Of a stretch of 47,303 bases of DNA, positions 1 through 47,303 are shown piece by piece. This stretch comes from Prochlorococcus sp. AG-676-M04 (GTDB lineage: Bacteria > Cyanobacteriota > Cyanobacteriia > PCC-6307 > Cyanobiaceae). The DNA lies in NCBI GenBank assembly GCA_003210895.1, contig QCUB01000006.1:1-47303 (forward strand), written 5' to 3'. Position numbers and translations under genes: made by a program. The notes beneath the pieces were generated by a model. That model was not told the DNA's origin and did not search any database. It saw only the letters and a list, made by a program, of their open reading frames with translations. Within the stretch, counting starts at the first letter, position 1. Every line of letters begins with the position of its first letter.

Positions 1-296
1 TACTTAAGGAAAATAATTTTGTAGTTATTGGAATTAGTAAGGATAGCGCTGCTTCACATCAGAAATTCATCGAAAAATTTGACTTACCTTTTGTTCTATT
101 GACTGACCCTGAACCTTTTAAAGTTTCTTCTGATTATGACAGTTATGGCCTTAAAAAATTTATGGGAAAGGAATATATGGGTATGATGAGAAATACTTTT
201 TTAATTGATGCTGAGGGTAAAGTTGAAAAAATTTATTTAAAGGTTAAAGCAGCTGTAATGGCTGACCACATTATTTCAGATTTAGGATTAAGGTAA
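1..296 (+). CDS. bcp: Bcp/PrxQ-type peroxiredoxin, C-terminal part (cut by window start)
   Basis: The frame beginning at base 3 is open from the window edge and runs through the listed 65-aa ORF, so the gene starts upstream and only about 97 residues are visible. The segment reads VVIGISKDSAASHQKF, then LPFVLLTDPE, then RNTFLIDAEGKV, the order seen in the C-terminal half of Bcp-type, thioredoxin-dependent peroxiredoxins, which reduce H2O2 and organic hydroperoxides in the cytoplasm. The peroxidatic cysteine motif lies in the missing part and cannot be checked. It converges on coaX with a 5-bp gap. Confidence 0.85.
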   Translation, partial: LKENNFVVIGISKDSAASHQKFIEKFDLPFVLLTDPEPFKVSSDYDSYGLKKFMGKEYMGMMRNTFLIDAEGKVEKIYLKVKAAVMADHIISDLGLR

Positions 297-301
297 ATAC
301 T

Positions 302-982
302 TTAATTATTGAAGTGTGAAATCATCCCTTGCATAACTAAATTTGGGGCTATAATAATTTCTTTATTTTTTTGCTTTAATATACTACCAATTATTTCAGA
401 ATCTCCTCCGCACATAATTAAAATATCTTTTGCAGGGTCAAATGATGAATTAATTACACCTATAAGAGAATTAGATACTCCTTTTAAAATTGAATCTTCT
501 GTCTTAATTAAAAAATCTTGAATAGGGATATAGTACTTTGTAGGAGCTTTGAGATTCTTAGTATATTGCTCCAAAGATTTAAACTGTGTAAGAAGACCAG
601 GTGCGATTTGCCCCCCGATAACAGAACCATTTGCAGTTAACTTGGTAAGTGATAAAGATGTTCCTAAATCTGCTATTAATAGATCCTTTTGAAGAGGGTT
701 TTCTATTATTTTTAATGCTTCCAAACAACCAAGAGCTCTATCAACCCCAAAATAATTAGGAAGGTTTTTTAATTTAATATCTTGAGTTTTGATTTCATTG
801 TCTTGCTTAAGAGAGAAATCAGGTAATACCCCTACAGATGCCCAAATTAAATTATTTAAATTGATATTTTTGGGTACTTTATTAGTCCTTTTTGTATGGG
901 AGAATCTATACTGATTTTGAAAATTTATTGCCCAATGAAACCTACTATTGCCAACTAATAGAAAATTAATATCTTCGACCAT
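302..982 (-). CDS. coaX: Type III pantothenate kinase
   Basis: 226 aa. This enzyme phosphorylates pantothenate, the first step of coenzyme A synthesis. It belongs to the ASKHA fold. The N-terminal LLVGNSRFHWA stands where the phosphate-binding DxGN(T/S) loop is expected, with V in the usual Asp position. DLGTSLSLT near residue 105 and GGQIAPGL near residue 123 are the central family motifs, and MCGGD lies near residue 190. The length is slightly short for the family (usually about 240-260 aa). It lies 17 bp downstream of cysH on the same strand and is probably cotranscribed with it. Confidence 0.86.
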   Translation of the reverse strand: MVEDINFLLVGNSRFHWAINFQNQYRFSHTKRTNKVPKNINLNNLIWASVGVLPDFSLKQDNEIKTQDIKLKNLPNYFGVDRALGCLEALKIIENPLQKDLLIADLGTSLSLTKLTANGSVIGGQIAPGLLTQFKSLEQYTKNLKAPTKYYIPIQDFLIKTEDSILKGVSNSLIGVINSSFDPAKDILIMCGGDSEIIGSILKQKNKEIIIAPNLVMQGMISHFNN

Positions 983-999
983 AGTCCTGAAATAAAATT

Positions 1000-1728
1000 T
1001 TAATTTTCAGTATGAATACCACATTCTTGTTTTATTCCGTTAAATCTTGTTGACCTGCCTTCATTATTAGTACTATCAGGAGAGCTAGAATGCCAATCTC
1101 CTACAGTTGAATAACCTTTTAAAAAAAGTGGGTGAGTAGGTAATTGATTTTCTTTCATATAATAAAAAATATCTTTATTTTTCCAGTTTAATAAAGGTCT
1201 TAAAGAAAGTCGTTCGCGTATCATTTCAATAAATTTCATTTTATTTCTATTATCTGTTTGTTCCGATCTCACACCACTCGCCCAGCAATATATATTTTTT
1301 TTATTTAAAGCATTTTCCAAAGGTTTAATTTTTCTTATTTCATGGTATTTATCTAAATCACTAGATTTATTAGTTTCCCAAAGTTTTCCGTATAAGGATT
1401 CCATTCTTGCTGGCGATAGTTCACTTTGTAAAACCTCAATCTCTAAAGATAAATCATTAATTAGTCTCTCTGCATACTTATATGTCTCTGATGGTAAGTA
1501 ACCAGTATCTATCCAAAAAATCTTAATTTTTTTTTGTAGTGAGCATTGATTCACCAAATGTAAAATAACTGATGATTGTATCCCAAAGCTTGTTGTAATA
1601 GCAAAGTGATTATTAAAGTTTTTATAACCCCATAGTAGTATTTCTTTAGGAGTCATATCTTTAAATTTTTTATTATGTCCGTCTAAATTAAGTTGAATAC
1701 TTTCTAGCGTTTTCTCAATCATTATCAA
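1000..1728 (-). CDS. cysH: Phosphoadenosine phosphosulfate reductase
   Basis: 242 aa. It reduces activated sulfate (PAPS or APS) to sulfite in assimilatory sulfate reduction. TTSFGIQSSVILH near residue 45 is the PP-loop, WIDTGYLPSETY follows, then SGVRSEQTDNR and RPLLNWKNKDI. The C-terminal tail ends ECGIH with the catalytic cysteine. The paired CC and CxxC cysteines of Fe-S-type APS reductases are absent; only single cysteines are seen (YCW, ECG), favouring the thioredoxin-dependent PAPS type. An internal Met two codons in is an alternative start. It is divergent from the NDH-2 gene across 89 bp. Confidence 0.9.
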   Translation of the reverse strand: MIMIEKTLESIQLNLDGHNKKFKDMTPKEILLWGYKNFNNHFAITTSFGIQSSVILHLVNQCSLQKKIKIFWIDTGYLPSETYKYAERLINDLSLEIEVLQSELSPARMESLYGKLWETNKSSDLDKYHEIRKIKPLENALNKKNIYCWASGVRSEQTDNRNKMKFIEMIRERLSLRPLLNWKNKDIFYYMKENQLPTHPLFLKGYSTVGDWHSSSPDSTNNEGRSTRFNGIKQECGIHTEN

Positions 1729-1767
1729 AGGTAATTAGGAATTAGAGGTTATTTCGCTCAGTTTGGA

Positions 1768-1773
1768 TATAAT
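1768..1773 (+). promoter_or_regulatory. Candidate -10 box for the NDH-2 gene
   Basis: A perfect TATAAT lies 44 bp upstream of the NDH-2 start in the 89-bp cysH/NDH-2 divergent spacer. No convincing -35 hexamer stands at the right distance, which is common in this low-G+C lineage. Confidence 0.4.
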
Positions 1774-1817
1774 TCGTTTAATTTAATAATACATTCAAGT
1801 TTAATAATATATCCTTC

Positions 1818-3002
1818 ATGAAATCAATAAAAAAACCAATAGTAATAGTTGGTGCAGGCTTTGGTGGTATGACAGTTGCTTCACATTTAAAGAGACTAAA
1901 TCCTTCTTTACCAATTCTAGTAGTTGATTCTGAAGAAAAGTTTGTATTTAAACCTTTGATGTATGAAGTTTTAAGTGAAGAATTACAAATGTGGGAAGCT
2001 GCTCCTGAATTTGCAAATATATTTTCTAATTTAGGTATAACTTTTCTAAGAAATTGTTTAACTAAAATTAGATTTGACGAAAATATTCTTGAATTTAATG
2101 ACGATTTAAATTTAGGTTATGAATTTTTGATTCTTTGTACAGGATCTTTATCTAGTACTTTCTCAATTAAAGGTGTGGATGAAAATTGTTATTTTTTTAA
2201 TAATATAAATGACCTTAAGAAATTAAAAACTTCTTTACAAAAAATCGAGAATAATAAAATTAAGAAAAACTTATTTATAGTTGGAGCCGGTCCTTCTGGT
2301 GTAGAAATTGCCTGTAAAGTTGACGATATATATAAAAATAAATTTGATATTACTATTATTGAAAGGTCTAATGAGATTTTAAGTAATAATAAGATTTTTA
2401 ATCGAGAAGAAGCTGAGAAAGCCTTAGAAAGGAGAAAAATTAATCTTCTTTTAAACTCATCTGTAAAGGAAATTTCAGATCAAAAAATTATTATTCTCAA
2501 TGATTCAGAGATAAAAGACTTAGATCAGGATGTTGTTATTTGGACTGCCGGTGTGAAACCTAACTTACTTTATATTGACGAGAAAGTAAAACAAATAAAC
2601 GGAAGAATTTTAGTGAATGAAAAATTTCAGATAGATAATTTTATAAATTCTTTTGCTATTGGTGATATTTCAATTATTAAAGGCATGGAAGATTTACCTT
2701 TGACGGCACAAGTTGCTATGCAACAAGGAAATCATCTCGCTAAAAATATGGAACTACTTTTTCAAGAAAAAGAACTTTTGCCTTTTGAATTCCAAGATAA
2801 TGGTGAAATGATTAGTTTAGGAATTGGGGAAGCATCAATTTCTGCTCTAGGTGTGACTTTATCAGGGAAATTAGCATTTGAGGCAAGAAGATTAATATAT
2901 GCTTCAAAATTGCCTGCTATTAGTAAAAGCTTACAATCTACAGCTTCTTGGTTATTTCAAAAAAAATCTATTTTGAATAAAGTTATTAATAAAACACCAT
3001 AA
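1818..3002 (+). CDS. Type II NAD(P)H:quinone oxidoreductase (NDH-2)
   Basis: 394 aa single-chain FAD enzyme that passes electrons from NAD(P)H to membrane quinones without pumping protons. Two Rossmann dinucleotide-binding motifs are visible: IVGAGFGGMTVA near residue 10 for FAD and FIVGAGPSGVEIA near residue 155 for NAD(P)H. VVIWTAGVKPN near residue 240 and FAIGD near residue 280 are standard for the family, and the LTAQVAMQQG segment follows. No transmembrane helix is evident, so membrane association is probably peripheral through the C-terminus. The permease gene follows 59 bp later on the same strand. Confidence 0.88.
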   Translation: MKSIKKPIVIVGAGFGGMTVASHLKRLNPSLPILVVDSEEKFVFKPLMYEVLSEELQMWEAAPEFANIFSNLGITFLRNCLTKIRFDENILEFNDDLNLGYEFLILCTGSLSSTFSIKGVDENCYFFNNINDLKKLKTSLQKIENNKIKKNLFIVGAGPSGVEIACKVDDIYKNKFDITIIERSNEILSNNKIFNREEAEKALERRKINLLLNSSVKEISDQKIIILNDSEIKDLDQDVVIWTAGVKPNLLYIDEKVKQINGRILVNEKFQIDNFINSFAIGDISIIKGMEDLPLTAQVAMQQGNHLAKNMELLFQEKELLPFEFQDNGEMISLGIGEASISALGVTLSGKLAFEARRLIYASKLPAISKSLQSTASWLFQKKSILNKVINKTP

Positions 3003-3061
3003 ATAAGTTTAAACTTTTTTGGAATATTGTTTATAGGTATATTGAGTTAAATAAGTTTAAT

Positions 3062-4870
3062 ATGAATCTAATTTCTTTTTTTAGTAATAATTTCGATGCT
3101 TTAATAACAGTATTAGTTTTGTTTCTATCATTAATCTTATTTATAAGAAATACCATTGCGCCTGAATTAACTGGATTATTATGCGTTGGAATATTTATTG
3201 TAACTGGAGTACTAACCCCTGAAAAAGCTCTGAGTGGTTTTGGAAGCCCATCTTTAATAACTTTAATGGGTTTATTTGCAGTTTCATCTGCATTATTCAA
3301 AAGTGGCGCTTTAGACAGAGTAAGAGAGCTTATATCTTCTGAAAATATTAAAACACCTAGAAAATTAATCTCACTTATAACTTTTTTAATAGCTCCAATA
3401 TCTGGAATTGTTCCTAATACCCCTGTTGTAGCATCTCTTTTACCCTTGATTGAAGGTTGGTGTGAACGGCGCAATATTTCACCTTCTAAAGTACTTTTAC
3501 CATTATCTTTCGCAACTTTATTAGGAGGTACACTTACACTATTAGGTAGCTCGGTAAATCTTTTAGTTAGTGATATTAGTCAGCAATTAGGCTATGGTCC
3601 TCTTGAATTATTTAGCTTAACTTCAATAGGGATTCCAGTTTGGTTAATAGGCACAATGTATATGATCTTAGTCTCTGATTTACTTTTACCTGATAGAGGA
3701 AGAAATAAAGATTTTATTAAAAATGGTAATATGAATATTTATTTTACAGAAGTTACTATTCCTTTTTCCTCAGAATTAGTGGGACAATCTGTCAGAAATA
3801 GTAGATTACAAAGACGATTTGATGTTGATGTTCTTGAGTTGCAAAGGAATGGAAAAGTTATACTACCTCCTCTGGCAGATCGAAAATTTGAACCTGAAGA
3901 TAGGTTAATAGTACGTGTTACGCGGGCAGACTTATTGCGATTACAACAAGAACATACAATTTTATTAGCTGAAAATAAGGAACCTTTAGGAGGTACTAGT
4001 GTTCTTTCTAATGAAGAAGGTACAAAAACGTTTGAAGCATTGTTACCTGCAGGATCAACATTAGCAGGAGCAAGCTTGAGAGAACTCAGATTTAGGCAAC
4101 GCCATAATGCAACCGTTTTAGCCCTTCGCAGAGGTCAACAAACTGTTCAGGAAAGATTAGGTGAAGCTGTCTTGAGAGCAGGCGATGTATTATTACTTCA
4201 GGCACCTCTGGATTCAATAAGAGGTTTACAAGCAAGTAATGACTTATTAATTTTGGATCAATTTGAAGATGATTTACCAGTTTTAATTAGAAAACCAATT
4301 GCCATTGCAATCGCAATTGGTATGGTTCTGTTGCCCTCTTTATCTAATATTCCCTTAGTAGGTTCAGTACTTCTAGCAGTTATAGCGATGGTTGCTTGTG
4401 GATGTTTGCGTCCCGCAGAAATTCAAAGATCAATTAGGCTTGATATTATTTTATTATTGGGATCATTATCTAGTTTCAGTGTAGCTATGCAAGTTACTGG
4501 CTTAGCCGATTTAATAGCGATAAATTTGAATTTTGTTTTAAATGGGTTGCCTCTCTATTTTGCTTTAATGGTAATTTTTGTAGCTACTGTATTGCTTACT
4601 CAATTTATAAGCAATGCTGCTTCTGTTGCGTTGATATTGCCTGTAGCTATACAGTTTTCCAGTGTTCTGGGGATCTCACCAAATGCCTTGATTATGCTTG
4701 TATTGTTCGGTGCAAGTCAATCTTTCTTAACTCCAATGGGTTATCAAACAAATTTAATGGTGTATGGGCCTGGACGATACAAATTTTTTGATATTGCGAA
4801 ATACGGCGCTGGTTTAACACTTATAATGTCTTTAACAGTACCGGCTTTGATAATTTTAAATTTTAATTAA
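3062..4870 (+). CDS. SLC13/DASS-type permease with two internal RCK_C (TrkA-C) domains
   Basis: 602 aa. Two hydrophobic blocks (about residues 10-210 and 410-600) flank a soluble insert. The membrane halves contain paired SLC13-like motifs: PNTPVVASLLP near residue 118 and NAASVALILPVAIQ near residue 515. The insert holds two tandem RCK_C-like repeats at about residues 225-300 and 320-395, each ending with a D(R/V)L(I/L)(V/L) strand. Relatives are annotated as sodium/sulfate or SAC1-like transporters. With cysH nearby sulfate is plausible, but the substrate is inferred only. ktrB starts 9 bp downstream, suggesting an ion-transport operon. Confidence 0.82.
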   Translation: MNLISFFSNNFDALITVLVLFLSLILFIRNTIAPELTGLLCVGIFIVTGVLTPEKALSGFGSPSLITLMGLFAVSSALFKSGALDRVRELISSENIKTPRKLISLITFLIAPISGIVPNTPVVASLLPLIEGWCERRNISPSKVLLPLSFATLLGGTLTLLGSSVNLLVSDISQQLGYGPLELFSLTSIGIPVWLIGTMYMILVSDLLLPDRGRNKDFIKNGNMNIYFTEVTIPFSSELVGQSVRNSRLQRRFDVDVLELQRNGKVILPPLADRKFEPEDRLIVRVTRADLLRLQQEHTILLAENKEPLGGTSVLSNEEGTKTFEALLPAGSTLAGASLRELRFRQRHNATVLALRRGQQTVQERLGEAVLRAGDVLLLQAPLDSIRGLQASNDLLILDQFEDDLPVLIRKPIAIAIAIGMVLLPSLSNIPLVGSVLLAVIAMVACGCLRPAEIQRSIRLDIILLLGSLSSFSVAMQVTGLADLIAINLNFVLNGLPLYFALMVIFVATVLLTQFISNAASVALILPVAIQFSSVLGISPNALIMLVLFGASQSFLTPMGYQTNLMVYGPGRYKFFDIAKYGAGLTLIMSLTVPALIILNFN

Positions 4871-4879
4871 ATAAATAAA

Positions 4880-6283
4880 GTGAAAATAAAGAACGTAGTT
4901 TATAAATTAAAAGAAATATACAGAAAGTTATCTGTACCTCAATTCACAATTGTCACAGGATTACTTATTATTTTTTTTGGGACCCTAATTTTAAGTTCCC
5001 CATTATGTTCTTCATCAGATGTGGGATTGTGGGAGGCATTCTTTACATCAACTTCTGCAATAACTGTAACGGGGTTAACTATTATTGATGTAGGGGTTGA
5101 TTTAAATATTTGTGGACAAATTTTATTAGCCTTTATGCTTTTATCAGGTGGTTTAGGCTTGATGGCTATTACTACTTTTTTACAAGGTTTTGTAGTCAAA
5201 GGGACTCAGCTTAGAACTAGATTGGATAAAGGTAAGACTCTCGATGAATTTGGGGTTGGAGGAATAGGTAGAACTTTTCAAAGTATTGCTATTACTGCAA
5301 TATCTATTATTACTTTTGGAGCAATAGTATTATACTTTTTTGGTTTTTTTGACATTCAAAATAATTGGGAAAGACTTTGGTCCTCAATTTTTCATAGCAT
5401 TTCTGCATATAACAATGCAGGTTTTTCTTTATGGTCTAACAGCTTAGAAGACTATCGATCTAATTTTGTGGTTAATATTGTATTTATCTTTTTAATAGTT
5501 ATGGGTGGACTTGGTTGGAGAGTGATTGACGATATATGGAGTAATAGAAAAAATCTTTCATATAAAAAATTGAGTCTTCATTCTCGTCTAGTTATTAGGA
5601 CAACTTTTTCCTTAATAATTTTTGGATCAATAGGTTTTTTCGTAACAGAGACATTATTAAATAGTCAAATTTTTAGTGATCTAAATTTCTTTGAGAAAAT
5701 ATTATCATCTATTTTTGAAACTGTTAGTGCGAGAACAGCAGGATTTACAAATTTTCCAATATCTTTAAATTCAATCTCAGATACTGGTCTTTTGTTATTG
5801 ATGACATTAATGTTTATTGGGGCAAGCACAGGTGGTACAGGTGGAGGAATAAAAACTACAACTTTTATTGCTTTAATGGCTGCAACGAGATCAACGTTAA
5901 GGGGACAGAAAGATGTAATTATTAGTAATAGATTGATTTCAGATAAAGTTATTTTAAAAGCAGTCGGGATAACTGTTGGTTCTTTACTTTTTGTGCTTTT
6001 AATGGCTATGTTACTTAGTACTACTAATACTTTTATTAAAAAGGAATCATTTACATTTCTAGAAATCCTTTTTACTTGTATTTCTGCATTCGCAACAGTA
6101 GGATTTGATATCGGTTTAACAGCAAAATTAAATCATTTTGGTCAATTTATTTTAATTATTGGTATGTTCGTAGGAAGACTTGGTATCCTTTTGCTTTTAA
6201 GTGCTCTTTGGCAGGCTCTGTATAAGAGTAGAATAGATAGGCAAAAAAGAATTGGCTATCCAAAAGCCGATCTTTATGTTTAG
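4880..6283 (+). CDS. ktrB: Ktr/Trk-family K+ (Na+-dependent) uptake channel subunit
   Basis: 467 aa from a GTG start. It is the membrane pore of a potassium uptake system. The four pseudo-repeated pore loops are visible with their selectivity glycines: TVTGLTIID near residue 63, NNAGFSLW near 180, RTAGFTNFP near 285 and ATVGFDIGL near 405. STGGTGGGIKT near residue 318 resembles the gating loop region of KtrB. It sits between an RCK_C-bearing permease and the cytoplasmic KtrA gene, with 19 bp to ktrA. Some cyanobacterial homologues are annotated as Na+ transporters (NtpJ), so the exact cation is inferred. Confidence 0.88.
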   Translation: MKIKNVVYKLKEIYRKLSVPQFTIVTGLLIIFFGTLILSSPLCSSSDVGLWEAFFTSTSAITVTGLTIIDVGVDLNICGQILLAFMLLSGGLGLMAITTFLQGFVVKGTQLRTRLDKGKTLDEFGVGGIGRTFQSIAITAISIITFGAIVLYFFGFFDIQNNWERLWSSIFHSISAYNNAGFSLWSNSLEDYRSNFVVNIVFIFLIVMGGLGWRVIDDIWSNRKNLSYKKLSLHSRLVIRTTFSLIIFGSIGFFVTETLLNSQIFSDLNFFEKILSSIFETVSARTAGFTNFPISLNSISDTGLLLLMTLMFIGASTGGTGGGIKTTTFIALMAATRSTLRGQKDVIISNRLISDKVILKAVGITVGSLLFVLLMAMLLSTTNTFIKKESFTFLEILFTCISAFATVGFDIGLTAKLNHFGQFILIIGMFVGRLGILLLLSALWQALYKSRIDRQKRIGYPKADLYV

Positions 6284-6302
6284 CCTTTACTAAAAATTTA
6301 TT

Positions 6303-7007
6303 ATGGCTGATTGGTGGCAATGGTCTGCAAAAAAACAAGAGGAAGCTCTAACTTTTGCAGTTGTAGGAGTTGGTAGATTTGGAACGGCTGTTTGTAGAGA
6401 ACTTATACATAATGGAGTAGAAGTTTTAGCTGCAGACTCTTCAGAAAAGGCGATTGATGATTTAAGACAATTAGAACCTTCCATAGAGGCGAGGGTAATA
6501 GACTGTACAGATGAAGAATCTATGAAAGAATCAGGTATTTTGGAAATGAATACAGTTGTAGTGGGTATTAGCGAGCCAATTGAAGCAAGTATTACTACTA
6601 CTCTTATTACTAAGGATAGTGAGGGATCAAAAGTAAAAAGAGTAATCGCAAGAGCAACGAGTGATTTACATGAAAAGATGTTAAAAAGAGTAGGAGCTGA
6701 TAAAGTTGTCTTCCCTTCTAGAATGCAAGGTGAAAGATTAGGTTTAGAACTTGTTAGACCCAACCTTATTGAAAGATTAGAATTGGATAATCAAACTGGA
6801 ATAGATGAAATAACTGTTCCAGAGGAATTTATTGGTAGATCTTTAAGAGATTTAAATTTAAGAAAGAATTATTTAGTTAATGTTCTTGCTGCTGGCCCTC
6901 CAGAACAATTAACAGTAAATCCTCCTGCAAAATATATACTCGAGAGAGGAAATATTTTGGTAGTTATGGGAAAAACTGTAGATTTACAAAAACTACCTCA
7001 AAATTAA
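6303..7007 (+). CDS. ktrA: Ktr/Trk K+ uptake regulatory subunit (RCK protein)
   Basis: 234 aa cytoplasmic RCK protein that binds nucleotides and gates KtrB. FAVVGVGRFGTAV near residue 18 is the GxGxxG Rossmann loop and the β2 end (VLAADSS) carries the acidic residue that holds ribose. RCK_C starts near residue 155 (GIDEITVPEEFIGRSL) and ends VVMGKTVDLQKL. It directly follows ktrB, so the two are expected to be cotranscribed. Its stop overlaps the end of the convergent RHH-like gene by 4 bp. Confidence 0.9.
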   Translation: MADWWQWSAKKQEEALTFAVVGVGRFGTAVCRELIHNGVEVLAADSSEKAIDDLRQLEPSIEARVIDCTDEESMKESGILEMNTVVVGISEPIEASITTTLITKDSEGSKVKRVIARATSDLHEKMLKRVGADKVVFPSRMQGERLGLELVRPNLIERLELDNQTGIDEITVPEEFIGRSLRDLNLRKNYLVNVLAAGPPEQLTVNPPAKYILERGNILVVMGKTVDLQKLPQN

Positions 7008-7312
7008 TTATTATCCGATTTTTTAATATATCTAATCCTTTGAGGAGCCCCTTTTAATCTTTTAATACTTTGTCTTTCTAATGTATCTCTAAAATTATCG
7101 GTATTAATATTTGAATCTGAGGTCAGAGATTTGGACTCTCTTTCAAAACGATTTTTAATTCCTTCTTGAATCAAAACCTTTGCCATATTACTTATAGTTC
7201 TTGATTCATTCTCAGCTAAAATGGTTAGTTTTTCACAAACTAATTCTGGAATAACTACTTGTATTCTCGGGGATTTGGGCTTCCCGTTAGTTGAGTTTTG
7301 GCGGGTTGCCAT
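7004..7312 (-). CDS. Small ribbon-helix-helix (CopG-like) DNA-binding protein, putative
   Basis: 102 aa. Residues 15-52 read like an RHH fold: a short β-strand (RIQVVIPELV), a helix (CEKLTILAENES), then RTISNMAKVLIQEGI as the second helix. The rest is basic and low-complexity. RHH proteins usually bind palindromic operators as dimers and often repress themselves. The divergent spacer upstream of its start carries a 10-bp palindrome and an inverted repeat (separate entry), consistent with autoregulation. The family call rests on pattern only; a domain search would settle it. Confidence 0.6.
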   Translation of the reverse strand: MATRQNSTNGKPKSPRIQVVIPELVCEKLTILAENESRTISNMAKVLIQEGIKNRFERESKSLTSDSNINTDNFRDTLERQSIKRLKGAPQRIRYIKKSDNN

Positions 7313-7333
7313 TAGTCAAACTTCATAACTGTT

Positions 7334-7379
7334 ACTTATAAGTATACACAGTTAGTCAAGGGTAGTATCTTTGTGTATA
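7334..7379. promoter_or_regulatory. Candidate operator region: palindrome plus inverted repeat
   Basis: The 116-bp spacer between the RHH-like gene and the divergent 112-aa gene holds a perfect 10-bp palindrome ACTTATAAGT (7334-7343). Starting at its last base is TATACACA (7343-7350), repeated in inverse as TGTGTATA (7372-7379) with a 21-bp gap. The arms are 29 bp apart, close to three helical turns. Palindromic sites beside an RHH gene suggest an autoregulatory operator; binding is inferred. Confidence 0.4.
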
Positions 7380-7428
7380 TTAATAGTAAGGATATAAGCC
7401 ATTGATTAATTAGTTCCTTGCTTACATT

Positions 7429-7767
7429 ATGAAAAATTCAAGAAAACTTGAGTCATCTCAAAGATCAACAATTGACAAAAAGAACAAAAAACTAAGCCAA
7501 TCTGATTCTTTAAATAATGAAAATAATGATGTATTAGTATCCGCAGTGATTAGTCCATATTTATTGACACATCTGCATCAAATTCTTCAGCGTTCTGAAT
7601 ATTATGCTAAGAAAGATGGAAGAATATCTCATGCAGCTAATTTTGCAAAGCTCAGAAAAGTTTTATGTTCAGATGCAAGAAGTATGGCAGATGCCTCAGC
7701 TAAAGAAATAAATGATGCTGATCATGATTTATCTATAAATAAATATAATGAACAAAATGTAGCGTGA
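7429..7767 (+). CDS. Conserved-type hypothetical protein, 112 aa
   Basis: Not recognised as a named family. The first 35 residues are polar and Lys/Ser/Asn-rich and probably disordered. A structured core follows (VSAVISPYLLTHLHQILQRS near residue 38 and AANFAKLRKVLCSDARSMAD near residue 65), with amphipathic helices. There is no signal peptide or membrane segment. It is divergent from the RHH-like gene and 32 bp upstream of the Nif11-like gene, possibly in one transcript. Codon use and base composition match the neighbours, so it is likely a real gene. Confidence 0.7.
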   Translation: MKNSRKLESSQRSTIDKKNKKLSQSDSLNNENNDVLVSAVISPYLLTHLHQILQRSEYYAKKDGRISHAANFAKLRKVLCSDARSMADASAKEINDADHDLSINKYNEQNVA

Positions 7768-7799
7768 GGTAATAGTCTATTGATATGAATACATGAAAG

Positions 7800-8033
7800 A
7801 TGATGACTAGTAATGTTGAAAAACTCTATAATTTAATTGCAGAGGATTCAAGAAAAAAACAAAGTTTATTTTTGATGGCCCTAAATAATCCAAAATCAGC
7901 TTTGGAAAAAATTTGTGAGATTGGTAGAGAACAAGATATTCAGGTTACTAAAGAAGAGGTTGTAGAATATTTGTCTACTATTGATGATGATGCAACTAAA
8001 TTATGGCTGATTAAGGCTCGAGGTGGTCTTTAG
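7800..8033 (+). CDS. Nif11-like small protein ending in Gly-Gly-Leu
   Basis: 77 aa. The pattern VEKLYNLIAED..., ...ALEKICEIGREQDIQVTKEEVVEYL resembles the Nif11 domain, the leader-peptide family abundant in picocyanobacteria (it includes the leaders of prochlorosin-type lanthipeptides). The protein stops at ARGGL, where Nif11 leaders normally have a GG/GA cleavage site followed by a core peptide, so no core is present. No modifying enzyme or transporter of that type is nearby. Nif11-like proteins without cores also exist, so the function is unknown. Its last 33 bp overlap a convergent small gene. Confidence 0.6.
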   Translation: MMTSNVEKLYNLIAEDSRKKQSLFLMALNNPKSALEKICEIGREQDIQVTKEEVVEYLSTIDDDATKLWLIKARGGL

Positions 8034-8171
8034 TAAAGTTTCTTGATTATTTATTGGTGTTATTCTTCTGTTATATCCTCCACCGCCAGCTAATGTCCAA
8101 AAAAACCAATAACTTGGTATTGCTAATGCCGCAGCTATGAAAATTACTACGATTTGTTCTATTCTTTTCAT
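8001..8171 (-). CDS. Small single-span membrane protein, 56 aa (not in ORF track)
   Basis: An ATG ORF on the minus strand begins MKRIEQIVVIFIAAALAI and continues PSYWFFWTLAGGGGYNRR, giving one clear hydrophobic segment (about residues 6-28), a glycine run, then a polar tail. It fills an otherwise empty 208-bp gap between two plus-strand genes. It runs convergently 33 bp into the Nif11-like gene. No family is recognised. The clean signal-anchor-like profile supports a real small membrane protein; expression data or conservation of the ORF would confirm it. Confidence 0.6.
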   Translation of the reverse strand: MKRIEQIVVIFIAAALAIPSYWFFWTLAGGGGYNRRITPINNQETLLKTTSSLNQP

Positions 8172-8241
8172 ATCATAATTTTATTCCACAATAATTTTTT
8201 TTGGTCAAAAGTCTTTTATTTTGTAAATTCAATTTTTTAAA

Positions 8242-9864
8242 GTGATTAGATTTGATAACGTAAGCAAAATTTATTCTACTGATGTTGTTCTAAAAAACAT
8301 TACTTGGGAGATTAGGAAGGGAGAAAAGATAGGCTTAGTTGGTTCTAATGGAGCAGGGAAATCGACTCAATTTAAAATATTAATTGGTGAGGAAGATCAA
8401 ACGAGTGGATTAGTTCTTAAGGAAGGAAGTCCCAAAATTTCCCACTTAAAACAGGAATTAGATTGTAATTTAAGTCTTACAGTCAGAGAGGAACTAGAAA
8501 GCTCTTTTAGAGATATTCAATTAGTTTCAAATAAACTTTTAGAGATTGAAAATAAAATGAAACTTTTAGAGGCTACCAAGGATTCTGAAAAACTTGACCA
8601 CCTTGTAAATCAACTAGCAATATATCAAGAAAAATTTGAAGCTTTAGGTGGCTATCAGATGCAGGCAGAAGTAGAAAAGATATTGCCAAAACTAGGGTTT
8701 ACACAAGAAGATGCTGACAAATTAGTTGGAAATTTCTCAGGGGGTTGGCAGATGAAGGTAGCTCTTGGAAAAATTATTTTGCAAAAACCTGATTTGCTTT
8801 TACTTGATGAGCCTACAAATCATTTAGATTTGGACACAATTTTTTGGCTAGAGGAATATTTAATCTCTTTAAAAATAGCAATTATATTAATTAGTCATGA
8901 TAGATATTTTTTAGATAAATTATGTAAAAAGACTATTTTTATAGAAAGAGGAATTTCAGAAACATATAATGGTAATTATTCTTTTTTTGTAGAGCAGAAA
9001 TCTTTAAATGAAGAATCTCAAACTAAAGCTTTTGAGTTGCAGCAAAAAGAGATTGAAATACAAAAAAAGTATATTGAAAGATTTCGCGCTAGTGCAACAA
9101 GAAGTACTCAGGCTAAAAGTAGAGAGAAGCAATTAAAAAAGATTATAAAAATTGACTCACCTATTTCAAGACTAAAAAGTCCATCTTTTAATTTTCCAGA
9201 ATGTCCTCGCTCTGGTAAATCAGTTCTTCAAATTAAGAATTTATCTCATAGCTTTGAAAAGAAAATACTATTATTAGATGTTAATTTGAAGGTTTCTGCT
9301 GGAGAAAAAATCGCAATATTAGGACCTAATGGATGTGGTAAATCTACTTTGCTTAAGTTAATTATGAAAAAAATAGAACCTGAGATTGGAGAAGTTAATA
9401 TAGGCAAACACAACATAATTACAAGTTATTATGAGCAAAATCAAGCTGAAGCCCTTTCTGTCGAAAAACAGGTTATTGAATTAATTTATTCAAAAGCAAC
9501 AGACTGGTCTCAACAAAAAGTAAGGACATATTTAGGAAGTTTTGGCTTTCATAATAATGCTGTCTTTAAATATGTTAAACAACTTAGTGGGGGAGAGAAA
9601 GCAAGATTAGCATTGGCTTTGATGATTATGACCCCAAGCAATTTTTTACTACTTGATGAACCTACAAATCATTTAGATCTTCAATCAAAAGAAAATCTCG
9701 AAGTAGCAATTAATAATTATGACGGCACAGTATTTCTTATTTCTCACGATAGATATTTTATTTCTAAAGTTGCAAATAGAATTATTGAAATTAAAGACTC
9801 TCAATTATTCTCTTTTAATGGCAATTATGAATATTATTTGGAGAAAAAAAAGATTAAAAAATAG
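8242..9864 (+). CDS. ABC-F family ATPase (Uup/EttA-like, ribosome-associated type)
   Basis: 540 aa from a GTG start. Two ABC domains sit in one chain with no membrane segment, the hallmark of ABC-F proteins, which act on ribosomes rather than in transport. Domain 1 has Walker A GSNGAGKST near residue 35, signature FSGGWQMKVA near 170 and Walker B LLLLDEPTNHLD. Domain 2 has GPNGCGKST near 360, LSGGEKARLALA near 450 and LLLDEPTNHLD. The linker between them is rich in K/Q/E. The long C-terminal coiled coil of Uup is absent. It appears monocistronic. Confidence 0.9.
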   Translation: MIRFDNVSKIYSTDVVLKNITWEIRKGEKIGLVGSNGAGKSTQFKILIGEEDQTSGLVLKEGSPKISHLKQELDCNLSLTVREELESSFRDIQLVSNKLLEIENKMKLLEATKDSEKLDHLVNQLAIYQEKFEALGGYQMQAEVEKILPKLGFTQEDADKLVGNFSGGWQMKVALGKIILQKPDLLLLDEPTNHLDLDTIFWLEEYLISLKIAIILISHDRYFLDKLCKKTIFIERGISETYNGNYSFFVEQKSLNEESQTKAFELQQKEIEIQKKYIERFRASATRSTQAKSREKQLKKIIKIDSPISRLKSPSFNFPECPRSGKSVLQIKNLSHSFEKKILLLDVNLKVSAGEKIAILGPNGCGKSTLLKLIMKKIEPEIGEVNIGKHNIITSYYEQNQAEALSVEKQVIELIYSKATDWSQQKVRTYLGSFGFHNNAVFKYVKQLSGGEKARLALALMIMTPSNFLLLDEPTNHLDLQSKENLEVAINNYDGTVFLISHDRYFISKVANRIIEIKDSQLFSFNGNYEYYLEKKKIKK

Positions 9865-10032
9865 CTATATAAAATGATCTATTTAAGTATTTTTTCTTAT
9901 TTTTTTTAAGTTAATAAGCATTGTTTTTAGAAAACTTTACAAACCTCTAGGCAAGATCACTTATTTATCTTTACATACTTCAGGGCTTTGCTTAATGTAA
10001 TAACTACGAATTTATTTTTATATACAATACTT

Positions 10033-10176
10033 ATGAAAAAGTATGAATTAAAAGAAGGTAATTATTTTACTTCTGATCCAGTAGAAAGTTATTTTGAGTG
10101 TATTTCTAGTTGTGATATTACTGATGGTGTTTGTATCTCTAAATGTGTAGAAATACTTAGAGATGATGAAAGTTAA
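10033..10176 (+). CDS. Small cysteine-paired protein, 47 aa
   Basis: The ORF track extends to an upstream Met (9988), but those 15 residues look like spacer translation. The internal ATG at 10033 gives the compact protein MKKYELKEGNYFTSDPVESY. The tail carries two CxxxC pairs six residues apart (CISSC and CISKC) followed by an acidic end. Such a twin-CX3C arrangement could form two disulfides or bind a metal, but there is no signal peptide. The family is not recognised. It converges on the HtrA gene with a 4-bp gap. Confidence 0.6.
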   Translation: MKKYELKEGNYFTSDPVESYFECISSCDITDGVCISKCVEILRDDES

Positions 10177-10180
10177 AAAA

Positions 10181-11326
10181 TTACTTTTTTGACAAATTTT
10201 TAATATCAGTCGGTTTAACTTTTAATTTAATAATTTTCGTTTTTCTTTTTAAGGTTATATTTATAGATTTATTAATTCCATTATTATTAATTTCATTGAT
10301 AACATCTGAAGATTTATTAATATCTTTATTACCTACTTTAATAATTATGTCGTTGATCAAAATCCCGCTTTTTTCGGCAGGGCTATTTGGGACAACATAT
10401 CCTACTTTTACAAAACTTTTATTAGTTTCAAAGTAAGTTTCATCCATTAAGTTAATTCCAATCATGGGGTGTATGACTTTTCCATTTTTGATTAGTTGGG
10501 AAGCGATATCTTTAGCTCTATTTATTGGAATGGCAAAACTTAAGCCTGCCCCAGGGCCTGATCTAATCAAAGTATTAATTCCAATTACATCTCCTTTACT
10601 ATTTAATAATGGCCCACCAGAATTCCCAGGGTTTATTGCAGCATCTGTCTGAATTAACTCAAATCTTTTATCATATATACCTAGTTGAGAGACATTTCTA
10701 TTTAAATTACTAATTATTCCTAGCGTGACTGTATTTTCTAGTCCAAATGGATTACCCACAGCGATTGCCCAATCCCCCACTTCTATTTTTGTTGAATCAC
10801 CTAATATTGCTTTTGGCCAAGGACCTTCACCTTCAAGTTTAATAACGGCTAAATCTGTCAGTAAATCTTGTCCTATTAACTTACCTTTATATTTTGAACC
10901 ATTTGATAAGCCAACAACTAATTTTTGCGATCCATTTACAACATGCGCATTAGTCATTACTAGACCATCTCCGAAGATAAAACCGCTTCCTTGACTTTGT
11001 TCTACTCGTGGTTTGTTTTCGCGAGGTAATTGTAAGCCAAAAAATCTTTCAAAAATGGGGTCTATTAAAATTCTAGAATCTCCAGAAAATTCGTTATTTT
11101 GAACAAATCTTTGAGTGTCAATTGTTACTACAGAAGCCCCTGTTTTCTTTATTGCTTTTGTTATGAAAGATATATTTGAAATTTTAGATTCATCATCAAA
11201 CTTTTGATTTGCAATCGGCTGAGATATAACGTTTGGTTCATTGACTAAACCAAATGTTAAATACGATAGAACAAATAATTTCTTAAAAGAGAATTTACTT
11301 GTTTTTGTTTGAGTTAATGTCTTCAA
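10181..11326 (-). CDS. htrA: HtrA/Deg-family serine protease with one PDZ domain
   Basis: 381 aa. An N-terminal hydrophobic segment (KKLFVLSYLTFGLV) acts as signal peptide or anchor, so the protease works in the periplasm or thylakoid lumen on misfolded proteins. The trypsin-like triad is complete: His128 in NAHVV, Asp158 in TDLAVIK and Ser236 in GNSGGPLLN. The oxyanion and activation region TLGIISNLNR is intact. A PDZ domain spans about residues 285-370 (SPAEKSGILINDIIIKVG). Length and single PDZ fit the cyanobacterial HhoA/HhoB/HtrA group; which paralog cannot be decided here. Confidence 0.92.
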   Translation of the reverse strand: MKTLTQTKTSKFSFKKLFVLSYLTFGLVNEPNVISQPIANQKFDDESKISNISFITKAIKKTGASVVTIDTQRFVQNNEFSGDSRILIDPIFERFFGLQLPRENKPRVEQSQGSGFIFGDGLVMTNAHVVNGSQKLVVGLSNGSKYKGKLIGQDLLTDLAVIKLEGEGPWPKAILGDSTKIEVGDWAIAVGNPFGLENTVTLGIISNLNRNVSQLGIYDKRFELIQTDAAINPGNSGGPLLNSKGDVIGINTLIRSGPGAGLSFAIPINRAKDIASQLIKNGKVIHPMIGINLMDETYFETNKSFVKVGYVVPNSPAEKSGILINDIIIKVGNKDINKSSDVINEINNNGINKSINITLKRKTKIIKLKVKPTDIKNLSKK

Positions 11327-11364
11327 AATATTATTCTATTTAAATATTAGTTATATTACTGATT

Positions 11365-11370
11365 ATTATA
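11365..11370 (-). promoter_or_regulatory. Candidate -10 box for htrA
   Basis: On the minus strand a TATAAT (plus-strand ATTATA) stands 39 bp upstream of the htrA ATG in the 153-bp divergent spacer with the DUF2973 gene. No clear -35 box. Confidence 0.35.
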
Positions 11371-11479
11371 AGAATCGCTGAAATTATTTGATAGATATAA
11401 GAAGTTGTTTGATGAAAATATCTAAATTAATTTTTTTCGAGCTATTATAGGATCAAGATAAAATAGAATCAATAAGTTA

Positions 11480-11743
11480 ATGTCTTTCTTATTTCCAATA
11501 ATTTATTCAGCTGCTCTTACTTATTTAGTTTGGAAAGCATTCAAAGTAATGTCCAATGGTTGGGGAGCACTTGATAAAACTTCAAATAGATCTTTCAAAA
11601 CCAATATTAGACAAAAGAAGTATACAATTCATCCTGAACTTCTCGATAAATCTGGAAATATAACTCAAGAAGAGCTACTTACTGTAAGGTTTTCTAATGA
11701 TACAGATTCTACGCTGGAAGAAAAAGGAACCACGACTGATTAA
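11480..11743 (+). CDS. DUF2973 membrane-anchored protein
   Basis: 87 aa. One N-terminal transmembrane helix (FLFPIIYSAALTYLVWKAF) is followed by a soluble tail with TIHPELLDKSGNITQEELLTVRF. The HPELLD-x-x-G-x-(V/I)-T-x-E-x-LL-x-V-(K/R)F pattern is characteristic of the cyanobacterial DUF2973 family, of unknown function. The DUF2605 partner often next to it in other cyanobacteria is not recognisable here. The next gene follows 31 bp later and may be cotranscribed. Confidence 0.8.
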   Translation: MSFLFPIIYSAALTYLVWKAFKVMSNGWGALDKTSNRSFKTNIRQKKYTIHPELLDKSGNITQEELLTVRFSNDTDSTLEEKGTTTD

Positions 11744-11774
11744 ATTCATTTAGTAAATTTATAAGGTAAAACAA

Positions 11775-12158
11775 TTGGAATTAAGAACAAAAATTGTCTC
11801 AGGAGTAATAAGAACACTAAAGTTACCTCCTAGATTTCGTCTTAAAATGGTCAAAGAAGACCCCGTTAGACTTGAACTAAGTCTAACCCCTTCTTATGGA
11901 AAAAATCCAATAATAGTTGGATTAGTAGAGTCTTTGGATTTAGTTGCAAGAAGAGATAGAGAAGGCAGAATGCCAAGAGATCTGCAGGGTACTTGGGATT
12001 GGACTGTAAGACATGGGAAAGTAAGTACTGGCGGTTGGAATCCAATGCTTAAAGAAGCACTTCAAACTATGTTTGAAACAGGCTTGCCTGCGATAATATA
12101 TGAAGAATTAACTGGAGATGAATACAAGCCTGTTGATGGAATGAGACATATTAGATAA
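11775..12158 (+). CDS. Conserved-type hypothetical protein, 127 aa
   Basis: It begins at a TTG codon. The protein is soluble, slightly basic and well ordered, with VIRTLKLPPRFRLKM near the N-terminus, VESLDLVARRDREGRMPRD in the middle and GTWDWTVRHGKVSTGGWNP towards the end. It has no membrane segment or cofactor motif. Its regular sequence and codon use fit a conserved cyanobacterial gene, but I cannot name its family. It is probably in the same transcript as the DUF2973 gene. Confidence 0.7.
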   Translation: MELRTKIVSGVIRTLKLPPRFRLKMVKEDPVRLELSLTPSYGKNPIIVGLVESLDLVARRDREGRMPRDLQGTWDWTVRHGKVSTGGWNPMLKEALQTMFETGLPAIIYEELTGDEYKPVDGMRHIR

Positions 12159-12227
12159 ATCATTAATTTTTTTCCATAAATCGAGTCTTCAAACGCTAAA
12201 ATAATTAGATTACTTTAAAAATTTATT

Positions 12228-12374
12228 ATGAATGAGGATAATCAACCGAGATTTGGTTTTGTCAACTTTGCAGAAACATGGAATGGAAGAATGGCTATGA
12301 TGGGGATATTAATAGGTTTAGGAACAGAATTGATTACAGGACAAAGTATTTTAAGACAAATTGGAATAGGTTAA
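12228..12374 (+). CDS. hli: High-light-inducible protein (Hlip), 48 aa (not in ORF track)
   Basis: A short ATG ORF encodes MNEDNQPRFGFVNFAETWNG, then RMAMMGILIGLGTELITGQS. The E-x-x-N-G-R-x-A-M-x-G signature is the chlorophyll-binding helix of the single-helix LHC superfamily (Hlip/SCP). These thylakoid proteins bind chlorophyll and carotenoid and protect photosystems under excess light and other stress. The length matches the short Hlips that are multicopy in Prochlorococcus. It stands alone downstream of the 127-aa gene with a 69-bp gap, and a TAAAAT about 26 bp upstream could be its -10. Confidence 0.92.
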   Translation: MNEDNQPRFGFVNFAETWNGRMAMMGILIGLGTELITGQSILRQIGIG

Positions 12375-12402
12375 ATCTTTTATGAAATATATTCAAGATT
12401 AA

Positions 12403-12726
12403 TTAATTAACTTCTTCTGCTTTTACTTCAATTATAGTTTCGCTAGGTTTTTTAAGATTTTCAATTTTTTCTGCACTTATATCTCCTAGATCTGCTCCAC
12501 AATTCGTGCAAGTATCTGTTCCGAATGATATATTCCCACATTGATCACATGTCTTTACCTTTGATTTCAATGAATTGAAACCTAACAATGCTACCAAAAA
12601 TATTAAAAGAGTTATTAAAAATATAAGTAAAAAAATATTACCGATTAAACTTATTAAAAAATTAAATCCAAAAATGGGACCCACTAATAGAATGATTAAA
12701 GAATACGTAATTAAACTTTTGTTCAT
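12403..12726 (-). CDS. Membrane protein with a C-terminal zinc ribbon
   Basis: 107 aa. Two closely packed hydrophobic helices (about residues 5-50) are followed by a double CxxC zinc ribbon: TCDQCGN near residue 60 and CTNCGAD near residue 72. The tail is acidic. The ribbon probably binds one Zn2+ structurally. Function and family are not recognised. It lies 31 bp downstream of the BrkB-type gene on the same strand and may be cotranscribed. Confidence 0.7.
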   Translation of the reverse strand: MNKSLITYSLIILLVGPIFGFNFLISLIGNIFLLIFLITLLIFLVALLGFNSLKSKVKTCDQCGNISFGTDTCTNCGADLGDISAEKIENLKKPSETIIEVKAEEVN

Positions 12727-12757
12727 TTGATGAAAGTAATCATATTATTTTTAAAAA

Positions 12758-13684
12758 TTAATTTTTCCTTCTTCTATTTATTAAAGACATACTAGCAATA
12801 ACAACACTCCAACATTGTCCGAAATATAAAATAACCCCTAATAACCATACCCACAAAGTTAGTACTAAAAAACCTCCGATAAAACCATAAGCTTGAAATC
12901 TTACTCCAAGAGAAAGAATACTTTTACTTACGGCTAGATTCAGAGTTGTTAGTCCTACTCCAATCAGAATGGAACCTGGAATTAGTGGTTTTAAAGGAAC
13001 TTTTCTACTTGGTAGGAGTGCTTGTAATAATAAGGCCATTAATGAAAATCCCACTAGTGGGAAGGCAAACTTACCAACTTGTAATAGCGGTAATTTTGTA
13101 AAGAAATCAGAAAAAAAATTACTAGAATTTGATAGAGTTTCTAAAACCGTTTTTGGAATCATTCTGAGATTTGCACTAATTTGATCTAGCACCATCAAAA
13201 AACCTATAAAAAATACTATTAAGAAAGCTTCAATTCTGTTTCTAAGAAATCTTGAGGCTTGTTCTTGCCATGCAGAATTGACTCTCCTTGAAGGTAGTTC
13301 GTCTTCCCAGAGCCTATCTGAACCCCTTTGAAGTGATAAGTAAGCGTTGCCAGCAGTAAATAGTAAAAACATTGCACCTAAAATCCCTGCTCCAAACCCT
13401 TGATCTATTAAGTTGAATAATGTTGTTTTAACTAATTCAACAACCGATGGAGGTAAAACTTGTGCGGCAATAGATATTATTTGTTGATCTAAACCTTCTT
13501 GCTTGCCCAGAAACCAAGAAGCTATTGAGAGCGAAATAAGTAATATAGGAAAGAATGACTGAAGTGTGTAATATGCAAAAGCAGCGCTTAAATCAATACA
13601 ATCTGATTTGCTCCATCTTTCACAAGCTCCCCATAAACTTTTAATAATCCATGTTGAACTGCGTTGCATATTAATTCTCTTCAA
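12758..13684 (-). CDS. YihY/BrkB-family inner-membrane protein
   Basis: 308 aa with about six hydrophobic segments. The N-terminal half contains ALSAAFAYYTLQSFFPILL-like spacing (here DLSAAFAYYTLQSFFPILLI), typical of the BrkB/YihY family once misnamed RNase BN. The GAILF-like GAGILGAMFLLFTAGNAYLSLQ segment and C-terminal FGFIGGFLVLTLWVWLLG-type end also fit. Family members are polytopic proteins of unsettled, possibly transport, function. It heads a minus-strand pair with the zinc-ribbon gene. Confidence 0.85.
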   Translation of the reverse strand: MKRINMQRSSTWIIKSLWGACERWSKSDCIDLSAAFAYYTLQSFFPILLISLSIASWFLGKQEGLDQQIISIAAQVLPPSVVELVKTTLFNLIDQGFGAGILGAMFLLFTAGNAYLSLQRGSDRLWEDELPSRRVNSAWQEQASRFLRNRIEAFLIVFFIGFLMVLDQISANLRMIPKTVLETLSNSSNFFSDFFTKLPLLQVGKFAFPLVGFSLMALLLQALLPSRKVPLKPLIPGSILIGVGLTTLNLAVSKSILSLGVRFQAYGFIGGFLVLTLWVWLLGVILYFGQCWSVVIASMSLINRRRKN

Positions 13685-13757
13685 ATACTTCTCCTAAATC
13701 TTATTTATTGTATCTAATAGGAGTATTTTTCAAGTCTTTTATATATTTATGATTCAA

Positions 13758-14558
13758 CTATTTTTCCAATAATAAATTACCCCAAGGTTTTAAGACTTTA
13801 ATTTTTTCTTTTGTCCTAGCAGCAATTAAGGGAAAATTAGTATCTTGCAAATCTTGTTCTGGATTCAAATTCTTAGGGTTTATTTCTAACCATTCAATTG
13901 AACAATTTAGCTCCTCAAGTAATAGCCATGCTGCTGCAATATCCCATATTTTTGGAGTTGATTCTATGGCTCCGAAGGTTTGTCCCATAGCAACGCTTGT
14001 TAAATTCAAACTAGATACGCCAAGAAGTCTTATTTTTCCAGGAAATATAGAACTAGGGTTTTTTTGTAAAATCTTAATAGATCTACTACATAGGGATACG
14101 CATTCACTTCTTTGATTTTTGTTGTTAGCTTCTATTTTTTTGTTATTAAGCCAAACTCCCTCTCCTTTTATTGCTACAAATTTTTTCTTTAATGTAGGAA
14201 TGATTAGAAAGGAAGATTGAGGGGTGCCATCTACGAATCTTGCTACTGATATAGACCAATATGGAATTCCTGCAGCAAAATTTGTGGTTCCATCAAGAGG
14301 ATCTACTATCCAATAAGCATTTGTTTTAGGTACTAACTTTCCTCCCTCTTCACTAAGTACTCCCTCATTTGGCGCAATTATAGATAGAGCCTCTACAATC
14401 GTTTGATCGCTCCATAAATCACAACTTGTAATTAATGAACCGTCTGATTTGTTACTCGCACTGATGTTTCCAAAGTCTTTTAATTGGCGATCGCTCACCA
14501 ATTCGAATAAAGTATCTAAATCTTTTAACTGTTGATTAGTTAAATTATGTTTATTCAT
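13758..14558 (-). CDS. Inositol monophosphatase-family phosphatase
   Basis: 266 aa from the ATG at 14558 (the track uses an upstream TTG that overlaps the TolC-like gene). It is a Mg2+-dependent, Li+-sensitive-type sugar phosphatase. The metal-binding motifs are complete: LSEEGG near residue 74, WIVDPLDGTTNFAAGIP near residue 90 and WDIAAAWLLLEE near residue 210. In cyanobacteria relatives act on inositol phosphate, histidinol phosphate, fructose bisphosphate or PAP; the motifs alone do not decide the substrate. It follows the TolC-like gene by 2 bp. Confidence 0.88.
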   Translation of the reverse strand: MNKHNLTNQQLKDLDTLFELVSDRQLKDFGNISASNKSDGSLITSCDLWSDQTIVEALSIIAPNEGVLSEEGGKLVPKTNAYWIVDPLDGTTNFAAGIPYWSISVARFVDGTPQSSFLIIPTLKKKFVAIKGEGVWLNNKKIEANNKNQRSECVSLCSRSIKILQKNPSSIFPGKIRLLGVSSLNLTSVAMGQTFGAIESTPKIWDIAAAWLLLEELNCSIEWLEINPKNLNPEQDLQDTNFPLIAARTKEKIKVLKPWGNLLLEK

Positions 14559-14560
14559 AG

Positions 14561-15991
14561 TCAGAGATTGCAAATAGATTGATTGTCATTATTTATTAAA
14601 CTATCGTTTTTATTACAAATATTACTTATTTCAAGAAAAGTCAATCTCTCTAATTCATTTAAATTTAAATTGTAATTATAAATTGCATCAATATTTTTTT
14701 TATTAGCATTACTTAAATCTTTCTGTCTTATCAGAACATCTTTAAGTGTAGAAATTCCTACATCATATCTTAATCTTGCAAGTCTTAGAGACTCCTTGGT
14801 AGAAGATATTTCTTGAATAGATGATAGGATTTTTTCTTCATTTAATTTTAAATTCAAATAAGCTTTGCTGATATTAGTTTTTAAAATATTTTCAAGATTT
14901 TTGTAATAGTAATCTTCTGAATTTGCATCGGCTTTGTTTGATTTATATAAATTCTTATTTTGCCCACCATCAAAAATATTCCAACCAAAGTTTAAGCTGA
15001 CAGTATTTGTATATGAAGATCCAGATCTCTCAGGATCTATTTCAGCTGCCAAAGAATCACCCTTAGAAAAAGAACTTGTTAATGCGTTACTAATATAAAT
15101 TTTTGGCTTATAAGCATTCAGATAATTATTAGCTTGATTTTTTTTGATTGATTTTTTTAGATTAATATTTTTGAGGGAAAGACTTTTATCTAAACCTTCA
15201 TTTATATTCTTGTTTAATTTATGGTTCCAGAAACCTAATAATTTTTCGTTTTGATTAATTGCGAAATCTCCTTCAATATTTAAGATTTCTTTTAATGCAA
15301 TTTTATTAATTTGATGCTGAATTTTTTTTTCATTCAGTGATTGTTTATCTCTAGATAATTGTGCATCAGCTTCAAGAACTTCAAATTTTGTGCCTATTCC
15401 TGCATCAAATTTTGACTGAGCATCCTTCAAACTAGTAATCGATAATTCAAGAGATAAATTTTTATTTTTAATATCCTGATATGATTTTTGGAGTTTGAGG
15501 TATCTAGATTTTGCTTCTTGAATTAAATCTTTCTTTTTAATATCATAGTTATTTTTTGCTATTGCATAATTATCTTTAGCTATTTTAATTTCAGAGCCCC
15601 TTAGAGGGTCTATTAAGTCTAATTTAAAATTAAGCGAGGGATTCGCTGAAAATTTGGAAGTTTTTAGAGTATTTGAAGTACTATTATAACTTTTGCCAAT
15701 ATCATATTTTGGTAATCCACTAGCTTGTAAATCTAATGAAGGATATCTTTTGGCAATTTTGCTCGAAAGATTAAAAGTTGATGAATTGACTAAATTTTCT
15801 AATGCTTTAAGTTCTTGATTATTTTTTATAATCATATTATTTACGTCTAAATAATTAAGGAATATTTGAGTTTCTTTTTCTTTTAGGATTTTATCAATAT
15901 TATCTATGGTCTCACTTAAAATTGCTTTTTGAGAATTAATGAATAAACACAGAGGAAAAACTAAAATTGGATTTATAAGTCTTCTAAGCAT
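14561..15991 (-). CDS. TolC-like outer-membrane efflux protein
   Basis: 476 aa from the ATG at 15991, which puts a signal peptide (MLRRLINPILVFPLCLF) at the very N-terminus. The track's earlier start adds 11 residues inside the upstream gene. The rest is long α-helical sequence in two homologous halves with SLDLQASG and SLNFGWNIFDGG strands and a repeated (A/S)xxxxDxGI(G/S)T element (KFDAGIGTKFEVLEA and RYDVGISTLKDVL), diagnostic for the OEP fold. It would form the trimeric export duct partnered with an ABC or RND pump, but no pump gene is in the window. Confidence 0.85.
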   Translation of the reverse strand: MLRRLINPILVFPLCLFINSQKAILSETIDNIDKILKEKETQIFLNYLDVNNMIIKNNQELKALENLVNSSTFNLSSKIAKRYPSLDLQASGLPKYDIGKSYNSTSNTLKTSKFSANPSLNFKLDLIDPLRGSEIKIAKDNYAIAKNNYDIKKKDLIQEAKSRYLKLQKSYQDIKNKNLSLELSITSLKDAQSKFDAGIGTKFEVLEADAQLSRDKQSLNEKKIQHQINKIALKEILNIEGDFAINQNEKLLGFWNHKLNKNINEGLDKSLSLKNINLKKSIKKNQANNYLNAYKPKIYISNALTSSFSKGDSLAAEIDPERSGSSYTNTVSLNFGWNIFDGGQNKNLYKSNKADANSEDYYYKNLENILKTNISKAYLNLKLNEEKILSSIQEISSTKESLRLARLRYDVGISTLKDVLIRQKDLSNANKKNIDAIYNYNLNLNELERLTFLEISNICNKNDSLINNDNQSICNL

Positions 15992-17396
15992 AATTAAGTA
16001 TTTTTTTAGTATTAGATATACCAATTAGACTATTAATAATATCATTTGTATCATATAGAACGTGAATATTTGTTTTCAATTTATTTGAAACTTCAGTTAT
16101 ATCTTTATCATCCAAAAACAAATCACTATTAAGTTTTAGCATTATTGATGGTATGTAAATACTCTCTCCCAGATCTTTATTTTGTAGTCCAGCAATTAAA
16201 TCTTCACCAGTTAAAAGTCCTGTAACAACTTGCTCTTGGCCCCAATAAACACTTGGCAGGCCAAATAGATTAACTGTAAGTGCTTCAATATTATTTAGTT
16301 TTTCTACTGTAGGAATAAGTGCTTCATAAACTAATTTTCCAACAATCCAACTAACTTTTCTTGGTTTGTTTATTTTCTCAGGAAGAGATTTTGTTTTAGT
16401 TTCTAATGTTTCAAGAAAACTTCTAATTGACCCTACTCCATTAGATTCTTGGGGCATATTTTCATATGTTTTATAACTTGGTAATTTGATACCAGCGATT
16501 AAGTACCATTCGTCTGCGAGCCAACAAAAGCGAGTTCCAAGACTTTTTTGCAGAGAAGTTTGGATTCTCTCTACTTGTTTAATAGTTTTTCTTGCATATT
16601 CTTTGCTAATTGATATTAAGCCATCATTTTCAGGTCTAAACTTTGTAAGACCTACTGGAACTATTGCTGTAGAAAGAACAGTTTTTATATTTTTTTTATG
16701 AAATTTTGCAAGTTCATAAATAGATTTTTCTAAGACCTTACCATCATTTATGTTGGGGCATACAACTATTTGAGCATGTATTTGGATCGAATTATGCTCA
16801 AACCATTCAATTTGATCGAGAATTTGCCTTGCTTTTTTATTTTTTAATAATTGTTCTCGGGTCTTTGGATCAGTAGCATGTACTGAAATAAAAAGAGGTG
16901 ATAGTTTTTGCGTAGATATTCGATGCCAATCCTCTTTGTTTAAATTCGTTAGTGTTAGATAGGAACCATAAAGAAAACTTAATCTATAGTCGTCATCTTT
17001 TATGTACAGACTTTTTCTTTTGCCATTTGGTTGTTGATCTATGAAGCAAAAAGGACACTTGTTATTACATTGCTTTAAATTGTCAAATAAAGCATCTTTA
17101 AATTTAATACCTAAATTGTCATCCTGATCTTTTTCAAGACTAATATTGTGAATCTTTTTGTTCTTATCTAAAACTGATATGTCTAACATTTCTTCACTAA
17201 TAAGAATCTGATAATCAATCAAGTCTCTTGGTTTCTTACCATTGATACTAATAATTGAGTCTCCTGATTCAAAGCCAATTTCTGCTGCAATAGAATTGTT
17301 TTCAACACTTTCAATTTCTGCTGGATTAATTGGGTAATTGATATTTGGAATCAAAAGATCGTTATAATCCTCTTTGAAATTAATTTCCTGCCACAC
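15984..17396 (-). CDS. PDZ-radical SAM DUF512-type Fe-S protein
   Basis: 470 aa. An N-terminal PDZ-like region (AAEIGFESGDSIISINGKKP, residues 35-55) precedes a radical SAM cluster site CNNKCPFCFIDQQPNGKRKS with the CxxxCxxC spacing near residue 112. The DUF512 C-terminal region follows (VTGLLTGEDLIAGLQ near residue 388). Homologues are annotated as NifB/MoaA-like Fe-S oxidoreductases of unknown reaction. Its 3' end overlaps the chosen TolC-like start by 8 bp, so the three genes down to the IMPase likely form one operon. Confidence 0.85.
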   Translation of the reverse strand: MWQEINFKEDYNDLLIPNINYPINPAEIESVENNSIAAEIGFESGDSIISINGKKPRDLIDYQILISEEMLDISVLDKNKKIHNISLEKDQDDNLGIKFKDALFDNLKQCNNKCPFCFIDQQPNGKRKSLYIKDDDYRLSFLYGSYLTLTNLNKEDWHRISTQKLSPLFISVHATDPKTREQLLKNKKARQILDQIEWFEHNSIQIHAQIVVCPNINDGKVLEKSIYELAKFHKKNIKTVLSTAIVPVGLTKFRPENDGLISISKEYARKTIKQVERIQTSLQKSLGTRFCWLADEWYLIAGIKLPSYKTYENMPQESNGVGSIRSFLETLETKTKSLPEKINKPRKVSWIVGKLVYEALIPTVEKLNNIEALTVNLFGLPSVYWGQEQVVTGLLTGEDLIAGLQNKDLGESIYIPSIMLKLNSDLFLDDKDITEVSNKLKTNIHVLYDTNDIINSLIGISNTKKILNYA

Positions 17397-17571
17397 AATT
17401 AAATGCCAAACTTTTTAACTTTATATTTATTGTAAGCTTATATAAGACTCAAAGTATATTAAATACTCTTAAAATATCAAATATGGTTAATTTATTTCAA
17501 CTAGTCAATTAATAAAATATGTTATTTGCAGTTAAATCTAAATTAATTTAAATATTTAAAGCCTTAATGCA

Positions 17572-18339
17572 TTGGAAGAATTAATTACTAAAAAATTTGA
17601 AGTCAAAGATAATTTGAAACCTGGATTTCATAGTGAATCTGATATTTCTAAAAGTATTTTTTTATCTAGGCCAATTGCTTTGAGACTATGGTCTTCTTTT
17701 TTTGTAATTTTGCCAATTTTTGTTCAGGCACCATGGGTCAGATTTGAACCTATAAGTGCTCTTTGTTTTACTTTTATTATTCTTTTTATTGCATTTTTAT
17801 TATCTAGAAAAGAGGAAGATAAATGGTTTATTGTAGGCTCCTTATTATTAGGAGTCACAGGAAGTTGGCTAGGTGGTTGCTTATTTTGGGGCTGGTTAAG
17901 TGCTTATCCTATTCTCCATATTCCTGTTGAAGCGGTAGCATTGCCTCTTGCAATCGTAGGTATTGGAACAAAATGGAAAATTGGCTCAAGTTTTTATATC
18001 TCGTCTTTATTCGGTACAGCGATTACTGACATAACAATATTTTTGACAGGAATAATGGATCAATGGAAGGAGGTTATTACCGCAGACTCCGATAATGCTC
18101 CATTAATACTTCAGAAAACATCAGAAAATCTTATTCAGTTTAAATCATTGTCTATTATTATTTTATCGGCATTGATACTTTGGTTTATATCAAAAGAAAT
18201 TTTTAATTCTGCTATTTCTAATTCTACAAATGGGAAGGCTCTTTTAGTATCAAGTTATGTAATTCAAACAACGTTAATTGTTGATGGTATTTTTATTTTC
18301 TTAGCAATTATCCAACCAACTCTTAGTGGATTGGTTTAA
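17572..18339 (+). CDS. DUF3120 membrane protein
   Basis: 255 aa starting at TTG; the nearby ATG at 17567 is out of frame and stops at once. About seven hydrophobic helices are visible, with the conserved WLGGCLFWGWLSAYPI and HIPVEAVALPLA segments typical of the cyanobacterial DUF3120 family, of unknown function. Its stop overlaps the nadB start (TAATG), so the two are translationally coupled. Confidence 0.8.
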   Translation: MEELITKKFEVKDNLKPGFHSESDISKSIFLSRPIALRLWSSFFVILPIFVQAPWVRFEPISALCFTFIILFIAFLLSRKEEDKWFIVGSLLLGVTGSWLGGCLFWGWLSAYPILHIPVEAVALPLAIVGIGTKWKIGSSFYISSLFGTAITDITIFLTGIMDQWKEVITADSDNAPLILQKTSENLIQFKSLSIIILSALILWFISKEIFNSAISNSTNGKALLVSSYVIQTTLIVDGIFIFLAIIQPTLSGLV

Positions 18340-20006
18340 TGTTAAGACCCCCATTTTCGCAAGACCCAATATCTCTTGATAAGTGGGATGTGATTGTTAT
18401 TGGTGCAGGAGCAGCTGGCTTAATGACTTGTTTGGAATTGCCGCAAAATTTAAATGTACTTCTTTTAAATAGGAATACAAGTAAAAGATCTTCTAGTAGA
18501 TGGGCCCAAGGAGGTTTAGCGTCAGTAGTTAGACCTGAAGATTCTTTTGCTCTTCATATAAAAGATACCTTAAATGCAGGAGATGATCTGTGTGATAAAG
18601 CTGCTGTTGAAATGCTTGTGACAGAAGCTCCTAGTTGTATTGATAGGTTGCAAAATTTAGGTATGGTTTTTGATCAGAGTTATGATCAATTAGCAACAAC
18701 TTTAGAAGCTGCTCATTCTTGTAGAAGAGTTTTACATGTTAAAGATAGAACTGGTAGAGCACTTGTAGAGGTTTTAGAAGACCATATCGAATATAAGAAG
18801 AATATTTTGCATTGTAGAGGTGTACGAGTAACTGAATTGCTTATTGAAAACCAAGAATGTAGAGGAGTCCAGGTACTTGATGGATCTAATTTATATTGGA
18901 TTACATCTAAAGCTGTTGTTTTAGCAACAGGAGGAGGAGGGCATTTATTTACTAATACGACAAATCCTGCTCAATCTTCTGGAGAAGGAATTGCTCTTTC
19001 CTGGAAAGCTGGAGCTGCAATTGAGGATCTTGAATTTATACAATTTCATCCTACAGCTTTAAAATTTTATGGATCTCCTTGTTTTTTAATCTCTGAAGCC
19101 CTTCGAGGAGAAGGAGCAGTTCTTGTAGATAAGAATGGCGAAAGCCCTGTAAAGCATTTACAGAATGGGGATTTAGCTACAAGAGATCAAGTTAGTAGAG
19201 CAATTATGAAAAATATGTATATCAACGATGTTGATCATGTTGGTCTGGATTTAAGATTTATTGATCCAGAAAAAATTGTAGAAAGATTCCCAACCATTTT
19301 AAGTAGATGTCAAGATTATGGAGTCAATCCTCTTAACGAGGTGATTCCTGTTGCTCCAGCAGCTCACTATTGGATGGGAGGTGTACATACCGACTTGAAT
19401 GCATCTTCTACAATTAAGGGATTATATGCCGTAGGAGAAGTAGCTTCTACAGGAGTTCATGGCGCGAATAGACTAGCGAGTAATTCACTAATGGAATGCC
19501 TCGTATTTGCAAGAAAATTGTCTTCTATTGAGTTGAATAAACCTTTTAATTTTCAGAGAATAGATAGACATAATAAAGAATTTTATATGAATAATCCTGA
19601 AGAAGTTTATATCTCAAGTATTTCAGAAAAGATTGAGAGTTTAAGAAAATTATGCTGGTCTAGTTTAGGAGTCTCACGTAACAAAAAAAGTATGATTAAA
19701 CTCTTAGAAAAACTTCAAGATGAGCTAGATCAAACACAAAAAGACCTTTTGCTTAAGAGCCTTAAGAAAATAGAAATTGATCAAAAATTGAAACTCAGTG
19801 AACCAAATAGAAGAGGTCTTAATCTATTGCTTGATTTGCATAATAGACAAGTCACAACATTACTATTATTAAAATCTTGTCTATTTCGTGAGGAGAGTAG
19901 AGGAGGTCATTATAGAGATGATTACCCTACTAAAGATATAAATTGGCAATGTCATACTAGGCAGCAATTAAATCACAAAATATGCAAAAGATTTATTAAA
20001 AATTAG
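18339..20006 (+). CDS. nadB: L-aspartate oxidase
   Basis: 555 aa flavoenzyme that oxidises L-aspartate to iminoaspartate, the first step of de novo NAD synthesis. The N-terminal FAD motif VIVIGAGAAGLMTCLELP is followed by SSRWAQGGLASV near residue 51, EFIQFHPTALKF near residue 230, the catalytic Arg region EALRGEGAVLVD and the C-terminal FAD segment GANRLASNSLMECLVFA. Length and order match NadB rather than succinate dehydrogenase or fumarate reductase flavoproteins. It is coupled to the DUF3120 gene and converges on the VKOR gene with 11 bp overlap. Confidence 0.93.
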   Translation: MLRPPFSQDPISLDKWDVIVIGAGAAGLMTCLELPQNLNVLLLNRNTSKRSSSRWAQGGLASVVRPEDSFALHIKDTLNAGDDLCDKAAVEMLVTEAPSCIDRLQNLGMVFDQSYDQLATTLEAAHSCRRVLHVKDRTGRALVEVLEDHIEYKKNILHCRGVRVTELLIENQECRGVQVLDGSNLYWITSKAVVLATGGGGHLFTNTTNPAQSSGEGIALSWKAGAAIEDLEFIQFHPTALKFYGSPCFLISEALRGEGAVLVDKNGESPVKHLQNGDLATRDQVSRAIMKNMYINDVDHVGLDLRFIDPEKIVERFPTILSRCQDYGVNPLNEVIPVAPAAHYWMGGVHTDLNASSTIKGLYAVGEVASTGVHGANRLASNSLMECLVFARKLSSIELNKPFNFQRIDRHNKEFYMNNPEEVYISSISEKIESLRKLCWSSLGVSRNKKSMIKLLEKLQDELDQTQKDLLLKSLKKIEIDQKLKLSEPNRRGLNLLLDLHNRQVTTLLLLKSCLFREESRGGHYRDDYPTKDINWQCHTRQQLNHKICKRFIKN

Positions 20007-20931
20007 AATCCCCCGCATATCCTGTGATGATTGCTAGGTCATTTAAGTCTTTAACACCACTATATATTTTTCCTTTTATTTCCCATGATGGAAATCCTTC
20101 AATCTGTTTTTCTCTACAAAGTTCATATTGGCTATTTTTACCATCTTGAGCACACTCTATAACTACCAATTCTTTTACTGCTTTTTTGCCAAATAATTGT
20201 TTTTGATCATGGCAATGAGGACACCAATACGCACTATACATTTTAATATCATTATCACTTAAAAATTTGGCAAATTTAACTTTTTGAGGCGAGCTTGAGG
20301 TTGTAATTGCAGGTGATACTTTTTCTAAAGTATTTACAATTTCATTTGTTTTAGAAGGGTCAACATAATTAGACCATATCAAACCTCCTATGAGAACTGT
20401 TAAAGCAACTATTAATCCTCTATAAAGCATAGGTTCTCGACTTTCGAAATTTGCACCAATCATAGAGATAATAAAGATGGAAATAGATAATATTGCCGAA
20501 AGGATACAAAAAAAACAATAAGCTTCAATTTTAAAAAACATTATATTTATCAAAAGCAAGCTAAATATAGAAGAAGCAAAAGAGATTAAAAATATTAGCC
20601 ACCATATAAATTTGTTTAATTTTTCTTTAGGTGAAATTATATTTAATGATAGAAATATGGAAAGAACTAGTATTGAAGAATAAGTAATAACTCCGGCTAA
20701 TGAGAGGGGAATATTGAATTGACTATTCTCGAATAAAGTACCCCAAGGGCTATTTAAAACGGTCTCGCAGCTATTTTTGATTCCTGGACATGAGAGTGAG
20801 TTAAATAATCCCCAATTTTTTAAAGTAATTGAACCTGTATCAACTAATCCTATAGTGCTCAGAACAGCAATTATAATTTTTGGCCATTTTAAATCATTTT
20901 TATTTCTTCTTTTTAAAGTCTCAAGCGCCAT
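19996..20931 (-). CDS. VKOR-thioredoxin fusion, disulfide-bond formation protein
   Basis: 311 aa. Residues 15-190 form a VKOR membrane domain with the loop cysteines Cys48 and Cys55 and the quinone-reactive CxxC pair Cys139/Cys142 (YCFFC). A thioredoxin-like domain follows in the periplasm or lumen with WCPHC (Cys237/Cys240) and the cis-proline site GFPSW. Known cyanobacterial homologues oxidise secreted or luminal proteins and pass electrons to quinone; the plant homologue (LTO1) is needed for photosystem II assembly. All catalytic cysteines are present, so it is probably active. Confidence 0.92.
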   Translation of the reverse strand: MALETLKRRNKNDLKWPKIIIAVLSTIGLVDTGSITLKNWGLFNSLSCPGIKNSCETVLNSPWGTLFENSQFNIPLSLAGVITYSSILVLSIFLSLNIISPKEKLNKFIWWLIFLISFASSIFSLLLINIMFFKIEAYCFFCILSAILSISIFIISMIGANFESREPMLYRGLIVALTVLIGGLIWSNYVDPSKTNEIVNTLEKVSPAITTSSSPQKVKFAKFLSDNDIKMYSAYWCPHCHDQKQLFGKKAVKELVVIECAQDGKNSQYELCREKQIEGFPSWEIKGKIYSGVKDLNDLAIITGYAGDSNF

Positions 20932-21042
20932 AGAGCTTTAATATTTGTAATTTGCAGAATCTATCTTAAGATTATATTTTAACGAGACTTTTAAATAAGA
21001 TTCTTTGTTACTTATTATATTACACGATATCTAAACTCAGTG

Positions 21043-22404
21043 ATGCAAAATAATCAAAATATTAAAGATAAAAAACCTTCAAAGGTTGCCTTTAGCCATG
21101 TTGGGTGTGAGAAAAATCTTGTTGATACTGAACATATGCAAGGGTTGTTAGATAAGGAGGGATATGAAGTCGGTAATAATATAGATGATGCGAATGTAAT
21201 TGTTGTCAATACTTGTAGTTTTATAGAAACAGCTAGACAAGAATCTATTAGGAGAATTCTTGAATTTACCGATCAAGGCAAAGAGGTAATTGTTGCTGGT
21301 TGTATGGCGCAACATTTTAAAGAAGAACTGTTAAAAGAAATGCCTGAAATAAAAGGTTTAGTAGGAACTGGAGATTATCAGAAAATAGCCAAGGTTATAA
21401 ATCGAATAGAGCAAGGTGAAATTGTTAATGAAGTTTCAAAAATTCCTGAATTTATTGCAGATGAAACAATTCCGCGTTTGGTAGATAAAAATAAATTTGT
21501 TGCTTATCTTCGTATCGCTGAAGGTTGTAATTATAATTGCGCATTTTGTATTATTCCGAAGTTAAGAGGTCCTCAACGAAGCAGGACTATAGAATCTATA
21601 GTTTCAGAAGCAAAAAGTCTCGCGGCTCAAGGGATTCAAGAAATAATATTAATTAGTCAAATTACAACAAATTATGGTCAAGATATTTATGGTAAACCTT
21701 CTTTATCAAAACTCTTGAAAGAACTGTCTAAAGTTTCTGTTCCTTGGATACGAATCCATTATGCCTATCCAACTGGTTTAACTGATGAAGTTATCAAAGC
21801 TTTTAAAGATTCAAATAATATAGTCCCCTATTTTGATCTGCCTTTGCAACATAGCCATCCAGATGTTCTTAAAAGTATGAATAGACCTTGGCAGGCTTCT
21901 TTAAATGAATCAATTTTGAGTAAAATTAGAGAGCAAATACCATCTTCTGTATTAAGAACAAGCTTAATTGTTGGTTTCCCAGGAGAAAATCAAAAACATT
22001 TTCAACATCTTTTAGATTTTTTGTATAGGCATGAATTTGATCATGTTGGGGTTTTTATTTTTTCTCCTGAGGAAGGAACAAGTGCTTTTGATTTACCCAA
22101 TAGGGTACCTTCAGAAGTCGCTGATGCAAGAAAAGATAATATAATGTCTATTCAACAAACTATTTCTAAAAATAAGAATCAATCATATATAGGTAATACA
22201 GTTAGGGTATTAGTTGAAAAAATATCTGCAAATAATGAACTTATAGGACGCTCTTATCACTTTGCTCCTGAAATAGATGGAAATGTAATTTTATCTATAA
22301 AAGATAATAAAAATGAGAATAAATATGTTGGTAAATTTGTTGATGCAAATATTTGTTTTGCAGATGAATATGATTTATATGGAGAAGTTATAAACATCTT
22401 ATAA
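21043..22404 (+). CDS. rimO: Ribosomal protein S12 methylthiotransferase
   Basis: 453 aa from the ATG; a GTG directly before it is an alternative. It is a radical SAM enzyme with two 4Fe-4S clusters that methylthiolates an aspartate of ribosomal protein S12. The N-terminal UPF0004 cysteines are visible in [20 protein letters not shown] and AGCMAQ. The radical SAM motif is [11 protein letters not shown] near residue 162, and a TRAM domain ends the protein. [11 protein letters not shown] distinguishes RimO from the tRNA enzyme MiaB, as does [16 protein letters not shown]. Confidence 0.93.
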
Positions 22405-22412
22405 ATTTTTCT

Positions 22413-22505
22413 CTAAATTAATTTAACTGCTCTCAAGAGTTTATCCAATAAGAAAGCCGCTCCAAAACCGAAACCTAGAAATGCAAAATAGAAAATGATG
22501 TTCAT
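22413..22505 (-). CDS. petL: Probable cytochrome b6f small subunit PetL, 30 aa (not in ORF track)
   Basis: A 30-codon ATG ORF encodes MNIIFYFAFLGFGFGAAFLL followed by DKLLRAVKLI. One transmembrane helix with a very short tail ending K-L-I matches the size and C-terminus of PetL, a peripheral subunit of the cytochrome b6f complex in the thylakoid membrane. Such tiny subunits diverge quickly, so the assignment is moderate; another photosystem microprotein is possible. It stands between rimO and the DUF4346 gene. Confidence 0.6.
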   Translation of the reverse strand: MNIIFYFAFLGFGFGAAFLLDKLLRAVKLI

Positions 22506-22569
22506 TTATCTTTTATATTTTATTTAATTTAGCATCTCAATACTATTAGAATTTTTTTCGTTTAATTTC

Positions 22570-22956
22570 TTAATCTTGTGTGTAGGGTAAATTTTTGTAT
22601 AAACATTCTTCTGCTTTTTGTAATTCTCGACCTAAATATAATGCATGATCAATTCTAGTTATCAGATCGGTCCTTTTTTCTGTGATTGCTATTCCAACCT
22701 CTTTAGCACTTATTCCGGTGAAAATCTCATTACAAGCTTTGATTTCTTTTGAATCACATTTTATAGGCTTATTCGTTTTAGGATCTAGAGCATATCCCTC
22801 TTCGTTAATTTTGTTTAAATAATGCTCTAAGATTAATTGTTTTGCCTTTAAATCGATTTTTATAATAAAATATCCATTTGGATCTAGCTCAATATATCTA
22901 TTAGATAAATCACTATCCAATTCTACTTTTTTCTCAAAGATTTTACTAAAATCCAT
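22570..22956 (-). CDS. DUF4346 protein
   Basis: 128 aa, soluble. The N-terminal region ELDPNGYFIIKIDLKAKQLILEHY and the C-terminal HALYLGRELQKAEECL ending YTQD match the pattern of DUF4346, a domain common in cyanobacteria and also found next to tetrahydromethanopterin-related proteins. The function is unknown. The His in HALYLGRELxKAE is the most conserved position in relatives. It has no close operon partner. Confidence 0.75.
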   Translation of the reverse strand: MDFSKIFEKKVELDSDLSNRYIELDPNGYFIIKIDLKAKQLILEHYLNKINEEGYALDPKTNKPIKCDSKEIKACNEIFTGISAKEVGIAITEKRTDLITRIDHALYLGRELQKAEECLYKNLPYTQD

Positions 22957-23022
22957 GTTTAATATATTTCAATAAAATTATATTATTAATATTATCAATG
23001 ATCTAGCCAATTAATTTTTAGT

Positions 23023-24177
23023 TTATTTAAAAGGGATAGAATTATTTTCTAACTCAATTTCTTGCATGGTTTGAAAATTAACTTTATTTAACCAAGGAGT
23101 AATTATATCTTCCATATTGTTGTTAAACCATTTGTGAAAACTTTTAGTACCTTTCGCATAAAATCCTCTTCTTCTTTTGTGTTTGCCTCCTGCCCCTGGA
23201 TCAAAACTTTTAATTTTATTTTTTATTGCCCACTCAATAGGCTGGTAGTAGCATAATTCAAAATGTAAGTTAAGTATTTCTTCTTGACTACCCCAATATC
23301 TTCCCCATATATTTTTTTCATTTTTTATACACATTGACATTGCAATAATACTTGCAGAATCATTTCTTGAGGCACTAAAAAGTAATAGATTTTTTTTATT
23401 CTCAAGAATTTTTTCGAAAAACTCAGAGGTAAGATATTTGCTACCCCATACTCCCCATCTCAAACAATGCTGTTCATAAAAATTATGCATTTTTTGAACT
23501 ATTTCTAGATTTATATTCTCTTCTGTATGAATTTTTATCTCTAAATTTTGTTTTAGAATTGATTTTCTTTCTTTTTTAATATTTTTTCTTTGATTAGAGT
23601 TGAACCTGGATAAAAAATCATCAAATGTATTTTCTCCATTATTCTTCCATTCACTACTTGTATTTATCCATTCCTGATATCCCAAAGATTGGAGATGTTT
23701 CCCCCAATCTTCGTTTACATACAAGAAATTACAACTCAAGATATTATTTTTTAAAGCAAATTCATCAATGTGCTTTATTAATGAATTTGTAATCGGTGTT
23801 TTATTTTTATTCTCTTTGTATAAGAATTCATATCCATTAATAGGGCTGTAAGGGCTCATCCCAATCAGCTTGGGATAATAATTCAATTTTAAATCTTGAG
23901 CTAATCTTGCAAAGGATTGATCAAAAATAAATTCTCCATAACTATGATTTTTAAGAAAAAGTGGAGCTATTCCGCATATCTCTTCATTTTCATAAGCAAT
24001 AAAATATAAAGGTTGCCAGCCAGTTTCTCTCGATACACTTTTCGATAACTCAAGGTTATTGAGCCATTCCCATTCATAAAATGGATTGTTGATTCCTTTT
24101 CTTAATTCATTCCAAGTTTTTTTGTTTATTTCCTGAATAGATAATTTAATTTCAATTTTGTGCTCAATATGATTCAT
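23023..24177 (-). CDS. FemAB-like / GNAT-superfamily acyltransferase (PF04339-type)
   Basis: 384 aa. The C-terminal half carries the hallmark FDPGAGGKHKRRRGF and an RYWGSQEEILNLHFELCYYQ segment, typical of the peptidogalycan biosynthesis/recognition (FemAB-like) family. NPFYEWEWLNNLE near residue 31 and LAPLFLK-like IAPLFLKNHSYGEFIFD fit the N-terminal acyltransferase lobe. The substrate is unknown; an aminoacyl or acyl transfer to a cell-envelope component is the usual suggestion. It follows the RibD-like gene by 12 bp as the third gene of the queD operon. Confidence 0.82.
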   Translation of the reverse strand: MNHIEHKIEIKLSIQEINKKTWNELRKGINNPFYEWEWLNNLELSKSVSRETGWQPLYFIAYENEEICGIAPLFLKNHSYGEFIFDQSFARLAQDLKLNYYPKLIGMSPYSPINGYEFLYKENKNKTPITNSLIKHIDEFALKNNILSCNFLYVNEDWGKHLQSLGYQEWINTSSEWKNNGENTFDDFLSRFNSNQRKNIKKERKSILKQNLEIKIHTEENINLEIVQKMHNFYEQHCLRWGVWGSKYLTSEFFEKILENKKNLLLFSASRNDSASIIAMSMCIKNEKNIWGRYWGSQEEILNLHFELCYYQPIEWAIKNKIKSFDPGAGGKHKRRRGFYAKGTKSFHKWFNNNMEDIITPWLNKVNFQTMQEIELENNSIPFK

Positions 24178-24189
24178 AAATTTTTTACT

Positions 24190-24852
24190 TTAATCATTTT
24201 TAATTTTTCTTGTGTAATGAATATATATTTCATTTTTATCTAATTCTTGAATAGATTTTATATTCCAAAATTGCTTTAAATTAAAAATCTTATTTGTTTG
24301 TTCAGCAGGTATCCATGTATATTTTCCTCCAATAATTCTTGGGGCTATTGTAATTTTGATTTCATCAATCAAATCTTCTTTCACAAAAGAATTTATAAGC
24401 TTTGCTCCACCAAGAAGAGCTAGACGATTAATTCCAGCTTTTTTAATACTTAGCAAGGTTTTCCTCCAAGAATTTTTGTATGAAATTTCTTTCTCAAAAT
24501 CTATATTTTCTATTGTGTCAATTTTATTAGAGCTGATTAACCATCTTTTAATTGGTTGTTTGAAATAATTCCAATCTTTTTCAAACTTTTTGCTATTGGA
24601 TGCGACTATAGAAATAGGCTGATTTTTTGAAAATTTTATTTCGCCATTTTTACAATAATTTTTCACTAAATATGTACTTTGATGAGCTTTTAGAGTTCCT
24701 AATCCAAAAATTGTAGCGTCAACTATTGATAAGTTTTCATTTAATATTTTCCTATCTTCCTTACTACCAAGATGGGATTCTCTTCCACTTGGGAAAGCAA
24801 TCCTTCCATCTAGACTAGAAGCGATAATGATCGCTATGCGGGGAGTATTCAA
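24190..24852 (-). CDS. RibD C-terminal-type reductase (DHFR-like fold)
   Basis: 220 aa from a TTG codon that overlaps the queD stop (TTGA). IAIIIASSLDGRIAFPSGR at the N-terminus, ILNENLSIVDATIFGLGTL, and LALLGGAKLINSFVKEDLIDEI are the substrate- and NADPH-binding segments of the RibD_C family. The deaminase domain of bifunctional RibD is missing. It may be the riboflavin-pathway reductase or a pterin reductase; its tight coupling with a two-domain pterin synthase makes the second worth considering. That is an inference from context. Confidence 0.8.
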   Translation of the reverse strand: MNTPRIAIIIASSLDGRIAFPSGRESHLGSKEDRKILNENLSIVDATIFGLGTLKAHQSTYLVKNYCKNGEIKFSKNQPISIVASNSKKFEKDWNYFKQPIKRWLISSNKIDTIENIDFEKEISYKNSWRKTLLSIKKAGINRLALLGGAKLINSFVKEDLIDEIKITIAPRIIGGKYTWIPAEQTNKIFNLKQFWNIKSIQELDKNEIYIHYTRKIKND

Positions 24853-25775
24853 GCTTGAGCAACTAAAGAGTTCTCAAGATTTCTTTGCAAAGAATTTGGT
24901 ATGGTTTGCTCGACATAAATTTCAGCAGCATTATTTGGACTCTCTTGAAGTTTTATCTTGTGTAGATTTGCTCCGATTTTTTTAATCGGAGATGAGAGGA
25001 TATCAGAAATGTGTAGTGCAATATTTTCACATGTTGGGACGCAAGTTTTAAAATATTCGATATCTTTGTTTAAGAATGTATGATCAAACTGTTCAACTAT
25101 AAGATCATTAATAATTGTTTGTAATGAAGGTAAATCACATATCATCCCAGTTCTTGGATCAATTTTTCCTCGGACAGTTACATCGAGAAAATAATTATGT
25201 CCATGTCCATTAACTCTGGCACATTTACCATAAATTTTCTTGTTTTCATCAAGAGAAATATCATCTTTAGCTAATCTGTGAGCAGCATTAAAATGACTTT
25301 GAATTGTTAATAGAGCTTCCATGTTTTTTCCATAATAATCTGCCCATAAAGTAGGGCTTTCATAAAGTCTTAAACTTGTAAGAGGTAGATCATCTTTTAA
25401 GCGATTCCAGATAACTTTAACCAATGCCTCAGTCGTTGGAAGAATGCCATCCTGACTATGAATATTAAATTCAGGCCAAACATCATTTAAAAAACGAAAA
25501 TCTAATTGTCCAGTAACCTTATTCTTAATAGAATGTTTTACATCAGAGAGATTAAGAACCATTCCATCCGAGTCAAGTTTTCCACCCATTGATACAATGA
25601 GCTCATAATTATGACCATGTCCTGGAGCTATACTACATTTCCCAAAAAGAGAGAAATTATCTTCTAAGCTTTTTTCAGGAAGCCAATAACGATGACTCGA
25701 ACTAAAACAGGCACGTCGAGTTATGACGCATTCACGTCCCTGGCCATGTAATGGTTTGGTATGTGTAAAAGTCAT
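24849..25775 (-). CDS. queD: Tandem 6-pyruvoyl-tetrahydropterin synthase / QueD-family protein
   Basis: 308 aa made of two QueD/PTPS domains. Both keep the zinc histidines: His28, His53 and His55 in domain 1; His166, His191 and His193 in domain 2, each with a GHGHNY motif. Both also keep the catalytic cysteine (Cys47, Cys185). The general-base histidine of the D-H motif is present in domain 2 (FDHTFLN, His232) but is Phe93 in domain 1 (LDFRFLN). So domain 2 is likely the working enzyme and domain 1 altered. The product is preQ0/queuosine precursor or a tetrahydropterin. Confidence 0.88.
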   Translation of the reverse strand: MTFTHTKPLHGQGRECVITRRACFSSSHRYWLPEKSLEDNFSLFGKCSIAPGHGHNYELIVSMGGKLDSDGMVLNLSDVKHSIKNKVTGQLDFRFLNDVWPEFNIHSQDGILPTTEALVKVIWNRLKDDLPLTSLRLYESPTLWADYYGKNMEALLTIQSHFNAAHRLAKDDISLDENKKIYGKCARVNGHGHNYFLDVTVRGKIDPRTGMICDLPSLQTIINDLIVEQFDHTFLNKDIEYFKTCVPTCENIALHISDILSSPIKKIGANLHKIKLQESPNNAAEIYVEQTIPNSLQRNLENSLVAQA

Positions 25776-25825
25776 AAATGTCTGTAATAATACTATCTTA
25801 AGGTTTTATATACGTTTTTGTCTGT

Positions 25826-26383
25826 ATGGAAAAATCTATTATTGAAAAAACAAACAAAATAATTAAAGGAAGAAGTATATTTTTGATAGGTATGATGGCT
25901 AGTGGTAAATCTCAAACTGGTCCAGTATTAGCTGAATTATTGAGATATAAGTATATTGATATAGATAAATTAATAGAGAAAATATCAAAAAAAACAATTA
26001 ATGAAATATTTCAGCAAGATGGAGAAGGATTATTTCGAGAACTAGAAACAAATTGCTTAAAAGAAACAATCAAAATTCCCTCCTTAGTAATATCTACTGG
26101 TGGAGGTATTATTACTAAACCAGAAAACTGGGGTGTATTACGGCAAGGAATAATTATTTGGATTGATACAAACCAAGAGATTGCACTTGAGAGGTTAAGA
26201 AATGATATTGAAAATAGACCTTTACTTCAGGGACAAGATTTAAGTGATTTATATAGCCATATTTTTCAATCTAGAAAAAATTTATATTCTCAAGCTGACT
26301 TGAGAGTTAAGGTTGATAAAGAAAATGTTGAAGAAGTTGCTAAAAAAATAATTTATGAAATTCATAAAAAAATTATCAATTAA
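25826..26383 (+). CDS. aroK: Shikimate kinase
   Basis: 185 aa. It phosphorylates shikimate in the pathway to chorismate and aromatic amino acids. Walker A is GMMASGKSQTG near residue 22. YIDIDKLIE supplies the Asp that binds magnesium and substrate, FRELE the Arg/Glu pair, and STGGGIITKPENW the shikimate-binding GGG loop. ENRPLLQG lies in the lid. Length is normal. It is divergent from queD across 50 bp and converges on the CRR7 gene with 4 bp overlap. Confidence 0.92.
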   Translation: MEKSIIEKTNKIIKGRSIFLIGMMASGKSQTGPVLAELLRYKYIDIDKLIEKISKKTINEIFQQDGEGLFRELETNCLKETIKIPSLVISTGGGIITKPENWGVLRQGIIIWIDTNQEIALERLRNDIENRPLLQGQDLSDLYSHIFQSRKNLYSQADLRVKVDKENVEEVAKKIIYEIHKKIIN

Positions 26384-26637
26384 TCTGGCTCCACTCGTAC
26401 AGCAAACCATTTAATAACGAATCCAAATTTTATTTCTAATTCATAAGTACTTTCTAATAATTCTTCGAGAAATTTCTCATTGGAATAATCTTTCTTTTGA
26501 TATATTGTTGATGAATCAATCTTAGGAAGCCAATTTTTTAACCATAATATTGCTTCTTTTTTAGTTACTATTTTTTCTTTTGAATCTGGCTCTAATAAAA
26601 CAAAATGGTCTTCAGATCTTATTAATGGATTTGACAT
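26380..26637 (-). CDS. CRR7-family protein (chlororespiratory reduction 7)
   Basis: 85 aa. VLLEPDSKEKIVTKKEAILW followed by a TYELEIKFGFVIKWFAVRVE end matches the CRR7 domain, where the plant protein is required for accumulation of the chloroplast NDH-1 complex. A role in NDH-1 assembly or cyclic electron flow in this cell is inferred from that family. Its ATG and that of the divergent DUF6816-like gene overlap within a single CATG, so there is no spacer for a conventional promoter. Confidence 0.8.
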   Translation of the reverse strand: MSNPLIRSEDHFVLLEPDSKEKIVTKKEAILWLKNWLPKIDSSTIYQKKDYSNEKFLEELLESTYELEIKFGFVIKWFAVRVEPD

Positions 26638-27346
26638 GATTAAAAATTTTTTAGGATTAATTATTGTTCTAATTATTCAAGTATCTTATTTAAATAATTC
26701 ATTTGCTTTAAATGATTATAATGTAGAAGAATTTTTGGATGAAAGAGAAAATTTATGGCCAGAACTATACCTGCCAAATTTAAAATTTTCAAATACTTCA
26801 AGAGATTTGATTTATCCTAATTGGTTTGAGGGTAATTGGCTTGTTACTTCTCAAGATTTAAAAGATGAATCTCAATCTCCGGTTATATATAAAGTAAATT
26901 TTTTTAAAAATTCTGCTAATGAAGTTATTGGCAATCGTTCAAATAATTCTGCGTCTATTGGAAAGGCAATATTTGGTGATAATTTGATCAAAGTTGTCAA
27001 TGATCCTACATCAATCAATAAACAAATAACATATTTGAAAGATGATTTATACATTGATTCAAGGATTACAGGAAGAAATCAAATTAAAAATGATGAGATG
27101 TTTTTCGCTGACGAATTAGTTATTCAAACTGTTCATAAACCTGGTGCCTCTAGGGTCAATCAGGTAGAAACAATTAGCAAATTTCAAAAATGTAAACAAG
27201 ATAATTACAATTTGGAAGATATTCTAAAACCTTATATCTGTGGTTTTCAATACATAGCAACATATGGTTCTAAAGTTGGGGATCCCTCAGTTCATGCAAT
27301 TAAAACTAGTAAATATAAATTATCGTTTAAATTTATTGAGAATTAG
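26636..27346 (+). CDS. Exported DUF6816-like protein
   Basis: 236 aa. A signal peptide (MIKNFLGLIIVLIIQVSYLN, cleavage around SFALND) is followed by a soluble domain with NWFEGNWLVTSQDL near residue 62 and YKVNFFKNSANEVIGNRSNN. The β-rich region with a WxGxW-like start resembles lumenal lipocalin-like proteins annotated DUF6816 in cyanobacteria; this name is tentative. Its start codon overlaps that of the divergent CRR7 gene. The 3' end converges on the GST gene with 14 bp overlap. Confidence 0.65.
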   Translation: MIKNFLGLIIVLIIQVSYLNNSFALNDYNVEEFLDERENLWPELYLPNLKFSNTSRDLIYPNWFEGNWLVTSQDLKDESQSPVIYKVNFFKNSANEVIGNRSNNSASIGKAIFGDNLIKVVNDPTSINKQITYLKDDLYIDSRITGRNQIKNDEMFFADELVIQTVHKPGASRVNQVETISKFQKCKQDNYNLEDILKPYICGFQYIATYGSKVGDPSVHAIKTSKYKLSFKFIEN

Positions 27347-28058
27347 CACTAAAAAGATATTCTTCTAAATTGTTTCTCCAGATAAATATATTTTCTAAAT
27401 AAGGATTATTTATATATTCTTGACAACCTTCCCCAGAAAGAATTGGTCCTGATGATTTTGGAAATTTAAGAAGAGATAGTTGTGCAGCAATTGCAATATC
27501 AGCTATTGATAAATTATCACCTATTAAATATTTTTTATTAATTAGGGATTTTGATAAAGCCTCTAATATTTTTTGCAGTTCTAAATTATCTTTAGAAGAT
27601 AAAACCACATTAGAAATTTTACTAAGATTTTTAAAAGGTAATTTATCAACTAAACCTTTCACTGAAGATGGTATTTCGTCTGGAAGTAAAGCAGTGCGCA
27701 GTTGTGGATTCTCTATTGCTGATTTAATAAGAGCTTTTCTACAAGTTGAGGCCATTGTAGTGTCAGCCCAATCTTCTATTAGTTTGCATTGTGCAAACAA
27801 CAAAGGATCTTCCGGAAAAAGTGGATTATTATCATTTTTTTTATTTATATATTCGCAAATAATTGAAGAGTCACTAATAATTTGATCATTATCATCAACA
27901 ATTATTGGGACTTTTTTTTGACCTGATATCTTAAAAATTTCAAATTGGCCTATGCCTGGTGTAACTTCTTCAGCTCTATATTGTAATTTCTTAGCGTGAA
28001 GAGCCATTCTTGTCTTTAAGCAAAAAGCGCTATGTCTAAATTGATATAATGTAATCAT
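27333..28058 (-). CDS. Glutathione S-transferase family protein
   Basis: 241 aa. The N-terminal thioredoxin-like domain begins ITLYQFRHSAFCLKTRMALH, with Ser/Cys at the catalytic turn, then KVPIIVDDNDQIISDSSIICEYI, which holds the cis-Pro and the glutathione γ-glutamyl-binding Asp-Ser pair. The all-helical C-terminal domain includes YLIGDNLSIADIAIAAQLSLL, the N-capping box of GSTs. The substrate is unknown. It is divergent from the DUF751 gene. Confidence 0.87.
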   Translation of the reverse strand: MITLYQFRHSAFCLKTRMALHAKKLQYRAEEVTPGIGQFEIFKISGQKKVPIIVDDNDQIISDSSIICEYINKKNDNNPLFPEDPLLFAQCKLIEDWADTTMASTCRKALIKSAIENPQLRTALLPDEIPSSVKGLVDKLPFKNLSKISNVVLSSKDNLELQKILEALSKSLINKKYLIGDNLSIADIAIAAQLSLLKFPKSSGPILSGEGCQEYINNPYLENIFIWRNNLEEYLFSANSQ

Positions 28059-28112
28059 GCTGTTTAATGTTTGTTAAAACTTAGCTAAAAAAGTAATCAA
28101 ATTGTGGAGCTA

Positions 28113-28316
28113 ATGGGCCAATTCTTCTCTAATGTTGCAAGATATCCTAAGTATTTAATCTCTATTATTGCTGGAGGATTAGTTGCATTACTGGAACCTT
28201 TATTTAAAAATAGATCAAATCCATTAACTTTGGTCGGTTTAATATCATCATTAATAAGTGCTTTCATAACCGTTTATTTCGTACTACAAGCAATGACTAA
28301 TCCAAATAACTTATAA
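28113..28316 (+). CDS. DUF751 family small membrane protein
   Basis: 67 aa from ATG 28113; the track uses a GTG three codons earlier. The start MGQFFSNVARYPKYLISIIA resembles DUF751/Ycf33-type openings, followed by a second hydrophobic segment (LTLVGLISSLISAFITVYFVL). Two membrane spans are predicted. The function is unknown; the family is widespread in cyanobacteria and plastids. rbfA follows 7 bp later, so it likely leads the rbfA-hemD operon. Confidence 0.72.
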   Translation: MGQFFSNVARYPKYLISIIAGGLVALLEPLFKNRSNPLTLVGLISSLISAFITVYFVLQAMTNPNNL

Positions 28317-28323
28317 AACTATA

Positions 28324-28722
28324 ATGCCTAATAATTATCGGATTGCAAAAGTTTCTTCTCTATTGAAAAAGGAGATAACTCTTATTTTGCAGAATGATTT
28401 GGAAAATGATCTATTAAGAAGAAATTTCATTAATATTTCAAAAATAGAATTAACAGGAGATTTGCAATTTTGCAAGATTTATATAACTTCAACTGCTGAA
28501 GAGGCAATAAGAAAAGAAATTGTTGAAAAATTAAATCTTGCTAAGAACTATATCAGGCATACTTTAGTGCAAAGAATAGAGATGAGAAGAGTACCTGAAA
28601 TCACTTTTAAAGACGATACAGTATTGGAAAAAGGATTGTCAGTACTAAAGCTCCTCGAGGAATTAAAAAATAAAACTCAAAATCAAGATTCAAAATTTGA
28701 GGGAAATAATAATAATGGCTGA
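28324..28722 (+). CDS. rbfA: 30S ribosome-binding factor A
   Basis: 132 aa. RbfA binds the neck of immature 30S subunits and aids 16S rRNA 5'-end maturation and cold adaptation. RIAKVSSLLKKEITLILQND at the N-terminus, FCKIYITSTAEE in the middle and RHTLVQRIEMRRVPEITFKDDTVLEKG at the end follow the KH-like family pattern. It overlaps hemD by 8 bp. Confidence 0.92.
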   Translation: MPNNYRIAKVSSLLKKEITLILQNDLENDLLRRNFINISKIELTGDLQFCKIYITSTAEEAIRKEIVEKLNLAKNYIRHTLVQRIEMRRVPEITFKDDTVLEKGLSVLKLLEELKNKTQNQDSKFEGNNNNG

Positions 28723-29506
28723 GCTCTCTTTGAATCAAAAAAATATAATTATTACACGATCAAAAGATAAGATATCTGATATAAAAAAATTATTCACTAA
28801 TAAAGGTGCTCAAATATTTGATTTTCCAGCAATTGATGTTGGATATCCCGATGATTTAAATCCTCTTGATGATGCCTTAAGCGAAATTAATGATTTTCAC
28901 TGGATTATTTTTTCTAGTAGTAATGGAATAAAATTTGTAGATGAGAGATTAAGAAGTTTAAATACTTCATTAAAAGAATGTTCGAAGAAAATAAAAATTG
29001 CCGTAGTAGGGGAGAAAACTTCTTTAACTCTAAGTGATTTAGGTATTGAGGCTGATTTCGTACCCCCAGAATTTGTGGCAGAAAGTTTAATTGAAAATTT
29101 TCCGATATCAGGATATGGACTCAGAGTTTTTTTACCAAGAGTTCAAACAGGAGGAAGGAATTTAATTGCTGATGAATTCAGGAATTCTGGTTCACGTGTT
29201 GTAGAGGTTCCTGCCTATGAAACAAGATGTCCAGATTCAATTCCGATAGAAACAATAAATGCTATTGCTAAAAGAAAAATTGATGCAATTGTTTTTTCAA
29301 GTGGTAAAACAGTATCAAATTCTTCTTTCTTGCTTGAAAAAGAATTTGGTGAAGAATGGTTAACATTTATAGATAATGCAAAATTATTAACCATTGGACC
29401 TCAAACTTCAAAAGTATGTGAAAAAATTTTTGGCAGAGTAGATAGAGAGGCGGTTAAGTATACCTTTGAAGGATTATTAGATGCTGCAATTGATATTTTT
29501 AATTAG
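28715..29506 (+). CDS. hemD: Uroporphyrinogen-III synthase
   Basis: 263 aa from ATG 28715; the track adds six codons from an upstream TTG inside rbfA. It cyclises hydroxymethylbilane to uroporphyrinogen III for heme, chlorophyll and cobalamin. IITRSKDKISDIKKLFTNKG, WIIFSSSNGIKFVDERL near residue 68, IAVVGEKTSLTLSDLGI and the C-terminal VFSSGKTVSN and TIGPQTSKV match the two-domain HemD fold. Low sequence conservation is normal for the family, and the length is normal. Confidence 0.88.
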   Translation: MAELSLNQKNIIITRSKDKISDIKKLFTNKGAQIFDFPAIDVGYPDDLNPLDDALSEINDFHWIIFSSSNGIKFVDERLRSLNTSLKECSKKIKIAVVGEKTSLTLSDLGIEADFVPPEFVAESLIENFPISGYGLRVFLPRVQTGGRNLIADEFRNSGSRVVEVPAYETRCPDSIPIETINAIAKRKIDAIVFSSGKTVSNSSFLLEKEFGEEWLTFIDNAKLLTIGPQTSKVCEKIFGRVDREAVKYTFEGLLDAAIDIFN

Positions 29507-29969
29507 TTAATTGATTTTTATAATTTTTTTCTACCAAATCTCGAAATCTATCAATATTTGCTTGTAATTCATTAGTTACCATTTTGCCCAAAATTTTTTC
29601 TTCCATAAATCGAGCAATCATTTTAGGTAATTCATAGGTAACAGCTAAGTTTACTGATGTTAATTGCTCTCCTTTTGATTCAAAAATAACAGAACCTTGA
29701 GTTGGTAATCCTCCTATAGATTTCCATTTTAGTTTATTTCTCTCAATCCTTTCTGTTATTTGTGCCTTCCACTTAAATTTGAATCCATTAGCAGCTAACG
29801 TCCATTCAGTCAGATCAGGTAAAGTGGATGTTTCTTGATCAACTGTTTTTACGGATTCAATCCAGCTCATCCATAGAGACATGGAATCCAAATCACTCCA
29901 GGTATTCCAAACGTTATCTAATGGCGCATTTACAATTGTAATTACGTCATGTTTAAGCCAAGTACCCAT
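29499..29969 (-). CDS. SRPBCC (polyketide cyclase/START-like) protein next to zds
   Basis: 156 aa. TWLKHDVITIVNAPLDNVWN at the N-terminus and WSDLDSMSLWMSWIESVKTV are typical of the SRPBCC/polyketide cyclase-2 fold, a hydrophobic ligand pocket. The protein is soluble. It lies 2 bp after zds on the same strand, an arrangement suggesting a role in carotenoid or lipid handling. That role is inferred from position. It converges on hemD with 8 bp overlap. Confidence 0.83.
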   Translation of the reverse strand: MGTWLKHDVITIVNAPLDNVWNTWSDLDSMSLWMSWIESVKTVDQETSTLPDLTEWTLAANGFKFKWKAQITERIERNKLKWKSIGGLPTQGSVIFESKGEQLTSVNLAVTYELPKMIARFMEEKILGKMVTNELQANIDRFRDLVEKNYKNQLTN

Positions 29970-29971
29970 AG

Positions 29972-31426
29972 TTAGCTAACCGCAAGATTCTTGGCTAATA
30001 AGGCTTTCTTATCTAGAATTGCTGCTGCTGCTAGGTGACCGCTCATAGTAGCCCCCTCCATTGAATCGATATAATCTTGTTTTGTATAACTACCTGCCAT
30101 AAAGAAATTTGATATTGAAGTTTTTTGATCAGGTCTATATGGGTCCATACCAGGAGACTCTCTATAAAGTGATTGTGGAACTTGTACTACATTACTCCAA
30201 AGTAATTTTAGATTTTTTGAAGAAGGAAACAGACGACGAACCTCTGCATCAATCTCCTTAGTGACTCTTTCTGTTGATCTACCCATCCAACGATCTCCAG
30301 GAGTCAAAACACATTGGAGTAAAGATCCCATTCCTTCTTTTCTATAATCTACGGGACTTGCTAAAGCTAAATCTGCAAAACAACTGAAAGATGCATCTGC
30401 TGAATATAAAAGATTATCTAAACCTGTAGGGTTCTGACTTTTGTTGTCAGTATTTAGTTCAGTAACCCATCCATCATATCTTAATTGTATTGTCGCTACT
30501 GAAACGGCTCTGAGTTTTTTTAAACCCTCAAACTCCTTAAATTGATACCATTCTTTAGGGACTATTTTTTTAATTCCAGGAACATCACAAGCAGCTAGAA
30601 ATGTATCAGCAAATATAGCCTTAGCGCCTTCAGGAGTTGATATTTTAAGTTTAGTGACCGAGTAGGAGGAAGATTCTTTTTCAAAAATAATTTCTTCGAC
30701 CTTATGATTTAGATGGATTTTGCATCCTTTTTTTGTGATGTAATCAACAATAGGTTTTGTTAGCCATTTATGAGGGGATCCTTTTAAAAGATTAAGTTTA
30801 GAGGCTTCAGTCTTAGATGCAAACATCATAAAAATAGTTAACATACATCTTGCCGATATATCTTGACAATTTATAAAACCTAAAGCATATGCAATTGGAT
30901 CCCACATCCTTTCAAGACTCCTTAAGCTTCCGCCATGATTTAAAAACCATTCTTTAAAGCTTATTTTATCTAAGTCTCTAATGATAGTCATTGCACCCTC
31001 GTAATCTACTAATCCTCTAACTATTGGACTGGTTCCCAAAGCTAATGCATTCCTTAACTTGTCTACCCAAGTCAATTGTTCTGTCGTGAAAAAAGCCTTC
31101 AGTCCGTTAAAAGGAGCTCCTAAGGCAAATCTAAAATCTAAAGATTTTAAATTGCCACCATTATTTACAAATAAATGAGTATGTTCTTTGGGAAGCAAAT
31201 TATCTAATGCCCCAACTTTTTTCATGAGCTTGAATAGATTTGCATAGTTATAAAAAAATACATGTAATCCCATTTCTATGTGGTTACCATCTTTATCTTC
31301 CCAACTTCCAACTTTCCCCCCCCAGAATGATCTGCTTTCGTAAATCTCTACTTCATGACCTTCATCAACTAAATTAACTGCAGCTGTTAAACCCGCTAAC
31401 CCAGAACCTACTATTGCAATTTTCAC
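29972..31426 (-). CDS. zds: Zeta-carotene desaturase
   Basis: 484 aa FAD enzyme that converts ζ-carotene to lycopene isomers in the plant-type carotenoid pathway. The N-terminal [20 protein letters not shown] is the FAD motif, then [20 protein letters not shown] and EMGLHVFF. The C-terminal [20 protein letters not shown] is the carotenoid-desaturase signature. [14 protein letters not shown] and the length separate Zds from phytoene desaturase. The SRPBCC gene follows in the same operon, and the Fe-S carrier gene is divergent. Confidence 0.92.
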
Positions 31427-31525
31427 TTTTTCTATAAATTATAACAAATCAACTTGGTATATCGTTTGAAATATGCATGATGTGTCTCAATTTTTTATAG
31501 TATAAGTAGACTAATATATCAACCT

Positions 31526-31918
31526 ATGGAAAATGTAAAAATAGAAGAAAAAATAAAGACCTCAGATGATGGTAAGGGCATTTTAATTACGAATGATGCA
31601 ATAGAACAAGTATCTTTTTTATTAAATAATCAGACTGATAAAAAAGCTCTTAGAGTAGGTGTAAGATCTGGAGGATGTAGTGGTATGAGTTATACAATGG
31701 ATTTCATTAATGAAGATGAAATAAATTCAGATGATAAAGTATATGACTACTCATTAAGTTCCGAGCAAAACTTTAAAGTCGTATGTGATCCAAAAAGTCT
31801 TTTATATATTTACGGAATGCAATTAGATTTTAGTAAGGATTTAATTGGAGGGGGATTTAATTTTGTTAATCCTAATGCCTCACAAACTTGTGGCTGCGGA
31901 AGCTCATTTGCAGTTTAG
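31526..31918 (+). CDS. A-type Fe-S cluster carrier (IscA/SufA/ErpA)
   Basis: 130 aa. The three ligand cysteines are seen as GVRSGGCSGMSY near residue 54 and CGCGSSF at the C-terminus. It receives and delivers Fe-S clusters in the cytoplasm. The first 15 residues are a polar extension. It starts a plus-strand run with the TPR and LpxB-like genes, 12 bp before the former. Confidence 0.9.
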   Translation: MENVKIEEKIKTSDDGKGILITNDAIEQVSFLLNNQTDKKALRVGVRSGGCSGMSYTMDFINEDEINSDDKVYDYSLSSEQNFKVVCDPKSLLYIYGMQLDFSKDLIGGGFNFVNPNASQTCGCGSSFAV

Positions 31919-31930
31919 AAGAAAAAATAA

Positions 31931-32359
31931 ATGACAAATGATATTAATTCAATTGAAACCGATTTCAATGCAGCATTATCAAGATATCAAGATGGTCAAG
32001 AGTTAATTCCAATTGCTCATGATTTCCAAAAAATCATTCAACAGATACCAAATCACTTTGCCGCTTGGACATGTCTATCTTGGTTGCAGCTTTTATTAAA
32101 GAATAATGAAGAAGCATTAGCTGCAGCTAGACAGGCTGTTCGTTTAAATCAACAAGATCCGCAAGCAAGAATGAATTTGTCGTTAGCTCTTTTGGCTACA
32201 AATAATAAAGGTGTTAGAGAGCATGTTGAATTAATTAAAAAAATGACAATGATGATGCCTGATGTAAAGACAGAGTTAAAAGAGTCTGTTGAAGATGGCT
32301 TTAATAGATATCCAAACTGGCCAGAATTAACCAAAATCTATAAATGGTTGGAATTTTAA
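31931..32359 (+). CDS. TPR-repeat protein
   Basis: 142 aa. Two to three tetratricopeptide-like repeats are visible: NHFAAWTCLSWLQLLLKNNE near residue 36 and EALAAARQAVRLNQQDPQAR, followed by a degenerate repeat. There is no signal peptide. It would act as a protein-protein adaptor; the partner is unknown. One base separates its stop from the TTG start of the next gene, suggesting coupling. Confidence 0.8.
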   Translation: MTNDINSIETDFNAALSRYQDGQELIPIAHDFQKIIQQIPNHFAAWTCLSWLQLLLKNNEEALAAARQAVRLNQQDPQARMNLSLALLATNNKGVREHVELIKKMTMMMPDVKTELKESVEDGFNRYPNWPELTKIYKWLEF

Positions 32360-32360
32360 A

Positions 32361-33551
32361 TTGCTCAGAATTTTATTATTAAGTAATGGACATGGAGAAG
32401 ACCTATCTGGTAGTTTGCTAGCTAAATATTTTGTAAAGAGAGGTGATCTTGTAGATGCCCTTCCGATAGTGGGAAATGGCGAAAATTATAAAAAAGCAAA
32501 TATAAGAATTGTTGGGAAAACTAAGGAGTTTAGGACTGGTGGTATTGGTTATAATTCTTTGAAAGGAAGGATGATTGAAATATTTGGAGGACAAATAATC
32601 TATTTTTTAAAAAAATTATATTTGTCTTTTAAAATAAGAAAAAAATATGATTTTTATTTAGTTGTTGGAGATATAGTTCCTATTTTTTTTGCATGGTTTT
32701 CAAAAAAAGATTTTTTTACATATCTAGTAGCCTATTCGAGTCATTATGAAGGCAAATTAAATTTACCTTGGCCCTGTAAATTTTTTTTACTTTCAAAAAA
32801 TGCGAAAAAAATATATGCTCGAGATTTTTTAACTGCGAATGATTTAACTCAACAGTTAAGTAAAAAAGTATCTTTTTTGGGCAACCCATTTATGGATAAA
32901 TTCTCTTTTATCAAAAAAAAATCAGGGAGTGTTCCTTTTTATATTGCAATTTTTCCTGGAAGCAGATCTCCTGAAATATTATATAATTTGAAATTGATTT
33001 TAGAAGTTTTAGAGACAATGTCTAATTTGAAATATTTTGAGAATATTGAATTCAAGTTTGCCATTGTAAATGCCATCTCTTTAGAAAAAATAAAGCAGAT
33101 ATTAAATCAAAGAAAATGGATTTTTATAGAAAAAACATTAAACAACCACTTTTTAGAATTCAAATATGGATTTATTACAATTAATTTTAAATGGAATTTG
33201 TTTGAAGAAATATTATTTAAAAGTAAGTTTGTAATAAGTATGGCTGGAACAGCAGCAGAGCAAGCAATAGGTTTGGCAAAGCCAGTTATTCAACTCGAGG
33301 GTAAAGGTCCGCAATTTACTCCATCTTTTGCAGAAGCGCAAAGACGATTACTTGGTAGATATGTTTTTTGTGCAACTAATTATAAAAATCAAAAAGATCG
33401 AATAAATCAGACAATTAATCTAATCATTAAAGTTATTTATCTCATAAAGCTAGACAAAAGATTTTTGAGTTCTTGTCTTAATAACTCAAATCTAAGAATC
33501 GGTAGGAGTAATGCATGCATTAAGATAATAAATGATATAAAAATGTCATGA
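32361..33551 (+). CDS. Lipid-A-disaccharide-synthase-related glycosyltransferase-like protein
   Basis: 396 aa from TTG. LRILLLSNGHGEDLSGSLLA at the N-terminus, IAIFPGSRSPEILYN near residue 195, and SMAGTAAEQAIGLAKPVIQL near residue 293 follow the GT-B layout of the LpxB-related cyanobacterial family (TIGR03492 type). True LpxB has different active-site segments, and no lpxA or lpxD is nearby, so the product is not established. A glycolipid or lipid-A-like step in the envelope is possible. Confidence 0.78.
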   Translation: MLRILLLSNGHGEDLSGSLLAKYFVKRGDLVDALPIVGNGENYKKANIRIVGKTKEFRTGGIGYNSLKGRMIEIFGGQIIYFLKKLYLSFKIRKKYDFYLVVGDIVPIFFAWFSKKDFFTYLVAYSSHYEGKLNLPWPCKFFLLSKNAKKIYARDFLTANDLTQQLSKKVSFLGNPFMDKFSFIKKKSGSVPFYIAIFPGSRSPEILYNLKLILEVLETMSNLKYFENIEFKFAIVNAISLEKIKQILNQRKWIFIEKTLNNHFLEFKYGFITINFKWNLFEEILFKSKFVISMAGTAAEQAIGLAKPVIQLEGKGPQFTPSFAEAQRRLLGRYVFCATNYKNQKDRINQTINLIIKVIYLIKLDKRFLSSCLNNSNLRIGRSNACIKIINDIKMS

Positions 33552-33554
33552 AAG

Positions 33555-33824
33555 ATGACTAAAGAAAAATCCCAAATAAGGATCAAAGAGATTATTGATA
33601 ATTTCTTATTAGTAAATTTATTTGTTGTTATTTTTTTTGCAGTATTTTTTATTTTTGCAGTAATTATGCAGATAAATGGTGTACTTATTTTCCTGAATTT
33701 AATTCAGAATCTGTGGAATCCTCTTATCTTGCCACTAATCACAATCTTAATTATTAGTTCTCTAGTTAATGGAATTAATTCTTGGTGGATGCGTAAATCG
33801 CTTTCTCAAGAAGAGGATATTTGA
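33555..33824 (+). CDS. Small membrane protein, 89 aa
   Basis: A polar N-terminus (MTKEKSQIRIKEIIDN) precedes two hydrophobic helices (FLLVNLFVVIFFAVFFIFAV and LILPLITILIISSLVNGINS) and a short C-terminal cytoplasmic tail ending SQEEDI. The family is not recognised. It follows the LpxB-like gene by 3 bp and ends 50 bp inside the convergent epimerase gene, an overlap longer than elsewhere in the window. Its uniform hydrophobic profile still supports a real gene. Confidence 0.65.
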   Translation: MTKEKSQIRIKEIIDNFLLVNLFVVIFFAVFFIFAVIMQINGVLIFLNLIQNLWNPLILPLITILIISSLVNGINSWWMRKSLSQEEDI

Positions 33825-34707
33825 ATTTATATATTTTTTCAAGTAATTTAATACTAATTACTTTTTGCCCCTCTAGTACCAATTTGGCCCCATCTCCTAA
33901 TAGTAATTTAAGTATCCTTCCTGGTACTGGAAGTAAATTTGGTCTATTAAGGCAACGCCCTAAAGTTTTAGAGAAATCTTTCATTAATACTGGCTCTGGG
34001 GCAACAGCATTGAATATCCCAGAAAATTGTTTATCTACTAATGCATTAATAATTAGTCCGCATAAATCACTTCTATGAATCCAGCTCATCCATTGCTTAC
34101 CATCACCTATTGGACCTCCCAATCCAATTTTAAATACAGGAAGCATTTTGCCCAGTGCTCCTCCTTCTGCCTCTAAGACTATTCCAATTCTGAAAATGAC
34201 TAATCTTGAGAAAAATGGTTTTTCCTGAGCAACCTCTTCCCATTTCTTACATAAGTTAGCTAAGAAATCACTTCCACTGTTACTGTTTTCATTAAATTCT
34301 TTTGTTAAGCTTGTTCCATAAAAGCCTATCGCTGAGCCATTTATTATTACTTTTGGGTTAATTCTAGATTTTTTAAGTGTCGCCATTAAAAATTTAGTTG
34401 TATTTATCCTGCTATTTTCAATTTCTTTTTTTTGAGTTTCGGTCCATTTTTTATCTGCTATCGGTTCACCTATTAAATTAATTATTCCATCTGAATCTTT
34501 TAGTTTATTTAATAGATTTTCATTGCTCCAATTGTGTTTTTTTGATAGGTCTATTTTGAGGAATTTAAATTTATCTAGAGGAACATTTATCTTCAAATTA
34601 TTAATATTCTTCCTACTGATAATACAAAGTTCATGACCTTCTTTAAGTAAATCTGGTACTAACTCATTCCCCACAAATCCTGTACATCCAAGAAGTAAAA
34701 GACGCAT
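33775..34707 (-). CDS. TIGR01777-type NAD(P)-dependent epimerase/SDR
   Basis: 310 aa extended-SDR protein. MRLLLLGCTGFVGNELVPDL carries the GxxGxxG Rossmann loop, LIGEPIADKKW follows, and the MSWIHRSDLCGLI segment near residue 208 with a C-terminal LLGDGAKLVLEGQKVI is diagnostic of the YfcH-like TIGR01777 family, related in plastids to GC1/SulA. The active site varies in this family (here GSAIGFYGT at the Ser/Tyr region). The substrate is unknown; plastid members affect division or redox. It converges with the membrane gene. Confidence 0.85.
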   Translation of the reverse strand: MRLLLLGCTGFVGNELVPDLLKEGHELCIISRKNINNLKINVPLDKFKFLKIDLSKKHNWSNENLLNKLKDSDGIINLIGEPIADKKWTETQKKEIENSRINTTKFLMATLKKSRINPKVIINGSAIGFYGTSLTKEFNENSNSGSDFLANLCKKWEEVAQEKPFFSRLVIFRIGIVLEAEGGALGKMLPVFKIGLGGPIGDGKQWMSWIHRSDLCGLIINALVDKQFSGIFNAVAPEPVLMKDFSKTLGRCLNRPNLLPVPGRILKLLLGDGAKLVLEGQKVISIKLLEKIYKFKYPLLEKAIYASTKN

Positions 34708-34807
34708 ATTTTTAATAAACTAATTATTCCAGAATATTAAATTTTTAAGGGGATTGTTATTATTATTATGTAATCAATTCAAAAGAAATTTGAAGAAAAA
34801 GTTTTTG

Positions 34808-34813
34808 TATAAT
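34808..34813 (+). promoter_or_regulatory. Candidate -10 box for ndhO
   Basis: A perfect TATAAT 32 bp upstream of the ndhO ATG in the 138-bp divergent spacer. The best upstream hexamer (TTGAAG, 34790) is too close to be a standard -35. Confidence 0.45.
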
Positions 34814-34845
34814 AGATTTGGAAATTTAATTAAATAAATCTCATT

Positions 34846-35088
34846 ATGACTGAGTCAATACCAAATAAGCCTCTAAAGAAAGGTAGCTTAGTCTTTGTAG
34901 ATAAAGATATCTATAGAAAAAGTGTCGAAGCATTAGCTAGTGATGCAGATTTACCAAATTATTTATTCGAAGGGCCAGGAGAGATTTTGAGTATTAAAGA
35001 AGAATACGCTCAAGTAAGATGGCGTCGACCTGTCCCAGATGTTTGGTTTAAATTAGATCAACTGAAAGAATATTTAGTTTCAGAATAG
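34846..35088 (+). CDS. ndhO: NAD(P)H-quinone oxidoreductase subunit O
   Basis: 80 aa. NdhO is a small peripheral subunit specific to the cyanobacterial and plastid NDH-1 complex at the thylakoid membrane. KKGSLVFVDKDIYRKSVEAL near residue 10 and RRPVPDVWFKLDQLKEYL at the C-terminus are the family's conserved ends, and GEILSIKEEYAQVRW is the β-rich core. Length is normal. It stands alone with a good -10 box and is divergent from the epimerase gene. Confidence 0.94.
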   Translation: MTESIPNKPLKKGSLVFVDKDIYRKSVEALASDADLPNYLFEGPGEILSIKEEYAQVRWRRPVPDVWFKLDQLKEYLVSE

Positions 35089-35089
35089 T

Positions 35090-35767
35090 TCAGGAAATTA
35101 TAGCTTTTTTGTCATAAGCCATTTTTGATTGTATTCTTTTTGCCTCTTTCATCATTTCTTTACCATCAAATAAATAATCATCAACATATCCTTGTGTGTA
35201 CTTATCCAGTTCTGTTAGAGCATCTTTAACTTGTGAAAAACAATGATAAAGATCTAAACCTAAAGAAGATATTGAATTTGGGATAGATATTGACTTATAG
35301 ATTTTATCAACCTTTTCAATTTTTTTTTGGGAAAGATTAATGTAACTGCAAAAATTATCCATTAATTCTTCATCATATGGATCAGCAGATAGTTTTTTTA
35401 TTTCTTGACTCAAAGGTTTTATTATCTGACTAATAAATCTATTTGAGGGATTATAAATATTTTTTATCCAATTTTTAACTTCATTATCCTTTATTGTTGA
35501 ACTATATTTTTTTGTATTAACTTTTTTTTCCCAGTTATCATTTCTGGAATTAGATGATTGTTTAAAACAAAAGAGTATTTTATCGTATTGTTCTTTTTTA
35601 AGAGGATCATTCAGAGTCTCCCATGCACCTTGTATTGCAAGAAACCTATCTTTTTCACCTCCTGCGTCAGGATGATGTTGTTTTACTAAACGACGATAAG
35701 AAGATTTAATTTCACTTTGATTGGCATTGTCTTTTAAGCCTAATTCTTCATAAAGATTTTTGTTCAT
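35090..35767 (-). CDS. J-domain (DnaJ-like) protein
   Basis: 225 aa. The first 65 residues are a J domain: LYEELGLKDNANQSEIKSSY and VKQHHPDAGGEKDRF with the essential HPD. The G/F-rich and zinc-finger regions of full DnaJ are absent. The remainder is a helical, charged region unique to this family, so it is an Hsp70 recruiter with a dedicated client. It lies 16 bp after cysK on the same strand and may be cotranscribed. Confidence 0.85.
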   Translation of the reverse strand: MNKNLYEELGLKDNANQSEIKSSYRRLVKQHHPDAGGEKDRFLAIQGAWETLNDPLKKEQYDKILFCFKQSSNSRNDNWEKKVNTKKYSSTIKDNEVKNWIKNIYNPSNRFISQIIKPLSQEIKKLSADPYDEELMDNFCSYINLSQKKIEKVDKIYKSISIPNSISSLGLDLYHCFSQVKDALTELDKYTQGYVDDYLFDGKEMMKEAKRIQSKMAYDKKAIIS

Positions 35768-35783
35768 TTCTAAATACCTCTTT

Positions 35784-36752
35784 CTACAAATAACCGTCTT
35801 GCCTTGCCTTAATTACACTATTTGATTCAAACATTGCTGTGGATAAATATCTCTCACCAAAACTTGGTAGTATCACAATTAATCTTTGATTAATAAGCTC
35901 TTCTCTTTGCCCAATTTTGATTGTTGCGGCCAAAGCAGCCCCGCTACTAATGCCCGATAAAAGACCCTCTAATCGAGCTAGTAATCTTCCATAATAAAAT
36001 GCTTCATCATCATCTATCTTGATAATTTCATCTATTAATTGGGTATTAAGTACTTTGGGCACGAAGCCTGCACCAATCCCCTGTATAGAGTGAGATCCTG
36101 CCTTGTCTCCAGAAATAACGGCACTTTTTTTTGGCTCAACGGCAAATATTTTACAATTTGGATTAACTTTTTTTAGAAATCGAGCACATCCAGTTACTGT
36201 TCCTCCAGTACCAACTCCAGTGACTAATCCATCAATATTTTTATTTGATTGCTCCCAAATTTCTTTGGCTGTTGTCCTTTCATGAATATCTGGATTCGCA
36301 AGATTCTCAAACTGGTTAAACTGAAAACTATTTGGAATACTTGAAGATAATTCATTCGCTAAATCTAAGGCTCCTTTCATTCCTTCTTTCCCTGGGGTAA
36401 GCTGTAATTCTGCACCATAAGCTCGAAGCATTGCCCTTCTCTCAATACTCATGGTATCGGGCATAGTTAATATCAATTTATAACCTTTAGCTGCTGCAAC
36501 CATTGCTAAAGCTATTCCAGTATTCCCACTTGTTGCTTCAATTAAGGTTGTTTCCCCTGGATATATTAAACCATCTTTTTCGGCTGTATTTAACATGGAA
36601 TAAGCTATACGATCTTTTACAGATGCTGATGGATTAAAACTTTCAAGTTTAGCTATTATTTCTGGATAACACTTACAGTATTTTTTTATACGATCTAATT
36701 TAACTAAAGGTGTATTGCCAACTAAAGAAGTAATATCACTTGCTATTTCCAT
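35784..36752 (-). CDS. cysK: Cysteine synthase A
   Basis: 322 aa PLP enzyme forming cysteine from O-acetylserine and sulfide. SASVKDRIAY near residue 42 contains the PLP lysine. EATSGNTGIALA near residue 68 and the phosphate-binding GTGGTVTG near residue 176 follow. GIGAGFVPKVL and GLLSGISSGAALAA are also family motifs. It closes the sulfur route whose reductase cysH is at the other end of the window. Upstream, a 155-bp spacer separates it from the divergent 89-aa gene. Confidence 0.93.
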   Translation of the reverse strand: MEIASDITSLVGNTPLVKLDRIKKYCKCYPEIIAKLESFNPSASVKDRIAYSMLNTAEKDGLIYPGETTLIEATSGNTGIALAMVAAAKGYKLILTMPDTMSIERRAMLRAYGAELQLTPGKEGMKGALDLANELSSSIPNSFQFNQFENLANPDIHERTTAKEIWEQSNKNIDGLVTGVGTGGTVTGCARFLKKVNPNCKIFAVEPKKSAVISGDKAGSHSIQGIGAGFVPKVLNTQLIDEIIKIDDDEAFYYGRLLARLEGLLSGISSGAALAATIKIGQREELINQRLIVILPSFGERYLSTAMFESNSVIKARQDGYL

Positions 36753-36881
36753 GAAAAATTTCTACAAAATTAAATTTGTTCATGCTTATCATAAATGCAT
36801 TTGTATATCTTTTATGAAATATATTTTAATTGAACTTAATTTCAAAACAACTTCTTAGAAAAGATTGTTCTATAGTTTGTT

Positions 36882-36887
36882 TATAAT
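36882..36887 (+). promoter_or_regulatory. Candidate -10 box for the 89-aa gene and ABC ATPase
   Basis: A perfect TATAAT 20 bp before the ATG at 36908 implies a short leader of about 15 nt. No well-spaced -35 box is visible. Confidence 0.4.
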
Positions 36888-36907
36888 TAAATATTTACAA
36901 TTATTTT

Positions 36908-37177
36908 ATGTATTCTCTTGAAATAAGTCTCAGATATTCCCCCTTTCCACTTTCAATTCAGAGGAAAGATTATGAGGATGCTAAAAGGATTTATGATGAA
37001 ATCAAAAATTTCATGAATGGCAATAACGAAAATTCTGCTCTAATTGAATTAAGTTGTGAAAAAGTTCAAGATAAATTGATAACTGTTCTTGCTAAAGAAG
37101 TTATTTCTGTTCAGATATACGAAAAGTCTGCATTAGCTGGTGGCTCAAAAAGACCTGGATTTTCTTTAGATATTTAA
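36908..37177 (+). CDS. Conserved-type hypothetical protein upstream of an ECF-like ATPase
   Basis: 89 aa, soluble. MYSLEISLRYSPFPLSIQRK is β-rich at the start, LIELSCEKVQDKLITVLAKE in the middle, and the C-terminus reads QIYEKSALAGGSKRPGFSLD. The glycine-rich tail motif GGSKRPGF looks conserved. The family is not recognised. One base separates its stop from the ATG of the ABC ATPase, which argues for a functional link. Confidence 0.75.
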   Translation: MYSLEISLRYSPFPLSIQRKDYEDAKRIYDEIKNFMNGNNENSALIELSCEKVQDKLITVLAKEVISVQIYEKSALAGGSKRPGFSLDI

Positions 37178-37178
37178 T

Positions 37179-37862
37179 ATGATTGAGTTCCAGGATGCTT
37201 TTCAAAATAAAGTACCCAATATTACTTTTAATGATGTAAGTTTCTCATGGCCAGGGAAAAACAAACTTATATTAAATAATTGTAGTTTTTCTATAAATAA
37301 GTCAGGATTATGGATGATTGTTGGGAAAAATGGAAGCGGAAAGAGTACTATGCTGAAGTTAATTAATGGACTTCTCAATCCAAGTAATGGAGTTATTAAT
37401 AATAGAGCTAATGTTGGAATGGTTTTTCAAAATCCTGATCATCAAATATTAATGCCAAACTGCAGGAGTGAACTTCTTTTAAATATAAATCAAAAAATAA
37501 GTAGAAAAGAAATTTCTAAAAGAATTGACATTGCTCTCAATAAAGTTGGATTAGCGGGATTTGATAAAAGGCCCATCCATACATTAAGTGGCGGCCAAAA
37601 ACAACGATTAACAATTGCATGTTCCTTGATTAGTAATAAGAATTTTGTTCTTATGGATGAGCCAACAGCTTTATTAGATCGTTCATGTCAATTAAAAGTT
37701 TTAGAAATAATTAAAGATCTTACAAATAATAAAAAAAAACCATTTACTGCTATGTGGATAACTCATCGTTTAGAGGAATTAAGTTATGCAGATGGAGTTG
37801 CAGAGATGAAGAATGGATATTTATCAGATTGGAAGAATCCATTAAACTTTCAATATAATTAA
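37179..37862 (+). CDS. ECF/CbiO-type ABC transporter ATPase
   Basis: 227 aa single ABC ATPase domain. Walker A is VGKNGSGKST near residue 49, the Q-loop VFQNPDHQILMPN near 87 (the FQNPDxQ form is typical of CbiO/EcfA ATPases), the signature LSGGQKQRLTIA near 134, Walker B VLMDEPTALLD and the switch WITHRLEEL. A chloroplast-type ECF transport role for a vitamin or metal is inferred; no S or T component lies in the window. Last core gene before tRNA-Asn. Confidence 0.88.
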   Translation: MIEFQDAFQNKVPNITFNDVSFSWPGKNKLILNNCSFSINKSGLWMIVGKNGSGKSTMLKLINGLLNPSNGVINNRANVGMVFQNPDHQILMPNCRSELLLNINQKISRKEISKRIDIALNKVGLAGFDKRPIHTLSGGQKQRLTIACSLISNKNFVLMDEPTALLDRSCQLKVLEIIKDLTNNKKKPFTAMWITHRLEELSYADGVAEMKNGYLSDWKNPLNFQYN

Positions 37863-37911
37863 GATTAACCACTTGTCATATGGTACATGTAAGAGTTAAA
37901 TTTTAATATAT

Positions 37912-37983
<72 letters not shown>

Positions 37984-38001
37984 TTCAATTTCAAATTCAT
38001 C

Positions 38002-38034
38002 AGACTTCAGGTTATTCCACTTGAGGTCTTTTTT
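38002..38034 (+). terminator. Rho-independent terminator after tRNA-Asn
   Basis: AGACTTCA pairs with TGAGGTCT (eight pairs, one T·G) around a 12-nt loop and is followed by a run of five T. It lies 18 bp after the tRNA, in the right place to end its transcript. Confidence 0.7.
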
Positions 38035-38106
38035 ATTGCCCTGAATACTGTTTTGGAGAAATCAGAAGATCAGATACTTTCAGGATAACTCACATCCACC
38101 ATTTAT

Positions 38107-38149
38107 ATGGTCGTGATATGGTCGTGAAATAACTTCTTCATGGTCGTGA
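38107..38149. repeat. Three copies of ATGGTCGTGA spaced by 11-bp multiples
   Basis: Exact copies stand at 38107-38116, 38118-38127 and 38140-38149, that is with 11-bp and 22-bp periods. All copies therefore face the same side of the helix, as arm-type sites for a DNA-binding or recombinase protein often do. The last copy abuts the tRNA-Ser-like remnant and resembles a D-loop segment. Confidence 0.7.
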
Positions 38150-38211
38150 AGCGAACGACTTGAAATCTTTTAACAGGAGTCTGTTCCTGTGTTTGAATCA
38201 CGCCCTCTCCG
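38147..38211 (+). pseudogene. Degenerate 3' remnant of tRNA-Ser(UGA)
   Basis: GAAGCGAACGACTTGAAATC carries the tRNA-Ser anticodon stem-loop with anticodon TGA. A long variable arm follows (CAGGA/TCCTG hairpin), then a T-arm-like GTGTTTGAATCAC and an acceptor-like CCCTCTCCG. The 5' acceptor strand and D stem are missing and the anticodon stem is broken (AACGA against TCTTT), so it cannot be functional. Such 3' tRNA fragments mark one end of tRNA-targeting integrative elements. Identification is by eye. Confidence 0.55.
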
Positions 38212-38584
38212 TATTTCTATTCTTTATTCCCCACATCCCAAAGTAATTCTGACCCCTCTCCTTCGGAGAATCCTTTACTTCTGCATGGACTCCTTCCTCC
38301 CACCTCTGGAAGAGGTCTGAACCTCCATGATTCTTAATTAGGTTATGTAGAGTCATAGAGTCACTAGAACCTTTCTGAGTGGGGAATTGACACCCTCCAT
38401 GACATTTAAAAATATATGTATCTCGTTTAGGTGACTGGAATATTGAAGATCTTTTGTTACAAACTGGACATTTTAGTAAGTAATACTTATTATCTCCAAA
38501 TCCATATTGTTTGATTAACCTATCTCTGCAATTAAGAAACTGATTTAGATAATTAGTTTGATTATATATTGGTTTAAGTAACAT
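38198..38584 (-). CDS. Zinc-ribbon protein, primase CHC2-like
   Basis: 128 aa. LLKCPVCNKRSSIF near residue 37, then YIFKCHGGCQF, gives CxxC-x19-CxxxC with an S-S-I-F stretch between, like the CHC2 zinc domain of DnaG-type primases or phage helicase-primases. The rest of a primase is absent. The stop codon lies inside the tRNA-Ser remnant on the other strand, so the C-terminal residues NTERA are encoded by former tRNA sequence. It is probably a mobile-element replication protein or its remnant. Confidence 0.6.
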   Translation of the reverse strand: MLLKPIYNQTNYLNQFLNCRDRLIKQYGFGDNKYYLLKCPVCNKRSSIFQSPKRDTYIFKCHGGCQFPTQKGSSDSMTLHNLIKNHGGSDLFQRWEEGVHAEVKDSPKERGQNYFGMWGIKNRNTERA

Positions 38585-38855
38585 TTATTCCTTATACTTT
38601 GTGGTTAATTATAACAATTTGTTAACGTATTGTCAAGATTAAGGTGTAACTCTTATAGATAGTCCTGAGAGTGATATAACTCTTAGAGAATAAGTCTCTA
38701 AGTAGTCTAAATACCATGTATTAGTGAGTTTTGAGTTTACAAACTGTTAACTTATATATAAAAGAACGTATTACTGAATGTTATTTAAGACTGATAACTA
38801 TCGAGCATAAATAGTTCCAACTAAAGTATTTGTCCACATTAAGTATTTACAAGAC
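38585..38855. other. Non-coding stretch with hairpin and repeats
   Basis: No ORF of note. A perfect hairpin CTTAGAGA-ATAAG-TCTCTAAG stands at 38682-38702 with no T run after it. TAACTCTTA occurs twice, at 38647-38655 and 38678-38686, 31 bp apart (about three helical turns). The region separates the leftward zinc-ribbon gene from the rightward micro-genes and so must hold both promoters and probably an operator. Confidence 0.5.
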
Positions 38856-39014
38856 ATGTCAACTCAAAGAATATCTAAACACATAAGTTATGCAGGTCAT
38901 GAGATGAGAATTCTCAAGATGGAAGATCATCTGATGGACACATTTATGTGTAACAGATCAGATTTGCATAAAAAACTCATAAAAGAGAAATACCAAGAAG
39001 TCACATTAGTATGA
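38856..39014 (+). CDS. Micro-gene, 52 aa, RHH-like (not in ORF track)
   Basis: An ATG ORF encodes MSTQRISKHISYAGHEMRIL, then KMEDHLMDTFMCNRSDLHKK. It is charged and helical with no hydrophobic segment. The -RSDLHKKLIKEKY- end recalls the second helix of small ribbon-helix-helix proteins, but the similarity is weak. Its stop overlaps the start of the next micro-gene (ATGA), which argues that both are translated. Confidence 0.5.
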   Translation: MSTQRISKHISYAGHEMRILKMEDHLMDTFMCNRSDLHKKLIKEKYQEVTLV

Positions 39015-39151
39015 ACATCACACTCAGACTGTCCACAGTACAGAGAGAACAACTCAGAGAGGTCATGAAAAAGGATAAGAAGACATTCTCCCATAAAGGA
39101 GGAGAGGACTGGTTCTTAGACCAACTGAGTCGCAGATATATTAACGGATAA
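39011..39151 (+). CDS. Micro-gene, 46 aa, RHH-like (not in ORF track)
   Basis: Coupled to the preceding ORF by a 4-bp ATGA overlap. It begins MNITLRLSTVQREQLREVMK, an opening β-strand and helix like those of small RHH DNA-binding proteins, and ends GGEDWFLDQLSRRYING. It has no known match that I can name. A pair of small RHH-like proteins could be island regulators or an addiction-type pair; this is speculative. Confidence 0.5.
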   Translation: MNITLRLSTVQREQLREVMKKDKKTFSHKGGEDWFLDQLSRRYING

Positions 39152-39633
39152 CCCAAAATACAGGTTTTAATATGGTACCTAAATCTTGACCTCCATTGTA
39201 TGTCTTTTTCGATCTTTATATTAAGTCCATTTCAAAAAATTTCGGATAGGTAAAACTGTCCCAGAGGTTTTCATCTTTATTCTAATTAACAATTAATCTT
39301 AATTAGTTTGTATTATTAATTAATAGTAATAATAATGTAATTGTTATTACTAATTAAAGAGATATAACTCCAACTACTACTGATACAACTAATAAAACTC
39401 TTGTTTATATATTAGCATTTGCTCACAAATATAGACAGGGAGTATTTGTATGAATTATAATAGTTATATGACAAAGGAAGTTTAATAACTTCGTCGGAAG
39501 ACCTTCCTAGTTGAACTAATATCGAACTCAGACCGACTTAAAACCCAACGTGAAAACGTACTGAGAACTAAGTAGTCACCAATACATTCTTTACAAATAA
39601 CAAACCTTAATTAAAACAAGTCAAATTAAAACT
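39152..39633. other. Gene-free 482-bp stretch with A+T-rich inverted repeats
   Basis: No credible ORF on either strand. A perfect 8-bp inverted repeat CTAATTAA/TTAATTAG with 9-nt spacer lies at 39282-39306. A larger imperfect one, 39317-39356, has right arm TTATTACTAATTA. The second half (39360-39630) has more mixed composition and could contain a leader or a small RNA for the downstream pair, but nothing specific is recognisable. An A+T-rich unwinding region or operator is possible. Confidence 0.5.
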
Positions 39634-39840
39634 ATGACTCAAAACACAGATAATCCTTTTTGGATTCTTTGGAACAGGTGTGACCAATTACAGGACTCTT
39701 TACACCTCCTCCAGATGCAACTTAACAACTTAAACGTTGATCATGATTTATACATTGATGAAACAGTTCAAGAACTGAGTCGAATTAATGGGGAGATTGA
39801 ACCACTGTTTTTATCAACTCAAGTACAGGAGGTTAACTAA
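39634..39840 (+). CDS. Island hypothetical protein, 68 aa
   Basis: Not recognised. The protein is acidic and helical with a likely coiled coil (RCDQLQDSLHLLQMQLNNLN), then ELSRINGEIEPLFLSTQ. No signal peptide. Its TAA stop overlaps the ATG of the next gene by one base (TAATG), so the two are coupled. Confidence 0.65.
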   Translation: MTQNTDNPFWILWNRCDQLQDSLHLLQMQLNNLNVDHDLYIDETVQELSRINGEIEPLFLSTQVQEVN

Positions 39841-40271
39841 TGAATTCTTTTTATGATGTTGCATCTGATGGAAGACAAATTGTACCTTTCTCGAAATTTC
39901 GGGGTTATAAAAGTAAATTTGGAATTAAAAGAGATAATACAATTCCCCCTCATCTTGAAACTCTTTTAAAGAGAATTACCGATACGGAAAAGAGGAATGA
40001 GTTTAGAAAGGAACTTAAAAAGAACTATGGTTTACTCACTCAACATCGAGGTCTAAAAGTAGAGTTCGAGAAGAAAGATAGTAGTTATACAACTCATACT
40101 TGGGTAGAACACCTTTCTGAGTGCAATTACGTTATCGAAGATTCCAAGGAAAACATAGACAGAATCCATAAAGAAATTCTTGATTATTTAAGAATTGATA
40201 TAGAGGAATTACAAAAGATTCTTCTTGAATGCGGTTCCATAAAGAAATTCTTGGGTACTGAAACCAAATGA
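39840..40271 (+). CDS. Island hypothetical protein, 143 aa
   Basis: Not recognised. It is soluble and highly charged. After an N-terminal MNSFYDVASDGRQIVPFSKF, a basic region (RITDTEKRNEFRKELKKNYG) and a helical C-terminus (ENIDRIHKEILDYLRIDIEE) follow. No cofactor or nuclease motif is visible. It is translationally coupled to the 68-aa gene, with the pair preceded by the long gene-free stretch. Confidence 0.68.
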   Translation: MNSFYDVASDGRQIVPFSKFRGYKSKFGIKRDNTIPPHLETLLKRITDTEKRNEFRKELKKNYGLLTQHRGLKVEFEKKDSSYTTHTWVEHLSECNYVIEDSKENIDRIHKEILDYLRIDIEELQKILLECGSIKKFLGTETK

Positions 40272-40448
40272 TTACCTCAGACTTTATTGGTATATGTCTT
40301 CTTGAGAACTGAAAGATAATTGATTAGAAATTGAGTTCTATCGAGTGGAACTCTCTGTGATTTAATGAATTGTTAACAAGGGTTTTTCATACTCTCCTTT
40401 GTTGAATTCTTTAATAAATCAATATTGAATCTATTTAAATAAAGAACA

Positions 40449-40778
40449 TCATTCTTCCTTTTCAAGAACATATTTGGTCATTAAGTTCAATGTGTTCATG
40501 CATTTATCTGCATACGTGATGAGATTAGACATTACTAATCCTTCTCCCTTGGTAAGTGCAATATTCTCTGACCAGTAACTGCAATAGTCCATGTTCTTAT
40601 CCCATCCTTCATCTCTCCCATACTTAATCTCTCTAGTTTCTTTTACTTGTTTCCAAAAGGATTCAACATCTACTTTTGTAGTGATATTTTTATCAAATTT
40701 TTCTGAATAAACAGGGGTTACAAAAGAACTCAAAATTAGAGCATAAAAGAATATATTGGATAATCTTTTTATCTTCAC
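40449..40778 (-). CDS. Small exported protein coupled to the recombinase
   Basis: 109 aa from a GTG that overlaps the recombinase stop (GTGA). A signal peptide is clear (MKIKRLSNIFFYALILSSFV, cleavage near VYS-EKF). The mature part is helical and has two cysteines (MDYCSYW and ADKCMNT) that could form a disulfide. The family is not recognised. An exported protein translated from the same transcript as a site-specific recombinase is unusual; cargo of the element is likely. Confidence 0.65.
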   Translation of the reverse strand: MKIKRLSNIFFYALILSSFVTPVYSEKFDKNITTKVDVESFWKQVKETREIKYGRDEGWDKNMDYCSYWSENIALTKGEGLVMSNLITYADKCMNTLNLMTKYVLEKEE

Positions 40779-41371
40779 TTAATTCCCACCTCTACTTTTT
40801 CATTATCAGCAATAATTCTTCTAATGGTTGCCAATCCTAAACCAGTTTGCTCTCTAATACTTCTATAACTTTCGCCTTCATCTCTTAATCTAAGAACTAA
40901 TTTTTCTTTTTTCTCACTTGTTTTTGGTCTACCACCAAGAGAAAGATTGTTTTCACGTCTGTAATCAACACTCATCTGCACACGTTCGCTGATCTGCTCA
41001 CGCTCCACCTGATTTAGTCCCGTTAATAAACCAATAAGAACAGGTGCGAACTTACCAAGTGCCTCAAGGTTTACCAATCCATCAAGAGTAATAACATTGA
41101 TGCCTTCTGCTTGTAAGTCATTTAATCTAGTAATTACTTCAGTTTGGGTTCTTCCTAGTCTTGAGAGAGAGCAAAGTTTAAGGGTATCGCCTTTCCTTAG
41201 TGATGCTAAACACTTCATTAGTTCAGGTCTTTCTTTTTCTGTCTTTCTTGTGCTTATTGTTTCAGAAAATATTTGATCACAACCACTTTCTTGTAACTTA
41301 GAAATCTGAGGATCTAAAACCTGAGTTCCATTGCTACTGCTGATCCTAGCGTATCCAATCACTTTGTTCAT
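40775..41371 (-). CDS. Serine recombinase (resolvase/invertase family)
   Basis: 198 aa. VIGYARISSSNGTQVLDPQI carries the nucleophilic serine region. CDQIFSETISTRKTEKERPE, LRKGDTLKLCSLSRLGRTQT with the active-site Arg cluster, and the E-helix (LLTGLNQVEREQISERVQMS) follow in the normal order. A C-terminal helix-turn-helix is present (GGRPKTSEKKEKLVLRLRDE, then SIREQTGLGLATIRRI). The size is that of small resolvases/invertases, so it could resolve dimers or invert DNA in the island. A promoter and inverted repeat lie right upstream. Confidence 0.92.
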   Translation of the reverse strand: MNKVIGYARISSSNGTQVLDPQISKLQESGCDQIFSETISTRKTEKERPELMKCLASLRKGDTLKLCSLSRLGRTQTEVITRLNDLQAEGINVITLDGLVNLEALGKFAPVLIGLLTGLNQVEREQISERVQMSVDYRRENNLSLGGRPKTSEKKEKLVLRLRDEGESYRSIREQTGLGLATIRRIIADNEKVEVGIK

Positions 41372-41374
41372 TTG

Positions 41375-41406
41375 TTTCAGTTACTTATACTGTTACTGAA
41401 ATTATA
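41375..41406 (-). promoter_or_regulatory. Recombinase promoter with overlapping inverted repeat
   Basis: On the minus strand a TATAAT (41401-41406) is followed at once by an inverted repeat whose arms on the plus strand read TTTCAGTTAC (41375-41384) and GTTACTGAAA (41392-41401), one mismatch in ten. The repeat would cover the transcription start, just before the recombinase ATG. This fits autoregulation or a recombination site; which one is not decided by sequence. Confidence 0.5.
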
Positions 41407-41613
41407 CCATAGGAACAACCGAACGCCCTTATTGAAACACTAAATTAAGCAAAAAGTTCAATATTAGCAATTTTTATTAATAGTAAATTGTGTTTTCATT
41501 ACCTTAAGGTTGTTGAAACATAAATTTTAGTCTTTTTCTAAAAATTTCTAATTTGTTTAATAAAATAGTAGGAATATTATTCTACGAATGAGGTACAGAA
41601 TTTTAGAGAAGAT

Positions 41614-41640
41614 AAGTATAAAATAAAAACAATTATTTTT
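41614..41640 (+). promoter_or_regulatory. Shared leader/promoter, copy 1
   Basis: The string AAGTATAAAATAAAAACAAT and the T-rich tract after it precede the first array gene. The same string recurs at 43729 and, with one changed base, at 44659. TATAAA/TATAAAAT is a plausible -10; the start codon is about 25 bp further on. No -35 box is evident. Confidence 0.6.
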
Positions 41641-41646
41641 TGAGTA

Positions 41647-42171
41647 ATGGCAAAAGAAACTACTCAAATAACTCGCTATTACGACGCTGTACTTCCTTAT
41701 GGCAGCGCATTTAAATTTTCAGAGAGGAAATATGAAAGTGATACTGACAAGGATCATGATGTTTCATATTCAAAAGAACATTTTGAATTAGAAAGTTCTA
41801 ACCCTGCCGATACTGTTAAAGTGGCAACTTTTTTGAGAAATAAGCAATACAAACCAAATGAAATTTTAAAAAAAGATCATTATTATGTTTGTGAATTTAC
41901 ATGGCAACCATATAGAAAGATTAAAGAATACAAGAATAGTGAAGATATTACATATGAAGGTACCGAAATTACAGAAACCAGTCATTTACTTTTTTGGATT
42001 TATTGGGATGATGATTTTAGTTGTTGGCAAAGAGCACCTGCATTTGCTTGTAGGAATGCATATTCACATACTGAGGCAGGAGATTGGATGATGAAAGAAA
42101 TTACTTCCAAAGGAAGTGAAGCGCATGATTCCGATTACTTCAAAAATGGAACACTAGAGGTTATTAAGTGA
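41647..42171 (+). CDS. Array protein 1, subfamily A (unknown family)
   Basis: 174 aa, soluble, no signal peptide. It shares an ordered set of motifs with five neighbours: ELESSNPADTVKVATFLRN near residue 49, HYYVCEF near 79, HLLFWIYWDDDFSCWQRAP near 115, an EAGDWMMKEITSKG helix and the FKNGTLEVIK end. It has the longest mid-region of the A group (an insert around residues 85-110). Aromatic-rich β-strands around the WDD suggest a compact domain. I do not recognise it in any named family. It has its own leader copy. Confidence 0.72.
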   Translation: MAKETTQITRYYDAVLPYGSAFKFSERKYESDTDKDHDVSYSKEHFELESSNPADTVKVATFLRNKQYKPNEILKKDHYYVCEFTWQPYRKIKEYKNSEDITYEGTEITETSHLLFWIYWDDDFSCWQRAPAFACRNAYSHTEAGDWMMKEITSKGSEAHDSDYFKNGTLEVIK

Positions 42172-42199
42172 AATGCTTTATGGTCTTATTTTTTAACTA

Positions 42200-42673
42200 A
42201 TGGGGAAAGAGACTTATCTTATAGAAGAATATTGGCATGATGAGGTGACTGCTTATTGTACGGCGTTCGGTATTTTGGGTGAGAGAGAAGAACCAAAAGA
42301 AGGTTTTGATCAATCAACTGACTTTAATCATCTAGAGAGTTCTTTGCCACCAGATACTATTCAAGTCGCAACTTTTTTGAACAAAGAATACTCCACAAAA
42401 AAAATATATTTTTATGTTTGCTTATTTACTGAAAAAAATTCGAAAACGCATCAAGAAAAATATTCATATTCACTCTTCTCTATAAGGTGGGAAGATAGTA
42501 TTAGTCTCTGGGAATTAATTCCTTGGTATTCTTGTTCTGTAAAATCTGAACAACCTCAACCATCTTTACATAAAGAAGCAGCAAATTGGATGATAAAAAC
42601 AATGACTACTGATGGTTGTCTAATTGCTACAGTAGAAGACTTCAAAAAAGGAAAACTAGAGATATTAATTTGA
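42200..42673 (+). CDS. Array protein 2, subfamily A
   Basis: 157 aa. N-terminal EEYWHDEVTAYCTAFGILGE, then LESSLPPDTIQVATFL, FYVCLF, LFSIRWEDSISLWELIPW, the KEAANWMIKTMTTDGC helix and FKKGKLEILI. Residues E and D in WED replace the first D of WDD in array protein 1. It lies 28 bp after array gene 1 with no leader copy, so it is probably read from the same transcript. Closest in the window to array protein 3, with shared DNA around CAAAAAAAATATATT. Function unknown. Confidence 0.72.
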   Translation: MGKETYLIEEYWHDEVTAYCTAFGILGEREEPKEGFDQSTDFNHLESSLPPDTIQVATFLNKEYSTKKIYFYVCLFTEKNSKTHQEKYSYSLFSIRWEDSISLWELIPWYSCSVKSEQPQPSLHKEAANWMIKTMTTDGCLIATVEDFKKGKLEILI

Positions 42674-42777
42674 ATATTTCTCACCTAATCAACTTTACTT
42701 TTTCGTCAGTTTTTATTTGACATCAGAACTAAACTTAGAGACATGAAACATTCTTTTATAGTTTTATTTGTTGAGTA

Positions 42778-43242
42778 ATGGTAAATGAACCTTATCAAAT
42801 AACAGAATATGTTCACGATCAGGTTATTGCTCATTGCACTGCTTTCGGACTTATAGGTAATGAACCTAAAGAAGATATAGATAATTTAATTGATTTTTAT
42901 GAATTAGAGAGTTCCAATCCACCGGATACTATTCAAGTCGCAACATTTTTTTTGGAAAAAACCTCCACAAAAAAAATATATTATTATGTCTGCTCTTTTC
43001 CGGAAGAACCTTTTAAAGCAAATCATCAAGAAGGATATTTACTTTTCTCTATTATGTGGTTGGATTCCGACAACTACTGGTCAAGAGTCCCATGGCATAG
43101 TTGTTCTGTATCATCTGAACTACCTCTCCCACCTTTACATAAAGAAGCAGCAAATTGGATGCTAAAAAGAATAACTACAAAAGGTTGTTGGAATGCTGAA
43201 GCGGATTTCTTCAAAATGGGCAAACTAGAGATATTAATTTGA
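42778..43242 (+). CDS. Array protein 3, subfamily A
   Basis: 154 aa. EYVHDQVIAHCTAFGLIGNE, ELESSNPPDTIQVATFFLEK, YYYVCSF, LLFSIMWLDSDNYWSRVPW, KEAANWMLKRITTKGC and the ending MGKLEILI. It is the nearest sibling of array protein 2 by eye. The 104-bp spacer upstream shows no full leader copy but its TTGAGTAATGG start context is identical to that of array gene 1. Downstream of its stop lies a truncated start of another paralog (separate entry). Confidence 0.72.
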   Translation: MVNEPYQITEYVHDQVIAHCTAFGLIGNEPKEDIDNLIDFYELESSNPPDTIQVATFFLEKTSTKKIYYYVCSFPEEPFKANHQEGYLLFSIMWLDSDNYWSRVPWHSCSVSSELPLPPLHKEAANWMLKRITTKGCWNAEADFFKMGKLEILI

Positions 43243-43252
43243 AGGTAATAAA

Positions 43253-43282
43253 ATGAAACTGATTTTAAATTTCGATTTATAA
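43253..43282 (+). pseudogene. Truncated 5' end of a subfamily B array gene
   Basis: ATGAAACTGATT... gives MKLILNFDL and stops after nine codons. Its start and upstream bases (ATATTAATTTGAAGGTAA) align with those before array gene 6, whose protein begins MKLIECNSQF. It therefore looks like the remaining start of a lost subfamily B copy. Very short, so chance similarity of the coding part is possible; the 18-bp upstream identity is stronger evidence. Confidence 0.45.
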
Positions 43283-43298
43283 AATAAAGAATCCTCAA

Positions 43299-43724
43299 AT
43301 GTCTTATCTAAAATCTTGGATTACTTTTGGAGAAAAAATGGAAATTGGCGAGTGCGAAGAAGTTTACTATTGGGAACATGCTATTTACCCAGGTTACACC
43401 GAAGATATTTGTTTTTTGCTCCGTAAACTTGATAAGGAAAATTTTTCTCTTTCTTTAGCAACACCTCGCCGCCTATCTCTCATAGAGGATATTGAAGTAG
43501 AAGATGAAGACGATCCTTTCGTTGATACGATAGATGGAGAAGATGTTAGAAAGCAATTAGGAGAATACTATATTGGTTACGACTATGACTCGTACCCAGA
43601 TCCAGATGTTGAAAATCAAGTTACTTTTAATAAATTTGATGAAGCAAAAATAAATTTATGGTTTAAAAAAAATAAGACGCCTTTTTTATTAGAACATATA
43701 GAACCAGGGGTAAATACTATATAA
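43299..43724 (+). CDS. Acidic island protein inside the array, 141 aa
   Basis: Very acidic in the centre (IEVEDEDDPFVDTIDGEDV) with many Tyr/Asp residues (YYIGYDYDSYPDPD). Soluble, no signal peptide. It lacks the DT, VC and WDD motifs of the array family, so it is an unrelated or highly diverged member. The C-terminal FDEAKINLWFKKNKTPFLLE looks like an ordered helix. Function unknown. It lies between the truncated start and the second leader copy. Confidence 0.62.
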   Translation: MSYLKSWITFGEKMEIGECEEVYYWEHAIYPGYTEDICFLLRKLDKENFSLSLATPRRLSLIEDIEVEDEDDPFVDTIDGEDVRKQLGEYYIGYDYDSYPDPDVENQVTFNKFDEAKINLWFKKNKTPFLLEHIEPGVNTI

Positions 43725-43728
43725 ATTA

Positions 43729-43753
43729 GGTATAAAATAAAAACAATTATTTA
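43729..43753 (+). promoter_or_regulatory. Shared leader/promoter, copy 2
   Basis: GGTATAAAATAAAAACAATT matches copy 1 (41614) over TATAAAATAAAAACAATTATTT except for the base flanking the 5' side. It precedes array gene 4. Confidence 0.6.
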
Positions 43754-43759
43754 TTGCAG

Positions 43760-44323
43760 TTGGGAAAAGTAAATTCTCAAATACATCGGTTTCACGCTCC
43801 TATAGATGCTTTAGTATCTGCTTTCCACAGTGGTTTATTGGAGAAACTCAATAAAGAATTCTTTATGCATGAGTCAAATTCAAATGACCATTTTGAGTTA
43901 GAAAGTTACAACACTGCTGACACGATTCCAGTTGCAACTTTTTTGAGAAATGAGCAATTACCAGATGAAATTATCAAAAAACAATATTTATATGTGTGTT
44001 CTTTTGAAAGGAAAGCAACATTAGGAGGTAGAGAAAAATTTAAGGATTACTTAGACAATGGGATGGACATTTTGGAAGCATTAGAGAAGAGTAATGAAGG
44101 TCCCGAGATTATAAAAACATGTCATTTGCTTTTTGAGATTCGGGGTGATCGGTGGAAGAATAATGATGACATTAAGTGGATGAGACTTGCTCTGTACGCT
44201 TGTGAAGATGCATCTTCACATCAAGAAGCAGCAGAGTGGATGATGAAAGAACTCACGACCAAAGGGAATGAAATGTACGACGCTGATTACTTCAAAAAAG
44301 GAACACTAGAAATATTGATTTGA
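43760..44323 (+). CDS. Array protein 4, subfamily A
   Basis: 187 aa from the second of two in-frame TTG codons; this choice aligns LGKVNSQ with MGKETYL of array protein 2. The track starts two codons earlier. Motifs: ELESYNTADTIPVATFLRNE, LYVCSF, HLLFEIRGDRWKNNDDIKWM, EAAEWMMKELTTKG and FKKGTLEILI. The WDD site is rearranged (RGDRWKN), and a helical insert follows YVCSF (KFKDYLDNGMDILEALEKSN). It is the longest member. Confidence 0.7.
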   Translation: MGKVNSQIHRFHAPIDALVSAFHSGLLEKLNKEFFMHESNSNDHFELESYNTADTIPVATFLRNEQLPDEIIKKQYLYVCSFERKATLGGREKFKDYLDNGMDILEALEKSNEGPEIIKTCHLLFEIRGDRWKNNDDIKWMRLALYACEDASSHQEAAEWMMKELTTKGNEMYDADYFKKGTLEILI

Positions 44324-44491
44324 AGAAATCAAAGATATTAAAACCACCAATAGAATATTAGAAAAATAAATTTCTCTAAACTTGTGTGTCTTTAATCATT
44401 CAATTTTGTTTCTGTGAATTTCTAAGAATTTCTTGTTGCTATAGTGGATATACCAGAATCACATAAATAATCTAAATTCCAGGATTTTGAT

Positions 44492-44644
44492 ATGAGTTAT
44501 CAGTACAGACCTAAAAGCAATCAGGAAGAACACAACGAAATGATGGAGGACGAGGAAAGGTATGAGAGAATGATGCTTTCCAATAAGAACACAGAGGAGA
44601 CTCAAGTATTGAAGAAATTACAGGACTCTTCTGAAGACGAATAG
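44492..44644 (+). CDS. Acidic micro-gene, 50 aa (not in ORF track)
   Basis: An ATG ORF encodes MSYQYRPKSNQEEHNEMMED, then EERYERMMLSNKNTEETQVL. It is highly charged, probably helical or disordered. It occupies most of the space between array genes 4 and 5. No family and no clear ribosome-binding site; the competing minus-strand ORF here looks like a shadow. Moderate support only. Confidence 0.4.
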   Translation: MSYQYRPKSNQEEHNEMMEDEERYERMMLSNKNTEETQVLKKLQDSSEDE

Positions 44645-44658
44645 AATTTAAAAAAATT

Positions 44659-44680
44659 AAGTATAAAATAAGAACAATAA
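44659..44680 (+). promoter_or_regulatory. Shared leader/promoter, copy 3
   Basis: AAGTATAAAATAAGAACAAT differs from copy 1 by one A-to-G change and is followed by a longer 20-bp spacer to the ATG of array gene 5. Confidence 0.6.
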
Positions 44681-44699
44681 TTTCAGTTAGATATTTAAT

Positions 44700-45179
44700 A
44701 TGGACTCGCAAGAATTTAATTTTGAAGAAGAATTAACGAAACTTGTATTTGGGGATGATTTAGAATTTATACATGGAGAGGAATTGGAATTCGATTTTGA
44801 ACAACAGGATGCCTTTGAGTACAACAACCCAGTCGATACTGTGTGTGTTGGAAGTTATTCCGAAATAATACAAGGAACTGCTCATGGTGACTGGAAGTGT
44901 GAAAGTGATTATTATGTTTGTAAAGTTTCCAAAGAAAATGTAAAAGAATTGCAAAAAATGAAATTTCTGCAAGATCTAAAAGGTGGAGATATATATGTGC
45001 TTTTTTCTATAAGGTGGGATGATAATTGGTCGAAATATTTTAGGCAAATTTATTTAGTGAAAGAATGTGATTCTATGGAGATAGCAGAAAAATTATTACC
45101 CAGAGAATTTGCACAGGACCGTATTAAGGGTGAAGATCCTGGAGTTTATTATGATTTTCTAAAAAAATTTTTAGTTTAA
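44700..45179 (+). CDS. Array protein 5, subfamily B
   Basis: 159 aa. An acidic N-terminus with FEEELTKLVFGDDLEF and a duplicated HGEELEFDFEQQ stretch precedes EYNNPVDTVCVGSYSEIIQG, DYYVCKV, VLFSIRWDDNWSKYFRQIYL, an EIAEKLLPREFAQ helix and the tail YDFLKKFLV. Order and spacing of DT, VC, LFxIxWDD and C match subfamily A, but the C-terminus differs (FLKKFLV instead of FKKGxLEILI). Its middle is nearly identical in DNA to array gene 6. Function unknown. Confidence 0.72.
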   Translation: MDSQEFNFEEELTKLVFGDDLEFIHGEELEFDFEQQDAFEYNNPVDTVCVGSYSEIIQGTAHGDWKCESDYYVCKVSKENVKELQKMKFLQDLKGGDIYVLFSIRWDDNWSKYFRQIYLVKECDSMEIAEKLLPREFAQDRIKGEDPGVYYDFLKKFLV

Positions 45180-45181
45180 GA

Positions 45182-45199
45182 ATATTAATTTGAAGGTAA
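45182..45199 (+). repeat. Scar of a subfamily A gene end before array gene 6
   Basis: ATATTAATTTGAAGGTAA here is identical to 43231-43248, where it encodes the ILI-stop end of array gene 3. Array gene 5 already stopped 3 bp upstream, so at this place it is non-coding. It is the footprint of a recombination that placed a subfamily B gene behind a lost subfamily A gene. Confidence 0.6.
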
Positions 45200-45203
45200 A
45201 ATT

Positions 45204-45680
45204 TTGAAACTAATTGAATGTAACTCACAGTTTGAAGAAGAATTAACGAAGATCGTATTTGGCGATGATTTGGAATTTATTCATTCTCAACATGTTTTTG
45301 AGCAAAGTTGTTTATTTGAGGATTACAACCCAGTCGATACAAAATTTGTAGGGAAATATTCCGAAATAATACAAGGAACTGCTCATGGTGACTGGAAGTG
45401 TGAAAGTGAGTATTTCGTTTGTAGTGTTTCAAAAGAAGATATTCAAAAATTGCAAAAAATGAAATTTCTGCAAGATCTAAAAGGCGGAGATATATATGTG
45501 CTTTTTGAAATAGGTTGGGATGATAATTGGTCAAAATATTTCCGATATATTCATCTATTAGCACAATGTGATTCTATGGACTTAGCACAAAAATTTTTAC
45601 TTAGAAAATATGCACAAGATGAAATCAAAAATCAACCTTCTAAAGGTTTCTATGATTTCCTCAAAAAATTTTTAGTTTAA
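45204..45680 (+). CDS. Array protein 6, subfamily B
   Basis: 158 aa from TTG. FEEELTKIVFGDDLEFIHSQ, DYNPVDTKFVGKYSEIIQGT, YFVCSV, VLFEIGWDDNWSKYFRYIHL, a DLAQKFLLRKYAQDEI helix and YDFLKKFLV. Two long DNA blocks are shared with array gene 5, while the N-terminal and C-terminal parts differ much more, a gene-conversion-like pattern. It is probably translated from the array gene 5 transcript. Last array member. Confidence 0.72.
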   Translation: MKLIECNSQFEEELTKIVFGDDLEFIHSQHVFEQSCLFEDYNPVDTKFVGKYSEIIQGTAHGDWKCESEYFVCSVSKEDIQKLQKMKFLQDLKGGDIYVLFEIGWDDNWSKYFRYIHLLAQCDSMDLAQKFLLRKYAQDEIKNQPSKGFYDFLKKFLV

Positions 45681-45821
45681 ATAATATTAATCTTGGAGAG
45701 GTATAGTTATAAGTTTTTTAGCAATAAATTTTTAAATGTCTTTTTTTTATGAATGTTAGATCATATCTCTACAAAAATGTATTAAACTGCCAATATCCTC
45801 CAGATTGCCCGCTATGACTGG

Positions 45822-45843
45822 GTTACACGTGAGTTACACGTGA
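45822..45843. repeat. Tandem 11-bp direct repeat GTTACACGTGA x2
   Basis: Two exact, immediately adjacent copies (45822-45832, 45833-45843). Each contains the palindrome TTCACGTGAA-like core CACGTG. The 11-bp period equals that of the ATGGTCGTGA repeats at the tRNA end, and both end with CGTGA. Confidence 0.7.
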
Positions 45844-45905
45844 AGAAATCTGTCTAACTCTTCCCTCAAATCAACTGATATGAATATGTTTCTGGCAGTA
45901 CAAAT

Positions 45906-45939
45906 CCCATTGACTATCGAATAGGAATAGTCAATAGGG
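45906..45939. other. Strong hairpin, 12-bp stem with a bulged A
   Basis: CCCATTGACTAT pairs with ATAGTCAAT(A)GGG around a 9-nt loop. There is no T run after it, so it is not a simple terminator. It may be a recombination, processing or protein-binding site. Confidence 0.6.
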
Positions 45940-45951
45940 TAAAAGTCCAGT

Positions 45952-46062
45952 TATAGAAACAAAAAGTAGGTTTCCCTCAGGTTTCCCTCAGAAATAGTGT
46001 ATTCTGATTGCAATGGTTTTCAGCATGGAGGTTTCCCTTAGACTAAAAATCTTGTTTCTATA
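45952..46062. repeat. 11-bp inverted repeat enclosing three AGGTTTCCCT copies
   Basis: TATAGAAACAA (45952-45962) and TTGTTTCTATA (46052-46062) are exact inverse copies. Between them AGGTTTCCCT occurs at 45968-45977, 45979-45988 and 46029-46038; the first two are again 11 bp apart. Confidence 0.65.
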
Positions 46063-46099
46063 GAGAAATCATATTGCAAGCATTTTAAGAAGGTTTGTT

Positions 46100-46597
46100 A
46101 TGAAAAATGAAATTAATGAATTAGGTGAAAACATTGATCCTAAATTGCGTCAATTACAAAAACAATATGATGAACGAATGCAAGAATGTGGAGGCGATCC
46201 TAGAGAGTATATGCGGAGATATAATCGTCATACATTAAATATATCTGTAACTGACGAACAAATTGGAAGAGAACTATGGGAGGGTAAATCAATTACTTTT
46301 CTAAATGAAGATAATGCTTTAGCGCATATGAGTTTATTAGCAGATTTATTGGAGTTGCTTGTAAAAGAAGAAAATAACTCTTGGGGTACTGGGATTATTG
46401 ATGATGCATCAGTACAAAGAATATTAGGTTTCGTTAAGGAAAGAATTGCCCCTGAAGCAAGAAAAGGTGATCAACAGACGCCAGATTCATTAATGCCTAT
46501 TGTTGAATTAAATAATGCTATTGATAGAGAACCTTTATCTAAAGAGGAGAAATTAAAAAATTTTATTGATAGGGTTAATAATCAACCAGACGATTAA
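46100..46597 (+). CDS. Island hypothetical protein, 165 aa
   Basis: Not recognised. It is acidic, soluble and mostly helical. Sections seen: LGENIDPKLRQLQKQYDERM, HTLNISVTDEQIGRELWEGK, EDNALAHMSLLADLLELLVK, RILGFVKERIAPEARKG and a C-terminal ENFIDRVNNQ-like end (KNFIDRVNNQPDD). No catalytic motif is visible. It lies right after the structured segment and 24 bp before the membrane gene, probably as one operon. Confidence 0.68.
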   Translation: MKNEINELGENIDPKLRQLQKQYDERMQECGGDPREYMRRYNRHTLNISVTDEQIGRELWEGKSITFLNEDNALAHMSLLADLLELLVKEENNSWGTGIIDDASVQRILGFVKERIAPEARKGDQQTPDSLMPIVELNNAIDREPLSKEEKLKNFIDRVNNQPDD

Positions 46598-46621
46598 CGG
46601 TTTCAATAATTTATTTATTAA

Positions 46622-47227
46622 ATGTTTGATCTTTTTAAAAAAAAGAAAATTATTGATTATAAGAGAGAAGGAATTGAAGGATGGAAATTCGTAGCACATT
46701 TAGACTTTTTTGAAGAGGAGAAAGGACCTTTATATAGAGATACATATCAACATATTGATGGGAGAATAACATATGTCTATGATGATCAATTTTCAGATGA
46801 TGAAACATTAGAGAAATTCATATCTAAACAAAATCTTTTAAAACAATATGAAGATAAAAGGAAAAAACAAGTTAGGAATTTTTCAAAATTTATTTTTTAT
46901 CCACATTGGTTTGTAATTTTATTTTTTTTCTTGTTTAGTTCTTTTGATTATGGAATTTACAGTTTAATAACTCTGATGGGTTATTTAATTACTTTTATTT
47001 CAAGTTTTGCATTAGGGGTAAGGTTAAATTTGTCTTACATAAATGACTTCGATTTTGAGGAAGTAAAAACTATATTTATATTAATGATTTCTTTTTTCAT
47101 AGGTTTTATTCTTGTTCAAAAAAGTGAATTAAATAATTTGGAAATTTTAAGTTTTAGGATTCCCTTTATCTTAATACCTTTTGTTTTTGGCGTATTGCGT
47201 GGAAAATTGAGTTTTTATGAAGAATAA
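46622..47227 (+). CDS. Island membrane protein, 201 aa
   Basis: Not recognised. The first 90 residues are soluble and polar (MFDLFKKKKIIDYKREGIEG, then ITYVYDDQFSDDETLEKFIS). Four hydrophobic helices follow (HWFVILFFFLFSS, YSLITLMGYLITFISSFALG, TIFILMISFFIGFILV and IPFILIPFVFGVL). It resembles small multi-span proteins with a cytoplasmic N-terminal domain. It may work with the upstream 165-aa protein. The last 76 bases of the window after it show no gene. Confidence 0.68.
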   Translation: MFDLFKKKKIIDYKREGIEGWKFVAHLDFFEEEKGPLYRDTYQHIDGRITYVYDDQFSDDETLEKFISKQNLLKQYEDKRKKQVRNFSKFIFYPHWFVILFFFLFSSFDYGIYSLITLMGYLITFISSFALGVRLNLSYINDFDFEEVKTIFILMISFFIGFILVQKSELNNLEILSFRIPFILIPFVFGVLRGKLSFYEE

Positions 47228-47303
47228 TTTTTTAGTGATTTTTTGAATCCTTAATTTATATTTTTTAAATTATCAACACATTTATCACTAACAACTCAGA
47301 CCA

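Follow-up and report, generated by a model that had tools for sequence, protein, structure and literature searches.

Prochlorococcus cells are among the most abundant photosynthetic cells on Earth, and their flexible genes are kept and exchanged in genomic islands. We analyzed a 47,303-nt stretch of Prochlorococcus sp. AG-676-M04 (contig QCUB01000006.1; hereafter the window) from an assembly of 70 contigs that is 72% complete. On its reverse strand lie a gene for a small serine recombinase, an overlapping gene for a putative exported protein, and an upstream region containing a predicted promoter and three predicted recombinase sites; a tRNA-Asn gene marks the island boundary. The features, in window coordinates, are:

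37911–37984, forward strand: tRNA-Asn, island boundary; a recombinase-bearing island occupies the same tRNA-Asn site in genome G043
40449–40778, reverse strand: 109-aa putative exported protein (K/R-containing N-terminus, hydrophobic stretch and VYS|EK, read by eye)
40775–41371, reverse strand: 198-aa small serine recombinase, resolvase type (Pfam Resolvase match, conserved columns, dN/dS)
41373–41403, reverse strand: predicted res site III, AATTTCAGTAACAG...GTAACTGAAACA, over the expected transcription start; geometry conserved
41401–41406, reverse strand: predicted promoter −10 box TATAAT, extended TGGTATAAT, read by eye; same position in relatives
41412–41439, reverse strand: predicted res site II, two direct-repeat half-sites, TGTTTCAATAAGGG + CGTTCGGTTGTTCC; fixed spacing, covariation
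41491–41520, reverse strand: predicted res site I, probable crossover site, TGTTTCAACAACCT-TA-AGGTAATGAAAACA; 14+2+14 bp dyad conserved in nine loci

The recombinase matches the Pfam family PF00239 (Resolvase; E 3.9e-26) and combines a resolvase domain, the catalytic serine and arginines and a C-terminal helix-turn-helix (HTH) at a length within the ~180–210 aa typical of small serine recombinases. The HTH_7 score is 20.6 bits, below its cut-off of 23.8. Among solved structures, Tn3 resolvase (5cy1) aligns nearly end to end (E 8e-15) and the Gin invertase over most of the protein (E 6e-19). Gin is thus the nearest solved relative by score, so that sequence alone allows either a resolvase or an invertase; names of PHROG and NCBIfam matches also include invertase. 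Homologues with 70–100% identity were found in 8 of 266 Prochlorococcus genomes, the source genome included, giving nine recombinase loci with the window locus counted and two in G043; the genomes compared are single assemblies, many of them partial. The catalytic set R9, S11, R48, R71 and R74 is invariant in these loci, while the equivalent of D67 is a serine (S70). Comparison with a 95%-identical relative gave dN 0.039 and dS 0.79, which indicates that the protein is under purifying selection. The search method used detected no relative in IMG/VR, and the phage matches among those listed were below 35% identity. In genome G158 (L036, 588–1026 from the recombinase ATG), the recombinase frame, read on past its TGA, runs open into the following gene, yielding 344 aa containing one TGA; read-through, or a fusion of the recombinase with the membrane-anchored-looking downstream protein, is conceivable.

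Downstream, the recombinase stop (TGA, 40777–40775) overlaps the GTG start (40778) of the 109-aa reading frame as GTGA, confirming at 40775–40778 the overlap described in the initial annotation. The coupling that it described did not hold as a conserved link. Homologues of the 109-aa protein occur in six other genomes, none of which carries a close relative of the recombinase, so the pairing appears incidental, and a role as conserved functional partner was rejected. In most of the nine loci the downstream gene likewise starts within the resolvase stop or a few bases from it, and the gene differs. By this comparison the exported protein is interchangeable cargo rather than a conserved partner, and the gene behind the resolvase would share its operon.

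Upstream of the gene, ~150 bp are conserved across the nine loci, which lie in different Prochlorococcus islands within otherwise mostly unrelated flanking DNA; the common unit begins 0–8 bp outside site I. Each locus contains six copies of one half-site, arranged as an inverted pair (site I), a direct pair (site II) and an inverted pair (site III). The central dinucleotide of site I is TA (41505–41506), as in most of the nine loci. In all nine, 90–91 bp separate the start of site I from the site II core and 35–36 bp separate the site II core from site III, with spacer sequence that drifts; sites I and II are about 81 bp apart, centre to centre. The region reads as a res of Tn3/Sin type with three predicted dimer sites. 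Its order, I-II-III-gene, all within ~150 bp 5′ of the gene, is that of Tn3, but the subsites depart from the Tn3 pattern: sites III and I measure 31 and 30 bp, respectively, and site II is direct rather than inverted. This conserved site II lacking the usual inverted symmetry counts against reading the locus as a resolvase with its res. A GGGTGT..GGTTGCT motif was considered as a −35 box or host-factor site and set aside, since its TGT part covaries with the subfamily and fits a direct-repeat half-site, and since it persists in solitary res regions that have no recombinase gene. IMG/VR yielded no exact site I and no exact core of such a solitary res; matches there to the core pattern, which had no half-sites around them, were dismissed as chance.

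The near-perfect 10-bp inverted repeat next to the −10 box, also noted in the initial annotation, is present at 41375–41401 (arms 41375–41384 and 41392–41401, 9/10 complementary, 7-nt loop), with TATAAT at 41401–41406 overlapping the edge of site III. Both −10 box and repeat recur in relatives located in other islands, indicating that the arrangement is more than chance. The repeat now appears as the promoter-proximal third of a ~150-bp region that also contains the dyad at 41491–41520 and the half-site pair at 41412–41439. It had been raised as a possible recombination core, to be checked by strain comparison; that comparison instead places it as accessory site III and puts the probable core ~100 bp upstream, at 41491–41520. 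The accompanying suggestion of autoregulation, or of action on the recombinase's own promoter, fares better: with site III lying across the −10 box and the expected start, it is likely that the recombinase regulates itself and acts on its own promoter region, the repeat fitting a recombinase-binding site over the promoter.

Half-sites and the putative DNA-recognition helix change together. TGTTTCA half-sites accompany the helix GLGLATIRRII, TGTGCTA half-sites GVAVATIRRII, and TGTGG half-sites GVAVKTIRRII. Half-sites matched better inside a locus (4.86/7 vs 3.19/7), the best value among 7776 relabelings of the three subfamilies. The covariation is strong but small: it covers three subfamilies, one of which is a single locus, with half-sites placed by hand before the test. 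Six half-sites changing together, with the helix in step, form the pattern expected of a recombinase with its own multi-site res. The matched subfamilies may also provide a natural specificity series for serine recombinases.

Tyrosine integrases are known movers of Prochlorococcus islands, and resolvase genes of the present family were found in islands of this kind. The complete genome G043 has a direct-repeat-flanked 5.9-kb island at tRNA-Ser, and G158 a direct-repeat-flanked 9.5-kb island at tRNA-Cys, each with a recombinase and a tyrosine-type integrase; one integrase was assigned from a weak Pfam match of a homologue and the other from an IRHT-type motif. The window covers the tRNA-Asn side of its island, the contig ending at 47303. 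Adjoining the tRNA-Asn gene, at 38198–38584 (reverse strand), is a 128-aa zinc-finger-like protein (CPVCNKR...CHGGC), similar to one in G043's island and possibly a primase-type remnant. In G043 itself, two different tRNA genes each hold a resolvase-bearing island (L037, 134–152 kb; L035, 622–641 kb); res–res recombination between them would rearrange the chromosome.

We then compared strains at site I. In G146 a module termed U1 lies left of res; G119 and G092 share U1 (~99% over 725 bp), and their similarity to G146 stops just past the central TA of site I. In G103 a U2 module, 90–98% identical in bins to U2 left of G043's res, is joined to the right half of a solitary res, where G048, G015 and others have a different gene; in this one genome the switch falls inside site I, between its positions 14 and 18 (centre 15–16). 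Both natural junctions switch within a few bp of the site I centre, the candidate crossover point, with little or no common sequence on one side. Two centre-precise junctions are few and count as support, not proof. Off-centre left junctions occur as well: for the natural U2 end, divergence sets in at position 5, and the G021 junction lies near position 8. Such junctions at the outer edge of site I indicate that not every junction is a crossover product and that other processes contribute.

Solitary res regions, comprising sites I and II without a recombinase gene, were detected with a sequence model of the region in G006, G015, G021, G048 and G184, and in truncated form in G232 and G248; G103, found through the U2 search, is the eighth such genome. 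Where measured, site II lies at the same distance from site I as in a full res. Where placement could be seen, they sit at an island end, ~2.4–4 kb from the tmRNA gene or at a greater distance if extra DNA intervenes. Left-hand genes at these sites differ by strain (in G048, L056, 581–701 downstream of the U2 junction; L068–L074; L118), and across all sites the modules adjoining site I include U1, U2, c17, cluster 3 and an integrase-like gene. In G048 the end of U2 is similar to site I, but the resemblance extends into the beginning of cluster 3. An integron-like gene-cassette model was not supported, as no module had a clear site on both sides.

Taken together, these data make it probable that the locus encodes a serine resolvase carried by the island together with its res, probably self-repressed, that resolves direct copies of the island (multimers). 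The sequence itself shows the protein family, the conserved multi-site region, covariation of half-sites with the HTH, constant spacing, the breakpoints at site I and the solitary res; that the protein binds, represses and catalyses, and that its selected role is multimer resolution, is what we infer. Resolvase dimers would bind site I (crossover, TA centre), site II (direct half-sites) and site III (over the promoter), and occupancy of site III would repress the recombinase gene. In a tandem or multimeric island, two res in direct repeat would synapse, be cut at the site I TA and lose the intervening DNA. One full res per island and no island multimer were seen, so the direct-repeat substrate is hypothetical. 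Occasional res–res exchange between different islands may, as a by-product, swap the modules left of site I. Alongside the integrases, a further site-specific system whose crossover point is mapped would offer a testable cause of some island gene reshuffling.

The balance between these two activities could be reversed. Recombination between islands, with solitary res as landing sites, would then be the main role and resolution secondary, the enzyme serving as a dedicated system whose TA crossover exchanges genes left of site I among strains and tRNA loci. Several points count for this reading: homology in all nine loci has site I as its left limit, several left modules adjoin it, solitary res occur in eight genomes without the recombinase, and two junctions are centre-precise. 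On the other hand, Tn3-type res are strongly biased against recombining separate molecules (PMC9943657), neither res-flanked cassettes nor two-site intermediates were found, and some modules were first captured away from the centre. We regard a dedicated exchange role as possible yet unlikely; the SGI1-like island architecture favours the view that multimer resolution was selected for and that module exchange follows from it.

A purely regulatory protein may have a precedent in the same genus. Roughly 200 of the 266 genomes (L009–L030; e.g., G001:C1:1534343–1534900) carry a core serine-recombinase paralogue with ~41% identity to the recombinase, in which IGYARAID/ATH replaces the catalytic serine motif and other catalytic arginines are gone (DRAFSNR). 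Its near-invariant HTH (TQTGIALSTIRRVI) and a conserved, repeat-rich upstream region with TGTTCT/AGAAC motifs are retained, and the paralogue resembles a resolvase that has become a DNA-binding regulator. If the present recombinase had followed that path, it would be a DNA-binding repressor that has lost recombination, and the junctions would stem from homologous recombination or horizontal transfer. Retention of S11 and the arginines under purifying selection, and centre-precise junctions with little or no common sequence on one side, make this improbable.

Beyond site I, the window contains a tandem array of paralogous small genes (41647–45680; 141–189 aa, no family assigned), with a leader, TAAGTATAAAATAAAAACAAT, repeated at 41608, 43722 and 44653. 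Proximity had made the recombinase a candidate for rearranging this array, a suggestion that was rejected; the two most likely adjoin by chance. A search of the window gave one res at E 7e-31, with the runner-up at 0.014, and the source genome assembly (~72% complete) likewise yielded one. Of 266 genomes, 33 have relatives of the array genes, in varying copy number and for the most part with no recombinase; in G043 the array, at 42 kb, is separated by about 100 kb or more from the recombinases (142 and 630 kb). A DNA invertase flipping the promoter or the array, to which the Gin match and the invertase names would point, is very hard to reconcile with the lack of a second, inverted site in the window and source assembly, with array homology to other strains that starts only at 41633, >100 bp outside site I, and with array genes that mostly occur without the recombinase.

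Several features of the resolvase–res locus can be placed against known systems. Tycheposons are Prochlorococcus islands that integrate at tRNA genes, and the resolvase-bearing islands (two in G043, one in G158) resemble them in their tRNA positions and tyrosine-type integrases; a limited literature search found no paper on a serine resolvase/res in tycheposons, which is weak evidence. Gin and Hin invertases act on two inverted crossover sites that flank a segment, with an enhancer, whereas the window and the source assembly show one res. Tn3-type systems work exclusively on a pair of directly repeated sites in supercoiled DNA. Site order and promoter overlap are as in Tn3, and the direct-repeat site II is as in Sin (PMC9943657). 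With Tn3/γδ TnpR–res the locus further shares a predicted 2-bp crossover core, three predicted dimer sites and a predicted promoter inside res; it differs in that no transposase or terminal repeats were seen, site II half-sites are direct, site III is 1 bp longer than site I (3 bp shorter in Tn3), and res spans ~150 bp rather than ~120 bp. Like Sin, where an HU-type protein bends the DNA between the sites, it has a long I–II spacer that could take a DNA-bending protein; unlike Sin, which has two sites only, it has an additional site III over the promoter. The closest architectural parallel may be SGI1 of Enterobacteria, in which a Tn3-like resolvase/res, once restored, clears multimers of the island and the region upstream of the resolvase receives the cargo (PMC12217951). 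Both systems combine an island with its own tyrosine integrase, a small serine resolvase and a multi-site res 5′ of the gene, with cargo accumulating upstream. The Prochlorococcus version differs in host, in its ~150-bp res with I–II centres ~81 bp apart and in its direct-repeat site II; control of island multimers by the resolvase, demonstrated for SGI1, is the role that we propose for its Prochlorococcus counterpart.
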